Origin: Methanothermococcus sp. SCGC AD-155-M21
Lineage (GTDB): Archaea > AGJL01 > Methanococci > Methanococcales > Methanococcaceae
Length of the DNA stretch: 59,865 nucleotides
Direction of reading: 5' to 3'
Assembly: GCA_019561565.1 (NCBI GenBank)
Contig: JAHEPY010000038.1
Coordinates: 1 to 59,865 of the forward strand
The notes under the pieces are model-generated. The model saw nothing but the letters and a program-made list of their open reading frames with translations. It had not been told where the DNA came from and searched no databases. Below are positions 1 through 59,865 of this stretch, piece after piece (positions within the stretch are counted from its first letter, which is position 1; each line of letters opens with the position of its first letter). The translations under genes and the position numbers were made by a program.

Positions 1-1
1 G

Positions 2-304
2 GTTAGAAACTGCGATATTACAAAGACCCTTGCCCAGTTATATGATATTCCAGTTTATAAGTTATTTAAAATATTGGAGAAGGAATTAAAGGGTATAACC
101 TGGAGAGAACTTATGGAGGCTGCAGCCATAGTTACAAAAAACACTACTGGAGAGGTTATTCCTCCAGAGGAATATGAAAAGAGAATAATGAATACAACAT
201 TTGGTCAGGCTCTATGGGCCTGTGGGGGATTGGAGAAATTTTTTGCTGGTTTAATAAAGATAGGGGAGATTGTTATTGCCAGAAAGATTGCCAGGGCGAG
301 ATAA
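2..304 (+). CDS. C-terminal part of an unrecognised protein (5' truncated by window edge)
   Basis: An open frame runs in from the left edge without a stop and ends at 304, giving about 100 residues of a C-terminus. The frame is open upstream of the in-frame TTG at 74, so that TTG is unlikely to be the start. The visible part is soluble-looking and mostly helical. It includes a TWRELMEAAAIV segment, a Gly/Ala/Cys-rich stretch around ALWACGGLEKFF, and a basic end (IARKIARAR). I do not recognise the family, and the only neighbour in view is the kinase gene 130 bp downstream on the same strand. The segment between them is almost pure A/T with no gene. Confidence 0.6.
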   Translation, partial: VRNCDITKTLAQLYDIPVYKLFKILEKELKGITWRELMEAAAIVTKNTTGEVIPPEEYEKRIMNTTFGQALWACGGLEKFFAGLIKIGEIVIARKIARAR

Positions 305-437
305 AATAATATTAAAAAATAAAAATAAATAAAAAATATAATTAAAATTATTTTAAAATAAAAAAATAAAATTAATTAATAAAAATATAATAAAGATAAA
401 AATCATTATAATAATAAAATTAGAGAGTGTTGAATAT

Positions 438-3400
438 ATGTTCTCCAATATCCTCAGGATCTTTAAGAAGAAAAATGATGGCAAAACAGATGAAGAATGG
501 TTCAATGAAGGAGTTGCCCTCTATAATCAGAGAAAATATGAGAAGGCAATAGTATGCTTTGATAAATCTCTAACTATAAAGGAGGATCCTAAGATAAGAA
601 AAATCAGGGACGAAGCTGAGATAAAGTTAAAGGAGAGCATAGTTAGGAAAATAATAGGGGATGCTAAAAGAGTAATTTCACAGATAAAATCCAAATATAA
701 CATTAAAGATGCTGAGAATATTCTATCTCAGGCTGAGGAAGCATTTAAGAAGGGAGAGTATTCTAAAGCAGAGAAATTATCTTTAAAGGCTAAGGAGAAG
801 GCTATTGAAATAGGTAATCAAGCAGAGAAGGCTGAGAAGGCAATAGGGGATGCCAAATCAACAATCTCACAGATAAAATTAGAGTATGATGTTGGAGAGA
901 TTGAATCTTTACTATCTCAGGCGGAGGGGGCATTTAAGAAGGGAGGATATTCCAAAACAGAGGAACTTGCTCTAAAGGCTAAGGATAAGGCTGTAGAAAT
1001 AGGTAATCAGGCAGAGAAGGCTGAGAAGGCAATAGGGGATGCTAAAAAAGTAATTTCTAAGATAAAGTCAGAGTATAATGTTAAAGAGGCTGAGGATACT
1101 CTATCTCAGGCTGAAGAAGCATTCAACAAGGGAGATTATTCTAAATCAGAAAAACTTGCTTTGAAAGCTAAGGAAAAGGCAATTAGTGCGATAGATTATA
1201 TTACATTGTGGGAGTATGTGACGAGTATTGTTTACTCAGTATCAATAACTCCAGATGGGGAGTATATAGTTGCCGGAGGGTTACGTAGTAATGTTTATCT
1301 CTTCAACAGAGGAGGGGAGTTATTGTGGGAGTATGGGACAGATGGTAATGTTGAATCGGTAGCAATAACTCCAGATGGGGAATATATAGTTGCTGGGAGT
1401 CATGATAATCATGTTTACCTCTTCAACAGAGAAGGGAAGTTATTGTGGAAGTATGAAACAGGTGATGATGTTGAATCAGTAGCAATAACTCCAGATGGGG
1501 AATATATTGTTGCAGGAAGTGAGGATGATAATGTTTATCTCTTCAACAGAGAAGGGAAGTTATTGTGGAAGTATAGAATAGATGATGGTGTTTTGTCGAT
1601 ATCAATAACTCCTGATGGAGAGTATATAGTTGCTGGAGGGTTACGTAGTAATGTTTATCTCTTCAACAGAGGAGGGGAGTTATTGTGGAAGTATGGAACA
1701 GGTGATAATGTTTACTCAGTATCAATAACTCCTGATGGAGAGTATATAGTTGCGGGGAGTTGGGATAATCATGTTTATCTCTTCAACAGAGAAGGGAAGT
1801 TATTGTGGAAGTATGGAACAGGTGATAATGTTTACTCAGTATCAATAACTCCTGATGGAGAGTATATAGTTGCGGGGAGTAATGATAAACATATATATCT
1901 CTTCAACAAAGAAGGAGATCTATTGTGGAATTATAGAACAGATGGTAGTGTTTTCTTAGTATCAATAACTCCTGATGGAGAGTATATAGTTGCTGGGAGC
2001 GGACTTAGTATTTACCTCTTTGCCTCATTACATGCAATATCAAAAATAATAGAAAAACTTAAACCAAAAGTAAAACTAATTTACGGCTTAGATAAACTAC
2101 TTGAATCTGCAAAAAAAGAATTTAAAGAGAAAAACTACGATAATACATTACAATACATCAACAAATGTAATGAATTAATTAATAACGCCAAACCAAAATT
2201 AAAAATCAAACTTCTAAATACTTCATACACTTACAATAAATGGGATAAAACTAAAATAGAAATAATAAACGAAGGAGATGCCATAGCAGAGAATATAACA
2301 TTTGAATTCTCAGGAGATCTTACCATAAAAAATCTACCAGAAATTAAAGTTAAACCAAAAAGCAAAGAGAGGGTAGAACTCCTTCTCAAGCCCAGTGCCT
2401 TTGGAGATCTTCCTATGGATATTGACATAAAATGTAAAGATCATTTGAATAATGAACATAAATTCAATGAGACAATAATGCTCAATGTTAGGGAAATAAC
2501 AGGAATAACTCCAACTCCAGAAACTCCAGAGAAAGGAATATCTCCATCAGAATTCACTCCAAAGCCAACAACTCCAAAAACCTTCCCTAATGAACTCTCA
2601 GAAAAATACTTAGAAGTAGAATTCATAGGAAAGGGAGGATTTGCAAGGGTATTCAAGGCAAAGCGTAAAGATGGAAAAGAAGTAGCAGTAAAGATACCAA
2701 TCTCATTGGATGAATCCACAGGAAAATCCTTCCTTAAGGAGATAGAGAATTGGACTAAGTTAAACCACAACAACATTGTAAAGATCTACAATTACAACAT
2801 CCTACCAATTCCCTACTTTGAAATGGAGTTATGTGATAAATCATTGGCAGATCTAAGGAAACCCTTAGATATAGAAAAGGCAACATGGATCATATTCAAC
2901 ATAGCAGAGGGATTAAAATATGCCCATTCCAAAAAGATCCTACATAGAGATTTAAAGCCTCAAAACATCCTACTTAAAGATGGCATTCCAAAAATCAGTG
3001 ATTGGGGATTAAGTAAGGTTATGACAGAATCCTCCTCGGCAACTACAACTAAGGCATTCACGCCCTACTATGCCTCTCCAGAACAGATAGAGGGTAAAAG
3101 TACAGATAAAAGAACAGATATATGGCAATTAGGAGTAATATTCTATGAACTTATCACTGGAGAACTTCCATTCAAGGGAGAGAGTTTTGTCCAGATAGGA
3201 ATGGCTATTGCCACAAAGGATCCAGTTAAACCTTCAGAGATCAATCCAGAGGCAAAGGAAGTTGAAAAAATAATAATGAAGTGTTTAGAAAAGGATAAAA
3301 CAAAGCGTTATCAATCTGTTGGAGAATTACAAAGGGATCTATCCAATTACTTAGGAATAAAATATAAAGAATCCTTAAAATTAAGTGTAAGTAGAAAGGA

Positions 3401-3644
3401 CTTCAAGAGATCAGCCTACTATTGCTGTGATCTTCTTCTATTAAATATGAAGATTAACAACATGGTAGAGGCTTACAAATATACCTCAGATCTATTGAAT
3501 TACACTGAGGGAGAGACTAAACAAGAAATTAAAAATTTACATGAGCATTTAGAGTATAGGATAGAACATAAAATAGAAAATATCCCAGAGGAACTAATCG
3601 AAATGGCTGAGGTTATAGTTCATAAAATAAAAATAGGATTTTAA
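438..3644 (+). CDS. Multidomain eukaryotic-like Ser/Thr protein kinase with TPR-like, beta-propeller and CARDB-like regions
   Basis: A 1068-residue protein likely to act as a cytoplasmic signalling kinase; substrate unknown. Order of parts: a TPR-like start (residues about 18-50); three or four helical repeats of about 60 residues with an LSQAEEAFKKGEYSK core (about 58-255); seven 40-residue blades sharing ITPDGEYIVAG and VYLFN (about 267-532), which fits a closed seven-bladed propeller; a helical spacer; a CARDB-like beta domain (about 586-684); a Pro/Thr-rich linker; a Hanks-type kinase domain (about 722-975); and a helical tail. Kinase landmarks are the glycine loop GKGGFARVFKA, Lys752 in VAVKI, catalytic HRDLKPQN (His836, Asp838), the metal motif as DWG (Asp855) instead of DFG, and an APE-like segment ASPEQ. 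There is no membrane segment or signal peptide. Start ATG has only a weak upstream ribosome site. Known: Hanks kinases occur in archaea; what this propeller senses is inference. Confidence 0.85.
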   Translation: MFSNILRIFKKKNDGKTDEEWFNEGVALYNQRKYEKAIVCFDKSLTIKEDPKIRKIRDEAEIKLKESIVRKIIGDAKRVISQIKSKYNIKDAENILSQAEEAFKKGEYSKAEKLSLKAKEKAIEIGNQAEKAEKAIGDAKSTISQIKLEYDVGEIESLLSQAEGAFKKGGYSKTEELALKAKDKAVEIGNQAEKAEKAIGDAKKVISKIKSEYNVKEAEDTLSQAEEAFNKGDYSKSEKLALKAKEKAISAIDYITLWEYVTSIVYSVSITPDGEYIVAGGLRSNVYLFNRGGELLWEYGTDGNVESVAITPDGEYIVAGSHDNHVYLFNREGKLLWKYETGDDVESVAITPDGEYIVAGSEDDNVYLFNREGKLLWKYRIDDGVLSISITPDGEYIVAGGLRSNVYLFNRGGELLWKYGTGDNVYSVSITPDGEYIVAGSWDNHVYLFNREGKLLWKYGTGDNVYSVSITPDGEYIVAGSNDKHIYLFNKEGDLLWNYRTDGSVFLVSITPDGEYIVAGSGLSIYLFASLHAISKIIEKLKPKVKLIYGLDKLLESAKKEFKEKNYDNTLQYINKCNELINNAKPKLKIKLLNTSYTYNKWDKTKIEIINEGDAIAENITFEFSGDLTIKNLPEIKVKPKSKERVELLLKPSAFGDLPMDIDIKCKDHLNNEHKFNETIMLNVREITGITPTPETPEKGISPSEFTPKPTTPKTFPNELSEKYLEVEFIGKGGFARVFKAKRKDGKEVAVKIPISLDESTGKSFLKEIENWTKLNHNNIVKIYNYNILPIPYFEMELCDKSLADLRKPLDIEKATWIIFNIAEGLKYAHSKKILHRDLKPQNILLKDGIPKISDWGLSKVMTESSSATTTKAFTPYYASPEQIEGKSTDKRTDIWQLGVIFYELITGELPFKGESFVQIGMAIATKDPVKPSEINPEAKEVEKIIMKCLEKDKTKRYQSVGELQRDLSNYLGIKYKESLKLSVSRKDFKRSAYYCCDLLLLNMKINNMVEAYKYTSDLLNYTEGETKQEIKNLHEHLEYRIEHKIENIPEELIEMAEVIVHKIKIGF
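1240..2025 (+). repeat. Seven ~120-bp tandem repeats encoding propeller blades
   Basis: Seven in-frame units of about 120 bp each encode one blade. Several are nearly identical in DNA: the stretch around 1276-1327 in blade 1 recurs around 1636-1687 in blade 4, and blades 5 and 6 share long identical runs. Such DNA-level identity points to recent duplication or gene conversion, not only protein-level selection. Confidence 0.8.
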
Positions 3645-3790
3645 TTAGAGTTAGATCTTTATATAAAATTATTTTATACTTTTTTAAATTTTTAATTTTA
3701 TTTTTATTTTTTTATATTTAGATTATAGATTTAGGAAATTATGTTCTTGACTATAAAATCATTTTATTATTAGAAAAAAACTATTATACC
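3645..3790. other. Intergenic region with a decayed mobile-element end
   Basis: A/T-rich spacer between the kinase gene and cfbC, which converge. It includes ATTTAGGAAATTATG followed by TTGACTATA near 3729-3755, matching the terminal motif of the dispersed element family described elsewhere in this window. A T-rich run near 3665-3715 could serve as a transcription terminator for the kinase gene. No gene seen. Confidence 0.4.
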
Positions 3791-4624
3791 CTATACTCTA
3801 TCCTTTAATAATTTCTCTATATTTTCAGTTATTTTATCCAATTCTTCTTCAGATAATGGTTTTGGAACTATCTTTCTATTGTTATTATATATATTTTCTG
3901 CTAACTCCCTAAAAACATCGGATATTGGATTCTCTGGCTCATATTCAATAATGGTTTTTTTATGTATTTCTCCTTTAATTATTGCACTACTCATTGGAAT
4001 ATATCCCATAATACTTGTACCTATTTTTGAAGCAAATTCTGATACTATGGAAATATCATCCACTACACTCCTTCCATTGTATATAATGCCTCCTAAGGCT
4101 ACATTTCCCTTGGATCCATATCTTTTTATTCCCTTACAGATATTATTTGCAGCATAGAGAGCCATAGGATCGCAGGTTGTGACAATATAAACCTCATGGG
4201 CTAAATGTTTCTGTAGGGGCATTGCAAATCCTCCACAAACAACATCTCCCAATATATCATAAATTATTACATCAGGGTTTATTATTTCAAAGGATTTTAA
4301 TTTACTTAGGATATCTATTGCCTTAATCACTCCTCTTCCTGCACAGCCCACTCCTGGCTCAGGTCCTCCACTTTCAACACAATAAATTCCCTTAAACCCT
4401 TTAAAAACTATATCGTCCAATTCTATGTTTTCCCTTTTTTTTCTGAGAACATCAAGCACTGTTGGTATCTTTCTGCCCATTATGGTTCTTGTGGAGTCTG
4501 CCTTGGGATCACATCCAATTACCATTATTTTTTTTCCAGATTCTGCAAGTGCCGCTGCCATATTTGATACTGTTGTGGATTTTCCAATGCCTCCCTTTCC
4601 ATAGATACAGATTTTTTTAACCAT
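3791..4624 (-). CDS. cfbC: NifH-like ATPase, probably CfbC (coenzyme F430 biosynthesis reductase component)
   Basis: A 277-residue homologue of nitrogenase iron protein. The P-loop GKGGIGKST is at residues 9-17, and the two cysteines that would bridge a dimer [4Fe-4S] cluster are Cys94 (GVGCAGRGV) and Cys130 (VVCGGFAMP). Methanogens use a NifH homologue, CfbC, to pass electrons to CfbD in reductive cyclisation of Ni-sirohydrochlorin diamide, a step of F430 synthesis. I prefer CfbC to nitrogenase NifH because no nif genes lie nearby and the sequence departs from classical NifH (for example [18 protein letters not shown] at the start). The gene stands alone between the kinase and a CRISPR locus. 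The start ATG is preceded by GGTGAAATT, a good ribosome site. Confidence 0.75.
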
Positions 4625-4960
4625 AATTTCACCAAAAAAATAAAAAATAATTTAAAATAAAAAAATAAAATATAAAAATATAATGTTTTTTTAAATAAAA
4701 AAAGTTTTGTGGGTAATTTAAAATTCTTATTTTTTATTTTTATAGGGATATGTTGCTTCTTTAATTTATAGGTTTTGTTTCATTTTCTTGTAAATGATCT
4801 ATTTTAATTGGAATTTTTCTTATTTTTAGTATGTGCGTATATATTCTTTTATTGAAATTAATTAATATTAAAAAATAAAAAATTTAAAAAAATATTTTTT
4901 TTAATTTTAAGATTTTAATTAACAGTTTTTCTTTTATTATAATGGAAAAAAAAGAGGAAT

Positions 4961-5189
4961 GTTTCCATTCCACAAACTCAAAATATCCCACTATCTCAAA
5001 ATTCCTTTGGAATTTTTACGATTTACTCGCTTCGATCGTAAATGGTCTGGTTTTAACCTTAGCAATGAATGTTGCTAAACTAAACTTTATCTAGTTTCCA
5101 TCCCACAATGGTCTGATTTTAACACGGTTAGAATAGCCTTATTTATTATCCCATTTTTTGTTTCCATCCCACAATGGTCTGATTTTAAC
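4961..5189 (-). CRISPR. Small CRISPR locus 1: two intact 30-nt repeats plus a distal repeat split by an insert
   Basis: Two identical 30-nt repeats lie at 5094-5123 and 5160-5189 (plus strand GTTTCCATCCCAC + AATGGTCTGATTTTAAC). The spacers are 36 nt each (5058-5093, 5124-5159). The left-most unit, 4961-5057, starts as GTTTCCATTCCAC and ends as AATGGTCTGGTTTTAAC but has about 67 extra bases in the middle, including AAAATTCC..GGAATTTT and TTTACGA..TCGTAAA inverted repeats. By archaeal convention (GTTAAAATC at the leader side, ..GGAAAC at the spacer side) the locus reads on the minus strand with its leader to the right. No cas genes lie in the window. Confidence 0.8.
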
Positions 5190-5545
5190 ATTAAAAGGTA
5201 TTATTGTAGTAGGTATTTTTGCTTTTATTTCTTCTTATATTATACTTTATATAATTAATAAAATTATAAAGTTTAGAACCAACGAAGAAAATTAAATTGA
5301 AGGACTTGATATAATAGAGTGTGGAATTGAAAGTTATCCAGAGTTTAAAAGGACATTTTAGTCCTTTTTACATCTTTTTTTAAAAAATTTCTGCCATATA
5401 AAACCTTAATCTTACTTAATAACCCCGTCTATAATATCTTCTATTACCATAACACAGGATAAAAGCTAAAGGGAGAAGATAGATGAAATAGCTCTTATAC
5501 CAACCTCCCTTAACATAACATCAATAAAAGTAAGTATAAAAATGT
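5190..5545. other. Region beside CRISPR locus 1; possible gene tail, no intact gene
   Basis: Immediately right of the last repeat, one plus-strand frame (5191-5295) reads as a hydrophobic helix (KGIIVVGIFAFISSYIILYI) followed by a charged end (NEEN, stop), like the C-terminus of a membrane protein. It has no start of its own. An inverted repeat with AAAAGGAC and GTCCTTTT near 5348-5367 followed by T-runs could be a terminator. Nothing recognisable from 5400 to 5545. Confidence 0.3.
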
Positions 5546-6058
5546 TTATTTAATCGATCCAATCTCTTTATCTTTAATCGATCCAATCTTTCTATCTACC
5601 ATAAATAGACCGCGCCCTTCTAATCCTACCATATTTATTTTATCTAATATAGATTTAAACAGTTTTTCTTCTTCACGTTGCTCTTCAACATACCACTGCA
5701 AAAAGTTAAAAGTTCCAAAATCTTTTTCCGATAAAGAAAGTTCTACAAGCTCATGGATACGAGATGTTACTACCTTTTCATGTTTATAAGCAGTTTCAAA
5801 AACATGTTTTAAGTCTTTAAATTCTGATTCCGGTTTTTCAATAGCATCAATAATTGGTAATGCATCAATGTCTTGAATATAATCAAAAAATTTTTCCATA
5901 TGTCCCATTTCTTCTGCTGCATGATTTCTTAAAAATTTAGCAGATCCTTCAAATCCTTCATGATTGCACCATGCACTCATTTGCAAATATACATTAGCAG
6001 AATAAAACTCAACCACCATTTGCTCATTTAACTTTTTTAGTAACTTTTCACTTAACAT
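5546..6058 (-). CDS. ftnA: Bacterial-type non-haem ferritin (FtnA-like)
   Basis: A 170-residue four-helix ferritin subunit that would oxidise Fe(II) and store iron in a 24-mer shell. Ferroxidase residues are present at the same numbers as in E. coli FtnA: Glu17, Glu50, His53, Glu94 and Gln127. The C-terminus carries a short duplicated IGSIKDKE unit, caused by a 24-bp tandem repeat at 5550-5589. The gene lies between two CRISPR loci and uses codons rare in its neighbours (CGC, CGT, CTG), so acquisition from a bacterium is likely. The start ATG follows AAAGGAG at good spacing. A perfect palindrome and TATA box upstream suggest regulated expression; iron or oxidative stress control is inference. 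Confidence 0.92.
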   Translation of the reverse strand: MLSEKLLKKLNEQMVVEFYSANVYLQMSAWCNHEGFEGSAKFLRNHAAEEMGHMEKFFDYIQDIDALPIIDAIEKPESEFKDLKHVFETAYKHEKVVTSRIHELVELSLSEKDFGTFNFLQWYVEEQREEEKLFKSILDKINMVGLEGRGLFMVDRKIGSIKDKEIGSIK

Positions 6059-6082
6059 TTTTTCTCCTTTATTTTTTTATTA

Positions 6083-6101
6083 AAGGTCAATAATTGACCT
6101 T
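6083..6101. promoter_or_regulatory. Perfect 19-bp palindrome, probable operator of the ferritin gene
   Basis: AAGGTCAAT-A-ATTGACCTT is a perfect inverted repeat with 9-bp arms. It lies between a minus-strand TATA-like element (about 6104-6117, TTTAAATATAAG) and the ferritin ribosome site, so it would cover the transcription start. A repressor binding here would block initiation. The regulator is unknown; the sequence is not a clear match to the DtxR/MDR1 box as I remember it. Confidence 0.6.
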
Positions 6102-6159
6102 AAAAACTTATATTTAAAAAATTTTTTTTTGTCAATGATAATTTATCAATATTTATGCA

Positions 6160-6697
6160 GTTTCCATCCCACTATCTCAAAATTCCTTCGGAATTTTTAC
6201 GATTTACTCCCTTCGCTCGTAAATGGTCTGATTTTAACTTGCTCATATTGCATGACGTAAATGGAACAGAACTCCGCTTCGCTCGTAAATGGTCTGATTT
6301 TAACTTATGAAGGTAATAAAGTAAAATTATACACTTATAAGCTTCGCTCGTAAATGGTCTGATTTTAACCTGATGTGTATTGATGAAGAGGAAGTATATG
6401 CCTTGAGCTTCGCTCGTAAATGGTCTGATTTTAACGTGCATTCTTGTATCATCTCTTCCAATATCTCCTCAGCTTCGCTCGTAAATGGTCTGATTTTAAC
6501 TAAAATCAGGGATAAATCATACCATGTGTTTGGTTGGCTTCGCTCGTAAATGGTCTGATTTTAACGGGGAAGGCATTGGAGCCACTGTTGGATCATTCTC
6601 GGCTTCGCTCGTAAATGGTCTGATTTTAACAAATCACAGTGAAGAAACCTTTAAGAATTACGAGTATGGCTTCGCTCGTAAATGGTCTGATTTTAAC
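6160..6697 (-). CRISPR. CRISPR locus 2: eight repeat units with a chimeric 29-nt repeat, seven spacers
   Basis: Seven identical 29-nt repeats (plus strand GCTTCGCTCGTAAA + TGGTCTGATTTTAAC) start at 6276, 6341, 6407, 6472, 6537, 6602 and 6669. Spacers are 36-38 nt (37, 36, 37, 36, 36, 36, 38). The left-most unit is 79 bp (6160-6238): GTTTCCATCCCAC, a 49-bp insert (6173-6221), then AATGGTCTGATTTTAAC. That is the 30-nt repeat of locus 1 split after base 13. The other repeats equal the right-hand part of this split unit. The leader is to the right, so the split unit is the oldest. No cas genes nearby. Confidence 0.9.
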
Positions 6698-6744
6698 AGA
6701 TGGGAATTTTTCTTATTTTACTATAAAGAAGGTTGTATCTTCTC

Positions 6745-6762
6745 CTATATAAACTTTTCTAT
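6745..6762 (-). promoter_or_regulatory. Putative CRISPR locus 2 leader promoter
   Basis: Read on the minus strand, AAAAGTTTATATAGGAGA forms a BRE/TATA-like element about 50 bp to the right of the last repeat. Its direction would transcribe the array from the leader end. A second TATA-like TTTATATAG lies near 6790-6800. The rest of 6698-7136 is A/T-rich with no credible gene and is the candidate leader. Confidence 0.5.
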
Positions 6763-7136
6763 CTCGAATCTATAATAAGGACACTTCTATATAAAGACCT
6801 GCGACTTGATAATCCTCCTTATTTTAAACCATATAACCCTAAAGTAAATTAAATAAAATAAATAAAGAAAAATCATAAGGAAAACACAATAAACCCAAAT
6901 AAATTTCTCTAATTAACCCAAATCTCAATAAATTATTAAATCTAAATATATAAAACAACCACAACCCACAACCGATATGAGATCAAAAATCCTACATTAT
7001 TTTAATATTTAACAACTTAAAAAAAAACCTTAAAAATAAAACTAAGGCCATATCTAAGGGTATTTTTTTATTACATTAAAATATATAAATAAAATTAAAA
7101 AATTATTTTAAAATAAAAAATAACCCTCCTAAGAAA

Positions 7137-8000
7137 TTAATCATATACCTTTGTACCTACAACCTTTCTTATTTTATAAAATTCTTCCTTTAATGACTTT
7201 GTTATCTCCCCTATGTTGCCATTATTAATAACCCTGCCATCAATCTCTATCACAGGTACCAATTCAGCAGCAGTGCCAGTTATAAATAACTCATCTGCAA
7301 CATAAAGTTCATGTAATGTGAGCCTCTCCTCTAAAATACTATAGCCCATATCCTTTGCTAAATCTGTGACAACATCCCTTGTAATTCCCTTTAATACACT
7401 TGAGGATAATGGAGGAGTCTTTATAACTCCATTTTTTACCACAAAGATGTTATCTCCAGTTCCCTCTGCAACATAACCCTCACTATCCAATAAAAATGCC
7501 TCATGAACCCCTGCATAATTTGCCTGAATCTTTGCCAAGATACTATTTAAATAGTTTAGGGATTTTACAGCAGGGTTTAAAACATCCACTGGCAATCTTC
7601 TAATTGATGAAGTAATTACCCTAATGCCACTATCTCCAAGTAATGGCTTCATAGGTTCAGCAATGCAAAATACTGTTGGTTCAGGGCATTTTTCAGGATC
7701 CAATCCTAAATCCCCAATACCCCTTGTAATTACAAGTCTTATATATGCATCCCTTAAGTTATTTATTTTAACAGTATCAACAACTATTTTTTCCATTTCT
7801 TCTTTGGAGTGAGGTATTTTTAAAATTATGGATTTTGCAGAGTCGTAGAGTCTATCTATATGCTCCTTTAATTTAAATATTACCCCATCATAAACTCTAA
7901 TACCTTCAAATATTCCATCCCCATATAATAGGCCATGGTCATAAACTGAAACTTTGGCATCCTCCTTATCTACAAATTTTCCATTTAAATATATCTTCAT
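7137..8000 (-). CDS. ilvE: Branched-chain amino acid aminotransferase
   Basis: A 287-residue fold-type IV PLP enzyme that transaminates the 2-keto acids of valine, leucine and isoleucine with glutamate. The PLP-binding lysine is Lys146 in AVKSLNYLNS. Other family marks are YDHGLLYGDGIFEGIR near the N-terminus and EGTGDNIFVV in the second domain, and the length is normal for the family. The start ATG follows GAGGTGAAT. It stands alone, with a methyltransferase gene upstream on the same strand separated by an A/T-rich 144-bp spacer. A D-amino acid transferase or aminodeoxychorismate lyase of the same fold is less likely given the overall match to archaeal IlvE. Confidence 0.9.
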   Translation of the reverse strand: MKIYLNGKFVDKEDAKVSVYDHGLLYGDGIFEGIRVYDGVIFKLKEHIDRLYDSAKSIILKIPHSKEEMEKIVVDTVKINNLRDAYIRLVITRGIGDLGLDPEKCPEPTVFCIAEPMKPLLGDSGIRVITSSIRRLPVDVLNPAVKSLNYLNSILAKIQANYAGVHEAFLLDSEGYVAEGTGDNIFVVKNGVIKTPPLSSSVLKGITRDVVTDLAKDMGYSILEERLTLHELYVADELFITGTAAELVPVIEIDGRVINNGNIGEITKSLKEEFYKIRKVVGTKVYD

Positions 8001-8144
8001 AAAAATTCACCTCATTATTAATTTAAAAAATTATTTAATTTAAAAATTTTAATTATTTATTAATTATTTTTATAATTTTTTTATTCGTTATTAATTTTTA
8101 ATTTATTTTTATCATTCTTTTAATTCCATTAATAAAATTATTCT

Positions 8145-8861
8145 CTATTTCCTAATAGCCACAGCACCAATATATACTCCAAAATTCTTTAAAAAGGTTT
8201 TGTATATTATTCTATCCAATGGAGAATTTGTGATATTGGTTCCAAAGGTATATTTTATATAAAAATTATATTTTTTTAATATATTTTCAATATCCTTTAT
8301 ACTGTAAAATTTTGTATTTACCCTTATTTTCTTTCCATCAATATACTTTACAATATCTCCTTTCTTATGTTTAATGGCTCTTTTGGTTTTAATTAATCCT
8401 CTTTTTTTTAGGGATCCAATTATCCAACCTAAGTTATAAACATTTGCAATGGAAAATATAAATACTCCATTTTTTGTTAATACTCTCCTTACCTCCTTAA
8501 ATACCCTATTTATCTGCACATGGTTTAAGGCTCCGAAAAGGGATATTACACAATTAAAGGATTTATTTTTAAAGGGAAGATATTCAGCATTCCCTACAAA
8601 AAGGAATTTTCCAGTTTTATTTTTGGCCTTCTTGGCCATCTCCAAGGATATATCAAGACCCAATATATTATAGTTCCTTAAATAATTTAATTGCTCTCCT
8701 GTTCCACATCCTATATCCAAAATTAAATAATTTTTTTTAACCTCATTATTCAATATTTCCTGCTCTATTATTCTCATATACTCTATATCCTTGTTTTTAT
8801 TTTTATATATTTTATCATAATCCTTGGCTAAGGTGTTGTAGTATTCCATTAATTTTTTCAT
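8145..8861 (-). CDS. Class I SAM-dependent methyltransferase, substrate unknown
   Basis: A 238-residue protein with the SAM-binding motif LDIGCGTGEQ at residues 48-57, an acidic LGLDIS strand end after it (ribose contacts), GNAEYLPFKNKSFN as motif II/III and a VRRVLTKNGVFIF post-motif. This is the UbiE/Methyltransf_11 pattern. The C-terminal 80 residues are basic and Lys/Ile/Tyr-rich, and the protein ends in VAIRK. Nothing in the neighbourhood (ilvE on one side, divergent cbiMNQ on the other) reveals the substrate; a small molecule or RNA are both possible. Confidence 0.85.
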   Translation of the reverse strand: MKKLMEYYNTLAKDYDKIYKNKNKDIEYMRIIEQEILNNEVKKNYLILDIGCGTGEQLNYLRNYNILGLDISLEMAKKAKNKTGKFLFVGNAEYLPFKNKSFNCVISLFGALNHVQINRVFKEVRRVLTKNGVFIFSIANVYNLGWIIGSLKKRGLIKTKRAIKHKKGDIVKYIDGKKIRVNTKFYSIKDIENILKKYNFYIKYTFGTNITNSPLDRIIYKTFLKNFGVYIGAVAIRK

Positions 8862-9034
8862 AATTTCCCAATAATAATAAATAACTCATTATAAATAACC
8901 TAATATAAATAATGTAATATATTTAAATAAACTTTATTTTAATAAAAGTAAAATAAAATTAAATAGAAAAATATATATATTATGAAATTTAAAGGAAAAT
9001 TTATTATTTTACATATATCTTTAATTAAAAATAC

Positions 9035-9060
9035 CTACTAAACTATATCTACTAAACTAT
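9035..9060. repeat. Direct repeat upstream of cbiM
   Basis: CTACTAAACTAT occurs at 9035-9046 and again at 9049-9060, spaced 14 bp apart, just before the cbiM ribosome site. It may be chance in A/T-rich DNA or a binding site for a metal-responsive regulator. Confidence 0.35.
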
Positions 9061-9088
9061 AAACTAAATAAATCTATTAGGTGATATC

Positions 9089-9796
9089 TTGCACGTAATG
9101 GAAGGATTTCTACCACCCATGTGGAGTGCCATCTGGTATGTCCTATCGGGTATAGTAGTAATCTACGGAGTTATACAGTTAAATAAAATAACAAAGGAGC
9201 AGCCAGAGGTAAAACCATTGTTAGCCGTTGCAGGGGCATTTATGTTTATATTGAGTTCCCTTAAATTGCCCTCAGTTACAGGAAGTTGTTCCCACCCATG
9301 TGGTAATGGATTAGGTGCAGTACTCTTTGGAGTTCCAATTACTGCAGTTTTAGCCACCATAGTATTACTCTTCCAAGCCCTACTCTTAGCCCATGGTGGT
9401 CTAACCACCTTAGGTGCAAATATATTCTCCATGGGTATTATGGGTCCCCTTGCAGGAGTAATTGTATGGAAAATCCTAAAGGGAAAAATAAACTCTACAT
9501 GGGCAGTTATGTTGGCAGCCATTGCTGCAGATTGGATTACTTATGTTACCACCTCAATACAAATTACATTGGCATTTCCAGGAAATGACCCAATGACTAC
9601 ATTGACAACGTTCTTAGGTATTTTTGCTATTACTCAGTTACCTCTTGCAATTGCAGAGGGTTTATTGACGGCATTACTATGGGATAAGATAAAGGAATTA
9701 AGGCCAGATATACTTTTAAAGTTAGGACTTATTGATGAAAGTGAAGTTCCAAACTATACTTCTTCATTAAATACTACTAATGGAGGTGCTGAATAA
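9089..9796 (+). CDS. cbiM: Cobalt ECF transporter membrane subunit CbiM
   Basis: A 235-residue integral membrane S-component that captures Co(II) for corrinoid synthesis (or Ni(II) in relatives). The start is a TTG, chosen because it gives the invariant N-terminus MHVMEGFLPP, where the amino terminus and His2 bind the metal, and because GGTGAT precedes it. A later ATG would remove His2. Further marks are SSLKLPSVTGSCSHPCGNGL and LLLAHGGLTTLGANIFSMG, with about six to seven hydrophobic segments. cbiN begins on the very next base after the stop. Corrinoids are needed here for the methyl-H4MPT:CoM methyltransferase, and CbiG is encoded at the far end of the window. Confidence 0.95.
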   Translation: MHVMEGFLPPMWSAIWYVLSGIVVIYGVIQLNKITKEQPEVKPLLAVAGAFMFILSSLKLPSVTGSCSHPCGNGLGAVLFGVPITAVLATIVLLFQALLLAHGGLTTLGANIFSMGIMGPLAGVIVWKILKGKINSTWAVMLAAIAADWITYVTTSIQITLAFPGNDPMTTLTTFLGIFAITQLPLAIAEGLLTALLWDKIKELRPDILLKLGLIDESEVPNYTSSLNTTNGGAE

Positions 9797-10093
9797 ATGG
9801 AAACAAAGCATATTATTATGATCTTAGGGATTGTATTATTAACCATTGCTCCACTTGTAATGCACTATGGTAAAGGGGAAGATGATGGATACTTTGGAGG
9901 AGCAGATGGTGCAGCAGAAGAGGCCATAGTGGAAAAGAACCCAGACTATGAACCTTGGTTTAGTCCAATATGGGAACCTCCAAGTGGAGAAATTGAATCC
10001 CTTCTCTTTGTATTACAGGCTGCAATAGGTGCCATAATCATAGGGTACTTCATAGGCTATTATACTGGTAAAAGGGAATTAACATCCCACTAA
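9797..10093 (+). CDS. cbiN: Cobalt transporter accessory subunit CbiN
   Basis: A 98-residue protein with two membrane helices (residues about 6-23 and 70-90) and an extracytoplasmic loop rich in Asp/Glu/Gly (YFGGADGAAEEAI) ending in YEPWFSPIWEPPSGEIE, the typical CbiN pattern. CbiN helps load Co(II) into CbiM. Its ATG directly abuts the cbiM stop codon, so translation is probably coupled. Confidence 0.93.
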   Translation: METKHIIMILGIVLLTIAPLVMHYGKGEDDGYFGGADGAAEEAIVEKNPDYEPWFSPIWEPPSGEIESLLFVLQAAIGAIIIGYFIGYYTGKRELTSH

Positions 10094-10213
10094 TTATTTT
10101 TTATTTTTAATAGATATTTTTTAATTATATTGTATTTTACTTTATTTTTTTATTTTAATTTTTTTATAGTTTTTAATTATTTAATTTTTTAAAAATTATT
10201 TTAAGGTGAATTT

Positions 10214-11002
10214 ATGTTACAGAATACCATAGACAATATAGCCCATAATAATATTTTACGCCATGTTAATCCAAAATTAAAGGTAATATTTGCAATATCT
10301 TTATTATTAATCTGTGTCTTTTCTAACTCCATAATTGTACCTTTAATTATAGCCCCAATAATGATATCTTTAACAATTTTCAAGGCAAAGGTTCCCTTAA
10401 AAATATATTTACCTCTTATAGGAACTCCTGTGGGATTTGGCATACTTACTATAGTACTTATGGCCATTATATACTCTGGAGTTGGGGATAAACTATTCTC
10501 TATAGGTATTTTTGGTTATAATATTTCCTTCCATGAATATGGAGTAAATATGGGACTGTTAGTATTTAGTAGAATGTTAGGAGGGGTTGCATCTACATTG
10601 TTTTTAGTATTAACCACTCCAATGACTGAACTTTTCTATGTTTTAAAGGAGTTAAGGGTTCCCTCATCCATATTGGATATTGCAATGATGATGTACAGAT
10701 ATATATTTGTACTACTTGATGAAGCCATTAGAATAGAAAATGCCCAAAAAACTAGATTAGGATATAAGGATTTAAAAACAACATATAAATCCCTGGGAAT
10801 TTTAGCAGCCAATTTATTTATAACCTCCTGGGATAGGGGAGAGAGATTATTTACCACTATGAACTCCCGGGGATATACTGGCAATCTAAAACTACTTTCT
10901 AAAATAGAATCTCCAAATATTAAATATATTTTATTAATAATTGTATTTGATATACTTTTAATAATATTACTTTATTTAACAAAGGATTTTAAGGTATTTT
11001 GA
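10214..11002 (+). CDS. cbiQ: Cobalt ECF transporter transmembrane coupling subunit CbiQ
   Basis: A 262-residue membrane protein, the T-component that links the ATPase to CbiM. About five to six hydrophobic helices are seen. The cytoplasmic helices carry the family's Ala-Arg-Gly type motifs, seen here as ARG-like segments FTTMNSRGYTG and ENAQKTRLGY. The start ATG follows AAGGTGAAT, 120 bp after cbiN. A cbiO ATPase would usually follow, but the next gene is a broken convergent gene, so the ATPase must be encoded elsewhere. Confidence 0.93.
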   Translation: MLQNTIDNIAHNNILRHVNPKLKVIFAISLLLICVFSNSIIVPLIIAPIMISLTIFKAKVPLKIYLPLIGTPVGFGILTIVLMAIIYSGVGDKLFSIGIFGYNISFHEYGVNMGLLVFSRMLGGVASTLFLVLTTPMTELFYVLKELRVPSSILDIAMMMYRYIFVLLDEAIRIENAQKTRLGYKDLKTTYKSLGILAANLFITSWDRGERLFTTMNSRGYTGNLKLLSKIESPNIKYILLIIVFDILLIILLYLTKDFKVF

Positions 11003-11038
11003 TAAATATATAAAAATAACATAATACAATACCCTCCC

Positions 11039-11516
11039 CTATACAAACAACCTTCTAACCTCATGCACAGCATCCTTTTTTGCCAAAATAATAATTCTAT
11101 TATTTGGCTTTAAAATTGTTTCTCCATCAGGTATTGTTAATTCATTGTCCTCATAAACTGCAATTATTAAATAATCCTTTTGCCTGCCTAATTCCTACTA
11201 TTTTACCCTCATTATTTAAAACAGGTATGCTCATAACCTTATATTTAACAAACTTTAAAACTACCTCCCTGGCAGGATCATTCTCATATACTACAACTAT
11301 ATCCTCAAGAGGATGCATAATTTTTGATACTGGAATGGATCTATCTTCAACAACTGCCAAATCAATTGCCATTACCCATCCTATTAATTTATCCTCCTCA
11401 TCCAAAACTGGAGCAGTGTATCTCTTTTTTTTATACATTAAATCAATGGTTTTTTTAACAGAGTAATCCTTATATAATTTTAAAAATTGAATATCCATTA
11501 AATCCTTTACTCTCAT
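11039..11516 (-). pseudogene. Broken CBS-pair / RCK_C (TrkA-C) protein
   Basis: The intact frame (11151-11516, 121 residues) begins MRVKDLMDIQF and holds two CBS motifs, the second starting near SKIMHPLEDIVVV. It loses the family sequence after NNEGKIVGI and stops. In the next frame, from about 11200 to 11039, the DNA reads GRQKDYLIIAVYEDNE... PDGETILKPNNRIIILAKK, a clear RCK_C ligand-binding domain lacking its first strand. So the end of CBS2 and the start of RCK_C are missing and the frame is shifted, as after a deletion. It lies behind the eha polyferredoxins on the same strand and could once have been a nucleotide-sensing regulator. Confidence 0.7.
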
Positions 11517-11545
11517 AAAATCCCCCTCTTTAAAATTTATTATTT

Positions 11546-12304
11546 TTATTTATTTTTTTTCTTAATTTTAATTGCATGAACTGGACAAACCTTTTTACAT
11601 CTTCCACAGAATATGCAGGATTCCTTATCTATTTCCACACCTATATCTATTTCTTTTATAATATCAATGGGACATTCAGAGATACATACAAGACACTTTA
11701 CACATTTATCATTATCCACGGTAATCTCTTTATTAAAGGGAACCTCTCCCAATTCATTTTCAACCTTTATGGCCTTTCTTGGGCATACCCTTTCACAGGC
11801 CCTACATCCAACACAGAGATTTAAATCCACATTAAAGGTTTTTCTTCTTTCTACAGTTATTGCACCAGTTGGACAAAATCTTCCACATACTCCACATTTT
11901 ACACATTTTTCCAAATCTATATTATAATTTTTTAATCTAACAGTTCTATGATCCACTTCAACTTCTCCTAATTGATAGATTATTTCCTTTCCTTCAATAG
12001 AAACTTTGCCCTTCAAAACAATTATAGCATCCACAGGACAGGTTTTAGCACATATCTCACAATTTACACACTTATCAGGAATTATCTCAGCAGGATTTCT
12101 CATAGTGGGCTTTGATATGGCATCCACTGGACATTCATCATAGCACAATCCACATCTTATACACTTCTTTGGAGTTACATAGATGTATTTTTCAGATGTT
12201 TTATTTATGTCCTTTATTATATTATGTACTTCCTCACTTTCAAGGGATAACTCCTGAGAAATACTGGATAAAATATCCTTAATAGGTTTTTTTATAGTAA
12301 TCAT
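11546..12304 (-). CDS. Polyferredoxin with six [4Fe-4S] motifs, Eha operon
   Basis: A 252-residue iron-sulphur protein with six CxxCxxCxxxCP motifs (CIRCGLCYDECP, CVNCEICAKTCP, CVKCGVCGRFCP, CVGCRACERVCP, CVKCLVCISECP, CIFCGRCKKVCP). It would wire electrons between the Eha hydrogenase and soluble ferredoxin-dependent enzymes. An in-frame TTG lies four codons upstream, but the ATG at 12304 is preferred because GGTGGT sits just before it. Six clusters match EhaP of Methanothermobacter as I recall, although its position is third after ehaO, so I give no symbol. It ends 30 bp before the broken CBS gene. Confidence 0.88.
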   Translation of the reverse strand: MITIKKPIKDILSSISQELSLESEEVHNIIKDINKTSEKYIYVTPKKCIRCGLCYDECPVDAISKPTMRNPAEIIPDKCVNCEICAKTCPVDAIIVLKGKVSIEGKEIIYQLGEVEVDHRTVRLKNYNIDLEKCVKCGVCGRFCPTGAITVERRKTFNVDLNLCVGCRACERVCPRKAIKVENELGEVPFNKEITVDNDKCVKCLVCISECPIDIIKEIDIGVEIDKESCIFCGRCKKVCPVHAIKIKKKNK

Positions 12305-12327
12305 AAAAACCACCAAAAATTAAATAA

Positions 12328-12846
12328 TTATTTAATAGGTCCCTTAAAATCTATGGCATTTGATGGGCAGAGGTATCCACAATACCCACATAAAGTACAT
12401 TTTTTCATATCAAATTTAATTTTACCCTCAGATTCATATATTGCCCCAAATGGACAGTTCTTTTTACATACAAGGCACATTATACATTTTTTGTTATTGT
12501 ATATTAATTCCTCATTTTTACCATGACTATTAACTATTAGGTAGTTTTTTACTATCCTTCCTGTAAGATATTTAATAGATATGACCTCAACAGGACAGGC
12601 CTCTAGGCAGGAGAAGCAATAGACACATTTTTCATGGTTTATCTTTGGAGAGGATGGGATATTGGAGGATATAATTTTTAAGGGACAAACTTCCACACAT
12701 ATATTGCAAGTTATACATTTTTTAGCATCTATTTCTATTCTTTTTTTGATAATTTTTTCATCCAAGGTTAAATCTATACTATTTAAATCCTTATCATTAA
12801 AGTGCTCCTTTATGATTTCCTTAGTTGATATTATTTCCAAAGGCAT
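12328..12846 (-). CDS. Polyferredoxin with four [4Fe-4S] motifs, Eha operon
   Basis: A 172-residue protein with four cluster motifs: CITCNICVEVCP, CVYCFSCLEACP, CIMCLVCKKNCP and CTLCGYCGYLCP. The first 35 residues are free of cysteines. It lies between two other polyferredoxins in the same operon, so it most likely forms part of the electron-transfer wire of the hydrogenase. The start ATG follows AGGATGA. Confidence 0.88.
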   Translation of the reverse strand: MPLEIISTKEIIKEHFNDKDLNSIDLTLDEKIIKKRIEIDAKKCITCNICVEVCPLKIISSNIPSSPKINHEKCVYCFSCLEACPVEVISIKYLTGRIVKNYLIVNSHGKNEELIYNNKKCIMCLVCKKNCPFGAIYESEGKIKFDMKKCTLCGYCGYLCPSNAIDFKGPIK

Positions 12847-12955
12847 AGGATCATCCTTTTTTGTTTTTTGGGATAATATATATTTATTTTTTATTTGATC
12901 AATTTTTTTATTTTATTTTATTTTTTAAATTTTATTAATTTTTTATTTTTATTCT

Positions 12956-14140
12956 TTATTTATTATTAATTTTTATTTTATTTTTTAACAATTCCTCAAC
13001 TTTATTCTCACTGAATTTTAATAAATCACTTTTTGAAAGAACATATTTCTTGGAAAACTCATCCAAATCCTCCTTAATCATGGATAGGAATTTATCTTTT
13101 GCCCTTCTTATATTGTATATTCTTAAGGTATCTTCGTTATCTGTTAGACCTATGGCCTCAACAGGACATTCCCTAAAGCATAACCCACATCTAACACACT
13201 TATCTGGGTTTATATAGGGCAATCTAGTTTCACGGGATATGGATATGGCATCTTCAACATTACAGGATTTATAACATATTCTACAACCAATACACTTGTC
13301 TTCGTAGATAATATAGCATTTATCCTTTATTTTAGAGATCTTTGGAACCCCTCCTATTCTCATAGATCCTGTTGGACAAACCTCTATACAATCTCCACAT
13401 TGAATACACTCCACTACCCTATGATTATTTAAATCAATACTTCCAGGACATACATCAACACAATTTTCACAGGTAATGCATAAACTCTTTACTATCCTTG
13501 GAATCTCAGGAATCTTATTTTCAACGCTGTCGCCATTTTCCCCTTCCTTTATCATTCTATTGAATTTTAATTTATAGCACAATCTAATTTTGGATTTCAA
13601 TAGGGCCTCATCATAGGTTTTTATTGCATCCTCTACAGGACAGGCCTCTATACATTTTTTGCATCCAATACAACCATTTGTATCAATAACATGGGTAATA
13701 CCATTATATTCTATTACATCAACTGGACATGCCAATTTACAGGAACCACAATTTACACACAACTCCTCATCAATTATTAAGTTAGTATATTTGGGAACAT
13801 TCCAAGGTAAACTTCCAGTTTCTTCAATTAGGTTACCTATGTTTAATACCTTAGTAGGACAGGATTCCACACAATTTCCACAACTTATACAGGCCCCTGT
13901 ATCTATCTTAGGTATTTTTTTATCGTAATCATCATAATAAACCATCTCTATGGCAAATGGAGGGCAGGAGCCTTCACATGCCCCACAACTTATACATTTT
14001 TCAGGATAAACTACAGTAGGAGGTACCTTCCTATATCTCTTTGGAGGTAGAGTATATTCCTTATCTGTTTTAGCATTTAAAAATTTTTTAATAAATTTCT
14101 TCTTTGTAAGTTCATATAAATACCATATTGCTGAGGCCAT
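12956..14140 (-). CDS. Polyferredoxin with eight [4Fe-4S] motifs, Eha operon
   Basis: A 394-residue protein directly downstream of the large hydrogenase subunit. Eight cysteine motifs are seen: CISCGACEGSCP, CISCGNCVESCP, CVNCGSCKLACP, CIGCKKCIEACP, CITCENCVDVCP, CIQCGDCIEVCP, CIGCRICYKSCN and CVRCGLCFRECP. The seventh has Asn where Pro is usual. The N-terminal 38 residues and the C-terminal 60 lack cysteines and are basic, possibly docking surfaces. Together the three polyferredoxins could carry 18 clusters. By position it would be ehaP, but cluster number differs from the Methanothermobacter protein. Confidence 0.88.
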   Translation of the reverse strand: MASAIWYLYELTKKKFIKKFLNAKTDKEYTLPPKRYRKVPPTVVYPEKCISCGACEGSCPPFAIEMVYYDDYDKKIPKIDTGACISCGNCVESCPTKVLNIGNLIEETGSLPWNVPKYTNLIIDEELCVNCGSCKLACPVDVIEYNGITHVIDTNGCIGCKKCIEACPVEDAIKTYDEALLKSKIRLCYKLKFNRMIKEGENGDSVENKIPEIPRIVKSLCITCENCVDVCPGSIDLNNHRVVECIQCGDCIEVCPTGSMRIGGVPKISKIKDKCYIIYEDKCIGCRICYKSCNVEDAISISRETRLPYINPDKCVRCGLCFRECPVEAIGLTDNEDTLRIYNIRRAKDKFLSMIKEDLDEFSKKYVLSKSDLLKFSENKVEELLKNKIKINNK

Positions 14141-14278
14141 ACTCCCACATCCTAATTTTAACCCTTTAACTAATATAATATAATTATTAAAATTATAATT
14201 TTATTATTTTATTTTCTTTAATTTTATATTTAATTCATTAATTTTATTTCTTCAATAACCCTTAATTACATAACCACT

Positions 14279-15409
14279 TTATTTAAAGGAATAGAACTCA
14301 GTTTTTCCAGTTTTTTTATCTACTAACACTATGGTTCTTTCAGTACAGGATACACAGGGATCTATTGAGATATAGGTTGTAACAGCATCTGAAACTGTAG
14401 GGCATGTTTTCAACATGTATTTATAGGCTTCAAGATTCATAACTGAGGGACTTCTAATTATTATCCTTTTAATTATCCCCCCATCTGTTAAGGATATTTT
14501 ATAGGTAACTTCCCCCCTATGGGCTTCATTTTTCCATTCCCCAGATCCTCCCTTTATATGGGCCTTATTCCTCACTACCCCCGTACTTTCCTGATAAAGT
14601 TCAAGTATTTTCTCTATTAAATCAATACTTGCAAATATCTCCTTTATCCTAACCAATGTCCTGGCTGAGTTATCCCCCTCTTCAGCCCATACAGGTTTAA
14701 ATTTAAGTTCCTTATAGGTAGGATGTCTCAATCTCCAATCACTTTCAGGCAATGCAGAGGCTCTGGCTATAGGCCCAACAGCCCTTGTTTTCATTACTTC
14801 TTTGTATCCGATAACACCAACGCCCCTACCCCTCAAATTTATCAAAGGGCCAGTATTATATATCTCTAATATATTTTTCATATCATTTCTAAGTTCTTCC
14901 AATTTTTTATATATTTTGTCAATCATCTCCTTATTTATGTCCTGTCTAACTCCCCCAACTACATTAAACCCCATATTGATTCTATTTCCAGTTATAGTCT
15001 CCAATAAATCCATTACATGTTCCCTGGTATTTAGACACCATATTCCAAATGTTTCATGTTCAATGGCCAATCCATAAACTGAAATGGCTATTAAATGGCT
15101 ATGGATTCTTTCAAGTTCTGTGGTAAGGACTCTTAAATACCTTGCTTTATCTGGAACTTCAATGTTGGATATATGTTCAATACACTCTGCAAAGGTCCAG
15201 GTATGGATATAGGAGCAAATACCACATACCCTTTCAGCAAGATGTATTCCTTTTAAATAATGTTTTCCTTCCATAATTTTTTCAATACCTCTATGGACAT
15301 ATCCCATTTCAATTTCTGCCCCTAATACAGTTTCCCCTTCAACTATAAGTTTTATACGTATGGGCTCTTTAAATATTGGATTTATTGGTCCTATGGGAAC
15401 TACGTTCAT
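14279..15409 (-). CDS. ehaO: Eha [NiFe] hydrogenase large subunit
   Basis: A 376-residue catalytic subunit that holds the NiFe centre. The four cysteine ligands are in RVCGIC (Cys62, Cys65) and DPCVSC (Cys352, Cys355), the pattern of energy-converting (group 4) hydrogenases, which lack the cleaved C-terminal extension. NuoD-like features such as [17 protein letters not shown] and GGVRQDI are present. Eha couples ion flux to ferredoxin reduction with H2, replenishing intermediates of CO2 reduction in hydrogenotrophic methanogens (established for Methanococcus). The start ATG follows GTGATATT. It sits between ehaN and the polyferredoxins. Confidence 0.95.
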
Positions 15410-15536
15410 AATATCACGTTTTTAAGGGTTTTTCTGGTTTTTAAAATATATTTTAATTAATTTATAATTTATAATTTATTAATTTTAATTAATTTATTAA
15501 ATTTTATTTATTTTAGTTTAATTAATAGTATCCATC

Positions 15537-15989
15537 TCAATTTTCACTTGCTACTTTTTTAAGATGCTCTTCTCTCTTGGATAGTGCAATAGGTGCTACC
15601 TTTAATATGGCTTGGATTATTTCAGAGGGTCTTGGAGGACAACCTGGTATTGTTGCATCCACTGGGATTATTTTATCCACTGGACCACATACATTACCCT
15701 CTTTGAATATGCCACAACTTAAGGCACAGGCTCCTATGGCCACTACAATCTTTGGCTCAGGAGTTTTTTCATATAACTCCTTTAATCTATTTTTCCAGGG
15801 CAATGTAACAGGTCCAGAAACTATTAATACATCAGCCTCCCTTGGGTTGTTATGGACATATATTCCATACTGCTCAATATCGTACCTTGAAGCAAGAAGG
15901 GACACCAATTCTATATCGCATCCATTGCATCCTCCAGTATTTACAATACAAACATTTATTGATCTTTTCCTAAAAAACTCCTTAATCAT
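15537..15989 (-). CDS. ehaN: Eha hydrogenase small subunit (NuoB-like)
   Basis: A 150-residue protein binding the proximal [4Fe-4S] cluster. Ligands are Cys21 and Cys24 (GGCNGCDIE), Cys88 (IGACALSC) and Cys117 (PGCPPRP), as in NuoB and other group 4 hydrogenase small subunits. Extra cysteines at 92 and 101 are not standard ligands. The start ATG follows GGAGG. It ends 127 bp before ehaO, a larger gap than elsewhere in the operon. Confidence 0.95.
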
Positions 15990-16003
15990 TTTTTTCCTCC
16001 AAA

Positions 16004-16414
16004 CTACTTTAAAAGTTCAGTAAGTAATAATCTCCCCTTTTCCAAGGCTTTCTTATAGGGTACGCCATGCATTAAAGTGTCTTCAACTACCTTTTTCCTT
16101 ATAATATCGGCCTCTTTTTTTGATATTAGCCCATAAAAATCAGATATCCAGCATAAACCCAAATCCACATCTACCCTTCTTCCTAAACAAGCCATTTTAG
16201 CCTGTTCTGCAAAGGCATGGGATTCATAAAGTGCAGCACCATCGTATTTCTTTACAAATATATCAACAACTTCCTCCAAGGGCAATTTTAGGGCTTTTGC
16301 AATTGGGACAATAACTTCCTCCATTATATATCTGTTATTCTTAATTATATTGTATTTCTGCTCCAAAGAGCCACTACATTGGGTTTTATCTATTTCTGAT
16401 ATATTTAATTTCAT
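16004..16414 (-). CDS. ehaM: Eha hydrogenase subunit EhaM (DUF1959)
   Basis: A 136-residue soluble subunit starting [14 protein letters not shown] choose the ATG at 16414 because it overlaps the ehaL stop as ATGA and has GGGGGA just upstream; an in-frame TTG four codons earlier lacks a site. No cluster motif is visible. The family occurs only beside eha genes and its role is not known. Confidence 0.85.
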
Positions 16415-16728
16415 AATATCCCCCAAATTTTAATTAAATAGCCAATTGTAGCAATAATTATCCCAATAATTAGTTCTATGTTGCCATATCCTGGTCTCAT
16501 ACCAAAGGGTATGCCCAATAAAAGACAGGCTATTGGATAATTTAGAGTATAGGGTAAATTCACTAAGAACAACAATCCCCCAAATATGGAGCATATTAAT
16601 GCCAATTTATCTATACTTCCCTCGACATAGGGCTGAATATACCTATTATAACTATAGGATAACCCTAAAAATCCCCCTATTACAAGGGATATTACACAGT
16701 ACAGCATGCTATAGGGTACCTCATTCAT
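16411..16728 (-). CDS. ehaL: Eha hydrogenase membrane subunit EhaL
   Basis: A 105-residue hydrophobic protein with about three membrane helices and a MNEVPYSMLYC start preceded by GGTGAT. Assignment rests on operon order between ehaK and ehaM. Its stop overlaps the start of ehaM by four bases, indicating coupled translation. Confidence 0.8.
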   Translation of the reverse strand: MNEVPYSMLYCVISLVIGGFLGLSYSYNRYIQPYVEGSIDKLALICSIFGGLLFLVNLPYTLNYPIACLLLGIPFGMRPGYGNIELIIGIIIATIGYLIKIWGIL

Positions 16729-16775
16729 AAAATCACCAAATTCTCTTTTATTTAAAGTAAATGAACCATATAGAT

Positions 16776-17066
16776 TTACATAAACACCCCTGTTGCATAA
16801 ATGGTATATCCTAAGTACAACATCCCAATAAAAACCAAAATCATAAAAAATAACTCTAAATTTTCCATGATTTTTGCCATATATTTTGGATACTGCCTAA
16901 TTATAATTAAAGTAAATAGAGCCCCTAAGAAAATTACTAAGGCATAGATTACATTTAAACTCCCTTGCAAGTGATATATTAGACCTATAACTCCCAACAT
17001 AAAAATGATGGAAATTATTGAGAAATCCAAGTATTTTTTCATAACTTTGTTATTATGGGATTTCAT
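16776..17066 (-). CDS. ehaK: Eha hydrogenase membrane subunit EhaK
   Basis: A 96-residue protein with three hydrophobic helices after a short basic N-terminus (MKSHNNKVMKKYLDF). The start ATG follows GGTGATATT. Identity is by operon position; small membrane subunits of this kind have no motif that I can name. Confidence 0.8.
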   Translation of the reverse strand: MKSHNNKVMKKYLDFSIISIIFMLGVIGLIYHLQGSLNVIYALVIFLGALFTLIIIRQYPKYMAKIMENLELFFMILVFIGMLYLGYTIYATGVFM

Positions 17067-17116
17067 AATATCACCAAATAATTAAAATAATTAATTTTAC
17101 CTATTTTTCATTATAA

Positions 17117-18013
17117 TTAAACTGTAATGGTTTTATGTATTAGATCTACAATAACTAAGGCTGTGATTAATATTTGAAGCATAACTGAGTGGTTAGGAGT
17201 TAATAGAGGCGTTAAAGCACATATTATGGATATAATAAAAGTTAAAATTGCCATTCCAATTAAGGTTAATAAAGGGTTTAGTATTACTATGGGACCAATA
17301 AATACAGCAATAAATAACCAGAGTAGAACAAACCAGGCTATTGCATCTGAGATTAATATTAGTGATTCAAGAATACCAAAATGTTCCGTAATATATCCGC
17401 TAACAATACTTTTATCTTTAACTATGCCAAATGGACTATTTGGAGCCTTGGATATTAGGAGTATGAAGAAAGCAAATGCAGCAAAGGGTAATTTAAAGAT
17501 AATGGGACCATTTAATAATTGATAGGATATAATATCCTTTATTATCAAAGATTGGGTTAAAATGTATATAATACCCACTACAGCAAATAAGGGCACCTCT
17601 GCAGCCGCCGAGAATACACTTCTAACGCCCCCTAATTTTCCATAGGGAGAACCACTACTAAGGCCGCAACCATGTTCAACTATCTTTTGAAGTACATAAA
17701 GCCCAACCAGTATTAATAGGGAAGTTTTAAATACTGCCCCTAAGTAGAGTGCAGTTAGCCATACTATTATTCCCATTAGGGCCATGAATATATAGAGAGG
17801 ATTCCCAGCAGTTATTGGAATGGATATTTCCTTTAGATAGTATTTAAAAGTATGAATTAAGTACTGTATTATTGGAGGTCCGGGCCTTCCCTGTATCCTG
17901 GATATTATCTTCCTATGGAATCCCAACAATAATCCCCCAACTAAAAATGCATATAATCCATAGGAAATGGCATCTACAACATGGTATATGTTGTTTGGTA
18001 CTATTATGTCCAT
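17117..18013 (-). CDS. ehaJ: Eha hydrogenase NuoH-like membrane subunit
   Basis: A 298-residue protein of about eight membrane helices related to complex I NuoH. The cytoplasmic loop motifs are present: RIQGRPGPP near residue 40 and SPYGKLGGVRSVFSAAAEVP near 122-141, which contact the hydrogenase module and probably lie on the ion path. The ATG follows GGTGG and ehaI ends four bases upstream. Confidence 0.92.
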   Translation of the reverse strand: MDIIVPNNIYHVVDAISYGLYAFLVGGLLLGFHRKIISRIQGRPGPPIIQYLIHTFKYYLKEISIPITAGNPLYIFMALMGIIVWLTALYLGAVFKTSLLILVGLYVLQKIVEHGCGLSSGSPYGKLGGVRSVFSAAAEVPLFAVVGIIYILTQSLIIKDIISYQLLNGPIIFKLPFAAFAFFILLISKAPNSPFGIVKDKSIVSGYITEHFGILESLILISDAIAWFVLLWLFIAVFIGPIVILNPLLTLIGMAILTFIISIICALTPLLTPNHSVMLQILITALVIVDLIHKTITV

Positions 18014-18016
18014 ATA

Positions 18017-18223
18017 TTACCACCCTCTAAATGGAATAAGTCCTTCTTCCCTTCTTTTAGTTTTGGGATTTAGCATCATACCTATACCATAGACCATAAA
18101 TGGAGTGAATAGGGCCGTGCCCAAATATATCAATAATACATTGTTGGAGTAGAATATGATATAGGTAAATCCAATTATTCCTATTATTAGGGATATGATT
18201 CCGCTTTTTTTCTCAGGTGTCAT
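18017..18223 (-). CDS. ehaI: Eha hydrogenase small membrane subunit EhaI
   Basis: A 68-residue protein with two hydrophobic helices (about residues 9-25 and 30-49) and a basic tail (KTKRREEGLIPFRGW). The start ATG follows GAGGGAT. Placed by order between ehaH and ehaJ. Confidence 0.8.
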   Translation of the reverse strand: MTPEKKSGIISLIIGIIGFTYIIFYSNNVLLIYLGTALFTPFMVYGIGMMLNPKTKRREEGLIPFRGW

Positions 18224-18326
18224 ATTATCCCTCGTATTTCATAATTATTATAATTAATAAAATTATTATTAAATAATAAAATATATCAGTATTATTAAAT
18301 ATTTAAATAAATAAAAAATTATAATT

Positions 18327-18995
18327 TTAATGGATATTTAACATAATTTCAACAGTTCTTACTATAATCAATAGTGATGAAAGATGTATCATTAGAATAT
18401 AGGGAGCCCCTGGAGCCCTAAACATCTCTGCCTTTGCAGCATAGAATGGAGCAATACCTGTTTCTCCAACCATGCCCACAGCATAAATTATTTTTTGAAA
18501 TAGTAGATCATGGGAGTTCTTTGCCAACTCAAGTATGGATAATGTTCCAGTTTTTGCCAATATTAATGCCGAGGCTCCAAACAATGGAAGGGTAGATATC
18601 ATGGCTATTATTCCATAGTAAAATGCGGCACTTAAAACCCCTTCTTTTTTAACTGCCGAAACTATTCCCATATTTGCTATACCTATTACTGCAAGAAATA
18701 GTGCATAATCAAAGAGATCCCCTGTAAGCATGGCAAATGCAGTGCAGATGCCACATATAATAGCCATTAATCTTCTTATCTTCAACTCTTCCAAGGATAC
18801 ATAGTTAAGTTTATCCCCAAAATCCCCTATTTGGGATTCCAACTGTTTTTCAGGTTTTGTGAGATAGACTACCAAAGTAAAGAACAGGGCAATAATAAAA
18901 CCTATTAATGAAAATTCTGTGAAATAGAATACAATATCTCCAAAGGGAACATATCCATAAAATGCCCCTGCAATTGAGTCTATGTTCAATGACAT
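18327..18995 (-). CDS. ehaH: Eha hydrogenase membrane subunit EhaH
   Basis: A 222-residue membrane protein with about six helices and one charged cytoplasmic loop (KPEKQLESQIGDFGDKLNY). Features such as GMVGETGIAPFYAAKAEMFRA resemble the broken helix and lysine of the antiporter-like (NuoL/M/N) subunits, so a part in ion transfer is plausible but inferred. The ATG follows GGTGAT. Confidence 0.85.
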   Translation of the reverse strand: MSLNIDSIAGAFYGYVPFGDIVFYFTEFSLIGFIIALFFTLVVYLTKPEKQLESQIGDFGDKLNYVSLEELKIRRLMAIICGICTAFAMLTGDLFDYALFLAVIGIANMGIVSAVKKEGVLSAAFYYGIIAMISTLPLFGASALILAKTGTLSILELAKNSHDLLFQKIIYAVGMVGETGIAPFYAAKAEMFRAPGAPYILMIHLSSLLIIVRTVEIMLNIH

Positions 18996-19011
18996 AACAT
19001 CACCATCATAA

Positions 19012-19716
19012 TTAACTCCTTATTCTTAAACTACCAATCAATCCAAGTTTTGACCCTACCTTAAGTGCCAAGGCACAGCCTGCTATTAGTAAGAAAAATA
19101 AATAATGTTCTGGAAATAGGAAGAATCCAGCAAACCCAAGTAATATCCAGAATGCCCACATAATACCTGAAAATCCGGAAATTGCTTCCCAACTATGTTT
19201 TATATCCTTAAGTGAAACCCCATTACCTATGGCCCCCTGAGATAGAAGATAGAATAACAATCCACTGGCCATTATGGCTCCCCCTGTAAAACCTGTTAAA
19301 AAGGCTCCATATAATACAAGTATGAACCCTATAAATTTTGGAGCACTATATATTATTTCCATTTTATTAAAATTTACAGAATTAACATAAACCTCTTCCT
19401 TTGCTAAAAACTCCTCAAATAATCTCAATTTTTTATTATTACTTAAATTACTTTTTCTCATTTCATTTCTATATACGAGAATTTCAGAGACTGCTAAGAA
19501 CTCTGCTAATCCCACTACCAATCCTGGAAGTATAAGAGCCTCGGCTAAATCAGTACCTATGGCGGCTATAATTACCAACATGGCACACTCTACAAGATCT
19601 GTCAATAAAAGTGTATGTAAATCAGATTTTTGACGGGATATTGCATAAAGTGAAAGTATTCCTACAACTATCCCCACAAAAATGGATTTACTAAACATGT
19701 AGGATACTATATCCAT
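19012..19716 (-). CDS. ehaG: Eha hydrogenase membrane subunit EhaG
   Basis: A 234-residue protein with about seven helices and a charged loop near residues 90-118 (RNEMRKSNLSNNKKLRLFEE). Its start overlaps the last base of the ehaF stop (TAATG type). The early part resembles the MnhB/EhbF-like small-subunit pattern, DLVECAMLVIIAAIGTDLAE, similar to MrpB-type segments of energy-converting hydrogenases. Confidence 0.85.
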   Translation of the reverse strand: MDIVSYMFSKSIFVGIVVGILSLYAISRQKSDLHTLLLTDLVECAMLVIIAAIGTDLAEALILPGLVVGLAEFLAVSEILVYRNEMRKSNLSNNKKLRLFEEFLAKEEVYVNSVNFNKMEIIYSAPKFIGFILVLYGAFLTGFTGGAIMASGLLFYLLSQGAIGNGVSLKDIKHSWEAISGFSGIMWAFWILLGFAGFFLFPEHYLFFLLIAGCALALKVGSKLGLIGSLRIRS

Positions 19717-20183
19717 TATTCCACCCTGTCCCTATTTAGATATATCCAACTAAATATCATAAAGGAAACTAACAATGTGAGTGATTCCAGTATGGTATCC
19801 ATTCCCCTGGTATAATATAATATTTCATCCAATATTCCCCCAGGCGTAGATACAATAGTGGTTCCAAAGTATGGAGTCTTTTCACTGAGCCACAGGGATA
19901 AAGGCGTAAGGTATGCCGTTATTTTACCCTTTATAGGTTCAAATTGAGGATACTGCGTTTTTATATCGGCAGGCTTTATAAGTGGTATTCCTCCCCTATC
20001 ATAGGGAGCAAGATTGGATTTAAATATCTGGCCCTGAGGAGTATCCTTGGGATAGAGTTGATCTCCATAATATGTTGTAGGAACAAAAAACTCAATAGCC
20101 AGTATTAAACACAGAAATGCCGCAAACAACCTAGGTACAACCTCAGGCTTTGAGATATAGTTCCATATTTTACCTATGTTCAT
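19716..20183 (-). CDS. ehaF: Eha hydrogenase membrane subunit EhaF
   Basis: A 155-residue protein with an N-terminal helix, a long extracytoplasmic loop (about residues 35-115, with [14 protein letters not shown]) and a C-terminal helix. The ATG at 20183 is chosen because GGAGG lies at the right distance and it follows the ehaE stop by one base (TAG-T-ATG); an upstream ATG at 20204 has no ribosome site. Confidence 0.83.
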
Positions 20184-20184
20184 A

Positions 20185-20439
20185 CTAAGCCTCCAACTCT
20201 TCATTTTTAATTATTGCTCTAACAAATACCAAGATAATTATTGAATTTATAGCAATATAGGTCATCAATGCAAGGGTTTGATTGTAGGCTAAAAAAATTA
20301 GCATTAATCCCAGTGAGGGAACCTCTATATTTAATAGTCTATTAAGTGGATCATTAACCTTTGGGCCCATTATAACTCCAATGGTTCCCAGGATTAACAA
20401 AAAATATCCCAAATACAATGTTAATATTATTAAATCCAT
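20185..20439 (-). CDS. ehaE: Eha hydrogenase membrane subunit EhaE (MnhG-like)
   Basis: An 84-residue protein with three hydrophobic helices, including [20 protein letters not shown]. That segment recalls the MnhG/MrpG family of cation/proton antiporter subunits, with a conserved Gly-Pro and Arg. Identity follows from its position between ehaD and ehaF. Confidence 0.82.
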
Positions 20440-20453
20440 ATTTTCCCCCTTAT

Positions 20454-20732
20454 TTATTTTGCAAGTATTGGAAGTTTTGAACCATATTTCTTTTTAGATC
20501 CCTTAATATGAGTATATTTTAAAGATCCTAATAGTAATATTGTAGCACTTACTGGCACCAGTATTGAGAAAATTATTGCTACATCCAAATAATAGTATGA
20601 AGTTATAATACCAACTAAACCTGCCTCCAAAAATGAAAACATGATTATTTTATCTAAATAATCAGTATGAAGTATAATGCCTATGCCTCCCAATACAATC
20701 AAAAAAATTGATATTAAAGGTAAAATCTCCAT
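20454..20732 (-). CDS. ehaD: Eha hydrogenase membrane subunit EhaD (MnhC/NuoK-like)
   Basis: A 92-residue protein with three hydrophobic helices and a basic end (KGSKKKYGSKLP). The segment DYLDKIIMFSFLEAGLVGII has the glutamate in helix 2 typical of NuoK/MrpC-like subunits. It is separated from ehaC by 359 bp holding a mobile-element remnant, so it may depend on an internal promoter or read-through. Confidence 0.82.
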   Translation of the reverse strand: MEILPLISIFLIVLGGIGIILHTDYLDKIIMFSFLEAGLVGIITSYYYLDVAIIFSILVPVSATILLLGSLKYTHIKGSKKKYGSKLPILAK

Positions 20733-20761
20733 TATACCACCATTTACTTAGTAATATTTTA

Positions 20762-20945
20762 TTATATGACTTATATTCTAAGATCTTTGGAATATCTGTA
20801 TAGATTTTAAATATAATTTATAATACCCTACTGTCAAAGGATACTGCCTACTCTCCAGGTGCTTAGGAGCATCTAATGAGAATAATAATGAGATTTTTAA
20901 TTTTTATTATCTTCTTAGGTATTTTAAAATTCTTTTATCTTTTAT
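20762..20945 (+). mobile_element. MITE-like element remnant inside the Eha operon
   Basis: The 359-bp gap between ehaC and ehaD has no gene. From 20762 it shows a decayed copy of the element end (ATATTCTAAGATCTTTGG), followed by the core with ACTGCCTACTCTCCAGG and TGCTTAGGAGCAT (about 20838-20872) and the A/T-rich tail TTAGGTATTTTAAAATTC. Matching cores occur at about 23.2, 29.1, 38.1, 40.1, 40.35 and 57.65 kb. Confidence 0.6.
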
Positions 20946-21091
20946 TTTTTCTTAATTATACTTTATTTATTATTTTTTGATTTTTTAATGTATTTATTTT
21001 ATCTTGGATATTTTTAAAATCCTATAATTTTATTTTAATCAATTTTAATTTTTTTAAAATTATTTTTTTATTCATTATTTAATTTATTTTT

Positions 21092-21349
21092 TTAATCATT
21101 AATATCTTTAATTTTTTTCATTTCGCCAATAGTATGGGCAATGGCATTACTGGATATGGTAGAGCCTATAAAATAGGCAATTGAAGCAATGGCCCCCATT
21201 GGACTTTTTATATACAATACAATCAATGCCGCTACACAGAAATTTAGGCAGCACACATAGAGCATTTTTTGAGCTTTACTCCTGGATAGGATTATTCTAA
21301 ATCCAGTAATAATTGATAATATACCCACAGATAGCATTACAATATCCAT
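21092..21349 (-). CDS. ehaC: Eha hydrogenase membrane subunit EhaC
   Basis: An 85-residue membrane protein with about three helices, resembling the DUF2109 family by position and size. Its ATG directly follows the ehaB stop, with GGATGAT inside the end of ehaB as ribosome site. Confidence 0.82.
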   Translation of the reverse strand: MDIVMLSVGILSIITGFRIILSRSKAQKMLYVCCLNFCVAALIVLYIKSPMGAIASIAYFIGSTISSNAIAHTIGEMKKIKDIND

Positions 21350-21841
21350 TTATATCATCCTTAATTTTTTTGCTAAGTTTCCCAATAATTTAGATGCTCC
21401 TATGTGATATAATCCCTGAATTGTGAATATTGCTATTACCATTCCTCCAATAAAGTACTTAGGTTCTATCAGGCCACTGAAAACATACATCAATATTGTA
21501 GCAGTTATAGCTCCAATGGTACCTGCATATCCTGGATCATTGCACAATCTATTGCCAATAAATATCAACATTGATGCAATAAGGCCTCCCTTTACTCCCA
21601 TAACATAGTAAAAAATACTTGCCATTAATGTGCCTGCCGAGGCATCAGGAGAGCATACAATATTCCCCATAAAATATCGCCCAGTAATATTGCGCGCAAG
21701 TTTCTCTATTTTATTTCCAATTACTTCTGCACCAGATACTCCAGGGTTCTTAGGCAATCCAAAGTATATATCCACTATTACAAAGTTTATCCAACAGATT
21801 ATAGAGGCAGATATTAATTTTATTAATTCAATGGCTTCCAT
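21350..21841 (-). CDS. ehaB: Eha hydrogenase membrane subunit EhaB
   Basis: A 163-residue membrane protein with about five helices and one polar loop ([20 protein letters not shown]). The ATG lies within the end of ehaA and follows AGGTGTAGAG, so translation is coupled. Assigned from operon order. Confidence 0.83.
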
Positions 21842-22094
21842 ACTCTACACCTGGAAATATAATATTTACATATTTGGAAAATATGGGAGAAATTAACCCA
21901 ATAAATAAAGAGAATATAATATTTAAACCAAATAAAAACTCAACAATAGAGGTTAAACTTAAGGCAATAAATATAGTGGGAAAGAATAAATTCCCTTCAA
22001 AGGATTCCTTATCCAATTTTAAGGGTAATTTAATAATCAATCCTATAACCACTGAAACCATAACTGAAATAACATAACAATATATATCAATCAT
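21828..22094 (-). CDS. ehaA: Eha hydrogenase membrane subunit EhaA
   Basis: An 88-residue membrane protein of about three helices, the first structural gene of the operon. Several in-frame start codons exist between 22121 and 22094. The ATG at 22094 ([10 protein letters not shown]) is preferred because GGTGAT lies five bases upstream. The regulator gene ends 34 bp before it. Confidence 0.78.
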
Positions 22095-22127
22095 AAATAT
22101 CACCATAATAATATCCATCAATAGGAA

Positions 22128-22763
22128 CTACCAACAGTTTATTATAATGCCATCCCTTTTGATAGAGTATATTGGAGGCATCTCTTCCTTTGGGAATATT
22201 TGAACTACTACTTTTTTTTCAATAGATTTTGATATTTTAGTTTCCAATCTTCTTATATCTGAACAATCTAAATATACAGATACATCTCGATTATCAGAAT
22301 ATATTCCATCTACCATTAGCCTGCCCCTGAGAAATTTTACATTTTTTATATCAATTACCTTAACATTCTCCTTTAAGTAGTTTGTAAAGAAGTCTCCATT
22401 AACTACAAAAACAGGATATCCTTCAATATATTTTTTATAAGAACTATCTCCTTTAATAAGGTCCTTTACAAACTTTACAATTGTGGATTCAAGTTTCATT
22501 AATGATAGGGTATCAAGAAGGTAATTGATGGGATCCTCCTTATCCCAGATATTACTACACTTTAGTAGCCCTAAAGTTATTGCAGCAGCATGGGATTTAG
22601 TGGCTTTCCTCTTTCCCTTTTCTAACATACTTAAATGGGATTGGCTAACGCCACTTTCTTCGGCTAATTTGGATTGAGTTATTTTTAACCTATTACGAAA
22701 TATTTTAATATATTTGGGATTTAGCAAAATAGCATGCTCTATTACATCCAACTTTTTATACAT
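22128..22763 (-). CDS. HTH transcriptional regulator heading the Eha operon
   Basis: A 211-residue protein with an N-terminal XRE-type helix-turn-helix (residues about 20-50, RLKITQSKLAEESGVSQSHL, then LEKGKRKATKSHAAAITLG) and a 130-residue C-terminal domain that I cannot name, ending in IIINCW. It lies 34 bp upstream of ehaA on the same strand, so it is probably cotranscribed and may control hydrogenase expression. A 16-bp palindrome between its TATA box and start suggests autoregulation. The start ATG follows GGGGAG. Confidence 0.85.
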   Translation of the reverse strand: MYKKLDVIEHAILLNPKYIKIFRNRLKITQSKLAEESGVSQSHLSMLEKGKRKATKSHAAAITLGLLKCSNIWDKEDPINYLLDTLSLMKLESTIVKFVKDLIKGDSSYKKYIEGYPVFVVNGDFFTNYLKENVKVIDIKNVKFLRGRLMVDGIYSDNRDVSVYLDCSDIRRLETKISKSIEKKVVVQIFPKEEMPPIYSIKRDGIIINCW

Positions 22764-22814
22764 TAATCTCCCCTATGATCAGATAATATTAATAGTAAAT
22801 TAAAATATTGCATA

Positions 22815-22860
22815 AGAATAATATTATTCTATAGGAAAGTTATATATATAATTTTTCATT
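22815..22860 (-). promoter_or_regulatory. Promoter and palindromic operator of the eha regulator/operon
   Basis: A minus-strand TATA element (AAAAATTATATATATAAC, about 22840-22857) is followed by a perfect 16-bp palindrome, AGAATAATATTATTCT, at 22815-22830. The palindrome lies where transcription should start, about 50 bp before the regulator ATG. This is a good candidate operator for the HTH protein. Confidence 0.5.
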
Positions 22861-23466
22861 TTAGAAAAACAATAACACTATTTAATATGTTTATTATATT
22901 ATAAAATTAAAAACATAATAAATTTATTAAAAAAATTAAAAATAAAATTAAATTAAAAATTATTATAAAAAAATAAAAAACTAGATAGAAATAAAAAGTA
23001 CATCTATAAAATATAAAACATAAAAGGGTAATTAAATAAAAATCTAAAAATATGAAAAACAACATAATAAGGCATAATTTTAAGTTTTTATTTATAACTA
23101 TTAATATTTATAATCAAGCATAGCCTCTTAAATTATAATCTATAATAATAATTAAATAATATAAATTAATAAAGAGAGCACTTTCAAGTCCCTAACTTAG
23201 TCTGATGAAGTTAATAATTTTTCCTGCCAAAGAATTCTACCTACTCTCCAGTACTTGGAATATTAAATAGAATAGTGATATATTAAGTATTTTTAAATCC
23301 TTAGATTTATTTTTTTATCTTGATATCCTTTATTTTTTATTACTTTTTTATTTAATATATTTTTTTAATTATTTTATTTTTTATTACAATTAATAATTTT
23401 ATAAGGATTTTTAATAAGAATTGAGATTTTTTATTTAAATACATATATGGACAGCGATGTAGATAT
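22861..23466. other. Long intergenic region holding a MITE-like copy
   Basis: A/T-rich and gene-free. TATAATCAAGCATAG..CTTAAATTATAAT at 23109-23140 matches the inverted-repeat end of the dispersed element. It is followed at about 23186-23330 by the core: AAGTCCCTAACTTAGTCTGAT, CTACCTACTCTCCAGTACTT, AAGTATTTTTAAATCCTTAG. The stretch 22861-23100 shows only A/T-rich sequence. Confidence 0.55.
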
Positions 23467-24219
23467 TTAGCGTAAATGAATACAATCTCCAACATTTACA
23501 TGCCTAATTCCATCAATAGTACTTAAATATATTCCCCCATAGTCTATTTTAAAAACATTTCCAATAATTACCTCCTTTGGAGTTATTATTTTAACATAGT
23601 TACCAAGGGTTTTTGAGTATTTTTCATATTTATTTATGATTTCACTATCACTTAGATGGTAGTTATTTTTAAATCTATCAATAAATTTATTAAAAATTTC
23701 AAACCTGTCGTATTCCTTACCAGTTAATTCCTTTAATGATATGGCAATGTCCTTTAAATTCCTTGGAATATCATTGTTAATATTTATACCAATGCCCAAT
23801 ATTAAGAATCCATAATCCCTATTAACCTCACTTAAAATCCCAGATATTTTTTTATTATTGCCCTTTACGTTGATTATTAAATCATTGGGAAATTTTATTC
23901 CAAATGTTTTAATATTGTAATCCCCCATACTCTGGGAGGCATTGTTTATATAATCAAATAATGATTCATATATGGATATAGAACCTATAAAGTTTAATTT
24001 ACCTATGTTTTCATTTTTATTTTTAACTTCATTTAACTCTAAAAGTATGGAAAAATAAAGTCCTCCATATTGGGAATGCCATTTTCTTTCAAGCCTACCT
24101 ACTCCTGAACTTTGAACATCTGAAATAACAATTAAGTTTTTCCTTCCACTTTTACCTAAATTACGGCAGTATTTATTTGTGGAATCCACTTCCTTTAAAT
24201 GAATAATATCAAAATCCAT
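23467..24219 (-). CDS. birA: Biotin-[acetyl-CoA carboxylase] ligase (BirA, no DNA-binding domain)
   Basis: A 250-residue biotin protein ligase that joins biotin to the biotinyl domain of pyruvate carboxylase, the usual acceptor in methanogens. Marks are the VDSTNKYC start, the biotin/AMP loop GVGRLERKW at residues 39-47, GGLYFSILL, and KFPNDLIINVKGNNKKISGIL, the KWPND..KKVGGIL region. A C-terminal SH3-like domain is seen (LGNYVKIITPKEVIIGNVFKID). There is no N-terminal helix-turn-helix, so it is not a repressor. No acceptor gene is nearby. Confidence 0.9.
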   Translation of the reverse strand: MDFDIIHLKEVDSTNKYCRNLGKSGRKNLIVISDVQSSGVGRLERKWHSQYGGLYFSILLELNEVKNKNENIGKLNFIGSISIYESLFDYINNASQSMGDYNIKTFGIKFPNDLIINVKGNNKKISGILSEVNRDYGFLILGIGININNDIPRNLKDIAISLKELTGKEYDRFEIFNKFIDRFKNNYHLSDSEIINKYEKYSKTLGNYVKIITPKEVIIGNVFKIDYGGIYLSTIDGIRHVNVGDCIHLR

Positions 24220-24366
24220 AAGTAACCCAATTTAAAATTTTTTTGATGTAGGATATTAAATTTATACTTATAGTATATATCTATTAATATTAAAATAATT
24301 CCATATTAAAAAATATTAAAATAAGTATATATTTAAATTATTTGATATATACATGTAAAATAATAG

Positions 24367-24441
24367 TGCTCCAGCCGGGATTTGAACCCGAGTCGCGGGC
24401 TCGAAAGGCCCGCATGATTGGCCGGACTACACCACTGGAGC
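24367..24441 (-). tRNA. tRNA-Glu (anticodon UUC)
   Basis: Minus strand. The 7-bp acceptor GCTCCAG/CTGGAGC is complete. The anticodon arm GCGGGC-CTTTCGA-GCCCGC carries UUC, and the T arm GGGTTCAAATCCC is standard. The discriminator is A and CCA is not encoded. The high G+C of the stems contrasts with the surroundings, as expected for a thermophile. Confidence 0.95.
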
Positions 24442-24512
24442 ATATTTTATTTAAAAAAATTTATAAAAACTTAAAAATATAAAATTATAGTTATCTTAAA
24501 ATATAGATCAAG

Positions 24513-24587
24513 CGGACCCGGAGGGATTTGAACCCCCGATCCCCGGCTTAGAAGGCCGGTGCCGTATCCAGACTAGGCCACGGGCCC
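24513..24587 (-). tRNA. tRNA-Arg (anticodon UCU)
   Basis: Minus strand. The acceptor stem is GGGCCCG with CGGGTCC (one G-U pair), the anticodon arm CCGGC-CTTCTAA-GCCGG carries UCU (AGA codon, heavily used here), and the T arm is GGGGTTCAAATCCCT-like. The discriminator is G and CCA is not encoded. It lies upstream of tRNA-Glu and may be cotranscribed with it. Confidence 0.95.
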
Positions 24588-24630
24588 ATTTATACTTGCT
24601 ATCTAAGGCATACTCTAAAATATATGTTCT

Positions 24631-24648
24631 CATATATATATTTTTCGT
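24631..24648 (-). promoter_or_regulatory. Strong BRE/TATA promoter of the tRNA-Arg/tRNA-Glu unit
   Basis: On the minus strand the sequence reads CGAAAAATATATATATG, a purine BRE followed by a TATA box, about 45 bp upstream of mature tRNA-Arg. The same CGAAA-plus-TATA layout is seen before tRNA-Leu and gar1. Confidence 0.65.
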
Positions 24649-24827
24649 TAATCCATAAATATAATTTCTTAAATATTATTATTTTTAATTTTTTTTTAAT
24701 TAATTTTTTATTTTTTTAAATAGTTTTATTAATTTTTAATTATTTTATTTTTATTTTAATACATTATAATTATTCATTTATATTCATAGAGCATATTAAT
24801 AATATAATGACATAAAAGTGGTTAATT

Positions 24828-26102
24828 ATGACAAAAATATATATTGAAGGCTACGGTTGCACACTTAACAATGCAGATGCCAATATAATAAAAAATTCCA
24901 TAAAATCATTCAAAGATTTTCAAATAGTCAATAATTTGGAGGATGCAGATATTGTAGTTATAAACACCTGTGTAGTTAGATTGGAAACTGAACATAAAAT
25001 GATATCCCGGATAAATTACTTTAAATCACTAAATAAGAAAGTTGTAATTGCAGGTTGTATGCCAAAAGCACTGAGGGAAAAAATTATAGATAAGGCCCAT
25101 ATACTTATAATGCCCAGGGAGGCCCACTTAGCAGGAGATATAATTTACAAATACGAAAATAAATTGGATAATGCCCTTACCCTCCAAAACCCATGTTTAA
25201 ATGATAAATTAAAATATTTAAAGCCTGAAAACTCTTTAATTATGCCCCTACCAATTTCTGAGGGATGCATAGGAAAATGTACCTTTTGCATAGTAAAGGT
25301 TGCCCGTGGTAATCTAATATCATACAATAAAAATTTACTTATTAAAAAGGTAAATGAATACCTCAATAACAGAGTAAAACATATACTAATAACTGCCCAG
25401 GACACTGCATGCTATGGATTTGATAAGGGCTATACCCTTCCAGATTTACTAAATGATATAAATTATTCTACCTCAGGGAGCCAATTTACCATGAGAATAG
25501 GTATGATGCATGCCAAGAACCTTCCCAAAATAATAGATGACCTTTTGGAATGCTATAAACAGAAAAATATTGCAAAATTTTTACATTTGCCCCTGCAAAG
25601 TGGAGATGATAAAATATTAAGGGATATGAATAGGGAATATACCACTGATGAGTTTATGGATATAGTAAAAGAGTTTAAAAGAAAAGTAAAGGATTTAAAC
25701 TTCAATACTGATATAATTGTAGGGTTTCCCACTGAAAAAGAGGAAAACTTTGAAAATACACTGGAAATACTAAAAAAAATAAAACCAGATTATATTCATG
25801 GGGCTAAATACACCCAAAGAAAACATACTTTGGCCTCAAAATTAAAACAGATAGATACAAAAATAAGGAAAAAAAGATCTGAAATACTGGATAAATTAAG
25901 GAGAGAACTTAGTTATTATAATAATAAAAAGTATATTAGCAAATCCTTAAGGGTATTGATAACTGAAAGGAGAAAGGGCATTGCTCATAACTGCAAAGTT
26001 GTTAAATTCAATTGGGATCGTGATCTAAATGTTGGAGACTTTGTAGATGTAAAGATAACAGATGCCAAAACCTTTGGATTGTTTGGGAAGGTAATTAATT
26101 AA
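24828..26102 (+). CDS. tRNA t6A37 methylthiotransferase (archaeal MtaB/CDKAL1 type)
   Basis: A 424-residue radical SAM enzyme that adds a methylthio group to t6A at position 37 of ANN-decoding tRNAs. It has the N-terminal MTTase domain with its auxiliary-cluster cysteines (EGYGCTLNNADA, NTCVV, AGCMPKA), the radical SAM motif CIGKCTFC (Cys147, Cys151, Cys154), and a C-terminal TRAM-like domain (VLITERRKGIAHN...VGDFVDVKITDA). N-terminal EGYGCTLN and the archaeal context favour the CDKAL1-like branch over MiaB. Single gene behind the tRNAs; start ATG has GTGG upstream. Confidence 0.88.
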   Translation: MTKIYIEGYGCTLNNADANIIKNSIKSFKDFQIVNNLEDADIVVINTCVVRLETEHKMISRINYFKSLNKKVVIAGCMPKALREKIIDKAHILIMPREAHLAGDIIYKYENKLDNALTLQNPCLNDKLKYLKPENSLIMPLPISEGCIGKCTFCIVKVARGNLISYNKNLLIKKVNEYLNNRVKHILITAQDTACYGFDKGYTLPDLLNDINYSTSGSQFTMRIGMMHAKNLPKIIDDLLECYKQKNIAKFLHLPLQSGDDKILRDMNREYTTDEFMDIVKEFKRKVKDLNFNTDIIVGFPTEKEENFENTLEILKKIKPDYIHGAKYTQRKHTLASKLKQIDTKIRKKRSEILDKLRRELSYYNNKKYISKSLRVLITERRKGIAHNCKVVKFNWDRDLNVGDFVDVKITDAKTFGLFGKVIN

Positions 26103-26206
26103 ATAGGGAATAACCCTAATAAAATAAAAAATAATAGAGATTAATATTATATAATAAATAATATAAAAAATAATATTAATAATGGAAATTAAAATATAAC
26201 ATTAAT

Positions 26207-27007
26207 TATAGTCCTAAAAAAAACTATTATACTAAAAATAACAATTAAATACATGATAGGAAAACTAACTTATAAAATCATAAAACATCCACCAGAAGAA
26301 GAGCTAGATAAAAAGATCAAAAAGCAAAAAGACATAAGAGTCCTTAAAAGGGTTTACTTCATAAGGCATCTCTACAGAGGAACGGGTGTTAAAAAAACAG
26401 CAGAGAAATAGGAGTTATAAGGCTACAGGCTACTCATGGTTAAAACGATGGAACTCAAAAGGCTATGAGGGCTTAATTCCAGAATTTGGAGGAGGGAGGC
26501 CACCTAAACTGACAAAAGAGCAGAAGGAGAAACTTAAGGAGATTCTAAACGAAAAAGATTCATGGACAACGAAAGAAGTGCAGAAGTTGATTGAGAAAAA
26601 ATTTGGAGTGGAGTACTCATCTTACCACGTAAGAAGGATTCTAAAATCGTTGCATGGAATAGACTAAAACCTAAAAAGGACTACAGGAAATAGATAATGC
26701 TAAGAGATTTTAAAAAAAAATTTAGATAAATTAAAAATAATGAGATAATAATTATTCATTAATGAGATGGTAGTTAGGGAATGTAAATACAGGAAGATTC
26801 TGGAACTTTGGCAAATTTTTAGAAAAGTTGCCACCTAGGTTAAACTAAAGTTAAGGATTCTACTCCTTAAGGAGAGAGTGATAGAGTTCCTTTCTCGGAA
26901 GATAAGGGAGATTAGTCCTGGGAAAAGAATTTTATTATCTTATAACATTTGAAAGGAGTATTTTAAAGTTTTAGGAGATAAGTTTAAGATGTATATACTT
27001 GACTATA
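26207..27007 (+). mobile_element. Decayed IS630-like insertion sequence
   Basis: A remnant of about 800 bp bounded by TATAGTC at 26207-26213 and its inverse GACTATA at 27001-27007, consistent with the TA-flanked inverted ends of the IS630/Tc1-mariner group. The left part holds a broken transposase. The right part holds GGAGTATTTTAAAGTT and AGATAAGTTTAAGATG before the end, which recur next to other element copies in this window. A complete element would be longer, so the catalytic DDE region is lost. Confidence 0.65.
26253..26700 (+). pseudogene. IS630-like transposase fragment (DNA-binding half only)
   Basis: An ATG at 26253 opens a frame reading MIGKLTYKIIKHPPEEELDK, then FIRHLYRGTGVKKTAEK, before a stop. 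One base lost, and another soon after, shift the frame. The next segment (26386-26667) reads ATGYSWLKRWNSKGYEGL, GGGRPPKLTKEQKEKLKEIL and a second helix-turn-helix ending VRRILKSLHGID. A further shift leads to LKPKKDYRK and a stop at about 26700. This paired helix-turn-helix layout is typical of IS630-family transposase N-termini; the DDE catalytic domain is absent. Its higher G+C than neighbours suggests arrival by transfer. Confidence 0.8.
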
Positions 27008-27182
27008 ATATTAGATAATTTTATAAAGTAGTATTAATAATATTTATTTTATTCATTTTAACCCTTATTTTATCCATTTTAAAGATATTTTTTTATATAA
27101 ATTATTTTATTATTATTAAACTTATTTTTATTTTAAATTCTTCCTATATTAAATTTATCTACATTATCATATTAGGGATCAT

Positions 27183-28337
27183 ATGAAAATACTTGTAGTT
27201 GGCATAAATACTCGTCCTGTGGTTAATTCTGCCAAAAAATTAGGTTATAATGTTTATTCTGTATCATACTACAACCCAATAGATTTAAATGCCGATGTAA
27301 AGGAATATATCATAGATGATAATTACCATGGATTCTTTAATAAAAACTATGATGAAAAAAAACTTATAGATTATGCCAATAAGTATGCCCATGATGTTGA
27401 TCATATTTTTATAGGTTCTGGAGTATTTGAGAGTGAAGATTCAAAGATAATGGATTGGGAGGCTGTTGTGGGCAATCCTCCAAAAAAAATAAAATCATTA
27501 AGTAATAAATACCATACCCTAAGGAAGTTGGAGAATATAGGGTGTCCTGTGCCCATAACCCATATTGCCCATAATTATCATCAATTGGAAAAATATCTCC
27601 ATGAGTTTAATACCTTAATTGTAAAGCCCCTTTATGGACATGGGGGAAGTGGTGTTCATACCATATCTTTAAATACTACTAATGATATATTATTCAATTT
27701 ACTAAAAAATTTAAAATATCCCATATTGGTTCAAGAATTTATAAACTCCAATAGTTTCAGTGCAGCATACATTAATGGGGAATTTATAGCATTTAATAGG
27801 CAAATAATTATGAATAATGCATACATCGGAAATATTACACCCTATAAAATCAACAAGGATGTAAATAATATTGAAAATACCATAAATTTATTCAATGATG
27901 TAATAGATTATTTTAAGTTAGAGGGGATGAATGGTATTGACTTTATGGTAAAGGATGGACATCCCATGGTTATAGAGATTAATCCTCGTATATTGGGTAC
28001 CTTTGAGACTTTGGAGATGTCTTCAAATAAAAATCTTGTAAGGTATATGATTGAAAATAAAAATAATAACTATCATAATAATTATAATAACCATCAAAAT
28101 AATTATAATAATTACAATAATAAAATATTATTGAAAACACAATATATTAAAAAAATATTATTTGCAAAGGAGAGGTTGATCTCCAATATTAAAAAGAAAA
28201 GTAATATTTTTGATATTCCTAAATATGGTGCCATAATTGAAAAGGGCGAGCCATTAACCACAATAATTGGAAAAAACACTCAAGAAATAAGGAAAATAAC
28301 CCATGATATTTCAAAGATGGTGATTCTATGGCGTTAA
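27183..28337 (+). CDS. ATP-grasp superfamily ligase, substrate unknown
   Basis: A 384-residue protein with an N-terminal nucleotide-type fold ([20 protein letters not shown]) and an ATP-grasp core: [35 protein letters not shown] for the glycine-rich loop, [31 protein letters not shown] for the Mg/ATP site. Such enzymes join a carboxylate to an amine or thiol via acyl phosphate. An Asn-rich stretch (about residues 295-318) interrupts the C-terminal part and is encoded by AAT/AAC-type repeats. Its end overlaps the TFE gene by 10 bp, a pairing I recall from M. jannaschii. The substrate cannot be told from sequence. Confidence 0.82.
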
Positions 28338-28927
28338 GTAAGGAAGAGATATATACTATGCTGGACAATCCTTTGGTTCAACAGGTACTGTTGGAGATAT
28401 TAGATGAGGACATTAATGGTTTTGATGTATTAATAGTACTCATTGATTTAGTGGAGGCCACTGATGATGAAATTTCAAGGCATCTAAATTTAAAATTAAA
28501 CACTGTAAGGAAATTACTCTATAAACTTTATGATGCAAGACTTGTAAATTATAACAGAACAAAGGATGAAGAAACTAACTGGTATACCTATACTTGGAAA
28601 CCAGCCATGGATAAATTACCTGGAGTGGTAAAAAGAAAGGCCCAGAGCATGCTTAAAAAACTTAGGGAGCAATTAGTAATTGAAGAAGGTAATATGTTCT
28701 TTTATTGTCCAAAATGTGAAATTAAATATATCTTTGAAGAGGCCATGGATTATGGATTTAGATGCCCCCAATGTGATGGTATCCTTAAAGAATACAATAA
28801 TAAAAGGGATATAAAAATACTTAAAAACCAAATAAAGTTTTTAGAGGATGAATTACAATTAAACCAGCCTTTTTCCACAGGGGCAGATAAATCTAAAAAT
28901 AGGAAAAACACAAATGTAATTGCATAG
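28328..28927 (+). CDS. tfe: Transcription initiation factor E subunit alpha
   Basis: A 199-residue archaeal TFE that stabilises the open promoter complex with RNA polymerase. It has an N-terminal winged helix (about residues 1-90: [20 protein letters not shown] then [13 protein letters not shown]), a zinc ribbon CPKC...CPQC (about 124-148) and a coiled-coil tail. The ATG follows GGTGAT and lies inside the end of the upstream ATP-grasp gene. Confidence 0.95.
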
Positions 28928-29565
28928 TATCCCTTAAATAACCCTAAAAAATTTAAAAATTATCCAATGGCCTATTTTTTACAGGGTTTTAAATTTTTAT
29001 TAAATATGGTGCATTGCAATAAAAAATTAAATAATTTAAAAAAATAAAAAAAATCTTAAGATTTTAAAATATTTAAAAGGGAAAATCACACAATGTTAGA
29101 AATCTCACCATTATTCTCCTTAGATGTTCCTGAGCACTTGGGAGAAAGGATAATTCTCCTGAAGGATAGCATTATGAACTTTAGATTAAGGTAAAGTAGG
29201 GATAGATTTACAGTAAAATCCTCTTTATTATTTATATTATAGTTTTTATTATTTATTTAATGTTGTTTTATTATTTTTTTATTTAAGATATTGCTACATC
29301 TTATAGTATCTTTAAAATCTATCCTGTAAAGAGGGCGTTAGAAGAGGTAAATCTGGGGGAAAATTTCTAATGCCTTAAAAGTTTAAAGTCCAATATATTT
29401 AAGAGGTTATTTTAAGGTTTTTAAGAAATAAGTTAATGTTAAGTACTTGACTATAAGTATTATTAAGGGTATTATTTTTTAATGCATTTTTATTAATAAA
29501 TTTTATTTAATATAAAAATTTTTATTATTTTTTTATTTATTATAGTTTTATTAATTGGTGATCTT
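28928..29565. other. Intergenic region holding a minus-oriented MITE-like copy
   Basis: A minus-strand core of the dispersed element lies at about 29060-29205 (reverse complement includes CAGGAGAATTATCC, AAGTGCTCAGGAACAT and TAAGGAGAATAATGG). The element end follows in plus orientation, TTTTTAAGAAATAAGTTAATG..ACTTGACTATA, at about 29413-29455. The rest is A/T-rich. No gene is seen before the HD-domain gene. Confidence 0.6.
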
Positions 29566-30207
29566 ATGAATAATATAATCAAGATATATGAATTCTTAAA
29601 ATATAATAGAAATAAAAAATACCCTTCCCACAATTCCCAAAATATATTAAAACTGTTCCCCTATGTTAATGATCCTAAATTTAAAAAGAGTTATGATATT
29701 TTATCAAAATTATGTGAAAAAAATGTTGTTATGCATAGTTTGGCAGTGTCATTATATACCTATGAATTAGGTTTAAACATTAAAAATAAAGGACATACTA
29801 TAAACCTGGACTTAGCTGTAATAGGTGCCCTTTTACATGATATAGGAAGGAGTTTATCTCATGGTATAGACCATGGTGTTAAAGGAGGGGAAATATTAAG
29901 AAAATACAAATTTAGCAATGAAATAGTATTAATTACTGAAAGACATATTGGTGCAGGAATTCCAAAAAATGAGGCCATGGAAATTGGGCTTCCTCCAAAG
30001 GACTATATTCCAATAACCCTGGAGGAAAAACTTGTGGCTCATTGTGATAACCTAATAAGTGACATAGAAAGGGTAGATATAACTTATACAATAAATAAAC
30101 TTAGAAAAAAGTTATTGTTGTCATCCAACAATCATCCTGCTATTTTAAGAATCCTAAGATTAAATAACGAGATAAATAATCTATTAAATAATAAAAATAA
30201 TATATAG
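29566..30207 (+). CDS. HD-domain phosphohydrolase (TIGR00295-like)
   Basis: A 213-residue metal-dependent phosphohydrolase of the HD superfamily. Motifs are MHSLAVSLYTYELG (first His), GALLHDIGRSLSHGIDHGVKGG (the HD pair) and AHCDNLISDIERVDI (the distal Asp). The family is conserved in Methanococcales and possible substrates are phosphorylated nucleotides or RNA ends, but none is certain. The ATG follows GGTGAT. The gene lies between TFE and the convergent pilus-like cluster. Confidence 0.85.
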   Translation: MNNIIKIYEFLKYNRNKKYPSHNSQNILKLFPYVNDPKFKKSYDILSKLCEKNVVMHSLAVSLYTYELGLNIKNKGHTINLDLAVIGALLHDIGRSLSHGIDHGVKGGEILRKYKFSNEIVLITERHIGAGIPKNEAMEIGLPPKDYIPITLEEKLVAHCDNLISDIERVDITYTINKLRKKLLLSSNNHPAILRILRLNNEINNLLNNKNNI

Positions 30208-30273
30208 TATTAAATATTGGGTATTGAATAAATAATAAATAATTTAATTATTAATCATAATTTCCTTTTAATA

Positions 30274-31161
30274 TTAAGAAAACAATAATCCAACACCCTT
30301 TATAAGGGCATAAAATGACAGCATACCCATTGTCATACATATGGTACTAATTATTATCATTCTATTGACCTTTAAACCAAATAAAGGTATGGCAAATAGT
30401 ACTCCAAAAAGTCCTGTACCCATTTGAACGGCCTCTATACACTTTGAAATCTGTTCTGGCGTTACAGGGGTCGCATTAGGTACGGCACCTGCAATTGCAT
30501 TCATATAACCCCCAATAATACCTGCAGTTGCAGGAACCACTCCACATATTATTATTAATCCCACTGCAAGACCATTTGCTGTAACACTAAGCAATTGGGA
30601 TTTTAAATTCTGCAAATCTTCAAGGGTTTTTGCAAGAGTTTTAAGAACCTCTGCCAACTCACCCCCATACTTTCTATTTTCTATAATTAGTCTTCCAATC
30701 TGCCTAAATATTTTTGAATCTGTGTTATTTGAAACTATTAACATGGCCTCCTCAAAACTTAATTTATTTACCTTCATTAACAATATAATTTTAAAAAATA
30801 CAACATCCACTTCCTTAATACCACTTTCAATAACATCATCAATAGCATCCATTATTGAGCGCCCTGATTCCAATGCCAATACCATTACATATAGGGCTTT
30901 TGGTAAATTACTCTCGAATTTTTCTATTTTGGATTCATAAATAATACTAGGTAGAGTAAGTATTGTAAGAACATACATAATTGCCAATATAATAATGGAT
31001 TTGTGGGTTAATTGGATATAATGTCCAAAAAGAATAATTGCCATCACAGTAATCAAAAGAATTAATTGAAAATTCCTTTCAGAAATATTAATGCCCGCTT
31101 TTTTAAATAATGCATTATTACGTTTTATTGTATAATTATATATATCCTGGAGTCTTACCAT
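30274..31161 (-). CDS. Type IV pilus/secretion membrane platform protein, TadC/GspF-like
   Basis: A 295-residue T2SF-domain protein with hydrophobic helices near residues 30-70 and three near the C-terminus. The cytoplasmic region has the family pattern MVLALESGRSIMDAIDDVIESG and FEEAMLIVSNNTDSKIFRQI. It would form half of the inner-membrane platform driven by the KlbA ATPase. It starts five bases after the end of a second such gene, so the two likely work as a pair. No pilin gene is visible in the window. Confidence 0.85.
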   Translation of the reverse strand: MVRLQDIYNYTIKRNNALFKKAGINISERNFQLILLITVMAIILFGHYIQLTHKSIIILAIMYVLTILTLPSIIYESKIEKFESNLPKALYVMVLALESGRSIMDAIDDVIESGIKEVDVVFFKIILLMKVNKLSFEEAMLIVSNNTDSKIFRQIGRLIIENRKYGGELAEVLKTLAKTLEDLQNLKSQLLSVTANGLAVGLIIICGVVPATAGIIGGYMNAIAGAVPNATPVTPEQISKCIEAVQMGTGLFGVLFAIPLFGLKVNRMIIISTICMTMGMLSFYALIKGVGLLFS

Positions 31162-31165
31162 TGTT

Positions 31166-32365
31166 TCACTCTACCTTCATTTTTATGAATATTGCAAAAA
31201 CTGCAGTTAGCATTGGAGCCATTTTTGATAACAACATATCCACAGTATTTATTATTCCATCAAATCCCCCTCCCCCCTGGATTGAGGATAGCATCATACC
31301 TGAAAATGGCAAAATCACACCTGTTCCAAATAGAAGGTTACCTAAGTTGGAGATTTGAAATTTTGAGGAATCTATCTTAGACACTGCCTCCCTAATTATT
31401 TCTTCATATAAATTCTTTAAAAGTAACTGGGTCCCTCCCTTGTCTGAGGATAGTATAAGTTGATCATACAGTTTTTTCATAAGGGGTACCTTAGTTCTCT
31501 TTTTGGCTCTTTCAAGGGCCTCTTTGAAACTATATCCTCCTCTATTTACATCATAGAAAATACTTCTAAATTCAAAAGAGGGTATTCCATACTCAGGATT
31601 TTCGGCTATAGTTTTTATGGTTTCCTGCAACGACATCCCTGAGTTCAGGGAGGAAATCATATTCAATATGGTGATTATTATTTGAATCTTTATCTCTCCA
31701 CGAAATAATATCATCTTTATTTTTGGATAAAATACTCCTCCCATAAATATTACTCCCCCTGCAAGTAATCCATTTATAAGGCCTGTAAGTATGTCCCCAT
31801 CAAATAGAGAATTTAAAATAAATAGTATTGCAATCCCACTGGACATCAATATTACCTTTAATATGAATTTATTAATATCCATAATACCAATATATTGAAA
31901 ATCTGTCCTTGAGGGAAAAATTTTTGTATGGGTTATATTGTAGGATATACCTCTGATACGGGTGTTAATAAATTCCTTCATTTGAGGGGATTGTTCCAAT
32001 ATCTCATATAAATCCATATCTACATCTGCCCTACCTTCATCATGGGACCCATAGAATTCTGCAAGTGCCTTTTGGTCCATATCCCCCTTGCTAAGTGATT
32101 TTCTAATGTCAGTTATATTATATAATGGCCCCCTTTTTTTACTACGCCTGACCCTCTTTCCAGTTATTTTACTATATAGATTATAGATTATATCCCTAAA
32201 TTTTTCAGATATTGAATTGGCCATAATACCAAGTGATTCTCCAATATCAGTTATGTTATTTACTCGCCTCTTCCTTTTTTTACTACGCCTGACCCTCTTT
32301 CCAGTTATTTTACTATATAGATTATAGATTATATCCCTAAATTTTTCAGATATTGAATTGGCCAT
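31166..32365 (-). CDS. Type IV pilus/secretion membrane platform protein with duplicated N-terminus
   Basis: A 399-residue T2SF-domain protein paired with the downstream TadC-like gene. Membrane helices lie near residues 165-210 and at the C-terminus. The cytoplasmic part has MISSLNSGMSLQETIKTIAE and GGYSFKEALERAKKRTKVPL. The first 47 residues (starting MANSISEKFRDIIYNLYSK) are repeated almost exactly from residue 48 because of a 141-bp tandem duplication. The start at 32365 has GGTGACATT upstream; the copy's own ATG at 32224 has a weak site. The protein without the extra unit would be 352 residues, closer to what I expect. Confidence 0.82.
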   Translation of the reverse strand: MANSISEKFRDIIYNLYSKITGKRVRRSKKRKRRVNNITDIGESLGIMANSISEKFRDIIYNLYSKITGKRVRRSKKRGPLYNITDIRKSLSKGDMDQKALAEFYGSHDEGRADVDMDLYEILEQSPQMKEFINTRIRGISYNITHTKIFPSRTDFQYIGIMDINKFILKVILMSSGIAILFILNSLFDGDILTGLINGLLAGGVIFMGGVFYPKIKMILFRGEIKIQIIITILNMISSLNSGMSLQETIKTIAENPEYGIPSFEFRSIFYDVNRGGYSFKEALERAKKRTKVPLMKKLYDQLILSSDKGGTQLLLKNLYEEIIREAVSKIDSSKFQISNLGNLLFGTGVILPFSGMMLSSIQGGGGFDGIINTVDMLLSKMAPMLTAVFAIFIKMKVE

Positions 32366-32368
32366 AAT
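32134..32368. repeat. 94-bp direct repeat (period 141 bp) at the start of a platform-protein gene
   Basis: Bases 32134-32227 and 32275-32368 are identical over 94 bp, and the 47-bp segments after each copy are similar. The repeat spans the start codon and first 31 codons. Perfect identity indicates a recent duplication, or a slip in assembly. Confidence 0.85.
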
Positions 32369-32377
32369 GTCACCAAA

Positions 32378-34729
32378 TTATTGTACCCCTATCCTATTAA
32401 GTAAATTTTCAGGATTTTCCTGGTACATTCTAAGTAATTTACCAACGCTTTTTATATCCCTAATTTTGTTTTTAACTGCGTACTTCAATACTTTAACCCT
32501 GTTTATTCGATCCTCCAATAACTCCTCTCTAGATATACCTGCAATATTACATACTGTTTCCTCCCACATACAAATACCCCCTTGAACAATACTATCAGTT
32601 GCCCCATCATACTCAAAGAGATTTGTTTGGGATAAATCTTCCCCGACGCCACTAATTTCCACTATCCCTAATATCCTTCTTATGGTTTTTCTATTTCTTT
32701 TAATTCGCTGCTGGTTTATAATAAAGTCAAGGGAGGAGAGCATAATCTTAGGTACACTCATTGGAGGATTTATTAATCTTGTTAAAGCCTCACTGGCACT
32801 ATTTGCGTGAAGGGTTCCAGAACAATTTGAAACTATAATTCCCCCCCTCCTTCCAGCAATATAGGTGTGGTTATCCTTAACTGTTAGATCATATATGAAT
32901 CCTTGGTAATCTATGGACTCAATAGAAATAACTTTATCCCAGGCGACCTCTGCATGTGGGATAATATTTACAAATGAATTTGCAACATAAATATTTTTAA
33001 TCGAACTGTTATTGGACTGATTATGTACTGTTGAAGTATAATTAGATGGTAGAGCATTAAAATGTGATATATCATAGGTAGTATTTACTTCACAATTATT
33101 ATTAATTAAGTAATAATTATTTATATCATAAAAATTATTTAAATAAGTATTGATATTATTATTTATATTATTATAGAAAGAATTATTTAACAATCTATTG
33201 GTTAAGGAAGGATTAAGTGATCTCATATTGGAATTAGAAGTAGGACATGTATTGGGAAGTGCAACATAATCACCAACATTCACCATATTGGCGTTAACCT
33301 CAAAGATAATGTTTTTTAAAATATACAAAGGATGGTCAGGGGTAAGAGTTAGATTCCTACCTCCTTTTGTTTTTATTTTCAACAGCTTTCCAGAATATTC
33401 CTTTCTCCAAAGGTGTGTTATCAATTTATCTTCAATTCTTAAGGATTTTTTATTAAAACTTGGGACATATATATTCTCCTTAGATATCTCTACCCATTCA
33501 AATCCATTATTTTCCTTTACTATATTTTTTTCATATTTATCAAAAAATCCATCTACAAAGTTTCCTATGGAGGTGGTTTTTCCCTGACTTAAGTATATTG
33601 GTTCCCTTCCAATTAATGCACCATCATGACCTGTGTTCATTGCCACTAAAAGGGATTGGGCCTCGGCCCCCCTTACTTCCCCCACAAATATTCTATCAGG
33701 CCTCATTCTCAGGGCATTTTTAATTAAATCATTCATGGTAATTTCATAACCTTGAACTCCAGGCCTTGGGGGCCTTGTTATCATCTTTATTACATGATCA
33801 TGGGGTATCTGTAATTCAGGAGTATCCTCTACAGTGGCAATTCTATCGGTGTACATGGAGAACATTGATAGTACGTTAAGGGTAGTAGTTTTTCCAGACC
33901 CTGTACCTCCGGCAATTAATGTATTGGCAGGTTTGGATCCAAAATACCCCTCAACAGCCTGCCATAAAAAGGCGGTAAGTTCAAAATTAAAGGTTCCAAA
34001 ATTAATTAAATCCACAATGGTTAGAGGATCTGAGGAGAACTTACGAATAGTTAATGTACTTCCACCGGGGGTAACATCTCTTGTTGTAGCATTTACCCTA
34101 CTACCATCAGGTAAAAATGCATCCAACATTGGAGTTCTTGAGTCAATGGTTCTCCCTGCAAGTAATGAAATATTGTCTATTATTCTACCTAATTCATCAT
34201 CATCAAAAAGGATATTGGTTTTACACATTTGATATTTTTTGTGAAATAAATAGGTGGGTTGATTTACCCCATTAACCATTATCTCCTCTAGATTGGTATC
34301 ATTTATGGGTATTTCCAAAAAACCAAGTTTTCCAATAATTAAATAAAAATACTTTGCAAGTAACTGGATCTCTGCATTTTTAAGATTTAGGTTATTTTTT
34401 TCAGAATAAGTTAATAAATACTTATGTATCTCGCTAACCTTTTGAAGACCAGTTTCAGATAAATTGGATTTTATATCGGATACTTTATCCGGAGATAATT
34501 TAGATAATATGTTTAATATACTGTCCACTTCAGGTACTACATAGTATGTTGTTCCTTCCCTTTTACCTATAACCACATTATATACTACGTCATCCATTTG
34601 TATATCATAGGAATCTATAATATCCAAGGAGTATTCATCATGACTTATGGGATTTTTAACATCTGAGAACCCCCCTTCCAATTTAAGTTTTTGAATACCC
34701 ATCACTCCAGGTTTTTTTAAAGCATGCAT
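32378..34729 (-). CDS. klbA: KlbA-type secretion/pilus ATPase interrupted by an intein
   Basis: A VirB11/TadA-family ATPase (518 residues of host protein plus a 265-residue intein) that would drive the two TadC-like platform proteins. Host motifs are Walker A AGGTGSGKTT (about residue 272), Asp box TVEDTPELQIPHDHV, Walker B RPDRIFVGEVRG and the His box GTLHANSA just after the intein. The intein occupies residues 371-635. The natural start is probably further upstream: ATG at 34842 with GGGAGGA gives MGLLDKLKKDTKPQ but reads through a 9-base A tract that puts it out of frame. The ATG at 34729 (MHALKK) has no ribosome site. KlbA inteins at this position are known in other archaea. Confidence 0.9.
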   Translation of the reverse strand: MHALKKPGVMGIQKLKLEGGFSDVKNPISHDEYSLDIIDSYDIQMDDVVYNVVIGKREGTTYYVVPEVDSILNILSKLSPDKVSDIKSNLSETGLQKVSEIHKYLLTYSEKNNLNLKNAEIQLLAKYFYLIIGKLGFLEIPINDTNLEEIMVNGVNQPTYLFHKKYQMCKTNILFDDDELGRIIDNISLLAGRTIDSRTPMLDAFLPDGSRVNATTRDVTPGGSTLTIRKFSSDPLTIVDLINFGTFNFELTAFLWQAVEGYFGSKPANTLIAGGTGSGKTTTLNVLSMFSMYTDRIATVEDTPELQIPHDHVIKMITRPPRPGVQGYEITMNDLIKNALRMRPDRIFVGEVRGAEAQSLLVAMNTGHDGALIGREPIYLSQGKTTSIGNFVDGFFDKYEKNIVKENNGFEWVEISKENIYVPSFNKKSLRIEDKLITHLWRKEYSGKLLKIKTKGGRNLTLTPDHPLYILKNIIFEVNANMVNVGDYVALPNTCPTSNSNMRSLNPSLTNRLLNNSFYNNINNNINTYLNNFYDINNYYLINNNCEVNTTYDISHFNALPSNYTSTVHNQSNNSSIKNIYVANSFVNIIPHAEVAWDKVISIESIDYQGFIYDLTVKDNHTYIAGRRGGIIVSNCSGTLHANSASEALTRLINPPMSVPKIMLSSLDFIINQQRIKRNRKTIRRILGIVEISGVGEDLSQTNLFEYDGATDSIVQGGICMWEETVCNIAGISREELLEDRINRVKVLKYAVKNKIRDIKSVGKLLRMYQENPENLLNRIGVQ
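32825..33619 (-). other. KlbA intein (class with N-terminal Ala), endonuclease replaced by Asn-rich sequence
   Basis: In-frame 265-residue element at the GHDG / CSGTLHANSA junction, the known KlbA intein site. It starts with Ala1 (ALIGREPIYLSQG) instead of Cys or Ser. Block B is LTLTPDHPLYIL, block F is WDKVISIESIDYQGFIYDLT, and block G is DNHTYIAGRRGGIIVSN with Asn265 followed by Cys+1. The penultimate residue is Ser. Known: Ala1 KlbA inteins splice by direct attack of Cys+1. The centre holds about 95 residues rich in Asn, with no LAGLIDADG motif, and is unlike an endonuclease. Confidence 0.88.
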
Positions 34730-34842
34730 GGGTTTCGTAGCAATATCTGGCGTTGTTTTAATATCTGATGATTCTAAGATTTTACTTTTTTTTTAGTATT
34801 TTGAGGTTTGGTATCCTTTTTAAGTTTATCTAATAATCCCAT
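34730..34842 (-). other. klbA: Out-of-frame native N-terminus of klbA
   Basis: Behind GGGAGGACTTACA, ATG at 34842 reads MGLLDKLKKDTKPQNTKKK and then stops. If one A is added to the 9-base A/T run at 34786-34794, the frame continues SKILESSDIKTTPDIATKP straight into MHALKKPGVM of the long frame. So either one base is missing in the sequence or the tract is a real slippage site. Confidence 0.65.
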
Positions 34843-35151
34843 TGTAAGTCCTCCCTTGAATTCTTTTAAAACCTTTTTTGATTAAGGTTTACTCATTTTA
34901 AATTTTTTTTATAATTAATTAAATTTAATTTATATTCAGTACATAACATTAACTCATTTCCTAAGAACTTCAAAACACTAAAGATTGTGGCAATAAATTT
35001 TATATTAATCCCATATTTTATTTTTTTATTTTTATTATTATTTTAATTATTTATTTTTTATTTATGCATATAATTTAAATGTTAAAATTATTATATTAAT
35101 AAAATTAAATTATTATTTTAATATATTAATATTTTTTTATAATTATCATAA
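34843..35151. other. Spacer between klbA and TFB with an element-end remnant
   Basis: The minus strand of 34940-34985 reads AGTGTTTTGAAGTTCTTAGG and AAATGAGTTAATGTTATGTA, matching the end motif of the dispersed element. The remainder is A/T-rich, with T-rich runs on the minus strand after TFB that may serve as terminator. No gene seen. Confidence 0.45.
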
Positions 35152-36186
35152 TTATAAAGTAACATCTATATCTAAATGCTCTGTTAATTCCTTATACCTA
35201 TTCCTTATAGTAACCTCTGTAACCCCTGCAACATCTGCAACCTCCCTCTGGGTCCTTCTTGCTCCATGCAGGACACTTGCAATATATATTGCAGCCGCAG
35301 CCACTCCTGTTGGCCCCCTACCACTAGTTAATCCCTTTTCACCGGCTTTCTGAAGTATGGATATGGCCTTTGATTCCACTTCACCTGGCAATTTAAGTTC
35401 AGATGCAAATCTTGGAACATAATCTATGGGACTTGTAGGTGCCAATCTAATATTTAACTCCCTTGATATAAATCTATAAGTCCTACCTATCTCTTTCCTA
35501 TCTACCCTGGAAATTTCTGCAATCTCATCCAATGTCCTTGGAACCTTACATCTTCTACATGCAGCATAAAGGGCTGCGGCAGCCACTCCCTCAATGCTTC
35601 TACCCCTAATTAACCCCTTCTCTACGGCACCTCTATATAGAACTGCAGCATTTTCTCTAACATTTCTTGGGAGTCCCAACTTTGAGGATATTCTATCCAA
35701 CTCTGAAAGTGCAAATGCTAAGTTTCTTTCAGATGCATCAGAAACCCTTATTCTTCTCTGCCACTTTCTAAGTCTATATAATTGAGCCCTTCTATCTGCA
35801 GAAATGTCCTTTCCATAACTATCCTTATTTCTCCAATCAATAACTGTTGATAATCCTTTATCATGTATTGTATAAGTCATTGGAGCCCCAACTCTACTCC
35901 TCTTTACCCTCTGCTCATGGTCAAAGGCCCTCCATTCTGGACCTACATCAAATAGATTTTGTTGTAAAACACACCCACAATCGGCGCATACGATTTCTGC
36001 CCTCCCATAATCTTTAATAACATTTTTACCATGGCATATTGGACAGATTAATTCCTCTTCCCTTTCAAGAATTACCTTTTTAGGAGAATCCTTATCCATT
36101 GGATATTTTTCAACTATTTCTTGGATGCCACCTTTTTCTATTTTTTTATTATCCTTCTTCTCCTTTTCCATTAGTTTTAAATCCAT
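35152..36186 (-). CDS. tfb: Transcription initiation factor B
   Basis: A 344-residue archaeal TFIIB homologue that bridges TBP-bound promoter DNA and RNA polymerase. It has a Zn ribbon CPIC...CADC (about residues 48-69), the B-finger/linker ([20 protein letters not shown]) and two cyclin-like repeats (about 150-240 and 245-340). Each repeat has its own [17 protein letters not shown] or [16 protein letters not shown] motif. There is a longer than usual Lys/Glu-rich N-terminus. The M. jannaschii orthologue carries an intein, as I recall, but this copy has none. The ATG follows GGGTG, and gar1 lies 64 bp upstream on the same strand. Confidence 0.97.
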
Positions 36187-36250
36187 AACTTACACCCTTT
36201 ACTAAATTTATCGCATAATAAATTAAATAATTAAAAAAAATATAAAAGGG

Positions 36251-36532
36251 TTATTTGCGCCTTGGAGATCCTTTCCTTTTCCCTTTTATTTTCCTGCCTT
36301 TTTGCAAAATGAATGCCTCTCCCTTTTCTAAAGATTTATCTCTTAAAGCGTTGCTGGCAGGGATTATATTTAAATAGGGCCTATCAACTGGGCCAAAAAT
36401 ATCATATATCTTCCCTAGTCTTTTCTTCCCAAGAGAGTCTAAAAAAATAGGCATATTTATCTTAGGTTGGTAATTAGTTCTCCCTATAATCCTCCCATTG
36501 GGGAGATTATGTAATATCTTTACTTTTTTCAA
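36251..36532 (-). CDS. gar1: H/ACA RNP protein Gar1
   Basis: A 93-residue RNA-modification protein, part of the H/ACA pseudouridylation complex with Cbf5, Nop10 and L7Ae. It has the Gar1 beta-barrel pattern (DSLGKKRLGKIYDIFGPVDR PYLNI split by the kink at PVDRPY) and a short basic tail (KGRKIKGKRKGSPRRK) in place of the eukaryotic RGG regions. It is the first gene of a unit with tfb, read from a strong promoter at about 36.63 kb. Confidence 0.92.
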   Translation of the reverse strand: MKKVKILHNLPNGRIIGRTNYQPKINMPIFLDSLGKKRLGKIYDIFGPVDRPYLNIIPASNALRDKSLEKGEAFILQKGRKIKGKRKGSPRRK

Positions 36533-36620
36533 AATAACTCCTCCAACCTATCTTAACTTATATATTTAGAATTATAAATATAATGTTATTTAATCTCAAT
36601 CAATTACTTTTAAGTTATAC

Positions 36621-36651
36621 TATATAAACTTTTCGAAAAATATATATATAA
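36621..36651. promoter_or_regulatory. Back-to-back divergent promoters sharing a central BRE
   Basis: Around a central TTTTCGAAAA (36630-36639) the sequence has TATATAAAC on the left and ATATATATATAAG on the right. Each TATA box has its own CGAAAA BRE, and the two BREs overlap in the palindromic centre. The minus-facing promoter would serve gar1-tfb, and the plus-facing one the hmdB gene with a leader of about 150 nt. Confidence 0.65.
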
Positions 36652-36817
36652 GTGGTAGATTACCCAAGTCATTTATTTAATACAGTATCCAGATTATTAT
36701 AGGATTATCTCTTTAGATAAATATTAAATATTTAGATAAATATTAAACATTATATCAAGCATAATATTAAACATAATATTAAAATTTAATATTATTATTA
36801 AATATTGGAGGATTTAG

Positions 36818-37870
36818 ATGAACCCATTGGAAGTTATGGAAAATTCAATTAGGGCCTATAAGATTACAACAAAACACCATAGAAACTTTGTAGATTTAAA
36901 AAGGGCCCTTTTCTTAGGATGGTATTGCGATTTAATTGATCCCTGTAAATTTTGCTATATGTCAACCCAAAAAAATAAAATAAAAAATCCAAAGTTGGCG
37001 AGAAGAAAACTTGAAAGTATTTTGGCAGAAGCCATACTTATGAAGAGAATTGGTTGGAAATTGGAGTTTATATCTGGAGGGTATGGATATACTGTTGAGG
37101 AGTTAAATACTATTTTGGAGTTAGTTGCCTATGTTCAAAAATCCAAACAATACTTAAATGTTGGTGTCGTGGATTTTGAAAGTCTAAATATAGAGGTTAT
37201 TGAGGGTATTGTTGGAGCCATTGAAACTGTAAATGAAGATCTTCATAATTATTTATGTCCACAAAAACCCATTAATAAGATTAAAGAAATGTTATTAAAG
37301 GCCAAGGATTATAATTTAAAAACAGGAATTACCATTATATTGGGAATGGGTGAAAAAGAGGAGGATATTGATAAACTATTAGATTTAATTGAGGAATTGG
37401 AATTGGACAGGATTACCTTTTATTCACTTAATCCTCAAAGGGATACAATTTTTGAGAGTAGGTGCTCAATTACAACCTTGGAGTATATGAATTGGGTTTC
37501 ATCAGTAAGGCTTAATTTTCCAAAAATAGAGATAATTACAGGTACTTGGTTAGATAAACTTACAAATATTGGTCCTTTAATAATGGCTGGATCCAACACA
37601 ATTACAAAATTTCCATTATTTAGTATCTTTGGGAGAAAGGAGGGCCTTACAGTTGAAACAGAGATAAAGTCCTCAGGAAGGGATTTATTGGGAACCTTTT
37701 CAGATATTGATGCACTAAGTGGAAAGAAAATCCTTAAAAATACCTCTTATTCCGATGAGGAGGTTGTTATAAGTAATAGAAGTATGGAATTATTGGATTC
37801 CTTAAAAAGTAATATAGATTATAAAATAGAAAGTTATATATCTAAAATATTAAAAAGAATTAATAATTAA
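36818..37870 (+). CDS. hmdB: HmdB-type radical SAM enzyme
   Basis: A 350-residue radical SAM protein with the unusual cluster motif C-x5-C-x2-C (CDLIDPCKFC, Cys37/43/46), the hallmark of HmdB, which works in assembly of the iron-guanylylpyridinol cofactor of [Fe]-hydrogenase Hmd. Further BioB-like signs are EFISGGYGYTVEEL and TGITIILGMGEKEEDI. The ATG follows TTGGAGG. No hmd or hcg gene is present in the window, although in M. jannaschii, as I recall, hmd is adjacent. A BioB-like enzyme of other specificity is the alternative, but the cysteine spacing argues against it. Confidence 0.8.
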   Translation: MNPLEVMENSIRAYKITTKHHRNFVDLKRALFLGWYCDLIDPCKFCYMSTQKNKIKNPKLARRKLESILAEAILMKRIGWKLEFISGGYGYTVEELNTILELVAYVQKSKQYLNVGVVDFESLNIEVIEGIVGAIETVNEDLHNYLCPQKPINKIKEMLLKAKDYNLKTGITIILGMGEKEEDIDKLLDLIEELELDRITFYSLNPQRDTIFESRCSITTLEYMNWVSSVRLNFPKIEIITGTWLDKLTNIGPLIMAGSNTITKFPLFSIFGRKEGLTVETEIKSSGRDLLGTFSDIDALSGKKILKNTSYSDEEVVISNRSMELLDSLKSNIDYKIESYISKILKRINN

Positions 37871-38389
37871 TAATCAGGGATCAGGAAAATGTAAAAGTGA
37901 TTAATTAATTTATTAAATTATTTTTTTAGTACATGGCATGATGAAAAATAAAATAATTAAAAAAAATTAATAAAAATATAAAACACATGGAACTAATATA
38001 AAATTTACTCCTAAATAAAAAAATAAAGAATAATAAGAATATATAAAAATAATATAAAATTTATTTCTTAAAAATTTATAGAAAAAACCTAAATTACAGA
38101 AGAGCATTGCCATCATGTTATAGCAAGATACGGGATTCTATTCTCCCTTAAATGTAAAATTTAAGAAATAATTAATTTTAAAAGTTAAATAAAGTCTATA
38201 TATTTAAGGAGTGTTTTAAAGTTCTTAGGAAATAAGTTTAAGATATTATATAGTTAACCATATGAAAAATTATTTTTTTATCAACTATGGGTTTATTATA
38301 ATTTATTGGTTATCAATTTTATAATTATTATACTTTTTAATACCCTTAATTCTATTATTATTTTTATTTAATTTATAAATTGTGAAAAT
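37871..38389. other. Intergenic region with MITE-like remnant
   Basis: A minus-oriented core fragment is at about 38090-38165 (CAGAAGAGCATTGCC, GATTCTATTCTCCC). It is followed by the plus-oriented end TTAAGGAGTGTTTTAAAG and TTCTTAGGAAATAAGTTTAA at about 38202-38250. The outer GACTATA is lost. The rest is A/T-rich, without a gene. Confidence 0.5.
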
Positions 38390-38890
38390 ATGAAACATAG
38401 GGAATTAAATAATCAAGAGATTAAATGTATTAAAAATACATTGAGCAATTACCTAAATAAAGAGGACATAGAGGGGTTTGATTTTGAAAATCTCTATCTT
38501 TTACATGATAATGACAAATACAATGTAATATATTCTACAGATGAAGTTTTAAGACATTTAAAGTTCTTTAAAAATATACATGGAGCAGGTATTTTATTTG
38601 GAGACTTTGGAAAAAATAAAAATAAAATTAAATTTTCAATGTCCTTAGAGGGTATGGATCTAATTTCAAAGAATATTGTAAAAAACCATGCCATAATAAA
38701 CAAAAAAGGCGAAACTTTATTTTTATATGGCAGGGACATATTTAAATCATCAATTTTAAAGTTAAATGGTACTGGAAGAATAGGTATATTTAATAAAGAT
38801 AAGGAATTCTTAGGTATTGGAAATTATAATAAGGGAGATATTATTAAAAATATTATTGATAAAGGATGGTATTTAAGAAAGGGAGGATAA
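38390..38890 (+). CDS. PUA-domain protein, archaeal Nip7-like
   Basis: A 166-residue protein with a pre-PUA region (about 1-90) and a PUA domain (about 90-166). The PUA part reads NKKGETLFLYGRDIFKSSIL, then NGTGRIGIFNKDKEFLGIGNY, and ends DKGWYLRKGG. That GWYLRKGG end and the layout match archaeal homologues of Nip7, a factor in large-subunit rRNA maturation. Other PUA proteins of the same size exist, so the exact name is inferred. The ATG follows GTGAAAAT. Confidence 0.75.
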   Translation: MKHRELNNQEIKCIKNTLSNYLNKEDIEGFDFENLYLLHDNDKYNVIYSTDEVLRHLKFFKNIHGAGILFGDFGKNKNKIKFSMSLEGMDLISKNIVKNHAIINKKGETLFLYGRDIFKSSILKLNGTGRIGIFNKDKEFLGIGNYNKGDIIKNIIDKGWYLRKGG

Positions 38891-39003
38891 TACCTAAGTT
38901 AAATATTAAGTAAAAAAATTAATAAAAACTATATATATTTAAACCTAGTTATATAAAAATCCTTTTTTATAAAAAAATTATAGATTAGATATTACGTGAA
39001 ATT

Positions 39004-39813
39004 ATGGATTCAAAAAAATTAATAAAAAGAATATTAAATGATACTTACAAGAATTTAGATGAGTATTCAAAGGATTTAATAAGATCCTGTGATTTTGAAG
39101 TGATATTTAAGGATTTATACATTATAGAAAAAAACACTGGGAATAAAAAAACACTGGAGCACTTAGAGGACTGTGAATCTTTGCCCTCCTTTGAGGCCCA
39201 AGAGCAAGAATACATTCTTAAAAAAGTTAATTTGGACAATTCCTTTAAAAATATTATTGAGATAGTTATTTCCTCAGAGGCCTCTGAGAGGGGATATATA
39301 TTAAAAGTGGATGATAATTACAAAGTTATAATGCCCAATAGATATATGACCTATGAACACAGGGAGAGGATCTTGGAATGGACTGAACTTTCTGAAGAGG
39401 AACTGGATAAAAAACTTGAAGATTTTTATGAAGTTGTTGATAAAGGAAGTGAAGATTTAAAAAAATTGGATAGTATGGAATATTGCAATTTTATGATATA
39501 TACTGATGTTTTTATGGACTTAGATGTCATAGAAAATATAGTTGAAAGGGACAATGATATGATAATAATATGGATCCATCCTCTGTATCTATTTTCCAGT
39601 GAAATTGTTATAAAGGGTATTATTGCCTATGAGTTATCATCCTATAATAATAAAATAATAGAGGAATATTACAGGGAAATAATAGAATACTGTAAGGAAT
39701 ATAAAAAACTTTTAGGTAAAAATTTGAATATTCTTAAAAAAATAAGGGATATTGCCCTAAAGAGTAATGATAAAGAGGCCATAAATCTAATAAATGAAAT
39801 TGAGGGAATGTAG
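39004..39813 (+). CDS. Unrecognised 269-residue protein
   Basis: I do not recognise this family. It is acidic and mostly helical, Glu/Asp/Lys-rich, without membrane segments or signal peptide. A region near residues 189-212 (IWIHPLYLFSSEIVIKGIIA then YELSSY) is arranged like the helix before and at the metal site of gluzincin-type proteases, but the HExxH motif is missing (YELSS), so any such relation would be to an inactive form. It follows the Nip7-like gene on the same strand after 113 bp, and the ATG follows GTGAAATT. It could be cotranscribed with that gene. Confidence 0.65.
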   Translation: MDSKKLIKRILNDTYKNLDEYSKDLIRSCDFEVIFKDLYIIEKNTGNKKTLEHLEDCESLPSFEAQEQEYILKKVNLDNSFKNIIEIVISSEASERGYILKVDDNYKVIMPNRYMTYEHRERILEWTELSEEELDKKLEDFYEVVDKGSEDLKKLDSMEYCNFMIYTDVFMDLDVIENIVERDNDMIIIWIHPLYLFSSEIVIKGIIAYELSSYNNKIIEEYYREIIEYCKEYKKLLGKNLNILKKIRDIALKSNDKEAINLINEIEGM

Positions 39814-39819
39814 TTTTAT

Positions 39820-40219
39820 TATAGTCAAATAAACAATATTTTAAACTTTAATCTAATTATACTAATAAAAAACCTTAATATCAAAAGAACCTCATAAAAA
39901 TAAAATAATAATTATTTAAAAAATAATAAATAATTTAAAAAAGTTATATACTACAATTAAAGAATTAATAGGAATGTAAAAAATTAATTAATATAAAAAA
40001 ATAAAAATTAATAAATAATAAAAAAATAGAAATCCCATATTACTCTCCTTAATGCTCTTAAGATCTCGGAAAAAGGATAAATTCTCCCTGAAATATTACA
40101 TAATAAAGGTTTATTATACTCTAAGATAGGGACTTAATGTATTTTTTTATTAATATTCTATCTTTTTTATTTTTAGCATATATTAATTATAAGTTTAAAA
40201 GGTTATGCGTTTGACTATG
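39820..40219. mobile_element. Nearly complete MITE-like element (~400 bp)
   Basis: It starts right after the preceding gene with TATAGTCAAATAAACAATAT (39820), has the minus-oriented core at about 40023-40140 (ACTCTCCTTAATGCTCTTAAG, CTAAGATAGGGACTTAATG) and ends with AATTATAAGTTTAAAAGG..CGTTTGACTATGA (about 40187-40219). The ends form an imperfect inverted repeat (TATAGTCAAA / TTTGACTATG). No open frame inside. Confidence 0.6.
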
Positions 40220-40324
40220 ATATTATAAAAATAATTAAATAGTAAAAATAAAAAAGGATAAAATATTAGTAAAGAAAGATGTATTAAATCTTTATCTTAA
40301 AATTAGGTGTTAATATTTATTCTA

Positions 40325-40480
40325 TTAAAAGATTCTACTCTGTTCTCTCAGTGCTTAGGAGCATATGAAGAATAAAGGGATCTCTAATTGTTATTATTTA
40401 TTTCTTTTTAAGTATTTTTAAAATCTTGGATTTTTCTATTTTATTTTAATTATCCTTTATTCTTTTATTTTTCTATTTTT
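40325..40480 (+). mobile_element. MITE-like core, plus orientation
   Basis: ATTCTACTCTGTTCTCTCAG, then TGCTTAGGAGCATATGAAG and AAGTATTTTTAAAATCTTGG match the core of the family. It lies beside the previous element in the opposite orientation. The stretch 40480-40625 is A/T-rich, T-rich on the plus strand, without a gene. Confidence 0.55.
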
Positions 40481-40625
40481 TATTAATTATTCTTTATTTT
40501 TTTAATTATTCTATATTTTTATTAATTATTTTTTAATTATTTTTTTGGAATTGTTTATTTATTATAACTAGTTTTTATCATAACTATGATTATTTTTATT
40601 TCCTATTTTAATTTAATATAAAATT

Positions 40626-41969
40626 TTAAGTTTTTAATGCCCTATTAATTAATTTAAGGCCCTTTTCTAAAAGATCCTTTGCCGTATTTTTATTTCTTCC
40701 TTCAACTCTTATTCTTATATATGGTTCAGTTCCAGAGGGCCTTATAAGTATCCATCCATCCTCTAAATTAAATCTGGCGCCATCTACAGTTTCAGGAACT
40801 ACGCCATCATATATTTTTTCTCCATTTTCTATTACATAATTCATTACACTTGATTTTTTATCATCATCACACTTAATTTTTTCCCTTAAATTTACATAGG
40901 AGGGTACCTTCTCTATAAGATTATGTAATCTTTTATTGTAATATTCCATCATTTCCAAGATTCTTAAACCTGATAGTATTCCATCGGGGGTTAAATGCAC
41001 ATCCCTGTGAATCCAGGTTCCAGAGGGCTCCCCTCCAAAAATGGCATCATATTTACATAGGGCCTCTGAAACTGCAACATCTCCAACCTTTGTTCTTATA
41101 ACTCTTACATTAAAATCCTCCAAATATTCATCAACGGACATTGAAGCATCAACAGTAGTTATTATTGTATTTTTACCAGATTTCTCCACCATATATCTTG
41201 AAAAGACCGCAAGTATTTTATCAAAATCTGCCAGTCTTCCCTTTTCATCAATGGCTATCATTCTATCGGCATCACCATCATGGGCTATCCCTATATAATT
41301 TCCATTTTTTTCATTTAGTCCCTTAATCATTCTCATGGTATGATTTAGATTCCTTTCATTGGGCTCGGGCATTCTTCCTATAAATCTTCCATCAATATGG
41401 GCATTTAAAGATATAACATGGGCTCCAACATCTGTAAATAGATAGGGGGAAACTACAGAACCTGCCGAGTTAGCACAATCTACCACAATATTAAATTCTT
41501 TATTTATATTCACGTGTTTAAGGATATATTCTCTATACTTTCTTATTGAGGTGTCATCTTCCCATACCTCTCCAACAGAGTTCCAATCTACCCTTTTAAA
41601 GTCTTTATTGAATATTATCTCCTCAATATATTTTTCCTGCTCAGGCCTATATGCTGTGCCATCTCTGTTAAAAAGTTTTATACCGTTGTACTCAGGAGGG
41701 TTATGGGAGGCTGTTATCATAATTCCCAAATCATAGTTCCTACTTGAAAACCCAAGTGTTGGAGTGGGCACAATACCTATATCAGTTACAGTAGCTCCAC
41801 CATTTAAAAGGCCTGTGATCAAAGCACTTTTGATTAAATTTCCAGTTGTCCTTGTATCCCTACCAATTACAACCTCTTTTGCCATTTGAGAAATGGCAAA
41901 GCCTACCTTATAGGCTATCTCTGGATTTAAATTTTTCATTCTTATGCCTGATGTTCCAAAAAGTCCCAT
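40626..41969 (-). CDS. glmM: Phosphoglucosamine mutase
   Basis: A 447-residue alpha-D-phosphohexomutase interconverting glucosamine-6-P and glucosamine-1-P on the way to UDP-GlcNAc. The start MGLFGTSGIR, phosphoserine loop TASHNPP (Ser88), metal loop DGDADR, sugar loop GGEPSGTWI and phosphate loop RPSGTEPYIRI are all present. The family also includes phosphomannomutases; the N-terminus and GEPSG loop favour GlmM, though dual activity is possible. A single gene, separated by long element-bearing spacers from both neighbours. Confidence 0.9.
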   Translation of the reverse strand: MGLFGTSGIRMKNLNPEIAYKVGFAISQMAKEVVIGRDTRTTGNLIKSALITGLLNGGATVTDIGIVPTPTLGFSSRNYDLGIMITASHNPPEYNGIKLFNRDGTAYRPEQEKYIEEIIFNKDFKRVDWNSVGEVWEDDTSIRKYREYILKHVNINKEFNIVVDCANSAGSVVSPYLFTDVGAHVISLNAHIDGRFIGRMPEPNERNLNHTMRMIKGLNEKNGNYIGIAHDGDADRMIAIDEKGRLADFDKILAVFSRYMVEKSGKNTIITTVDASMSVDEYLEDFNVRVIRTKVGDVAVSEALCKYDAIFGGEPSGTWIHRDVHLTPDGILSGLRILEMMEYYNKRLHNLIEKVPSYVNLREKIKCDDDKKSSVMNYVIENGEKIYDGVVPETVDGARFNLEDGWILIRPSGTEPYIRIRVEGRNKNTAKDLLEKGLKLINRALKT

Positions 41970-42623
41970 AGTATCACAGTAGATTTACTTAAAAAAATTA
42001 AAAATAATATAAAATAATATAATGTATAAGGTAATTATAGTCAAATGCATAAATATCTTAAACTTATAACTTTAATAATAATATAATAAAAGGATAAAAC
42101 ATTAACAAAGAGAAATATTTTTATTAATCCTTTAGAATTAAGGTTTTTTGTTTTATTATGTTTTTTTCTATATTTTATTTTTTATATTATTTTTAATTTT
42201 TAATTTTTTTTAATTATTTTATTTTATAATAATAATTATTTTTTATTAATTTCCAATGAAATTAGATTTTTTATTTATTAAAGATAATTTTTTTAAATTT
42301 ATAATTTTATATTATAATTAAATTATCTTAGGAAGTAATGGGATAAAGGTTTTATATTTATTGCATCTACATTATTTTTAACGAATATATAAAAAAATGA
42401 TATTTATATTATTTATATGTATTTATAACAGATTATGTATTATTAGGATATAAAAAATAAAAAAATAAATTTATTTAAAATTATTAATTTAATTAAAATA
42501 TTATTTTATAATCCATGGTTTTAATTTAACAAAATTCTATTTTTTTATATTAAGTTATTATTTTTAAATATACTTTATTTTAAATGAAATTTACCTTTAT
42601 AATTTTAAAATTACGGTGGTTTT
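41970..42623. other. Long intergenic region with one element end
   Basis: TATAGTCAAATGCATAAATA and CTTAAACTTATAAC at 42036-42070 match the element end in minus orientation, with no clear core behind it. The rest, to the DRG gene, is A/T-rich with long T and A runs. No gene seen. Confidence 0.45.
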
Positions 42624-43724
42624 ATGGGAGTACAGGAGGAAATTAAAAGAATAGAAGAGGAATTAAAAAATACACAATATAACAAGGCCACTCAAAAACA
42701 CATTGGGATATTGAAGGCTAAACTTGCTAAATTGAGAGATTTACAAAACAAACCAAAAGGTAACACTTCAGGTTATTCCTATGCTGTAAAAAAGACTGGA
42801 GATGCCACAGTGGCTTTTGTAGGATTTCCATCGGTAGGTAAATCTACCCTATTAAATAAAATCACAAATGCCAATTCAGAGGTTGGGGCCTATGCCTTTA
42901 CAACTTTAACGATCATCCCTGGTATTTTAGAATATAGGGGGGCAAAAATACAAGTATTGGATGCGCCAGGGATTATTTCAGGTGCATCCTTTGGTAAAGG
43001 GAGAGGTAGCGAAGTACTTGCTGCCGTTAGAAATGTGGATTTAATAATGTTGGTTGTAGATGTGTTCTCTCCTGAGCATATTCCAATAATAGAAAGGGAG
43101 TTATATAATGTGGGCATAAGACTTGATCAAAGGCCTCCTGATGTTAAAATTGTAAAAAAGGATAGAGGAGGCATTGCCATAAATACCACATTACCTTTGA
43201 CCAAAATAGATGAGGAAACAATAGTGGCCATATTGCATGAAAATAGAACACATAATGCCAATATTGTGATAAGGGAGGATATTACAGCAGATCAATTTAT
43301 AGATGTAATAAGTGGAAATAGGGAATATATTCCATCCTTGGTAGTAGTAAATAAAATAGATTTAGCAGATGAAAAGCATATACGTAAGATTGAGGAAGCA
43401 TTGAAGGATAGAGAATATATCTTAGTTTCCGGACATAAGAATATTAATATCGAAGAGTTAAAGGAAAAAATATTTAATACCTTAGGATTTATAAAGGCAT
43501 ATTTAAAACCACAGGGGGAAAAACCTGATTTAGATGAGCCCCTTATTATTTTAAAAAATTCCACAGTTGAGGATGTATGTAATAAACTTCATAGGGATTT
43601 TGTAAGGAATTTTAGATATGCCCAAGTATGGGGAAAATCTGCTAAGCATCCTGGTCAAAGGGTAGGTCTTAACCATGTACTTGAGGATGGAGATATACTT
43701 ACAATAGTTATAAAGAGAACATGA
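42624..43724 (+). CDS. DRG-family GTPase (Obg superfamily)
   Basis: A 366-residue translation-linked GTPase. It has an N-terminal helical hairpin (QEEIKRIEEELKNTQ), G1 GFPSVGKST at 67-75, G3 DAPGI, a DRG-specific insert after GRGSEVLAAVRNVD, G4 NKID, and a C-terminal TGS domain (about 290-366). In eukaryotes the DRG proteins bind ribosomes; the archaeal role is probably similar. The ATG follows GGTGG, and map starts 16 bp downstream. Confidence 0.93.
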   Translation: MGVQEEIKRIEEELKNTQYNKATQKHIGILKAKLAKLRDLQNKPKGNTSGYSYAVKKTGDATVAFVGFPSVGKSTLLNKITNANSEVGAYAFTTLTIIPGILEYRGAKIQVLDAPGIISGASFGKGRGSEVLAAVRNVDLIMLVVDVFSPEHIPIIERELYNVGIRLDQRPPDVKIVKKDRGGIAINTTLPLTKIDEETIVAILHENRTHNANIVIREDITADQFIDVISGNREYIPSLVVVNKIDLADEKHIRKIEEALKDREYILVSGHKNINIEELKEKIFNTLGFIKAYLKPQGEKPDLDEPLIILKNSTVEDVCNKLHRDFVRNFRYAQVWGKSAKHPGQRVGLNHVLEDGDILTIVIKRT

Positions 43725-43740
43725 TTAACAAGGGATAGAT

Positions 43741-44700
43741 ATGTCAGAAAATTTAAAAATTAATGATAATTCTAAATATAATAAAAATAATAAAAATAAT
43801 ATTCCCAATGATGATCCAAATAAAATAGAAAAACTAACAAATGCTGGTAAAATACATAACAAGGTAATGGAAGAGGCCTTAAAACTTATAAAGCCAGGGG
43901 AAAAACTTTACAATGTGGCAGAGTACGTTGAAAATAGAATAAGAGAACTTGGGGGCCAGGTAGCCTTTCCCTGCAACATATCCATAAACGAAGTTGCAGC
44001 CCATTATACTCCATATTATGGGGATAAAAAAGTATTTTCAGAGGGAGACCTTGTAAAGTTGGATATTGGAGTTCATATTGATGGATACATAGCAGATGGA
44101 GCATTAACCATTGATTTATCTAACTCCTACAATGACTTAAAGAAGGCCTCTGAATATGCTCTAAATCAGGCCATTAATGAAATAATTCCTCCAATGAATG
44201 TGGGGGAAATAGGGGCAATTATACAGGGGGCCATTGAGGGCTATGGTTATAAACCAATATCTAACCTATCTGGCCATGTTATGGAAAAATACGTTCTTCA
44301 CTCTGGAATAAGCATACCCAATGTAAAGGAAAATTCTAAGGACTTTATAGATGTTGGGGATGTGGTGGCAATAGAGCCCTTTGCCACAGATGGTTTTGGC
44401 CAGGTTGTTGATGGTGTTGAAAGATATATTTTTAAATATCTCAATACAAGGCCTGTTAGATTACCCTTGGCAAAAACACTATTAAAACTCATTGAAAAAA
44501 AATATCCATCATTACCCTTTTCTGAGAGGGAGGTATTAAAAGAAAATTCAAAATATAAACTTGCATTAAAAAATCTAATGAACTCAGGCTGCATATATGG
44601 TTATCCTGTGCTTATTGAAAAAAATCGGGGCATGGTAAGTCAATCTGAGCACACAGTGTTAATAACTGAAAATGGTGCAAAAATTATAACAAAATCTTAA
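43741..44700 (+). CDS. map: Methionine aminopeptidase, type II
   Basis: A 319-residue pita-bread metallopeptidase removing the initiator Met. Metal and catalytic residues fall in CNISINEVAAHYTP (His), VKLDIGVHIDGYIADGALT (the two Asp), SGHVMEKYVLHSG (His), VAIEPFATDG (Glu) and SQSEHTVLI (Glu). The roughly 60-residue insert of type II enzymes is present. The N-terminus has an Asn-rich low-complexity stretch of about 28 residues before the conserved core (IEKLTNAGKIHNKVMEEA). It lies 16 bp after the DRG gene, probably cotranscribed. Confidence 0.95.
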   Translation: MSENLKINDNSKYNKNNKNNIPNDDPNKIEKLTNAGKIHNKVMEEALKLIKPGEKLYNVAEYVENRIRELGGQVAFPCNISINEVAAHYTPYYGDKKVFSEGDLVKLDIGVHIDGYIADGALTIDLSNSYNDLKKASEYALNQAINEIIPPMNVGEIGAIIQGAIEGYGYKPISNLSGHVMEKYVLHSGISIPNVKENSKDFIDVGDVVAIEPFATDGFGQVVDGVERYIFKYLNTRPVRLPLAKTLLKLIEKKYPSLPFSEREVLKENSKYKLALKNLMNSGCIYGYPVLIEKNRGMVSQSEHTVLITENGAKIITKS

Positions 44701-44759
44701 ATTTGATTTTTTAAGTGGTTTTAAAAAAATAATGTCTATGCTATCCAAAAAAAATAAAG

Positions 44760-44844
44760 TGCGGGGGAGGGGATTTGAACCCCCGAACCCCTATGGGACT
44801 AGGCCCTCAACCTAGCGCCTTTGGCCAGACTTGGCAACCCCCGC
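44760..44844 (-). tRNA. tRNA-Leu (anticodon GAG)
   Basis: Minus strand, 85 nt, class II with a long variable arm (TAGTCCCATAGGGGTT region). The acceptor GCGGGGG/CCCCCGC is perfect, the anticodon arm CTAGG-TTGAGGG-CCTAG carries GAG, and the T arm GGGGTTCAAATCCCC is standard. CCA is not encoded. 44845-45038 is otherwise A/T-rich. Confidence 0.95.
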
Positions 44845-44880
44845 TCTTAATCCTAAACCACATTGGTTGTTTTGCATAAT

Positions 44881-44899
44881 ATTATATAAACTTTTCGGT
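44881..44899 (-). promoter_or_regulatory. BRE/TATA promoter of tRNA-Leu
   Basis: On the minus strand the sequence reads AACCGAAAAGTTTATATAAT, about 40 bp upstream of the tRNA 5' end. It has the same CGAAAA-TTTATATA arrangement as the gar1 promoter. Confidence 0.7.
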
Positions 44900-45038
44900 T
44901 AATAAAGGGAAGACATCTGATTCGATAATAATTATAACTCAATATATAAAAAAATAATTAAATATATTAATTTTTAAATAGCATAATAAAGTAAAATAAT
45001 ATAAAAATTATAAAAATAATAATTTAAAATTAAAAAAA

Positions 45039-45431
45039 TTAATTATCTAAAACCTTAAATTTATACCCATAGTCTATTATGCCATCCTCTCCATCCTCTT
45101 TTATTCTTCTAAAGACTGCCTCCACAGGCATGCCAATATAAACTTCATTAATATCACAGTCAAGTTGGGCAGTTATTTTTGGGCCCTCCTCCAATTCCAC
45201 AATGGCAATCACATAGGGAGATACTTTTTCAAAATCCTTTGGAGGGGCATGTATTACTGAGTAAGTATATACTTTTCCTTTTCCTCCAAGTTTGTATTCT
45301 TCTAACTTCCCCTTTCTTCTACAGTAGGGACATACATTTCTCGATGGGAAATATACCCTACCACAGGTTTTACATCTAGTGCCAATAAGGCAATATCTCT
45401 CATTTATATGCCTCCAGGTTCTTACTACCAT
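45039..45431 (-). CDS. DUF35 OB-fold/Zn-ribbon protein of the thiolase-HMG-CoA synthase complex
   Basis: A 130-residue protein with an N-terminal rubredoxin-like zinc ribbon (CKTCGRVYFPSRNVCPYC) and an OB fold (VYTYSVIHAPP, ITAQLDCDINEVYIGMPVEAVF). In archaea and in a studied methanogen complex, the DUF35 protein holds acetoacetyl-CoA thiolase and HMG-CoA synthase together so that the intermediate passes through a shared CoA site. All three genes are here in one minus-strand unit. Confidence 0.9.
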   Translation of the reverse strand: MVVRTWRHINERYCLIGTRCKTCGRVYFPSRNVCPYCRRKGKLEEYKLGGKGKVYTYSVIHAPPKDFEKVSPYVIAIVELEEGPKITAQLDCDINEVYIGMPVEAVFRRIKEDGEDGIIDYGYKFKVLDN

Positions 45432-45458
45432 ATAACTATCACCAATTAATTTTATTAA

Positions 45459-45632
45459 TTAACATTCTATTAATATTATATTTTCATTTAGATCTATCTT
45501 AACAATATCCCCTTGAAATTCCTTACTTTCCCCAAATAAATCCATGGCAATGATTTTATTATCCTTTTTTTCAACAACCATTACATCCTCCATAACCAAC
45601 TGGTTATTCACATAGAGGTTAAGATTACACAT
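45459..45632 (-). CDS. CooT-like small protein (57 residues)
   Basis: A short gene missed by length cut-offs. It reads MCNLNLYVNNQLVMEDVMVV, then EKKDNKIIAMDLFGESKEF, then GDIVKIDLNENIILIEC. The MC start, the LVMEDV strand, the LFGE turn and the hydrophobic IILIE end are the pattern of the CooT family of small beta-barrel proteins, one member of which binds Ni through its N-terminal Cys2. The ATG follows GGTGAT, and it sits 35 bp after the thiolase gene and 27 bp before the DUF35 gene, on the same strand. Its role in this operon is unknown. Confidence 0.8.
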   Translation of the reverse strand: MCNLNLYVNNQLVMEDVMVVEKKDNKIIAMDLFGESKEFQGDIVKIDLNENIILIEC

Positions 45633-45667
45633 TGTATATCACCATCATATAATCTATAAATTTCTTT

Positions 45668-46882
<1,215 letters not shown>

Positions 46883-47003
46883 TTATTATAGTTATTTTTA
46901 CTTCTTAATTTATTATAATTTTATTATAATTTTATTATAATTTTTTTTTAATTATTTTTCTAATTTTTAATTTTTTAATTTATTTTTATTTATATTGGGG
47001 TTA

Positions 47004-48049
47004 TTATATCTTTATTCCCCCTCTATACTTTAGATAAATGGAATAATCAATGTATTTTTTCTTATTAAGTAAATCCATAGTCTTAGGGGCTTTGTTTACT
47101 ACTTCCTCAATTCTACTGGTTACTGTTATATCAAAGGCATCACTACCAGATCCACTTCCATAGGATACTGCCAAAATTCTATCCCCCTCCTTTCCATTAT
47201 CAAGAACATTTGAAAGACCAAGGGGCACTGCCCCTGAATAGGTATTTCCCAGGTAGGGAGTTAATAATCCATGTTTATACTGTTCTTCATTAAATCCTAA
47301 GGATTTTGCTGCCTTTATATAGAATTTACCATTGGGTTGATGAAATACGCAATAATCATAATCCTTTGCCTCAGTACCCATTTTTTCCATTAGATTCTTT
47401 GCTGCATTTATAACATGCCTAAAAAAAGCAGGTTCTCCTGTAAATCTACCTCCATGTTTTGGATAGGGTTTTCCCTCTCTTCTCCAAAAATCAGGGGTAT
47501 CTGTTGTAAAGGAGTAAGTATCATTAATTTCTGCAATTAATTCCCCTTTAACATTTCCTATTATATAGCATGCCCCCCTGCTGCTGCAGTATATTCAAGG
47601 GCATCTCCTGGAGCACCCTGGGCAGTATCAGCACCAATGGCCATTCCATATTTTATTATACCACTTCCAACAAGTCCCATACACATCTGAATTCCTGCAG
47701 TTCCTGCCTTACAGGCAAATTCCAAATCTGCTGCAGTTAAATCTGGGGTGATTCCTAAGGCCTCAGCCACTATGGAGGAAGTAGGTTTCACTGCATAGGG
47801 ATGGCTTTCACTACCAACATAAAGGGCTCCAATATCCTTGGGATTTATGTTAGCCCGTTTTAAAGCATATTTTCCTGCCTCTACGGCAATAGTTGCTGTA
47901 TCTTCATCAGGAGCAGGTACGCTTTTTTCATTGACAATCAACCCTTTTTTTATGGATTGAGGGTTCTTCCCCCAAACTCTTGCAATTTCCTCAACTTTTA
48001 TCCTATATTTTGGAATATAACTACCATAACCTACAATACCTAACTTCAT
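47004..48049 (-). CDS. Hydroxymethylglutaryl-CoA synthase, frameshifted as sequenced
   Basis: HMG-CoA synthase of the mevalonate pathway. The first part (47561-48049) has [12 protein letters not shown] and the nucleophile Cys113 in EFACKAGT. It stops soon after YTAAAGG. Adding one base to the run of six C (plus strand 47573-47578) restores the frame: ACYIIGN, then [20 protein letters not shown], then [20 protein letters not shown], joining the second part with FHQPNGKF (catalytic His) and [14 protein letters not shown]. The repaired protein is 348 residues, the normal length. Because the enzyme is needed for membrane lipids, a sequence error in the homopolymer is the simplest explanation; true loss or slippage cannot be excluded. 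Confidence 0.85.
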
Positions 48050-48213
48050 TAAATCACCTTTTTAATAATAAATAAAATAATAAATAAAATAATATAAAAA
48101 AAAATTAAAATATAATAAAAATATATAATATATAATAAAAATATTATAAACTATAACAGCAATGTGTAATACAATAACAAATATAATAACAAATATAATA
48201 ATATAATCATTAA

Positions 48214-48954
48214 CTAATTAAATGAGTTTTTTAATCTATCCAATAATTCCTCAACAGAGAGTTTTGTTATTATCAAGGGAATGTTCTCAATTTCTGCCAG
48301 TTTCACTGCCAATCTATCAAGATAGGATACCCCTTGAAATACCACCAACCTTGGCTTTATGGAACTTACTCTTATGGCCACCATGGGACTTCTCCCAGTG
48401 GAAACATTTGTAAATACTAATGCCCTTTCAGTTGTCCAACCATATAGGTTTAAAAAATCCTGTCCATCCATTTCCAAAATTGCCTTTACACTGTCTACAA
48501 CAGTATGCCCAAATATTTGATTTTTTAATTTTTCATCTATTTCTTGGGTTTTCTGGGTTTTTTTATTGGTGTTGCTATTTTGGTAATTAATAGGAAGTTC
48601 TCCCTCTATTACATTTAAAAAATCCACAATTTTTATTGGGGATTTATACTCCTTTATTTGGAGAATGGGCTCCATGGATGAGGGATTTAATATTTTTTGA
48701 AGGGCCTTTATGGTGTATCCTCCATTCTTTTTATCCAATTCAATTAGGGAATCAACATATCTTTTTATTGTATTAACTCCAGGGTTCTTTCGCCTACCTG
48801 CCTCATAATCACTTATTACTGATGGAGATAGATTTAAATACCTGGCTATCTCTATTTGAGAGATATTGAATATTTCTCTCCATTTTTTTAAACCCTTTCC
48901 AATTTTTTCAGATAATACTATATCTCCAACAATATGTATCTTTATTTTTTCCAT
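48214..48954 (-). CDS. XRE-family HTH regulator at the head of the mevalonate operon
   Basis: A 246-residue protein with an N-terminal helix-turn-helix (about residues 20-60: WREIFNISQIEIARYLNLSP, VISDYEAGRRKNPG) and a C-terminal alpha/beta domain (about 150-245) with LYGWTTERALVFTNVSTGRSP and ENIPLIITKLSVEELLDRLK, seen in conserved archaeal regulators linked to lipid genes. A low-complexity NSNTNKKTQKTQ linker joins them. The ATG at 48954 is preferred to a TTG at 48963; it lies right at the expected transcription start, so the mRNA may be leaderless. It is probably the regulator of the genes behind it. Confidence 0.85.
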   Translation of the reverse strand: MEKIKIHIVGDIVLSEKIGKGLKKWREIFNISQIEIARYLNLSPSVISDYEAGRRKNPGVNTIKRYVDSLIELDKKNGGYTIKALQKILNPSSMEPILQIKEYKSPIKIVDFLNVIEGELPINYQNSNTNKKTQKTQEIDEKLKNQIFGHTVVDSVKAILEMDGQDFLNLYGWTTERALVFTNVSTGRSPMVAIRVSSIKPRLVVFQGVSYLDRLAVKLAEIENIPLIITKLSVEELLDRLKNSFN

Positions 48955-48974
48955 ATAATTCAATTATTTATATT

Positions 48975-49040
48975 ATTATATAAAAGTTTCGATTTAAAAT
49001 AAACTTCATTTAGACATGTGTCGAAATACTTATAAAAATA
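48975..49040. promoter_or_regulatory. Divergent promoters between the HTH regulator and the DUF1786 gene
   Basis: Minus strand: ATCGAAACTTTTATATAATA (about 48975-48994) directs the regulator gene; its TATA box is only about 25-30 bp from the ATG at 48954. Plus strand: GTCGAAATACTTATAAAAAT (about 49020-49039) directs the DUF1786 gene, whose ATG at 49093 has its own GGTGAT site. Both show the CGAAA BRE. Confidence 0.55.
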
Positions 49041-49092
49041 TTTAGGATTAAGTATATAATACCTTAAACTCTAATAAAAAATAGGTGATACT

Positions 49093-50109
49093 ATGGATTT
49101 ATTGCTCATAGATATAGGTAAGGGAACCCAGGATATACTTTATATTGATTATAAAAAAAGAGATAATATAGAGAATGCCATAAAACTTATACTCCCCTCT
49201 CCAACAAGCATAATTGCAGATAAAATAAAAAATATAAAGGAAGATTTAAGAATAGATGGAAGAATAATGGGAGGGGGCCCAGTTAATAGGGCAATATCTG
49301 AACATATGAATAAGGGATATAATGTAGAAATAACAAAAGTGGCCTCAAGAACCATTAGGGATGATTTAGAAGAGGTATCAAAAAGAGGAATTACCCTAAG
49401 GGATAAAATAGAAAACCCCAATGTTATATTCCAAGATTTAAATTTTAATGTATTTAAAAACATATTTAATGAAATTGGCAGAGAATTTAAACCAGATTTT
49501 GTGGCAGTTGCCTGCCAGGATCATGGATTTATAAAAGGCCAAAGTGATAGAATTACAAGGTTTAAATACTTTCAAGAACAACTTAAAAAAACAAAAAATC
49601 CCTATGGATATGTATTATCCAATCCTAAAGAATGTACAATCTTTTCAAGATTTAAAAGTATTTTAAATACATTGAGGGATAATAATTACAATGGCTTTGT
49701 AATGGATAGTAAAATAGCCTCCATATGTGGAATACTTGATTATGCTAAGGGGGAGGGAATAGAAGAATTTATTGGGTTAGATATAGGCAATGGCCATACC
49801 TTGGGTGTATCTATTAAAAACAATGAAATAAAGGGAATATTTGAGCACCACACAAGGCTCCTTAATCCTGAAAAATTAAAGTATATTGTTAATAAACTTG
49901 CAGAGGGTACCTTAACCAATAAGGAGATATATGGGGACAATGGACATGGGGCTGTGGTAATGGAGAATATAAATCCCCAGGAAATATTAATTGCTGGGCC
50001 AAATAGGAAATTATTTAAAAAATATGGAAGATATGCCTATCCAGGGGGAGATGTTATGATTACAGGATGCATTGGCCTATTAGGGGCCTTTGAGTATAAT
50101 TTTAATTAA
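49093..50109 (+). CDS. DUF1786 family protein (ASKHA-like fold)
   Basis: A 338-residue protein of a family conserved in methanogens and annotated loosely as linked to pyruvate formate-lyase activation. The phosphate-1-like motif is LLLIDIGKGTQDIL at the N-terminus, and a second nucleotide-binding-like turn is EFIGLDIGNGHTLGV near residue 230, followed by AGPNRKLFKKYG and GGDVMITGCIGLLGAF. This layout suggests an actin/hexokinase-type ATPase. There is no radical SAM motif. The function is unknown. Confidence 0.8.
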   Translation: MDLLLIDIGKGTQDILYIDYKKRDNIENAIKLILPSPTSIIADKIKNIKEDLRIDGRIMGGGPVNRAISEHMNKGYNVEITKVASRTIRDDLEEVSKRGITLRDKIENPNVIFQDLNFNVFKNIFNEIGREFKPDFVAVACQDHGFIKGQSDRITRFKYFQEQLKKTKNPYGYVLSNPKECTIFSRFKSILNTLRDNNYNGFVMDSKIASICGILDYAKGEGIEEFIGLDIGNGHTLGVSIKNNEIKGIFEHHTRLLNPEKLKYIVNKLAEGTLTNKEIYGDNGHGAVVMENINPQEILIAGPNRKLFKKYGRYAYPGGDVMITGCIGLLGAFEYNFN

Positions 50110-50330
50110 AGTCCCAAACAAAATTATTTATACTAAAAATAAACAATTATAATACATTGTAGAAAAAGGAATTTATAAATAAAACATCTAAGAATAAGAA
50201 GGGATATAAAGATTAGAGAGTAAAAAGACGCAAGAATCCTTAAAAAACTTTACTTCATAGACATCTCTACAGAGGAATGAATGTTAAAAAAGCAGCAGAG
50301 AAATTAAATATAAGATATTATGTTTTTGAA
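50110..50330 (+). mobile_element. Second, shorter IS630-like remnant
   Basis: Begins AAAGTCCCAAACAAAATTAT and continues TTATACTAAAAATAAACAAT, closely matching the left end of the remnant at 26.2 kb (TTATACTAAAAATAACAAT). Further on, AGAATCCTTAAAAAACTTTA, CTTCATAGACATCTCTACAG and GAGGAATG..GCAGCAGAGAAATTA match the first part of the broken transposase there. Stops and indels destroy the frame. 50330-50490 is A/T-rich. Confidence 0.7.
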
Positions 50331-50491
50331 TATATATGATATAAACCTTTTAAATTATAAAATTAAAATGATAATTTAATAATTAAAATAGTAATTAAAC
50401 ATTAAATAAAATAAATTAATTAAAAATATTAAAAATATTTATTAAATATGTGTTATTATTAGTTATTGTATAAATCATTATAAGTGATGAT

Positions 50492-51130
50492 ATGTTATCA
50501 GAATTACTTAAAGGAAATATTGAGAGAAAAACAATAACCCAGATTTATGGACCTCCTGGCGTGGGAAAAACCAATATTGCCATTATTTCTGGGACCAATT
50601 TTATAAAAAAGGGTTTTAAAGTAGTGTATATTGATACTGAGGGAGGACTATCCTGTGAAAGAATAAAACAAATATCTGGAAGTGATACCGATAGAGTCCT
50701 AAAAAATTTAATAATTTATGAACCTGAGAGTTTTGAAAATCAATTAAAAATACTTGAAAAACTTTTTAATATTGACAATTTAGGACTGGTTATTATTGAT
50801 GGAATCTCTTCCCTGTATAGATTGGAACTTTCCGATGGCGTTTATGAAAATACCCGACTTAATAGACTCCTTGGAAAGCAGATTCTTACATTGTTAAACC
50901 TTGCTAAAAAAAAGAATGTGGCAATATTAATTACCAATCAAGTTAGTGATACACCCAATGGATTTAAAGCAGTGGGGGGGCGATTATTGGAATATTGGAG
51001 TAAAACCATAATTAGGATGGAAAGAATAAATGGAAGGAGAGGAATTGTATTGGAAAAACATAGGCATATCAAGGAAGGCCTAAAAATTAAATTTGAAATA
51101 GTAAATGAAGGTATTAAAATTATTTATTGA
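50492..51130 (+). CDS. radB: DNA repair and recombination protein RadB
   Basis: A 212-residue RecA/Rad51-fold paralogue found in Euryarchaeota. Walker A is GPPGVGKTN (residues 20-28), Walker B is LGLVIIDGISS, and the core DTEGGLSCERIKQI and NQVSDTPNGFKAVGG are typical. It lacks the N-terminal helix-hairpin-helix domain of RadA, and acts as a recombination mediator. The ATG follows AAGTGATG. It leads a plus-strand run with an MJ1244-like protein, DUF134 and atwA. Confidence 0.93.
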   Translation: MLSELLKGNIERKTITQIYGPPGVGKTNIAIISGTNFIKKGFKVVYIDTEGGLSCERIKQISGSDTDRVLKNLIIYEPESFENQLKILEKLFNIDNLGLVIIDGISSLYRLELSDGVYENTRLNRLLGKQILTLLNLAKKKNVAILITNQVSDTPNGFKAVGGRLLEYWSKTIIRMERINGRRGIVLEKHRHIKEGLKIKFEIVNEGIKIIY

Positions 51131-51218
51131 TACTCCATTATTATTAATATGTTAAATTATATATACTACATACAATATAGGGTTTTTTGCCCATAAGCGT
51201 ATAAATGGAGGGAAAATT

Positions 51219-51548
51219 ATGAAAATACTACTTTATATTTTTGTTGAAACTGAAAATGTTGGAAAAGCCATTAATGCCCTATCTGAGGGAGGTATTTCTG
51301 GATTCTTTTTAATGGAGTATAGGGGATTATCTCCTCAAGATTGGAAGGGTTTTTTAATAGATGAAAATCCTGAAAAGGCTGTAAAGATAATAAATGATAT
51401 ATCACGAAATGCTGTAATGATAGGAACTATAGTGAGCGAAAAGAAATTAACCCTAATAAAAAAATACATACGAGAGAGGTTAGGGCATGATAGACACACT
51501 ATTTTAGAGGTGCCTATTAACAGTGTGGAAGTAAATATTGTAGATTAA
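51219..51548 (+). CDS. MJ1244-like protein with PII-type ferredoxin fold
   Basis: A 109-residue protein reading MKILLYIFVETENVGKAINA, EGGISGFFLMEYRGLSPQDW and IIVSE-like VMIGTIVSEKKLTLIKKYI, the pattern of small trimeric PII-like sensors. A T-loop-like section around RGLSPQDWKGFLIDENPEK may bind a small molecule. Conserved next to DUF134 and atwA in Methanococcales as I recall. Function unknown. Confidence 0.75.
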   Translation: MKILLYIFVETENVGKAINALSEGGISGFFLMEYRGLSPQDWKGFLIDENPEKAVKIINDISRNAVMIGTIVSEKKLTLIKKYIRERLGHDRHTILEVPINSVEVNIVD

Positions 51549-51560
51549 TCTGGGATAATT

Positions 51561-51905
51561 ATGAGATTCAGAAGGAGAAAGGGGCGTCCAACGATTCCAA
51601 GGATAATATCTGAGGAGCCAAAAATAAAGGTTTTTATGCCGCTAGATGAAATAAATAATGATCTAATTAATCAGGGCCATGAGAATAATACTTTAAAATT
51701 AACTTTGGAAGAATTGGAGTCCATAAGACTTGTGGATTATTTAGGATATTCTCAGGAGGAAGGAGCCATGGCAATGGGAGTATCAAGAAGGGTCTTTTGG
51801 AATATCCTAAAATCTGCCAGGGCTAAAATAAGTGATTTTTTAATAAATGGTAAGATATTAAGGATAGAAGGGGGAAATTATAGAATAAGAGAATGTGATA
51901 AGTAA
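51561..51905 (+). CDS. DUF134 family predicted DNA-binding protein
   Basis: A 114-residue protein with a basic start ([17 protein letters not shown]) and a sigma-70 region 4-like helix-turn-helix ([20 protein letters not shown], then [20 protein letters not shown]). This is the DUF134 family pattern. It starts 12 bp after the MJ1244-like gene and lies 112 bp before atwA, so it may regulate this set. Targets unknown. Confidence 0.85.
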
Positions 51906-52016
51906 ATTAAAATAAATAATTAAAATAAATAAAGAAATTAAAAAATTAAATAAAGTTTTTAATTGGGCATTATCACTTTAAAATTTATTAAAATATTTAT
52001 TAATTGGTGATATAGT

Positions 52017-53618
52017 ATGATACTTTTGGAAGTTAAAAATGTTTCAAAAAAATTTGGAGATAATGTAGTTTTAGAGAACATTAACTTCATTCTTGAGGAA
52101 GGAGAGGTATTGGGTATATTGGGAAGAAGTGGGGCAGGTAAATCAGTTTTACTCCATATGTTAAGGGGCATGGAAGGATATGAGCCTACTGAGGGAAGTG
52201 TAATATACCATATCTCAAAATGTGATAATTGTGGGGAAATAGAAGTTCCATCAAAGGATGGCCAAAAATGTAGTATTTGTGGAAAGGGAACCCTTCACAA
52301 AACCTCCATAGATTTCTGGAATACTGATGAAAACACCCATGACTTAAAAAAGAAGATTGCCATTATGTTGCAAAGGACCTTTGCATTGTATGGAGAAAAA
52401 AGCGTAATTGAGAATATATTGGAATCACTACATTCAGCAGGATTTGAGGGCAATGAGGCAACGGAACTTGCCATAAAGTTAATAAAAATGGTTAAATTGG
52501 AGCATAGAATTACCCATATTGCAAGGGATTTAAGTGGGGGAGAAAAGCAAAGGGTAGTTCTTGCAAGACAGATTGCAAAAAAACCTATAATATTTCTGGC
52601 TGATGAGCCTACTGGAACATTGGATCCTAAGATTGCCAAAATAGTCCATGAAGCCTTAAAAAAAACCATTGTTGAAAAAAATATAAGTATGATAATAACC
52701 TCCCACTGGGCCGAGGTAATAGCCCAACTTTCAAAAAGGGCCATCTGGCTGGAGAATGGAAAAATCAAGAAGATTGGAGATAGTAACGATATTGTAAATG
52801 AATTTATGGCATCTGTAAAGGAGTTCAAAAAATTTGAAAGGGTAGAGGTAAAGGAAAAGCAGATTCTTTTAGAAAATATAGAAAAGAATTACTGCTCTGT
52901 TGAAAGGGGAGTAGTGCATGCTGTAAGTGGAGTTTCTTTGGATATATATGAAATGGAAATATTTGGTATTGTTGGAACCAGTGGGGCAGGAAAAACTACC
53001 CTTTCTAAGATAATAGGTGGAGTTATTCCTCCATCAAAGGGAAAATATCTATTTAGACTTGGAGAGGAATGGATAGATATGACAAAGCCTGGACCTATGT
53101 ATCGAGGTAGGGCAAAGAGATATATTGGAATGTTATTTCAAGAATATGCACTATATCCTCACAGAACAGTGCTATATAATCTCACAGAATCCATAGGATT
53201 GGAACTTCCTGGAGAGTTTGCTAGGATGAAGGCAGAGCATACATTAGTGTCAGTGGGTTTCACTGAAGAAGAGGCTAATAAAATATTGGATAAGTATCCT
53301 AAGGAACTTAGTGTTGGAGAGAGGCACAGAGTGGCCCTTGCCCAGGTTCTTATTAAGGAGCCAAGAGTTGTACTCTTGGATGAGCCAACTGGAACCATGG
53401 ACTTATTTACAAGGAATATGGTGGCAGAATCTATCTATAAATCAAGAAAGGAATTGGAACAAACCTATATCTTAGTTTCCCATGATATGGACTTTGTATT
53501 GAATGTTTGTGATAGGGCAGCACTTATGAGAAATGGTAAGATTGTAAAAATAGGCACTCCAGAGGAAATTATAAAGATACTAACTGAGGAAGAAAAGGAA
53601 GAAATGGGGGGCCAATAA
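52017..53618 (+). CDS. atwA: Methyl-coenzyme M reductase activation component A2 (AtwA)
   Basis: A 533-residue soluble twin ABC ATPase that supplies ATP-driven reductive activation of methyl-CoM reductase with the A3a complex. Two nucleotide-binding domains: Walker A GRSGAGKS (36-43) and GTSGAGKT (320-327); signature LSGGEKQ in the first and the variant LSVGERH in the second; Walker B ADEPTGTLD and LDEPTGTMD. The first domain has an inserted zinc finger (Cys69, Cys72, Cys85, Cys88), typical of AtwA. There are no membrane segments. The ATG follows GGTGATATA. Other MCR-related genes in the window are cfbC and mmp15. Confidence 0.93.
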   Translation: MILLEVKNVSKKFGDNVVLENINFILEEGEVLGILGRSGAGKSVLLHMLRGMEGYEPTEGSVIYHISKCDNCGEIEVPSKDGQKCSICGKGTLHKTSIDFWNTDENTHDLKKKIAIMLQRTFALYGEKSVIENILESLHSAGFEGNEATELAIKLIKMVKLEHRITHIARDLSGGEKQRVVLARQIAKKPIIFLADEPTGTLDPKIAKIVHEALKKTIVEKNISMIITSHWAEVIAQLSKRAIWLENGKIKKIGDSNDIVNEFMASVKEFKKFERVEVKEKQILLENIEKNYCSVERGVVHAVSGVSLDIYEMEIFGIVGTSGAGKTTLSKIIGGVIPPSKGKYLFRLGEEWIDMTKPGPMYRGRAKRYIGMLFQEYALYPHRTVLYNLTESIGLELPGEFARMKAEHTLVSVGFTEEEANKILDKYPKELSVGERHRVALAQVLIKEPRVVLLDEPTGTMDLFTRNMVAESIYKSRKELEQTYILVSHDMDFVLNVCDRAALMRNGKIVKIGTPEEIIKILTEEEKEEMGGQ

Positions 53619-53677
53619 TTTAATATTTATTTAATAATTTTTAACATTAGATTAAATAGATTTTTAGGTTTTTACTT

Positions 53678-55936
53678 ATGTCAAATAGAATATGGGAAGT
53701 TTTAAAGGAAAATGGTATAAAAGAACTTAGGCCTCCACAAAAAAAAGTCTTAGATAGGGGATTATTGAATAAAAATAAAAATTTCTTAATATGCATACCC
53801 ACAGGTAGTGGAAAAACACTTATTGGAGAAATTGCCATTTTAAACCATCTTTTGGATCAGGAATGTAAATCTAAAAAGGCATTGTTTATTGTGCCCTTAA
53901 AGGCCCTTGCCAGTGAAAAATACGAAGAATTCACAAAAAAATATGAAAAATATGGTATAAAAGTGGCTCTATCCATTGGAGACTTTGATGAAGAGGAGGA
54001 CTTAGAAAATTACAACTTAATAATTACTACTGCTGAAAAATTGGACTCCATCCTTAGACATGGGGTAAGATGGATTGAGGATGTGTCCATCTTAGTAATA
54101 GATGAAATACATCTAATAGGGGATAATGAGAGAGGAGGTACCTTAGAAGTACTTCTAACAAAATTAAAAAATAAGTATAATATTCAGATAATAGGGTTAT
54201 CTGCAACTATTGGAAATCCTGAGGAATTTGCAGAGTGGTTAAATGCTGAACTTGTTATTGAGGACTGGAGGCCGGTTGAATTAAAAAAGGGAATTGCCTA
54301 CAAAAATAGAATATTATTTATTAATGAAGATGGGGATATTGTTGAGGAATATACCCTAACCTCTAATGACTATAGTAATAGAAATCAACTATTCAATCTT
54401 GTTGTGGATTGTGTATTAAAGGATGGATCATTGTTAATATTTTGCAACTCTAAGAGAAAGGCCGTTAGCGAATCTAAAAAATTAAATTTAAAGAAGTATT
54501 TATCCTCAGATGAATTAAAAGAACTTAAAAAATTAAAAGAGGATATTTTAAGTGTATTCGATAATCCAACGGAAATATGTAAAACCCTTGGAGAATGTAT
54601 TGAAAGGGGAGTGGCATTTCATCATGCAGGCCTAACCTATGAGCAAAGGAAAATTGTGGAGGAGGGATTTAGAAAAAAACTTATAAAGGTTATATGCTGC
54701 ACTCCAACATTGAGTATGGGTATTAATGCTCCATGTAGAAGGGCAATATTAAGGGATTTAAAAAGATTTTCCAATAGGGGTATGGTACCTATTCCAAAAA
54801 TGGAGGTTTTGCAATGTATAGGAAGGGCTGGGCGACCAAATTTAGATCCCTATGGAGAGGGAATAATATACATTGATAGGGGCACAACCATTGAGGATGC
54901 AAAGAATTATCTCACTGGCCCAGTGGAAAATATATATTCAAAACTATCCAATCATAGAATTTTAAGGGCCCATATACTTGGATTGATAGCCTTAGGGGAG
55001 ATAGATAATAAAAAAAATTTAGAGGAGTTTATAAATAATACCTTCTATGCCCATCAATATGGAAATACCTCAAAGATCTTAGAAAATATTAATGATATAA
55101 TAGAATTTTTAGAGTCCAATAAATTTATTAAAATAGATTATAAAGACGATAAGGATGGAAATAATAAAAATAACATAAAAATACTAACATTGGATGAAAA
55201 TAACAATATCACAATATCCCATAAAAAAGGTAATGAAAATTATACCATAACATCCATAGGTAGAAGAATATCAGAACTTTATATAGATCCATTAAGTGGA
55301 AAAATCATAATAGATGAATTAAAAAAATTATCCAAAAAATTGAAGAGTTATAATAGTAAGGATTTAAACACTTCTGATTTAAAGGACTACTGCACACAAT
55401 ATTTACTTTATAGTATATCAAAAACTACAGAAATGATGCCTCTTTTAAGGGTAAAAGATAGTGAATGGGATTATCTATCTAAAGAAATGCTGAAAATGGA
55501 TATAGATCCAGATGAGGATATTTCAAGAAGTTTGGAATGTTTTAAAAATTCTAAAATGTTTTATGACTGGGTTAATGAAGTACCTGAAAATGAAATCTTA
55601 GAAGAATACGGTATTGAACCAGGTATTTTGAGATATAAGGTAGAACAGGCAAAATGGATATTACATGCCACTAAGGAAATATATGCCCTATTGGATATTG
55701 AAGAAAAATGCCTATCTGATACTTTAAATGAGTTGGAAATTAGAATGGAGTATGGAGCCTCAAGGGAACTTATAGAACTATTGAAAATAAAACATATTGG
55801 AAGAAGTAGGGCAAGATTACTTTATAACTCTGGAATAAAGAATGGAGAGGATATACTGAATAATCATAAAAGGGTTATTAAATTATTGGGAAAAAATATA
55901 ACTGATAAAATTATAAGTTGTATAAAAGGATATTAA
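53678..55936 (+). CDS. hel308: Hel308/Hjm-type DNA helicase
   Basis: A 752-residue superfamily 2 (Ski2-like) helicase acting on stalled forks. Q motif region ELRPPQKKVL, motif I PTGSGKT (41-47), motif II DEIH (about 140-143), motif III GLSATIGN, motif IV FCNSKRKA, motif VI QCIGRAGRP, then winged helix, ratchet and a C-terminal helix-hairpin-helix (LLKIKHIGRSRARLLYNSGI). A short Asn/Lys/Asp-rich insert near residues 487-497 (DDKDGNNKNN) is unusual. It follows atwA by 59 bp. Confidence 0.93.
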   Translation: MSNRIWEVLKENGIKELRPPQKKVLDRGLLNKNKNFLICIPTGSGKTLIGEIAILNHLLDQECKSKKALFIVPLKALASEKYEEFTKKYEKYGIKVALSIGDFDEEEDLENYNLIITTAEKLDSILRHGVRWIEDVSILVIDEIHLIGDNERGGTLEVLLTKLKNKYNIQIIGLSATIGNPEEFAEWLNAELVIEDWRPVELKKGIAYKNRILFINEDGDIVEEYTLTSNDYSNRNQLFNLVVDCVLKDGSLLIFCNSKRKAVSESKKLNLKKYLSSDELKELKKLKEDILSVFDNPTEICKTLGECIERGVAFHHAGLTYEQRKIVEEGFRKKLIKVICCTPTLSMGINAPCRRAILRDLKRFSNRGMVPIPKMEVLQCIGRAGRPNLDPYGEGIIYIDRGTTIEDAKNYLTGPVENIYSKLSNHRILRAHILGLIALGEIDNKKNLEEFINNTFYAHQYGNTSKILENINDIIEFLESNKFIKIDYKDDKDGNNKNNIKILTLDENNNITISHKKGNENYTITSIGRRISELYIDPLSGKIIIDELKKLSKKLKSYNSKDLNTSDLKDYCTQYLLYSISKTTEMMPLLRVKDSEWDYLSKEMLKMDIDPDEDISRSLECFKNSKMFYDWVNEVPENEILEEYGIEPGILRYKVEQAKWILHATKEIYALLDIEEKCLSDTLNELEIRMEYGASRELIELLKIKHIGRSRARLLYNSGIKNGEDILNNHKRVIKLLGKNITDKIISCIKGY

Positions 55937-56016
55937 TGTTAAAACTAATTGGAATAATATCAATAAAAAAATAAAAAAGAAATAAAAAAATAAATAATTA
56001 AATTAAAAAAATAAAA

Positions 56017-56073
56017 CTGCTCAGCTGTCCCCAATGTCATCATATTCAGTGAAGTCGGCATTCATCATTGCAG
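56017..56073 (-). ncRNA. Box C/D guide sRNA
   Basis: On the minus strand a 57-nt unit has every element of an archaeal C/D sRNA in order: terminal stem CTGC, box C ATGATGA, 12-nt guide ATGCCGACTTCA, box D' CTGA, a 2-nt loop, box C' ATGATGA, 12-nt guide CATTGGGGACAG, box D CTGA, terminal GCAG. The guides would direct 2'-O-methylation at the base paired to the fifth nucleotide before each D box. Targets would contain TGAAGTCGGCAT and CTGTCCCCAATG; I cannot place them. A TATA-like TTTATAGA lies about 34 bp upstream (56102-56110). Confidence 0.85.
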
Positions 56074-56222
56074 TAAAATACAATATGCTATCTTCGTGAA
56101 ATTCTATAAATGGAATATTTAAAAATATATTTAAATTAAAATTATTTAATTATAGTTATTGTTTATTATATATTTTTTATCATATTCTAAATAATATATA
56201 ATTATTGTTAATTGGTGATAAT

Positions 56223-57464
56223 GTGACAGTAAAAATAGCAGAATTAACATGTGGTCCTGAATACAGTGGAGTCCAATCTGAAATTGAAAAGGCTGCCAGA
56301 GATGTTGGAGGAGATGTGGTATTTCCCGAGGTAGATTTGGAATATATTGACAGGGTTAATGAGCAATTGGGATTTCAAGTGGCATCTGCAAACTTAAAAC
56401 TTATGTTTGCAAGGGCCATGTCCATCATAGAGGGAAATTCTGATGTAGATGCTGTTTTTATAGCAACATGCTTTAGATGTGCAGAGGGAGCATTGGTTAG
56501 AAATGAGGTTAGAAGATTAATTCAACAATATACTGACCTGCCTGTTGTTATGTACTCCTTTACAGAAAGAACAAAGGCGCCTGAGTTATCCACTAGAATG
56601 GAGGCACTGGCTACCATTGTGGAGAAAAAAGCACTACTTGGTAGAAAGAGACAGGAGGGTATAAGTTTAGGAATTGATAGTGGATCTACCACAACAAAGG
56701 CCATAATTATGCAGGATAATGAGATTGTTGGAAAGGGCTGGGTATATACTAAGGATATTGTAGAATCAGCCCAAAAAGCAATTGATGAGGCTTTGAAGGA
56801 AGCAGGAATGGAAATGAAGGATATTGAAACAATTGGAACCACAGGATATGGAAGGCATACTCTTGGAGATCACTTTAAGGCAGACCTTGTCCAGGAGGAA
56901 TTGACTGTAAATTCCAAAGGGGCGGCATTTTTAGCAAACATGCAGGAAGGAGAGGCAACAGTTATTGATATTGGAGGAATGGATAATAAGGCAATATCCC
57001 TAAATAATGCCATACCTGATAACTTTACCATGGGAGGTATCTGTGCAGGTGCCAGTGGAAGGTTCTTTGAACTTACAGCAAGGAGACTTGATGTATCCAT
57101 ACAGGAATTGGGAGATTTGGCTGCCCAGGGGGATTGGAGAAATGTGATGATGAACAGTTATTGTATTGTCTTTGGTATTCAGGATTTAGTTACAGCCCTT
57201 GCAGGGGGAGCCAAACCAGAGGATGTGGCAGCGGCAGCGGCCCATTCTGTTGCAGAGCAAATATATGAACAGCAATTACAGGAGGTAGATGTAAGGGATC
57301 CTGTAATACTTGTTGGAGGTAGTAGTTTGTTAAAGGGTATGGTTTTGGCATTGGAAGAAATATTGGGTAAAAAAATCATAGTTCCTCCCTATTCTCAACA
57401 TATTGGGGCAGTGGGTGCTGCATTGCTATCTTCAGGGTATAGATACTTTAAGGAAAATAAATAA
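56223..57464 (+). CDS. Methanogenesis marker protein 15 (BadF/HgdC-type ATPase)
   Basis: A 413-residue protein with an N-terminal 2-hydroxyglutaryl-CoA dehydratase-like section ([32 protein letters not shown]) and a C-terminal ASKHA ATPase: [12 protein letters not shown] for phosphate 1, [12 protein letters not shown] for phosphate 2, [13 protein letters not shown] around the cluster Cys, and [10 protein letters not shown] for adenosine. This fusion is typical of methanogenesis marker 15, found in all methanogens and suspected to energise a reductive step. The GTG at 56223 is the likely start since GGTGAT lies three bases before it; an upstream TTG at 56205 would cover that site. Confidence 0.88.
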
Positions 57465-57919
57465 TAATTATTATTAACTTGTTTTATAAGATACTTGTAT
57501 TACGTTGCAATAAAAAATAATAAATTAAAAATAAATATAAAACTAATATAAAGTTTATTATCTTAATAAAATATATACTAAGAGTATAAAAATTAAATAG
57601 AAAGAAAAGATATAAATAAAGGAAGATATTTAAGTCCCTATCTTAGCCTGATGAATTCAATAATTTTCCTGCAAAAGGATTTTGCCTGCCTCCCAGTGCT
57701 TAGGATCATATTAGGAGTAAGGATGGGATTTTTACTTTTTATGTTTTTATTCCTTTTTAAATATTTTTAAAATCATAGATTCTTTTATTTTATCTTGATT
57801 ATTCTTTATTTTTTATTATTATCCTTATTTTTTTATATTATTTTTTTAAAATTCTTATAATTTAAAATTTTTATAATTAATTTAATGATTATATTAAAAT
57901 TGGAAACCACTGTGAAAAT
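57465..57919. other. Intergenic region with a plus-oriented MITE-like copy
   Basis: The core lies at about 57629-57800: AAGTCCCTATCTTAGCCTGAT, TTTTCCTGCAAAAGGATTTT, GCCTGCCTCCCAGTGCTTAGG, then TTTTTAAATATTTTTAAAAT. This is the best-preserved core in the window. No clear TATAGTC end is seen to the left. The rest is A/T-rich with no gene. Confidence 0.6.
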
Positions 57920-58741
57920 ATGCATGAGAGAATAAGGGAGATTAGGATAAAATCCTCATTTAAAAACTTAGATTACTTATATGCAAATAGGGAAATAGAC
58001 CTTCAATTATACCATAGTTTAAAATATCTTTTAACATTGAGGAGTAAGGACTTTGAAGGTTTTATAAACTATTTATCAAATAATAAGTCTCACAATAATA
58101 GTGATGGTAGTAATAGTTTTGATAATAATAAAGAGGATGAAAAAAGAAAGGCAATAGTGGCATTTAGTGGAGGAATAGATAGTACAGTTTCAGTTATTAT
58201 TTCCAAAAAAATTTTTAATGTCTTAGGAATTACCATTCAATCTCCCATAATAATGAACAGTGAAAGTAAAAAAAATATATCCTCACTTGCAGATAAGTTG
58301 AGAATATCCCATAAATTCATAGATGTGGATTTAGAGGATATTGAAATAGATACCTTAAATGGAAAATACCATCCCTGTGGAAGATGCCATAGTAAAATTG
58401 AAAATGCCATTTTAGGTTATGCCAAAGAAAACAATATTAACTATATAATATATGGAGATATGTTATCAACAGGATATTTATCCATTATAAAGGAGGATAA
58501 AAATATTTTAAGGATCAACATGCCCTCCTATCTGGTCCTCACAAAAAATGAAAATAGGTTATTGGCATCAAAAACCTACAATATTGAAATAAGTCAAAAA
58601 TATGGATGTCCTCTCCTAAAAAAAGCCCACAAATATAATAAAAATAAAAAATTCACAATTCAAAGGATTCTAAGGGAGGTAAGGGCCCAAGTAATAGATG
58701 AGGAAGAGGGATTGGAAAATATATTACAAATACTTTTTTAA
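57920..58741 (+). CDS. PP-loop ATP pyrophosphatase, substrate unknown
   Basis: A 273-residue N-type ATP pyrophosphatase. The PP-loop is AFSGGIDSTV (SGGIDS at 83-88), a CxxC-type pair is HPCGRCHSK near residue 152-155, and a second cysteine-containing end is KYGCPLLKKAHK. Such enzymes adenylate a substrate for thiolation or amidation, for example in tRNA thiolation or sulfur incorporation; the CxxC pair supports sulfur chemistry. There is an Asn/Ser-rich low-complexity insert at residues 54-75. The ATG follows GTGAAAAT. LarE-like or TtuA-like roles cannot be separated by eye. Confidence 0.78.
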   Translation: MHERIREIRIKSSFKNLDYLYANREIDLQLYHSLKYLLTLRSKDFEGFINYLSNNKSHNNSDGSNSFDNNKEDEKRKAIVAFSGGIDSTVSVIISKKIFNVLGITIQSPIIMNSESKKNISSLADKLRISHKFIDVDLEDIEIDTLNGKYHPCGRCHSKIENAILGYAKENNINYIIYGDMLSTGYLSIIKEDKNILRINMPSYLVLTKNENRLLASKTYNIEISQKYGCPLLKKAHKYNKNKKFTIQRILREVRAQVIDEEEGLENILQILF

Positions 58742-58843
58742 TTTTTTATATTTTTTGATTATTAACTATTTTATTATTTATTAATTATTATTTATTAACT
58801 GCTACTTATTGATTATTATTTTTAATTGTCGTCCCAATCATCC

Positions 58844-59833
58844 TTAACCTATAGCAATAGAAACTGTAACTCCTTTATTTTTTAATTTTTTAAGAATTAA
58901 CTCTATTTTATCATATTTGCCCTCGTAATAATTATTACTTAACTTATTTACTCCCAATATGGAACAAGGTTCAGATACTCCATAAACTCCAATACTTTTA
59001 AATACAAAATATGATTTATTTAAATCCTTTCTCTGGGCATATAGGTTGATTATTTCCTCTCTATTTATAATATAAACCCTTTTGTTTAATTTTTTTCCAA
59101 CCATTAATATGCCCTTTTCATGTTTTTTTATATCCACAGTTGCAAGTCCATCTATCCTCCAAGGAGGCATATCCCTTAAATAAAGGGCCTTTTTAACAGT
59201 CCAATAAACTCTATAGGGTTCAATATCCCTTCGGCAACCTATGCCTATAACGATCTTTTTTGGATTTAATACTATCTCATCATCTACAACAACATAGTCT
59301 TCTTTATGATAGTTTATATCATAGGTATTGGAGAGGTTGTTATTAATTATTTTCCAATTTTTTGGAAGATGTAAATTTACCTTTTCCCTTAGAATTTTCC
59401 TGTTAATCTTTAAAATATCCTCCCTATTAGGTTTTTCTAAAAAATAGATCCTTGAAATTTCATCAATGCCAACCTTATTATTTACGTCTGTTGCTGTAGT
59501 AAATACTACATTACTTCCCAATTCCATTCCAATTAATTTGGAGAAGTAATTCCCTCCTCCAAGATGATTTGATAACATGGGTACTATACACTTACCGAAT
59601 TCATCAATGGTAATCACAAAGGGATCCTCTCTTTTATCCCTTTTAATTTTATCAATATACTTTCTTATTACTATTCCTGTGGCCATTATAAAAATAAATC
59701 CCTTCTCTCTGCCCTCAATTGTAAATTCTTTTAAATTGCATATACAACAGTCATATAAATAATATTTCAAAATATTTTTAATTTTATGTGCCAATTTACT
59801 GCCATTTTCTGTAATATATATTATTTTTATCAT
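58844..59833 (-). CDS. cbiG: Cobalt-precorrin-5A hydrolase CbiG
   Basis: A 329-residue enzyme of anaerobic cobalamin synthesis, removing the C20 fragment as acetaldehyde from cobalt-precorrin-5A. The N-terminal domain has MATGIVIRKYIDKIKRD and LSNHLGGGN (the typical LLSGHxGGAN region) followed by TTATDVNNKVGIDE. The C-terminal CbiG_C domain has VIGIGCRRDIEP, DGLATVDIKKHEKGIL and YGVSEPCSILG. Length is normal. The gene reads away from the window edge on the minus strand, and the ATG follows an AGGTTG site. It pairs functionally with cbiMNQ far upstream. Confidence 0.93.
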   Translation of the reverse strand: MIKIIYITENGSKLAHKIKNILKYYLYDCCICNLKEFTIEGREKGFIFIMATGIVIRKYIDKIKRDKREDPFVITIDEFGKCIVPMLSNHLGGGNYFSKLIGMELGSNVVFTTATDVNNKVGIDEISRIYFLEKPNREDILKINRKILREKVNLHLPKNWKIINNNLSNTYDINYHKEDYVVVDDEIVLNPKKIVIGIGCRRDIEPYRVYWTVKKALYLRDMPPWRIDGLATVDIKKHEKGILMVGKKLNKRVYIINREEIINLYAQRKDLNKSYFVFKSIGVYGVSEPCSILGVNKLSNNYYEGKYDKIELILKKLKNKGVTVSIAIG

Positions 59834-59865
59834 TATAACAACCTGTTGATGTTATATTTTCCTTA

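What the first reader, a model, noticed from the sequence alone, without database searches (positions are those of the whole stretch)
6160..6697. CRISPR repeat apparently rewritten after an insertion into the repeat
Seen: the oldest unit (6160-6238) is a 30-nt repeat split after base 13 by 49 bp containing two hairpins (AAAATTCC/GGAATTTT and TTTACGA/TCGTAAA). The seven leader-side repeats are identical 29-mers made of the leader-side half of the old repeat plus the first 12 bases of the insert. Known: Cas1-Cas2 cuts at the leader-repeat border and measures the second cut site, partly by a ruler. Inference: after the insertion the ruler placed the second cut inside the insert, so each new spacer copied a chimeric repeat. 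At least seven acquisitions followed. The crRNA handle would change from ATGGAAAC to GAGCGAAGC, so Cas6 and effector recognition must tolerate it or depend on another system.
Basis: partly seen in the sequence, partly recalled or inferred. Interest (0 to 1): 0.88.

Follow-up and report, generated by a model that had tools for sequence, protein, structure and literature searches.

The report
CRISPR repeat rewritten by an insertion
In a deep-sea methanogen, a 49-base element sits inside CRISPR repeats, and where such a broken repeat lies next to the leader every newer repeat copies only its first ~29 bases, so the array carries a new hybrid repeat: natural evidence that the spacer-adding machinery measures length rather than recognising the repeat's far end.

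Summary
Window 6160-6238 is an ordinary 30-nt type I-B repeat interrupted by 49 bp, followed towards the leader by seven identical 29-mers (leader-side repeat half plus the leader-side end of the insert). The leader is on the right: it is conserved at 14 loci in this genome and a congener. The 30-mer is ancestral, with >300 copies in congeners, two of which lack the insert. The 29-mer exists only in this genome. The 49-bp element is a separate dispersed sequence with five copies outside CRISPR in another genus. The genome holds six split units, all in CRISPR repeats; the congener holds about eleven. In a census of 14 leaders, all three leader-adjacent split units that gained spacers made short chimeric repeats (7 copies, 1 copy, and 1 in the congener). 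None copied the 79-bp unit. Four are still spacerless. The insert separates the two positions that act as integration anchors in Haloarcula I-B (anchor 2, GTGGG, conserved here at nt 18-22), so a ~30-bp ruler from the leader side, not anchor 2, set the second cut. Exact duplicon length (28-32) is unresolved. The present parent differs from its daughters at one base. Whether chimeric crRNAs work is untested.

The parts
6160..6238 (-). split CRISPR repeat (founder-type unit), 30-nt repeat interrupted by 49 bp
   Evidence: same unit x6 in own genome, about x11 in congener G017
6174..6222 (.). 49-bp inserted element ATCTCAAAATTCC...CTCGTAA with a strong hairpin (AAAATTCC/GGAATTTT) and a weaker inverted repeat (TTACGA/TCGTAA)
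   Evidence: G021, another genus, has 5 copies matching exactly this 49-bp interval outside CRISPR; DNA fold z = -2.5
6276..6304 (-). chimeric repeat 1 (oldest)
6341..6369 (-). chimeric repeat 2
6407..6435 (-). chimeric repeat 3
6472..6500 (-). chimeric repeat 4
6537..6565 (-). chimeric repeat 5
6602..6630 (-). chimeric repeat 6
6669..6697 (-). chimeric repeat 7 (newest, leader-adjacent)
6698..7000 (-). leader with TATA-like GTTTATATAGGAG box, conserved at other arrays of this genome and of G017
4961..5057 (-). second split unit (trailer-terminal, partly duplicated left junction)
5094..5123 (-). ordinary 30-nt repeat
5160..5189 (-). ordinary 30-nt repeat
5546..6058 (-). ferritin-like gene lying between the trailer part and the leader part of the locus; same arrangement in G017 C109
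   Evidence: name by reading the sequence, not by a family search

Best explanation
A 49-bp hairpin element came to lie inside CRISPR repeats of a Methanothermococcus lineage. It sits between the two mid-repeat positions that act as anchors for the adaptation complex in Haloarcula type I-B. When such a split unit was the leader-adjacent repeat, Cas1-Cas2(-Cas4) still cut at the leader-repeat border. The second cut was placed about 30 bp away by a ruler running from the leader side, which now fell inside the insert. Each new spacer therefore copied a chimeric repeat (first 16 nt of the old repeat plus ~13 nt of the insert), and this became the template for all later acquisitions. Shown: the sequences, the polarity, three independent chimeric arrays, and no full-length copying. 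Inferred: that Cas1-Cas2 did this, that the split unit reached the leader by array collapse or conversion, and that anchor 2 is dispensable for the second cut.
For: Chimeric repeats are contiguous copies of the leader-side end of split units in three arrays: window x7 (one base apart from the present parent), G000 C2:14443 x1, G017 C72 x1. Leader census: 14 leaders; 7 ordinary, 4 lone split units, 3 chimeric; no array shows a second, copied 79-bp unit. The leader lies on the chimeric side. The 30-mer without insert is the state in congeners G010 and G016. The element exists outside CRISPR in G021. The 29-mer is absent elsewhere. Type I-B cas genes lie beside the same kind of array in G017. The ruler model for type I and II is supported by bench indel experiments (PMC6895254), and anchor positions 11-15 and 18-22 are from PMC9458426.
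Against: The parent at 6160 carries C where all seven daughters carry G (+ strand), and the syntenic G017 unit also has C. This requires a later change or conversion of the parent, or import of the first 29-mer. Duplicon length indicators disagree: 28 from unit period (spacer lengths match ordinary ones, p 0.87, against 0.03 for 29 and 0.0001 for 30), 29 from the invariant core, 30 from C2, 32 from C72. No cas1 was found in the held half-complete assembly.
Confidence: 0.86

Rival explanations
1. The 29-mer is an independent, older CRISPR repeat family, and the split unit is a recombinational fusion between it and the 30-mer.
For: The 29-mers are perfectly uniform; the founder base mismatch (C against G) would be natural.
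Against: The 29-mer core is found nowhere else except inside split units. Full 79-bp units, including the distal hairpin and the far half of the repeat, are present about 17 times in two genomes, and the insert alone occurs in G021. The C2 and C72 arrays show single copies made from adjacent split units.
Confidence: 0.04
2. The chimeric repeat arose once in this genome (for example beside the C2 split unit) and was moved to the window array by recombination between arrays. Only later acquisitions there copied it.
For: The C2 parent carries the G that the window daughters carry; the window parent does not. Base-14 A/T variants alternate in arrays, which hints at exchange.
Against: The window leader is its own native type (as in syntenic G017 C109), not the C2 type. 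A separate event in G017 C72 shows the process recurs. The underlying mechanism would still be the same ruler copying.
Confidence: 0.2
3. The copy length is set mainly by local sequence (cut after a GAARC-like end) rather than by a ruler.
For: Ends are GGAAAC (ordinary), CGAAGC (window, C2) and GGGAAC (C72), all near-matches; 5 of 8 handle bases match at nt 29 (chance 0.05 at that site, 0.15 for 29-31).
Against: Chance of such a match is not small. The insert offers other purine-rich ends (for example CCGAAGG farther on) that were not used, and lengths cluster at 28-32.
Confidence: 0.25
4. Amplification or assembly chimera of a single-cell genome.
For: The assembly is a fragmented, 55% complete single-amplified-genome type.
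Against: Seven different spacers with identical direct chimeric repeats, a second contig with the same repeat, and split units in an independent congener SAG.
Confidence: 0.02

Closest known systems
Molecular-ruler repeat-length determination by Cas1-Cas2 (type I-E, I-B, II-A; indel experiments reviewed and extended in PMC6895254)
   Same: Second integration placed at a measured distance; altered repeats give shifted copies that include foreign or spacer bases
   Different: Those described for type II-A are 1-3 bp laboratory indels; here a natural 49-bp insertion made a lasting hybrid repeat that was then propagated through at least seven acquisitions
Haloarcula hispanica type I-B repeat anatomy (anchors nt 11-15 and 18-22, Cas6 nt 1-12, 5' handle last 8 nt; PMC9458426)
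   Same: GTGGG at nt 18-22 is conserved here; same subtype of cas genes in the congener
   Different: Anchor 1 is GACCA, not AACCC; in the split unit anchor 2 is displaced 49 bp, yet acquisition continued
Array collapse by recombination between terminal and leader-adjacent repeat (proposed in PMC8047081)
   Same: Lone split units between trailer and leader in G017 look like collapsed arrays
   Different: The surviving terminal repeat carries an insertion, so regrowth changes the repeat
Insertion sequences disrupting CRISPR-Cas (PMC10359306, abstract only)
   Same: Mobile or dispersed DNA landing in a CRISPR locus
   Different: Those reported hits are in cas genes; here a tiny non-coding element sits in repeats and the array kept growing

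Membership tests
CRISPR array (type I-B associated) | Regular direct repeats separated by unique spacers of uniform length | tested here: met
   29-mers, spacers 36-38 nt
CRISPR array (type I-B associated) | Conserved leader with promoter-like box beside the newest repeat | tested here: met
CRISPR array (type I-B associated) | Adaptation and effector cas genes in the same cell | tested here: inconclusive
   no Cas1 in the held 54.7% assembly; PMC8417812 reports a cas cluster shared by SAGs C09 and M21 (G000 is probably M21); G017 has a type I-B operon
CRISPR array (type I-B associated) | Transcript processed by Cas6 to crRNAs with a functional 8-nt handle | not testable with these tools
   handle AGCGAAGC, 5/8 identical to ATGGAAAC; nt 1-12 unchanged
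Ruler-determined repeat duplication | Daughter repeat is a roughly fixed-length copy from the leader-repeat border regardless of downstream sequence | tested here: met
   copies of 28-32 nt in three arrays
Ruler-determined repeat duplication | Second cut measured from a mid-repeat anchor (GTGGG) near the far end | tested here: not met
   anchor 2 lies 49 bp farther away, and the 79-bp unit was never duplicated
MITE / mobile element (the 49-bp insert) | Terminal inverted repeats, target-site duplication, related transposase | tested here: inconclusive
   at most a 1-bp (A) duplication and no clear terminal inverted repeats by eye; dispersed copies in G021 share flanking sequence; transposase not searched

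The most novel reading that the evidence does not exclude
New CRISPR repeat families can be born in one step in nature. An element inserted between the two integration anchors is partly captured by the Cas1-Cas2 ruler, and the hybrid repeat, with a new crRNA handle, then functions and propagates as the array's standard repeat. Anchor 2 of type I-B repeats is therefore not needed to fix the second cut.
Probability: 0.4. Interest if true: 0.82.

Novelty: new variant of a known kind. Interest (0 to 1): 0.72.

Why it matters
Repeat length control is known from small laboratory indels. This is a natural, repeated experiment with a 49-bp insertion between the two anchors: it shows which part of the repeat sets the second cut in a type I-B system, gives a route by which repeat sequences change abruptly, and yields cells carrying both ordinary and hybrid repeats in which handle tolerance of Cas6 and Cascade can be tested directly.

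Tried and rejected
PAM-derived last repeat base, as recalled for E. coli, to explain the C/G mismatch: rejected as the main explanation, because the last base is inherited along ordinary arrays (G010 L081 A A T x7; G017 L076 G x12 then A x46) and the spacer base next to ordinary repeats is not constant. Widespread 29-mer family: not found. Protospacers of the seven window spacers: none convincing in 36 genomes of the order or in the phage collection. A PF10040 search for Cas6 rang in neither genome although G017 has a Cas6 by TIGR01877, so it says nothing about absence. Viral contigs: no element or 29-mer. The original anchor paper and the I-E two-ruler paper are not held; their content is taken from later papers.

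Full report
What is there. The window is contig C38 of a 922-kb, 98-contig, 54.7%-complete genome. The genus is Methanothermococcus by its congener G017, whose matching loci are titled SCGC AD-155-C09. G000 is probably SCGC AD-155-M21, since size and contig number are close to the published 932,247 bp and 107 contigs and six CRISPR loci are reported for it (PMC8417812); this identification is inference. In crRNA sense the ordinary repeat is GTTAAAATCAGACCATWGTGGGATGGAAAC and the chimera is GTTAAAATCAGACCATTTACGAGCGAAGC.

Polarity. Fourteen loci in the two genomes carry the same flank (TTTTACTATAAAGAAGGTTGTATCTTCTCC and beyond) directly right of the repeats, with a TATA-like box about 50 bp upstream of the first repeat in crRNA sense.

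The insert. Split units occur six times in the genome, always inside a CRISPR repeat and at the same point, and about eleven times in G017, where the contexts seen are again trailer-terminal or leader-adjacent repeats. Base 14 of the repeat (A or T) varies in split units as in ordinary ones, so the element proper is ATCTC...GTAA, 49 bp. That is exactly the interval shared with five copies in G021, a different genus, which lie outside CRISPR and share some flanks with each other. No other of 36 genomes of the order has it. Congeners G010 and G016 have ordinary repeats only. So the 30-mer is ancestral and the element was added. How it moves is unknown: no clear terminal inverted repeats, at most 1 bp of target duplication.

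The copying. Of 14 leader-adjacent positions, seven hold ordinary 30-mers, four hold a lone split unit with no spacer, and three hold chimeric repeats: the window (7 copies), C2:14443-14471 (1 copy beside split unit 14328-14406), and G017 C72 near 15,400 (a decayed split unit, a 36-bp spacer and a 32-nt exact copy; the decayed unit aligns to the canonical one with score 79 against -3.3 +/- 7.5 in shuffles). Split units at the trailer end or mid-array are followed by ordinary repeats, as expected if the element arrived there after those repeats existed. No array contains a copied 79-bp unit. Thus whenever a leader-adjacent split unit was used for acquisition, a ~30-nt leader-side copy resulted.

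Mechanism. In H. hispanica type I-B, repeat nt 11-15 and 18-22 (GTGGG) act as anchors of the adaptation complex, nt 1-12 bind Cas6, and the last 8 nt bind Cas5 (PMC9458426). Here GTGGG sits exactly at nt 18-22 and the element lies after nt 16, so anchor 2 is moved 49 bp away. If anchor 2 set the second cut, 79-bp copies would be expected. Copies of 28-32 nt instead mean that the distance from the leader-side cut or anchor 1 was decisive. G017 carries type I-B genes (Cas7/Cst2, Cas5b-like, Cas3, Cas4, Cas1b, Cas6) beside an array of the same family. The four lone split units between trailer and leader fit collapse by recombination between terminal and leader-adjacent repeats, as proposed generally (PMC8047081); regrowth from such a unit is the likely history of the window array. 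That history is inference.

Loose ends. The exact copied length is not settled. Parent and daughters share 28 nt at 6160, 30 nt at C2 and 32 nt at C72. The base next to the 29-mer runs C, A, A, A, G, G, G along the window array, as if inherited (chance 0.08). In C2 the corresponding base mismatches ten homologous chromosomal sequences, which suggests 30. The unit period suggests 28, because chimeric spacers would then have the ordinary length. The parent base C against G in all daughters is unexplained; conversion of the parent (it is identical over 73 bp to C2:37707) is possible. Function of the chimeric array is unknown: the Cas6-binding 5' part is intact, and the handle is AGCGAAGC instead of ATGGAAAC.

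Compared with the known. Ruler control of repeat length is established by small laboratory indels in types I-E, I-B and II-A (PMC6895254). I found no report of a natural insertion converting the repeat of an array (open-access library only). The finding is a natural, recurrent instance with a large insertion: a new variant of a known process.

Noticed in passing
window 5190-6159: A ferritin-like gene segment separates the trailer part (4961-5189) from the leader part (6160-6697) of what looks like one CRISPR locus; G017 C109:129-1098 has the same arrangement with a split unit on each side, like a 970-bp 'spacer'.
   Followed up: partly
window 4753-4832: The trailer flank aligns to a decayed split unit plus leader (local score 77, shuffle maximum 52), so conserved trailers may be remnants of older collapsed arrays.
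   Followed up: partly
L009:14407-14442 (G000 C2) against L115, L116, L117, L118, L119, L120: The only chimeric-repeat spacer of array C2 matches several chromosomal beta-helix (NosD-like) surface-protein repeats of its own genome and relatives with 3-6 mismatches; the bases upstream read CCG or CCA. Possible self-derived spacer.
   Followed up: partly
L010:17680-17780, window 4961-5000, L075, L077: Several terminal split units carry a further partial duplication of the left junction (GTTTCCATCCTACAATCTCAAAATATCCCACTATCTC...).
   Followed up: no
L081, L076: The last base of ordinary repeats changes and is then inherited along arrays (A A T x7; G x12 then A x46), a clean record of templated repeat duplication.
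   Followed up: yes
window 438-3644: 1068-aa protein reading as TPR-like helices, beta-propeller repeats and a Ser/Thr protein kinase domain, unusual in a methanogen (read from sequence only).
   Followed up: no
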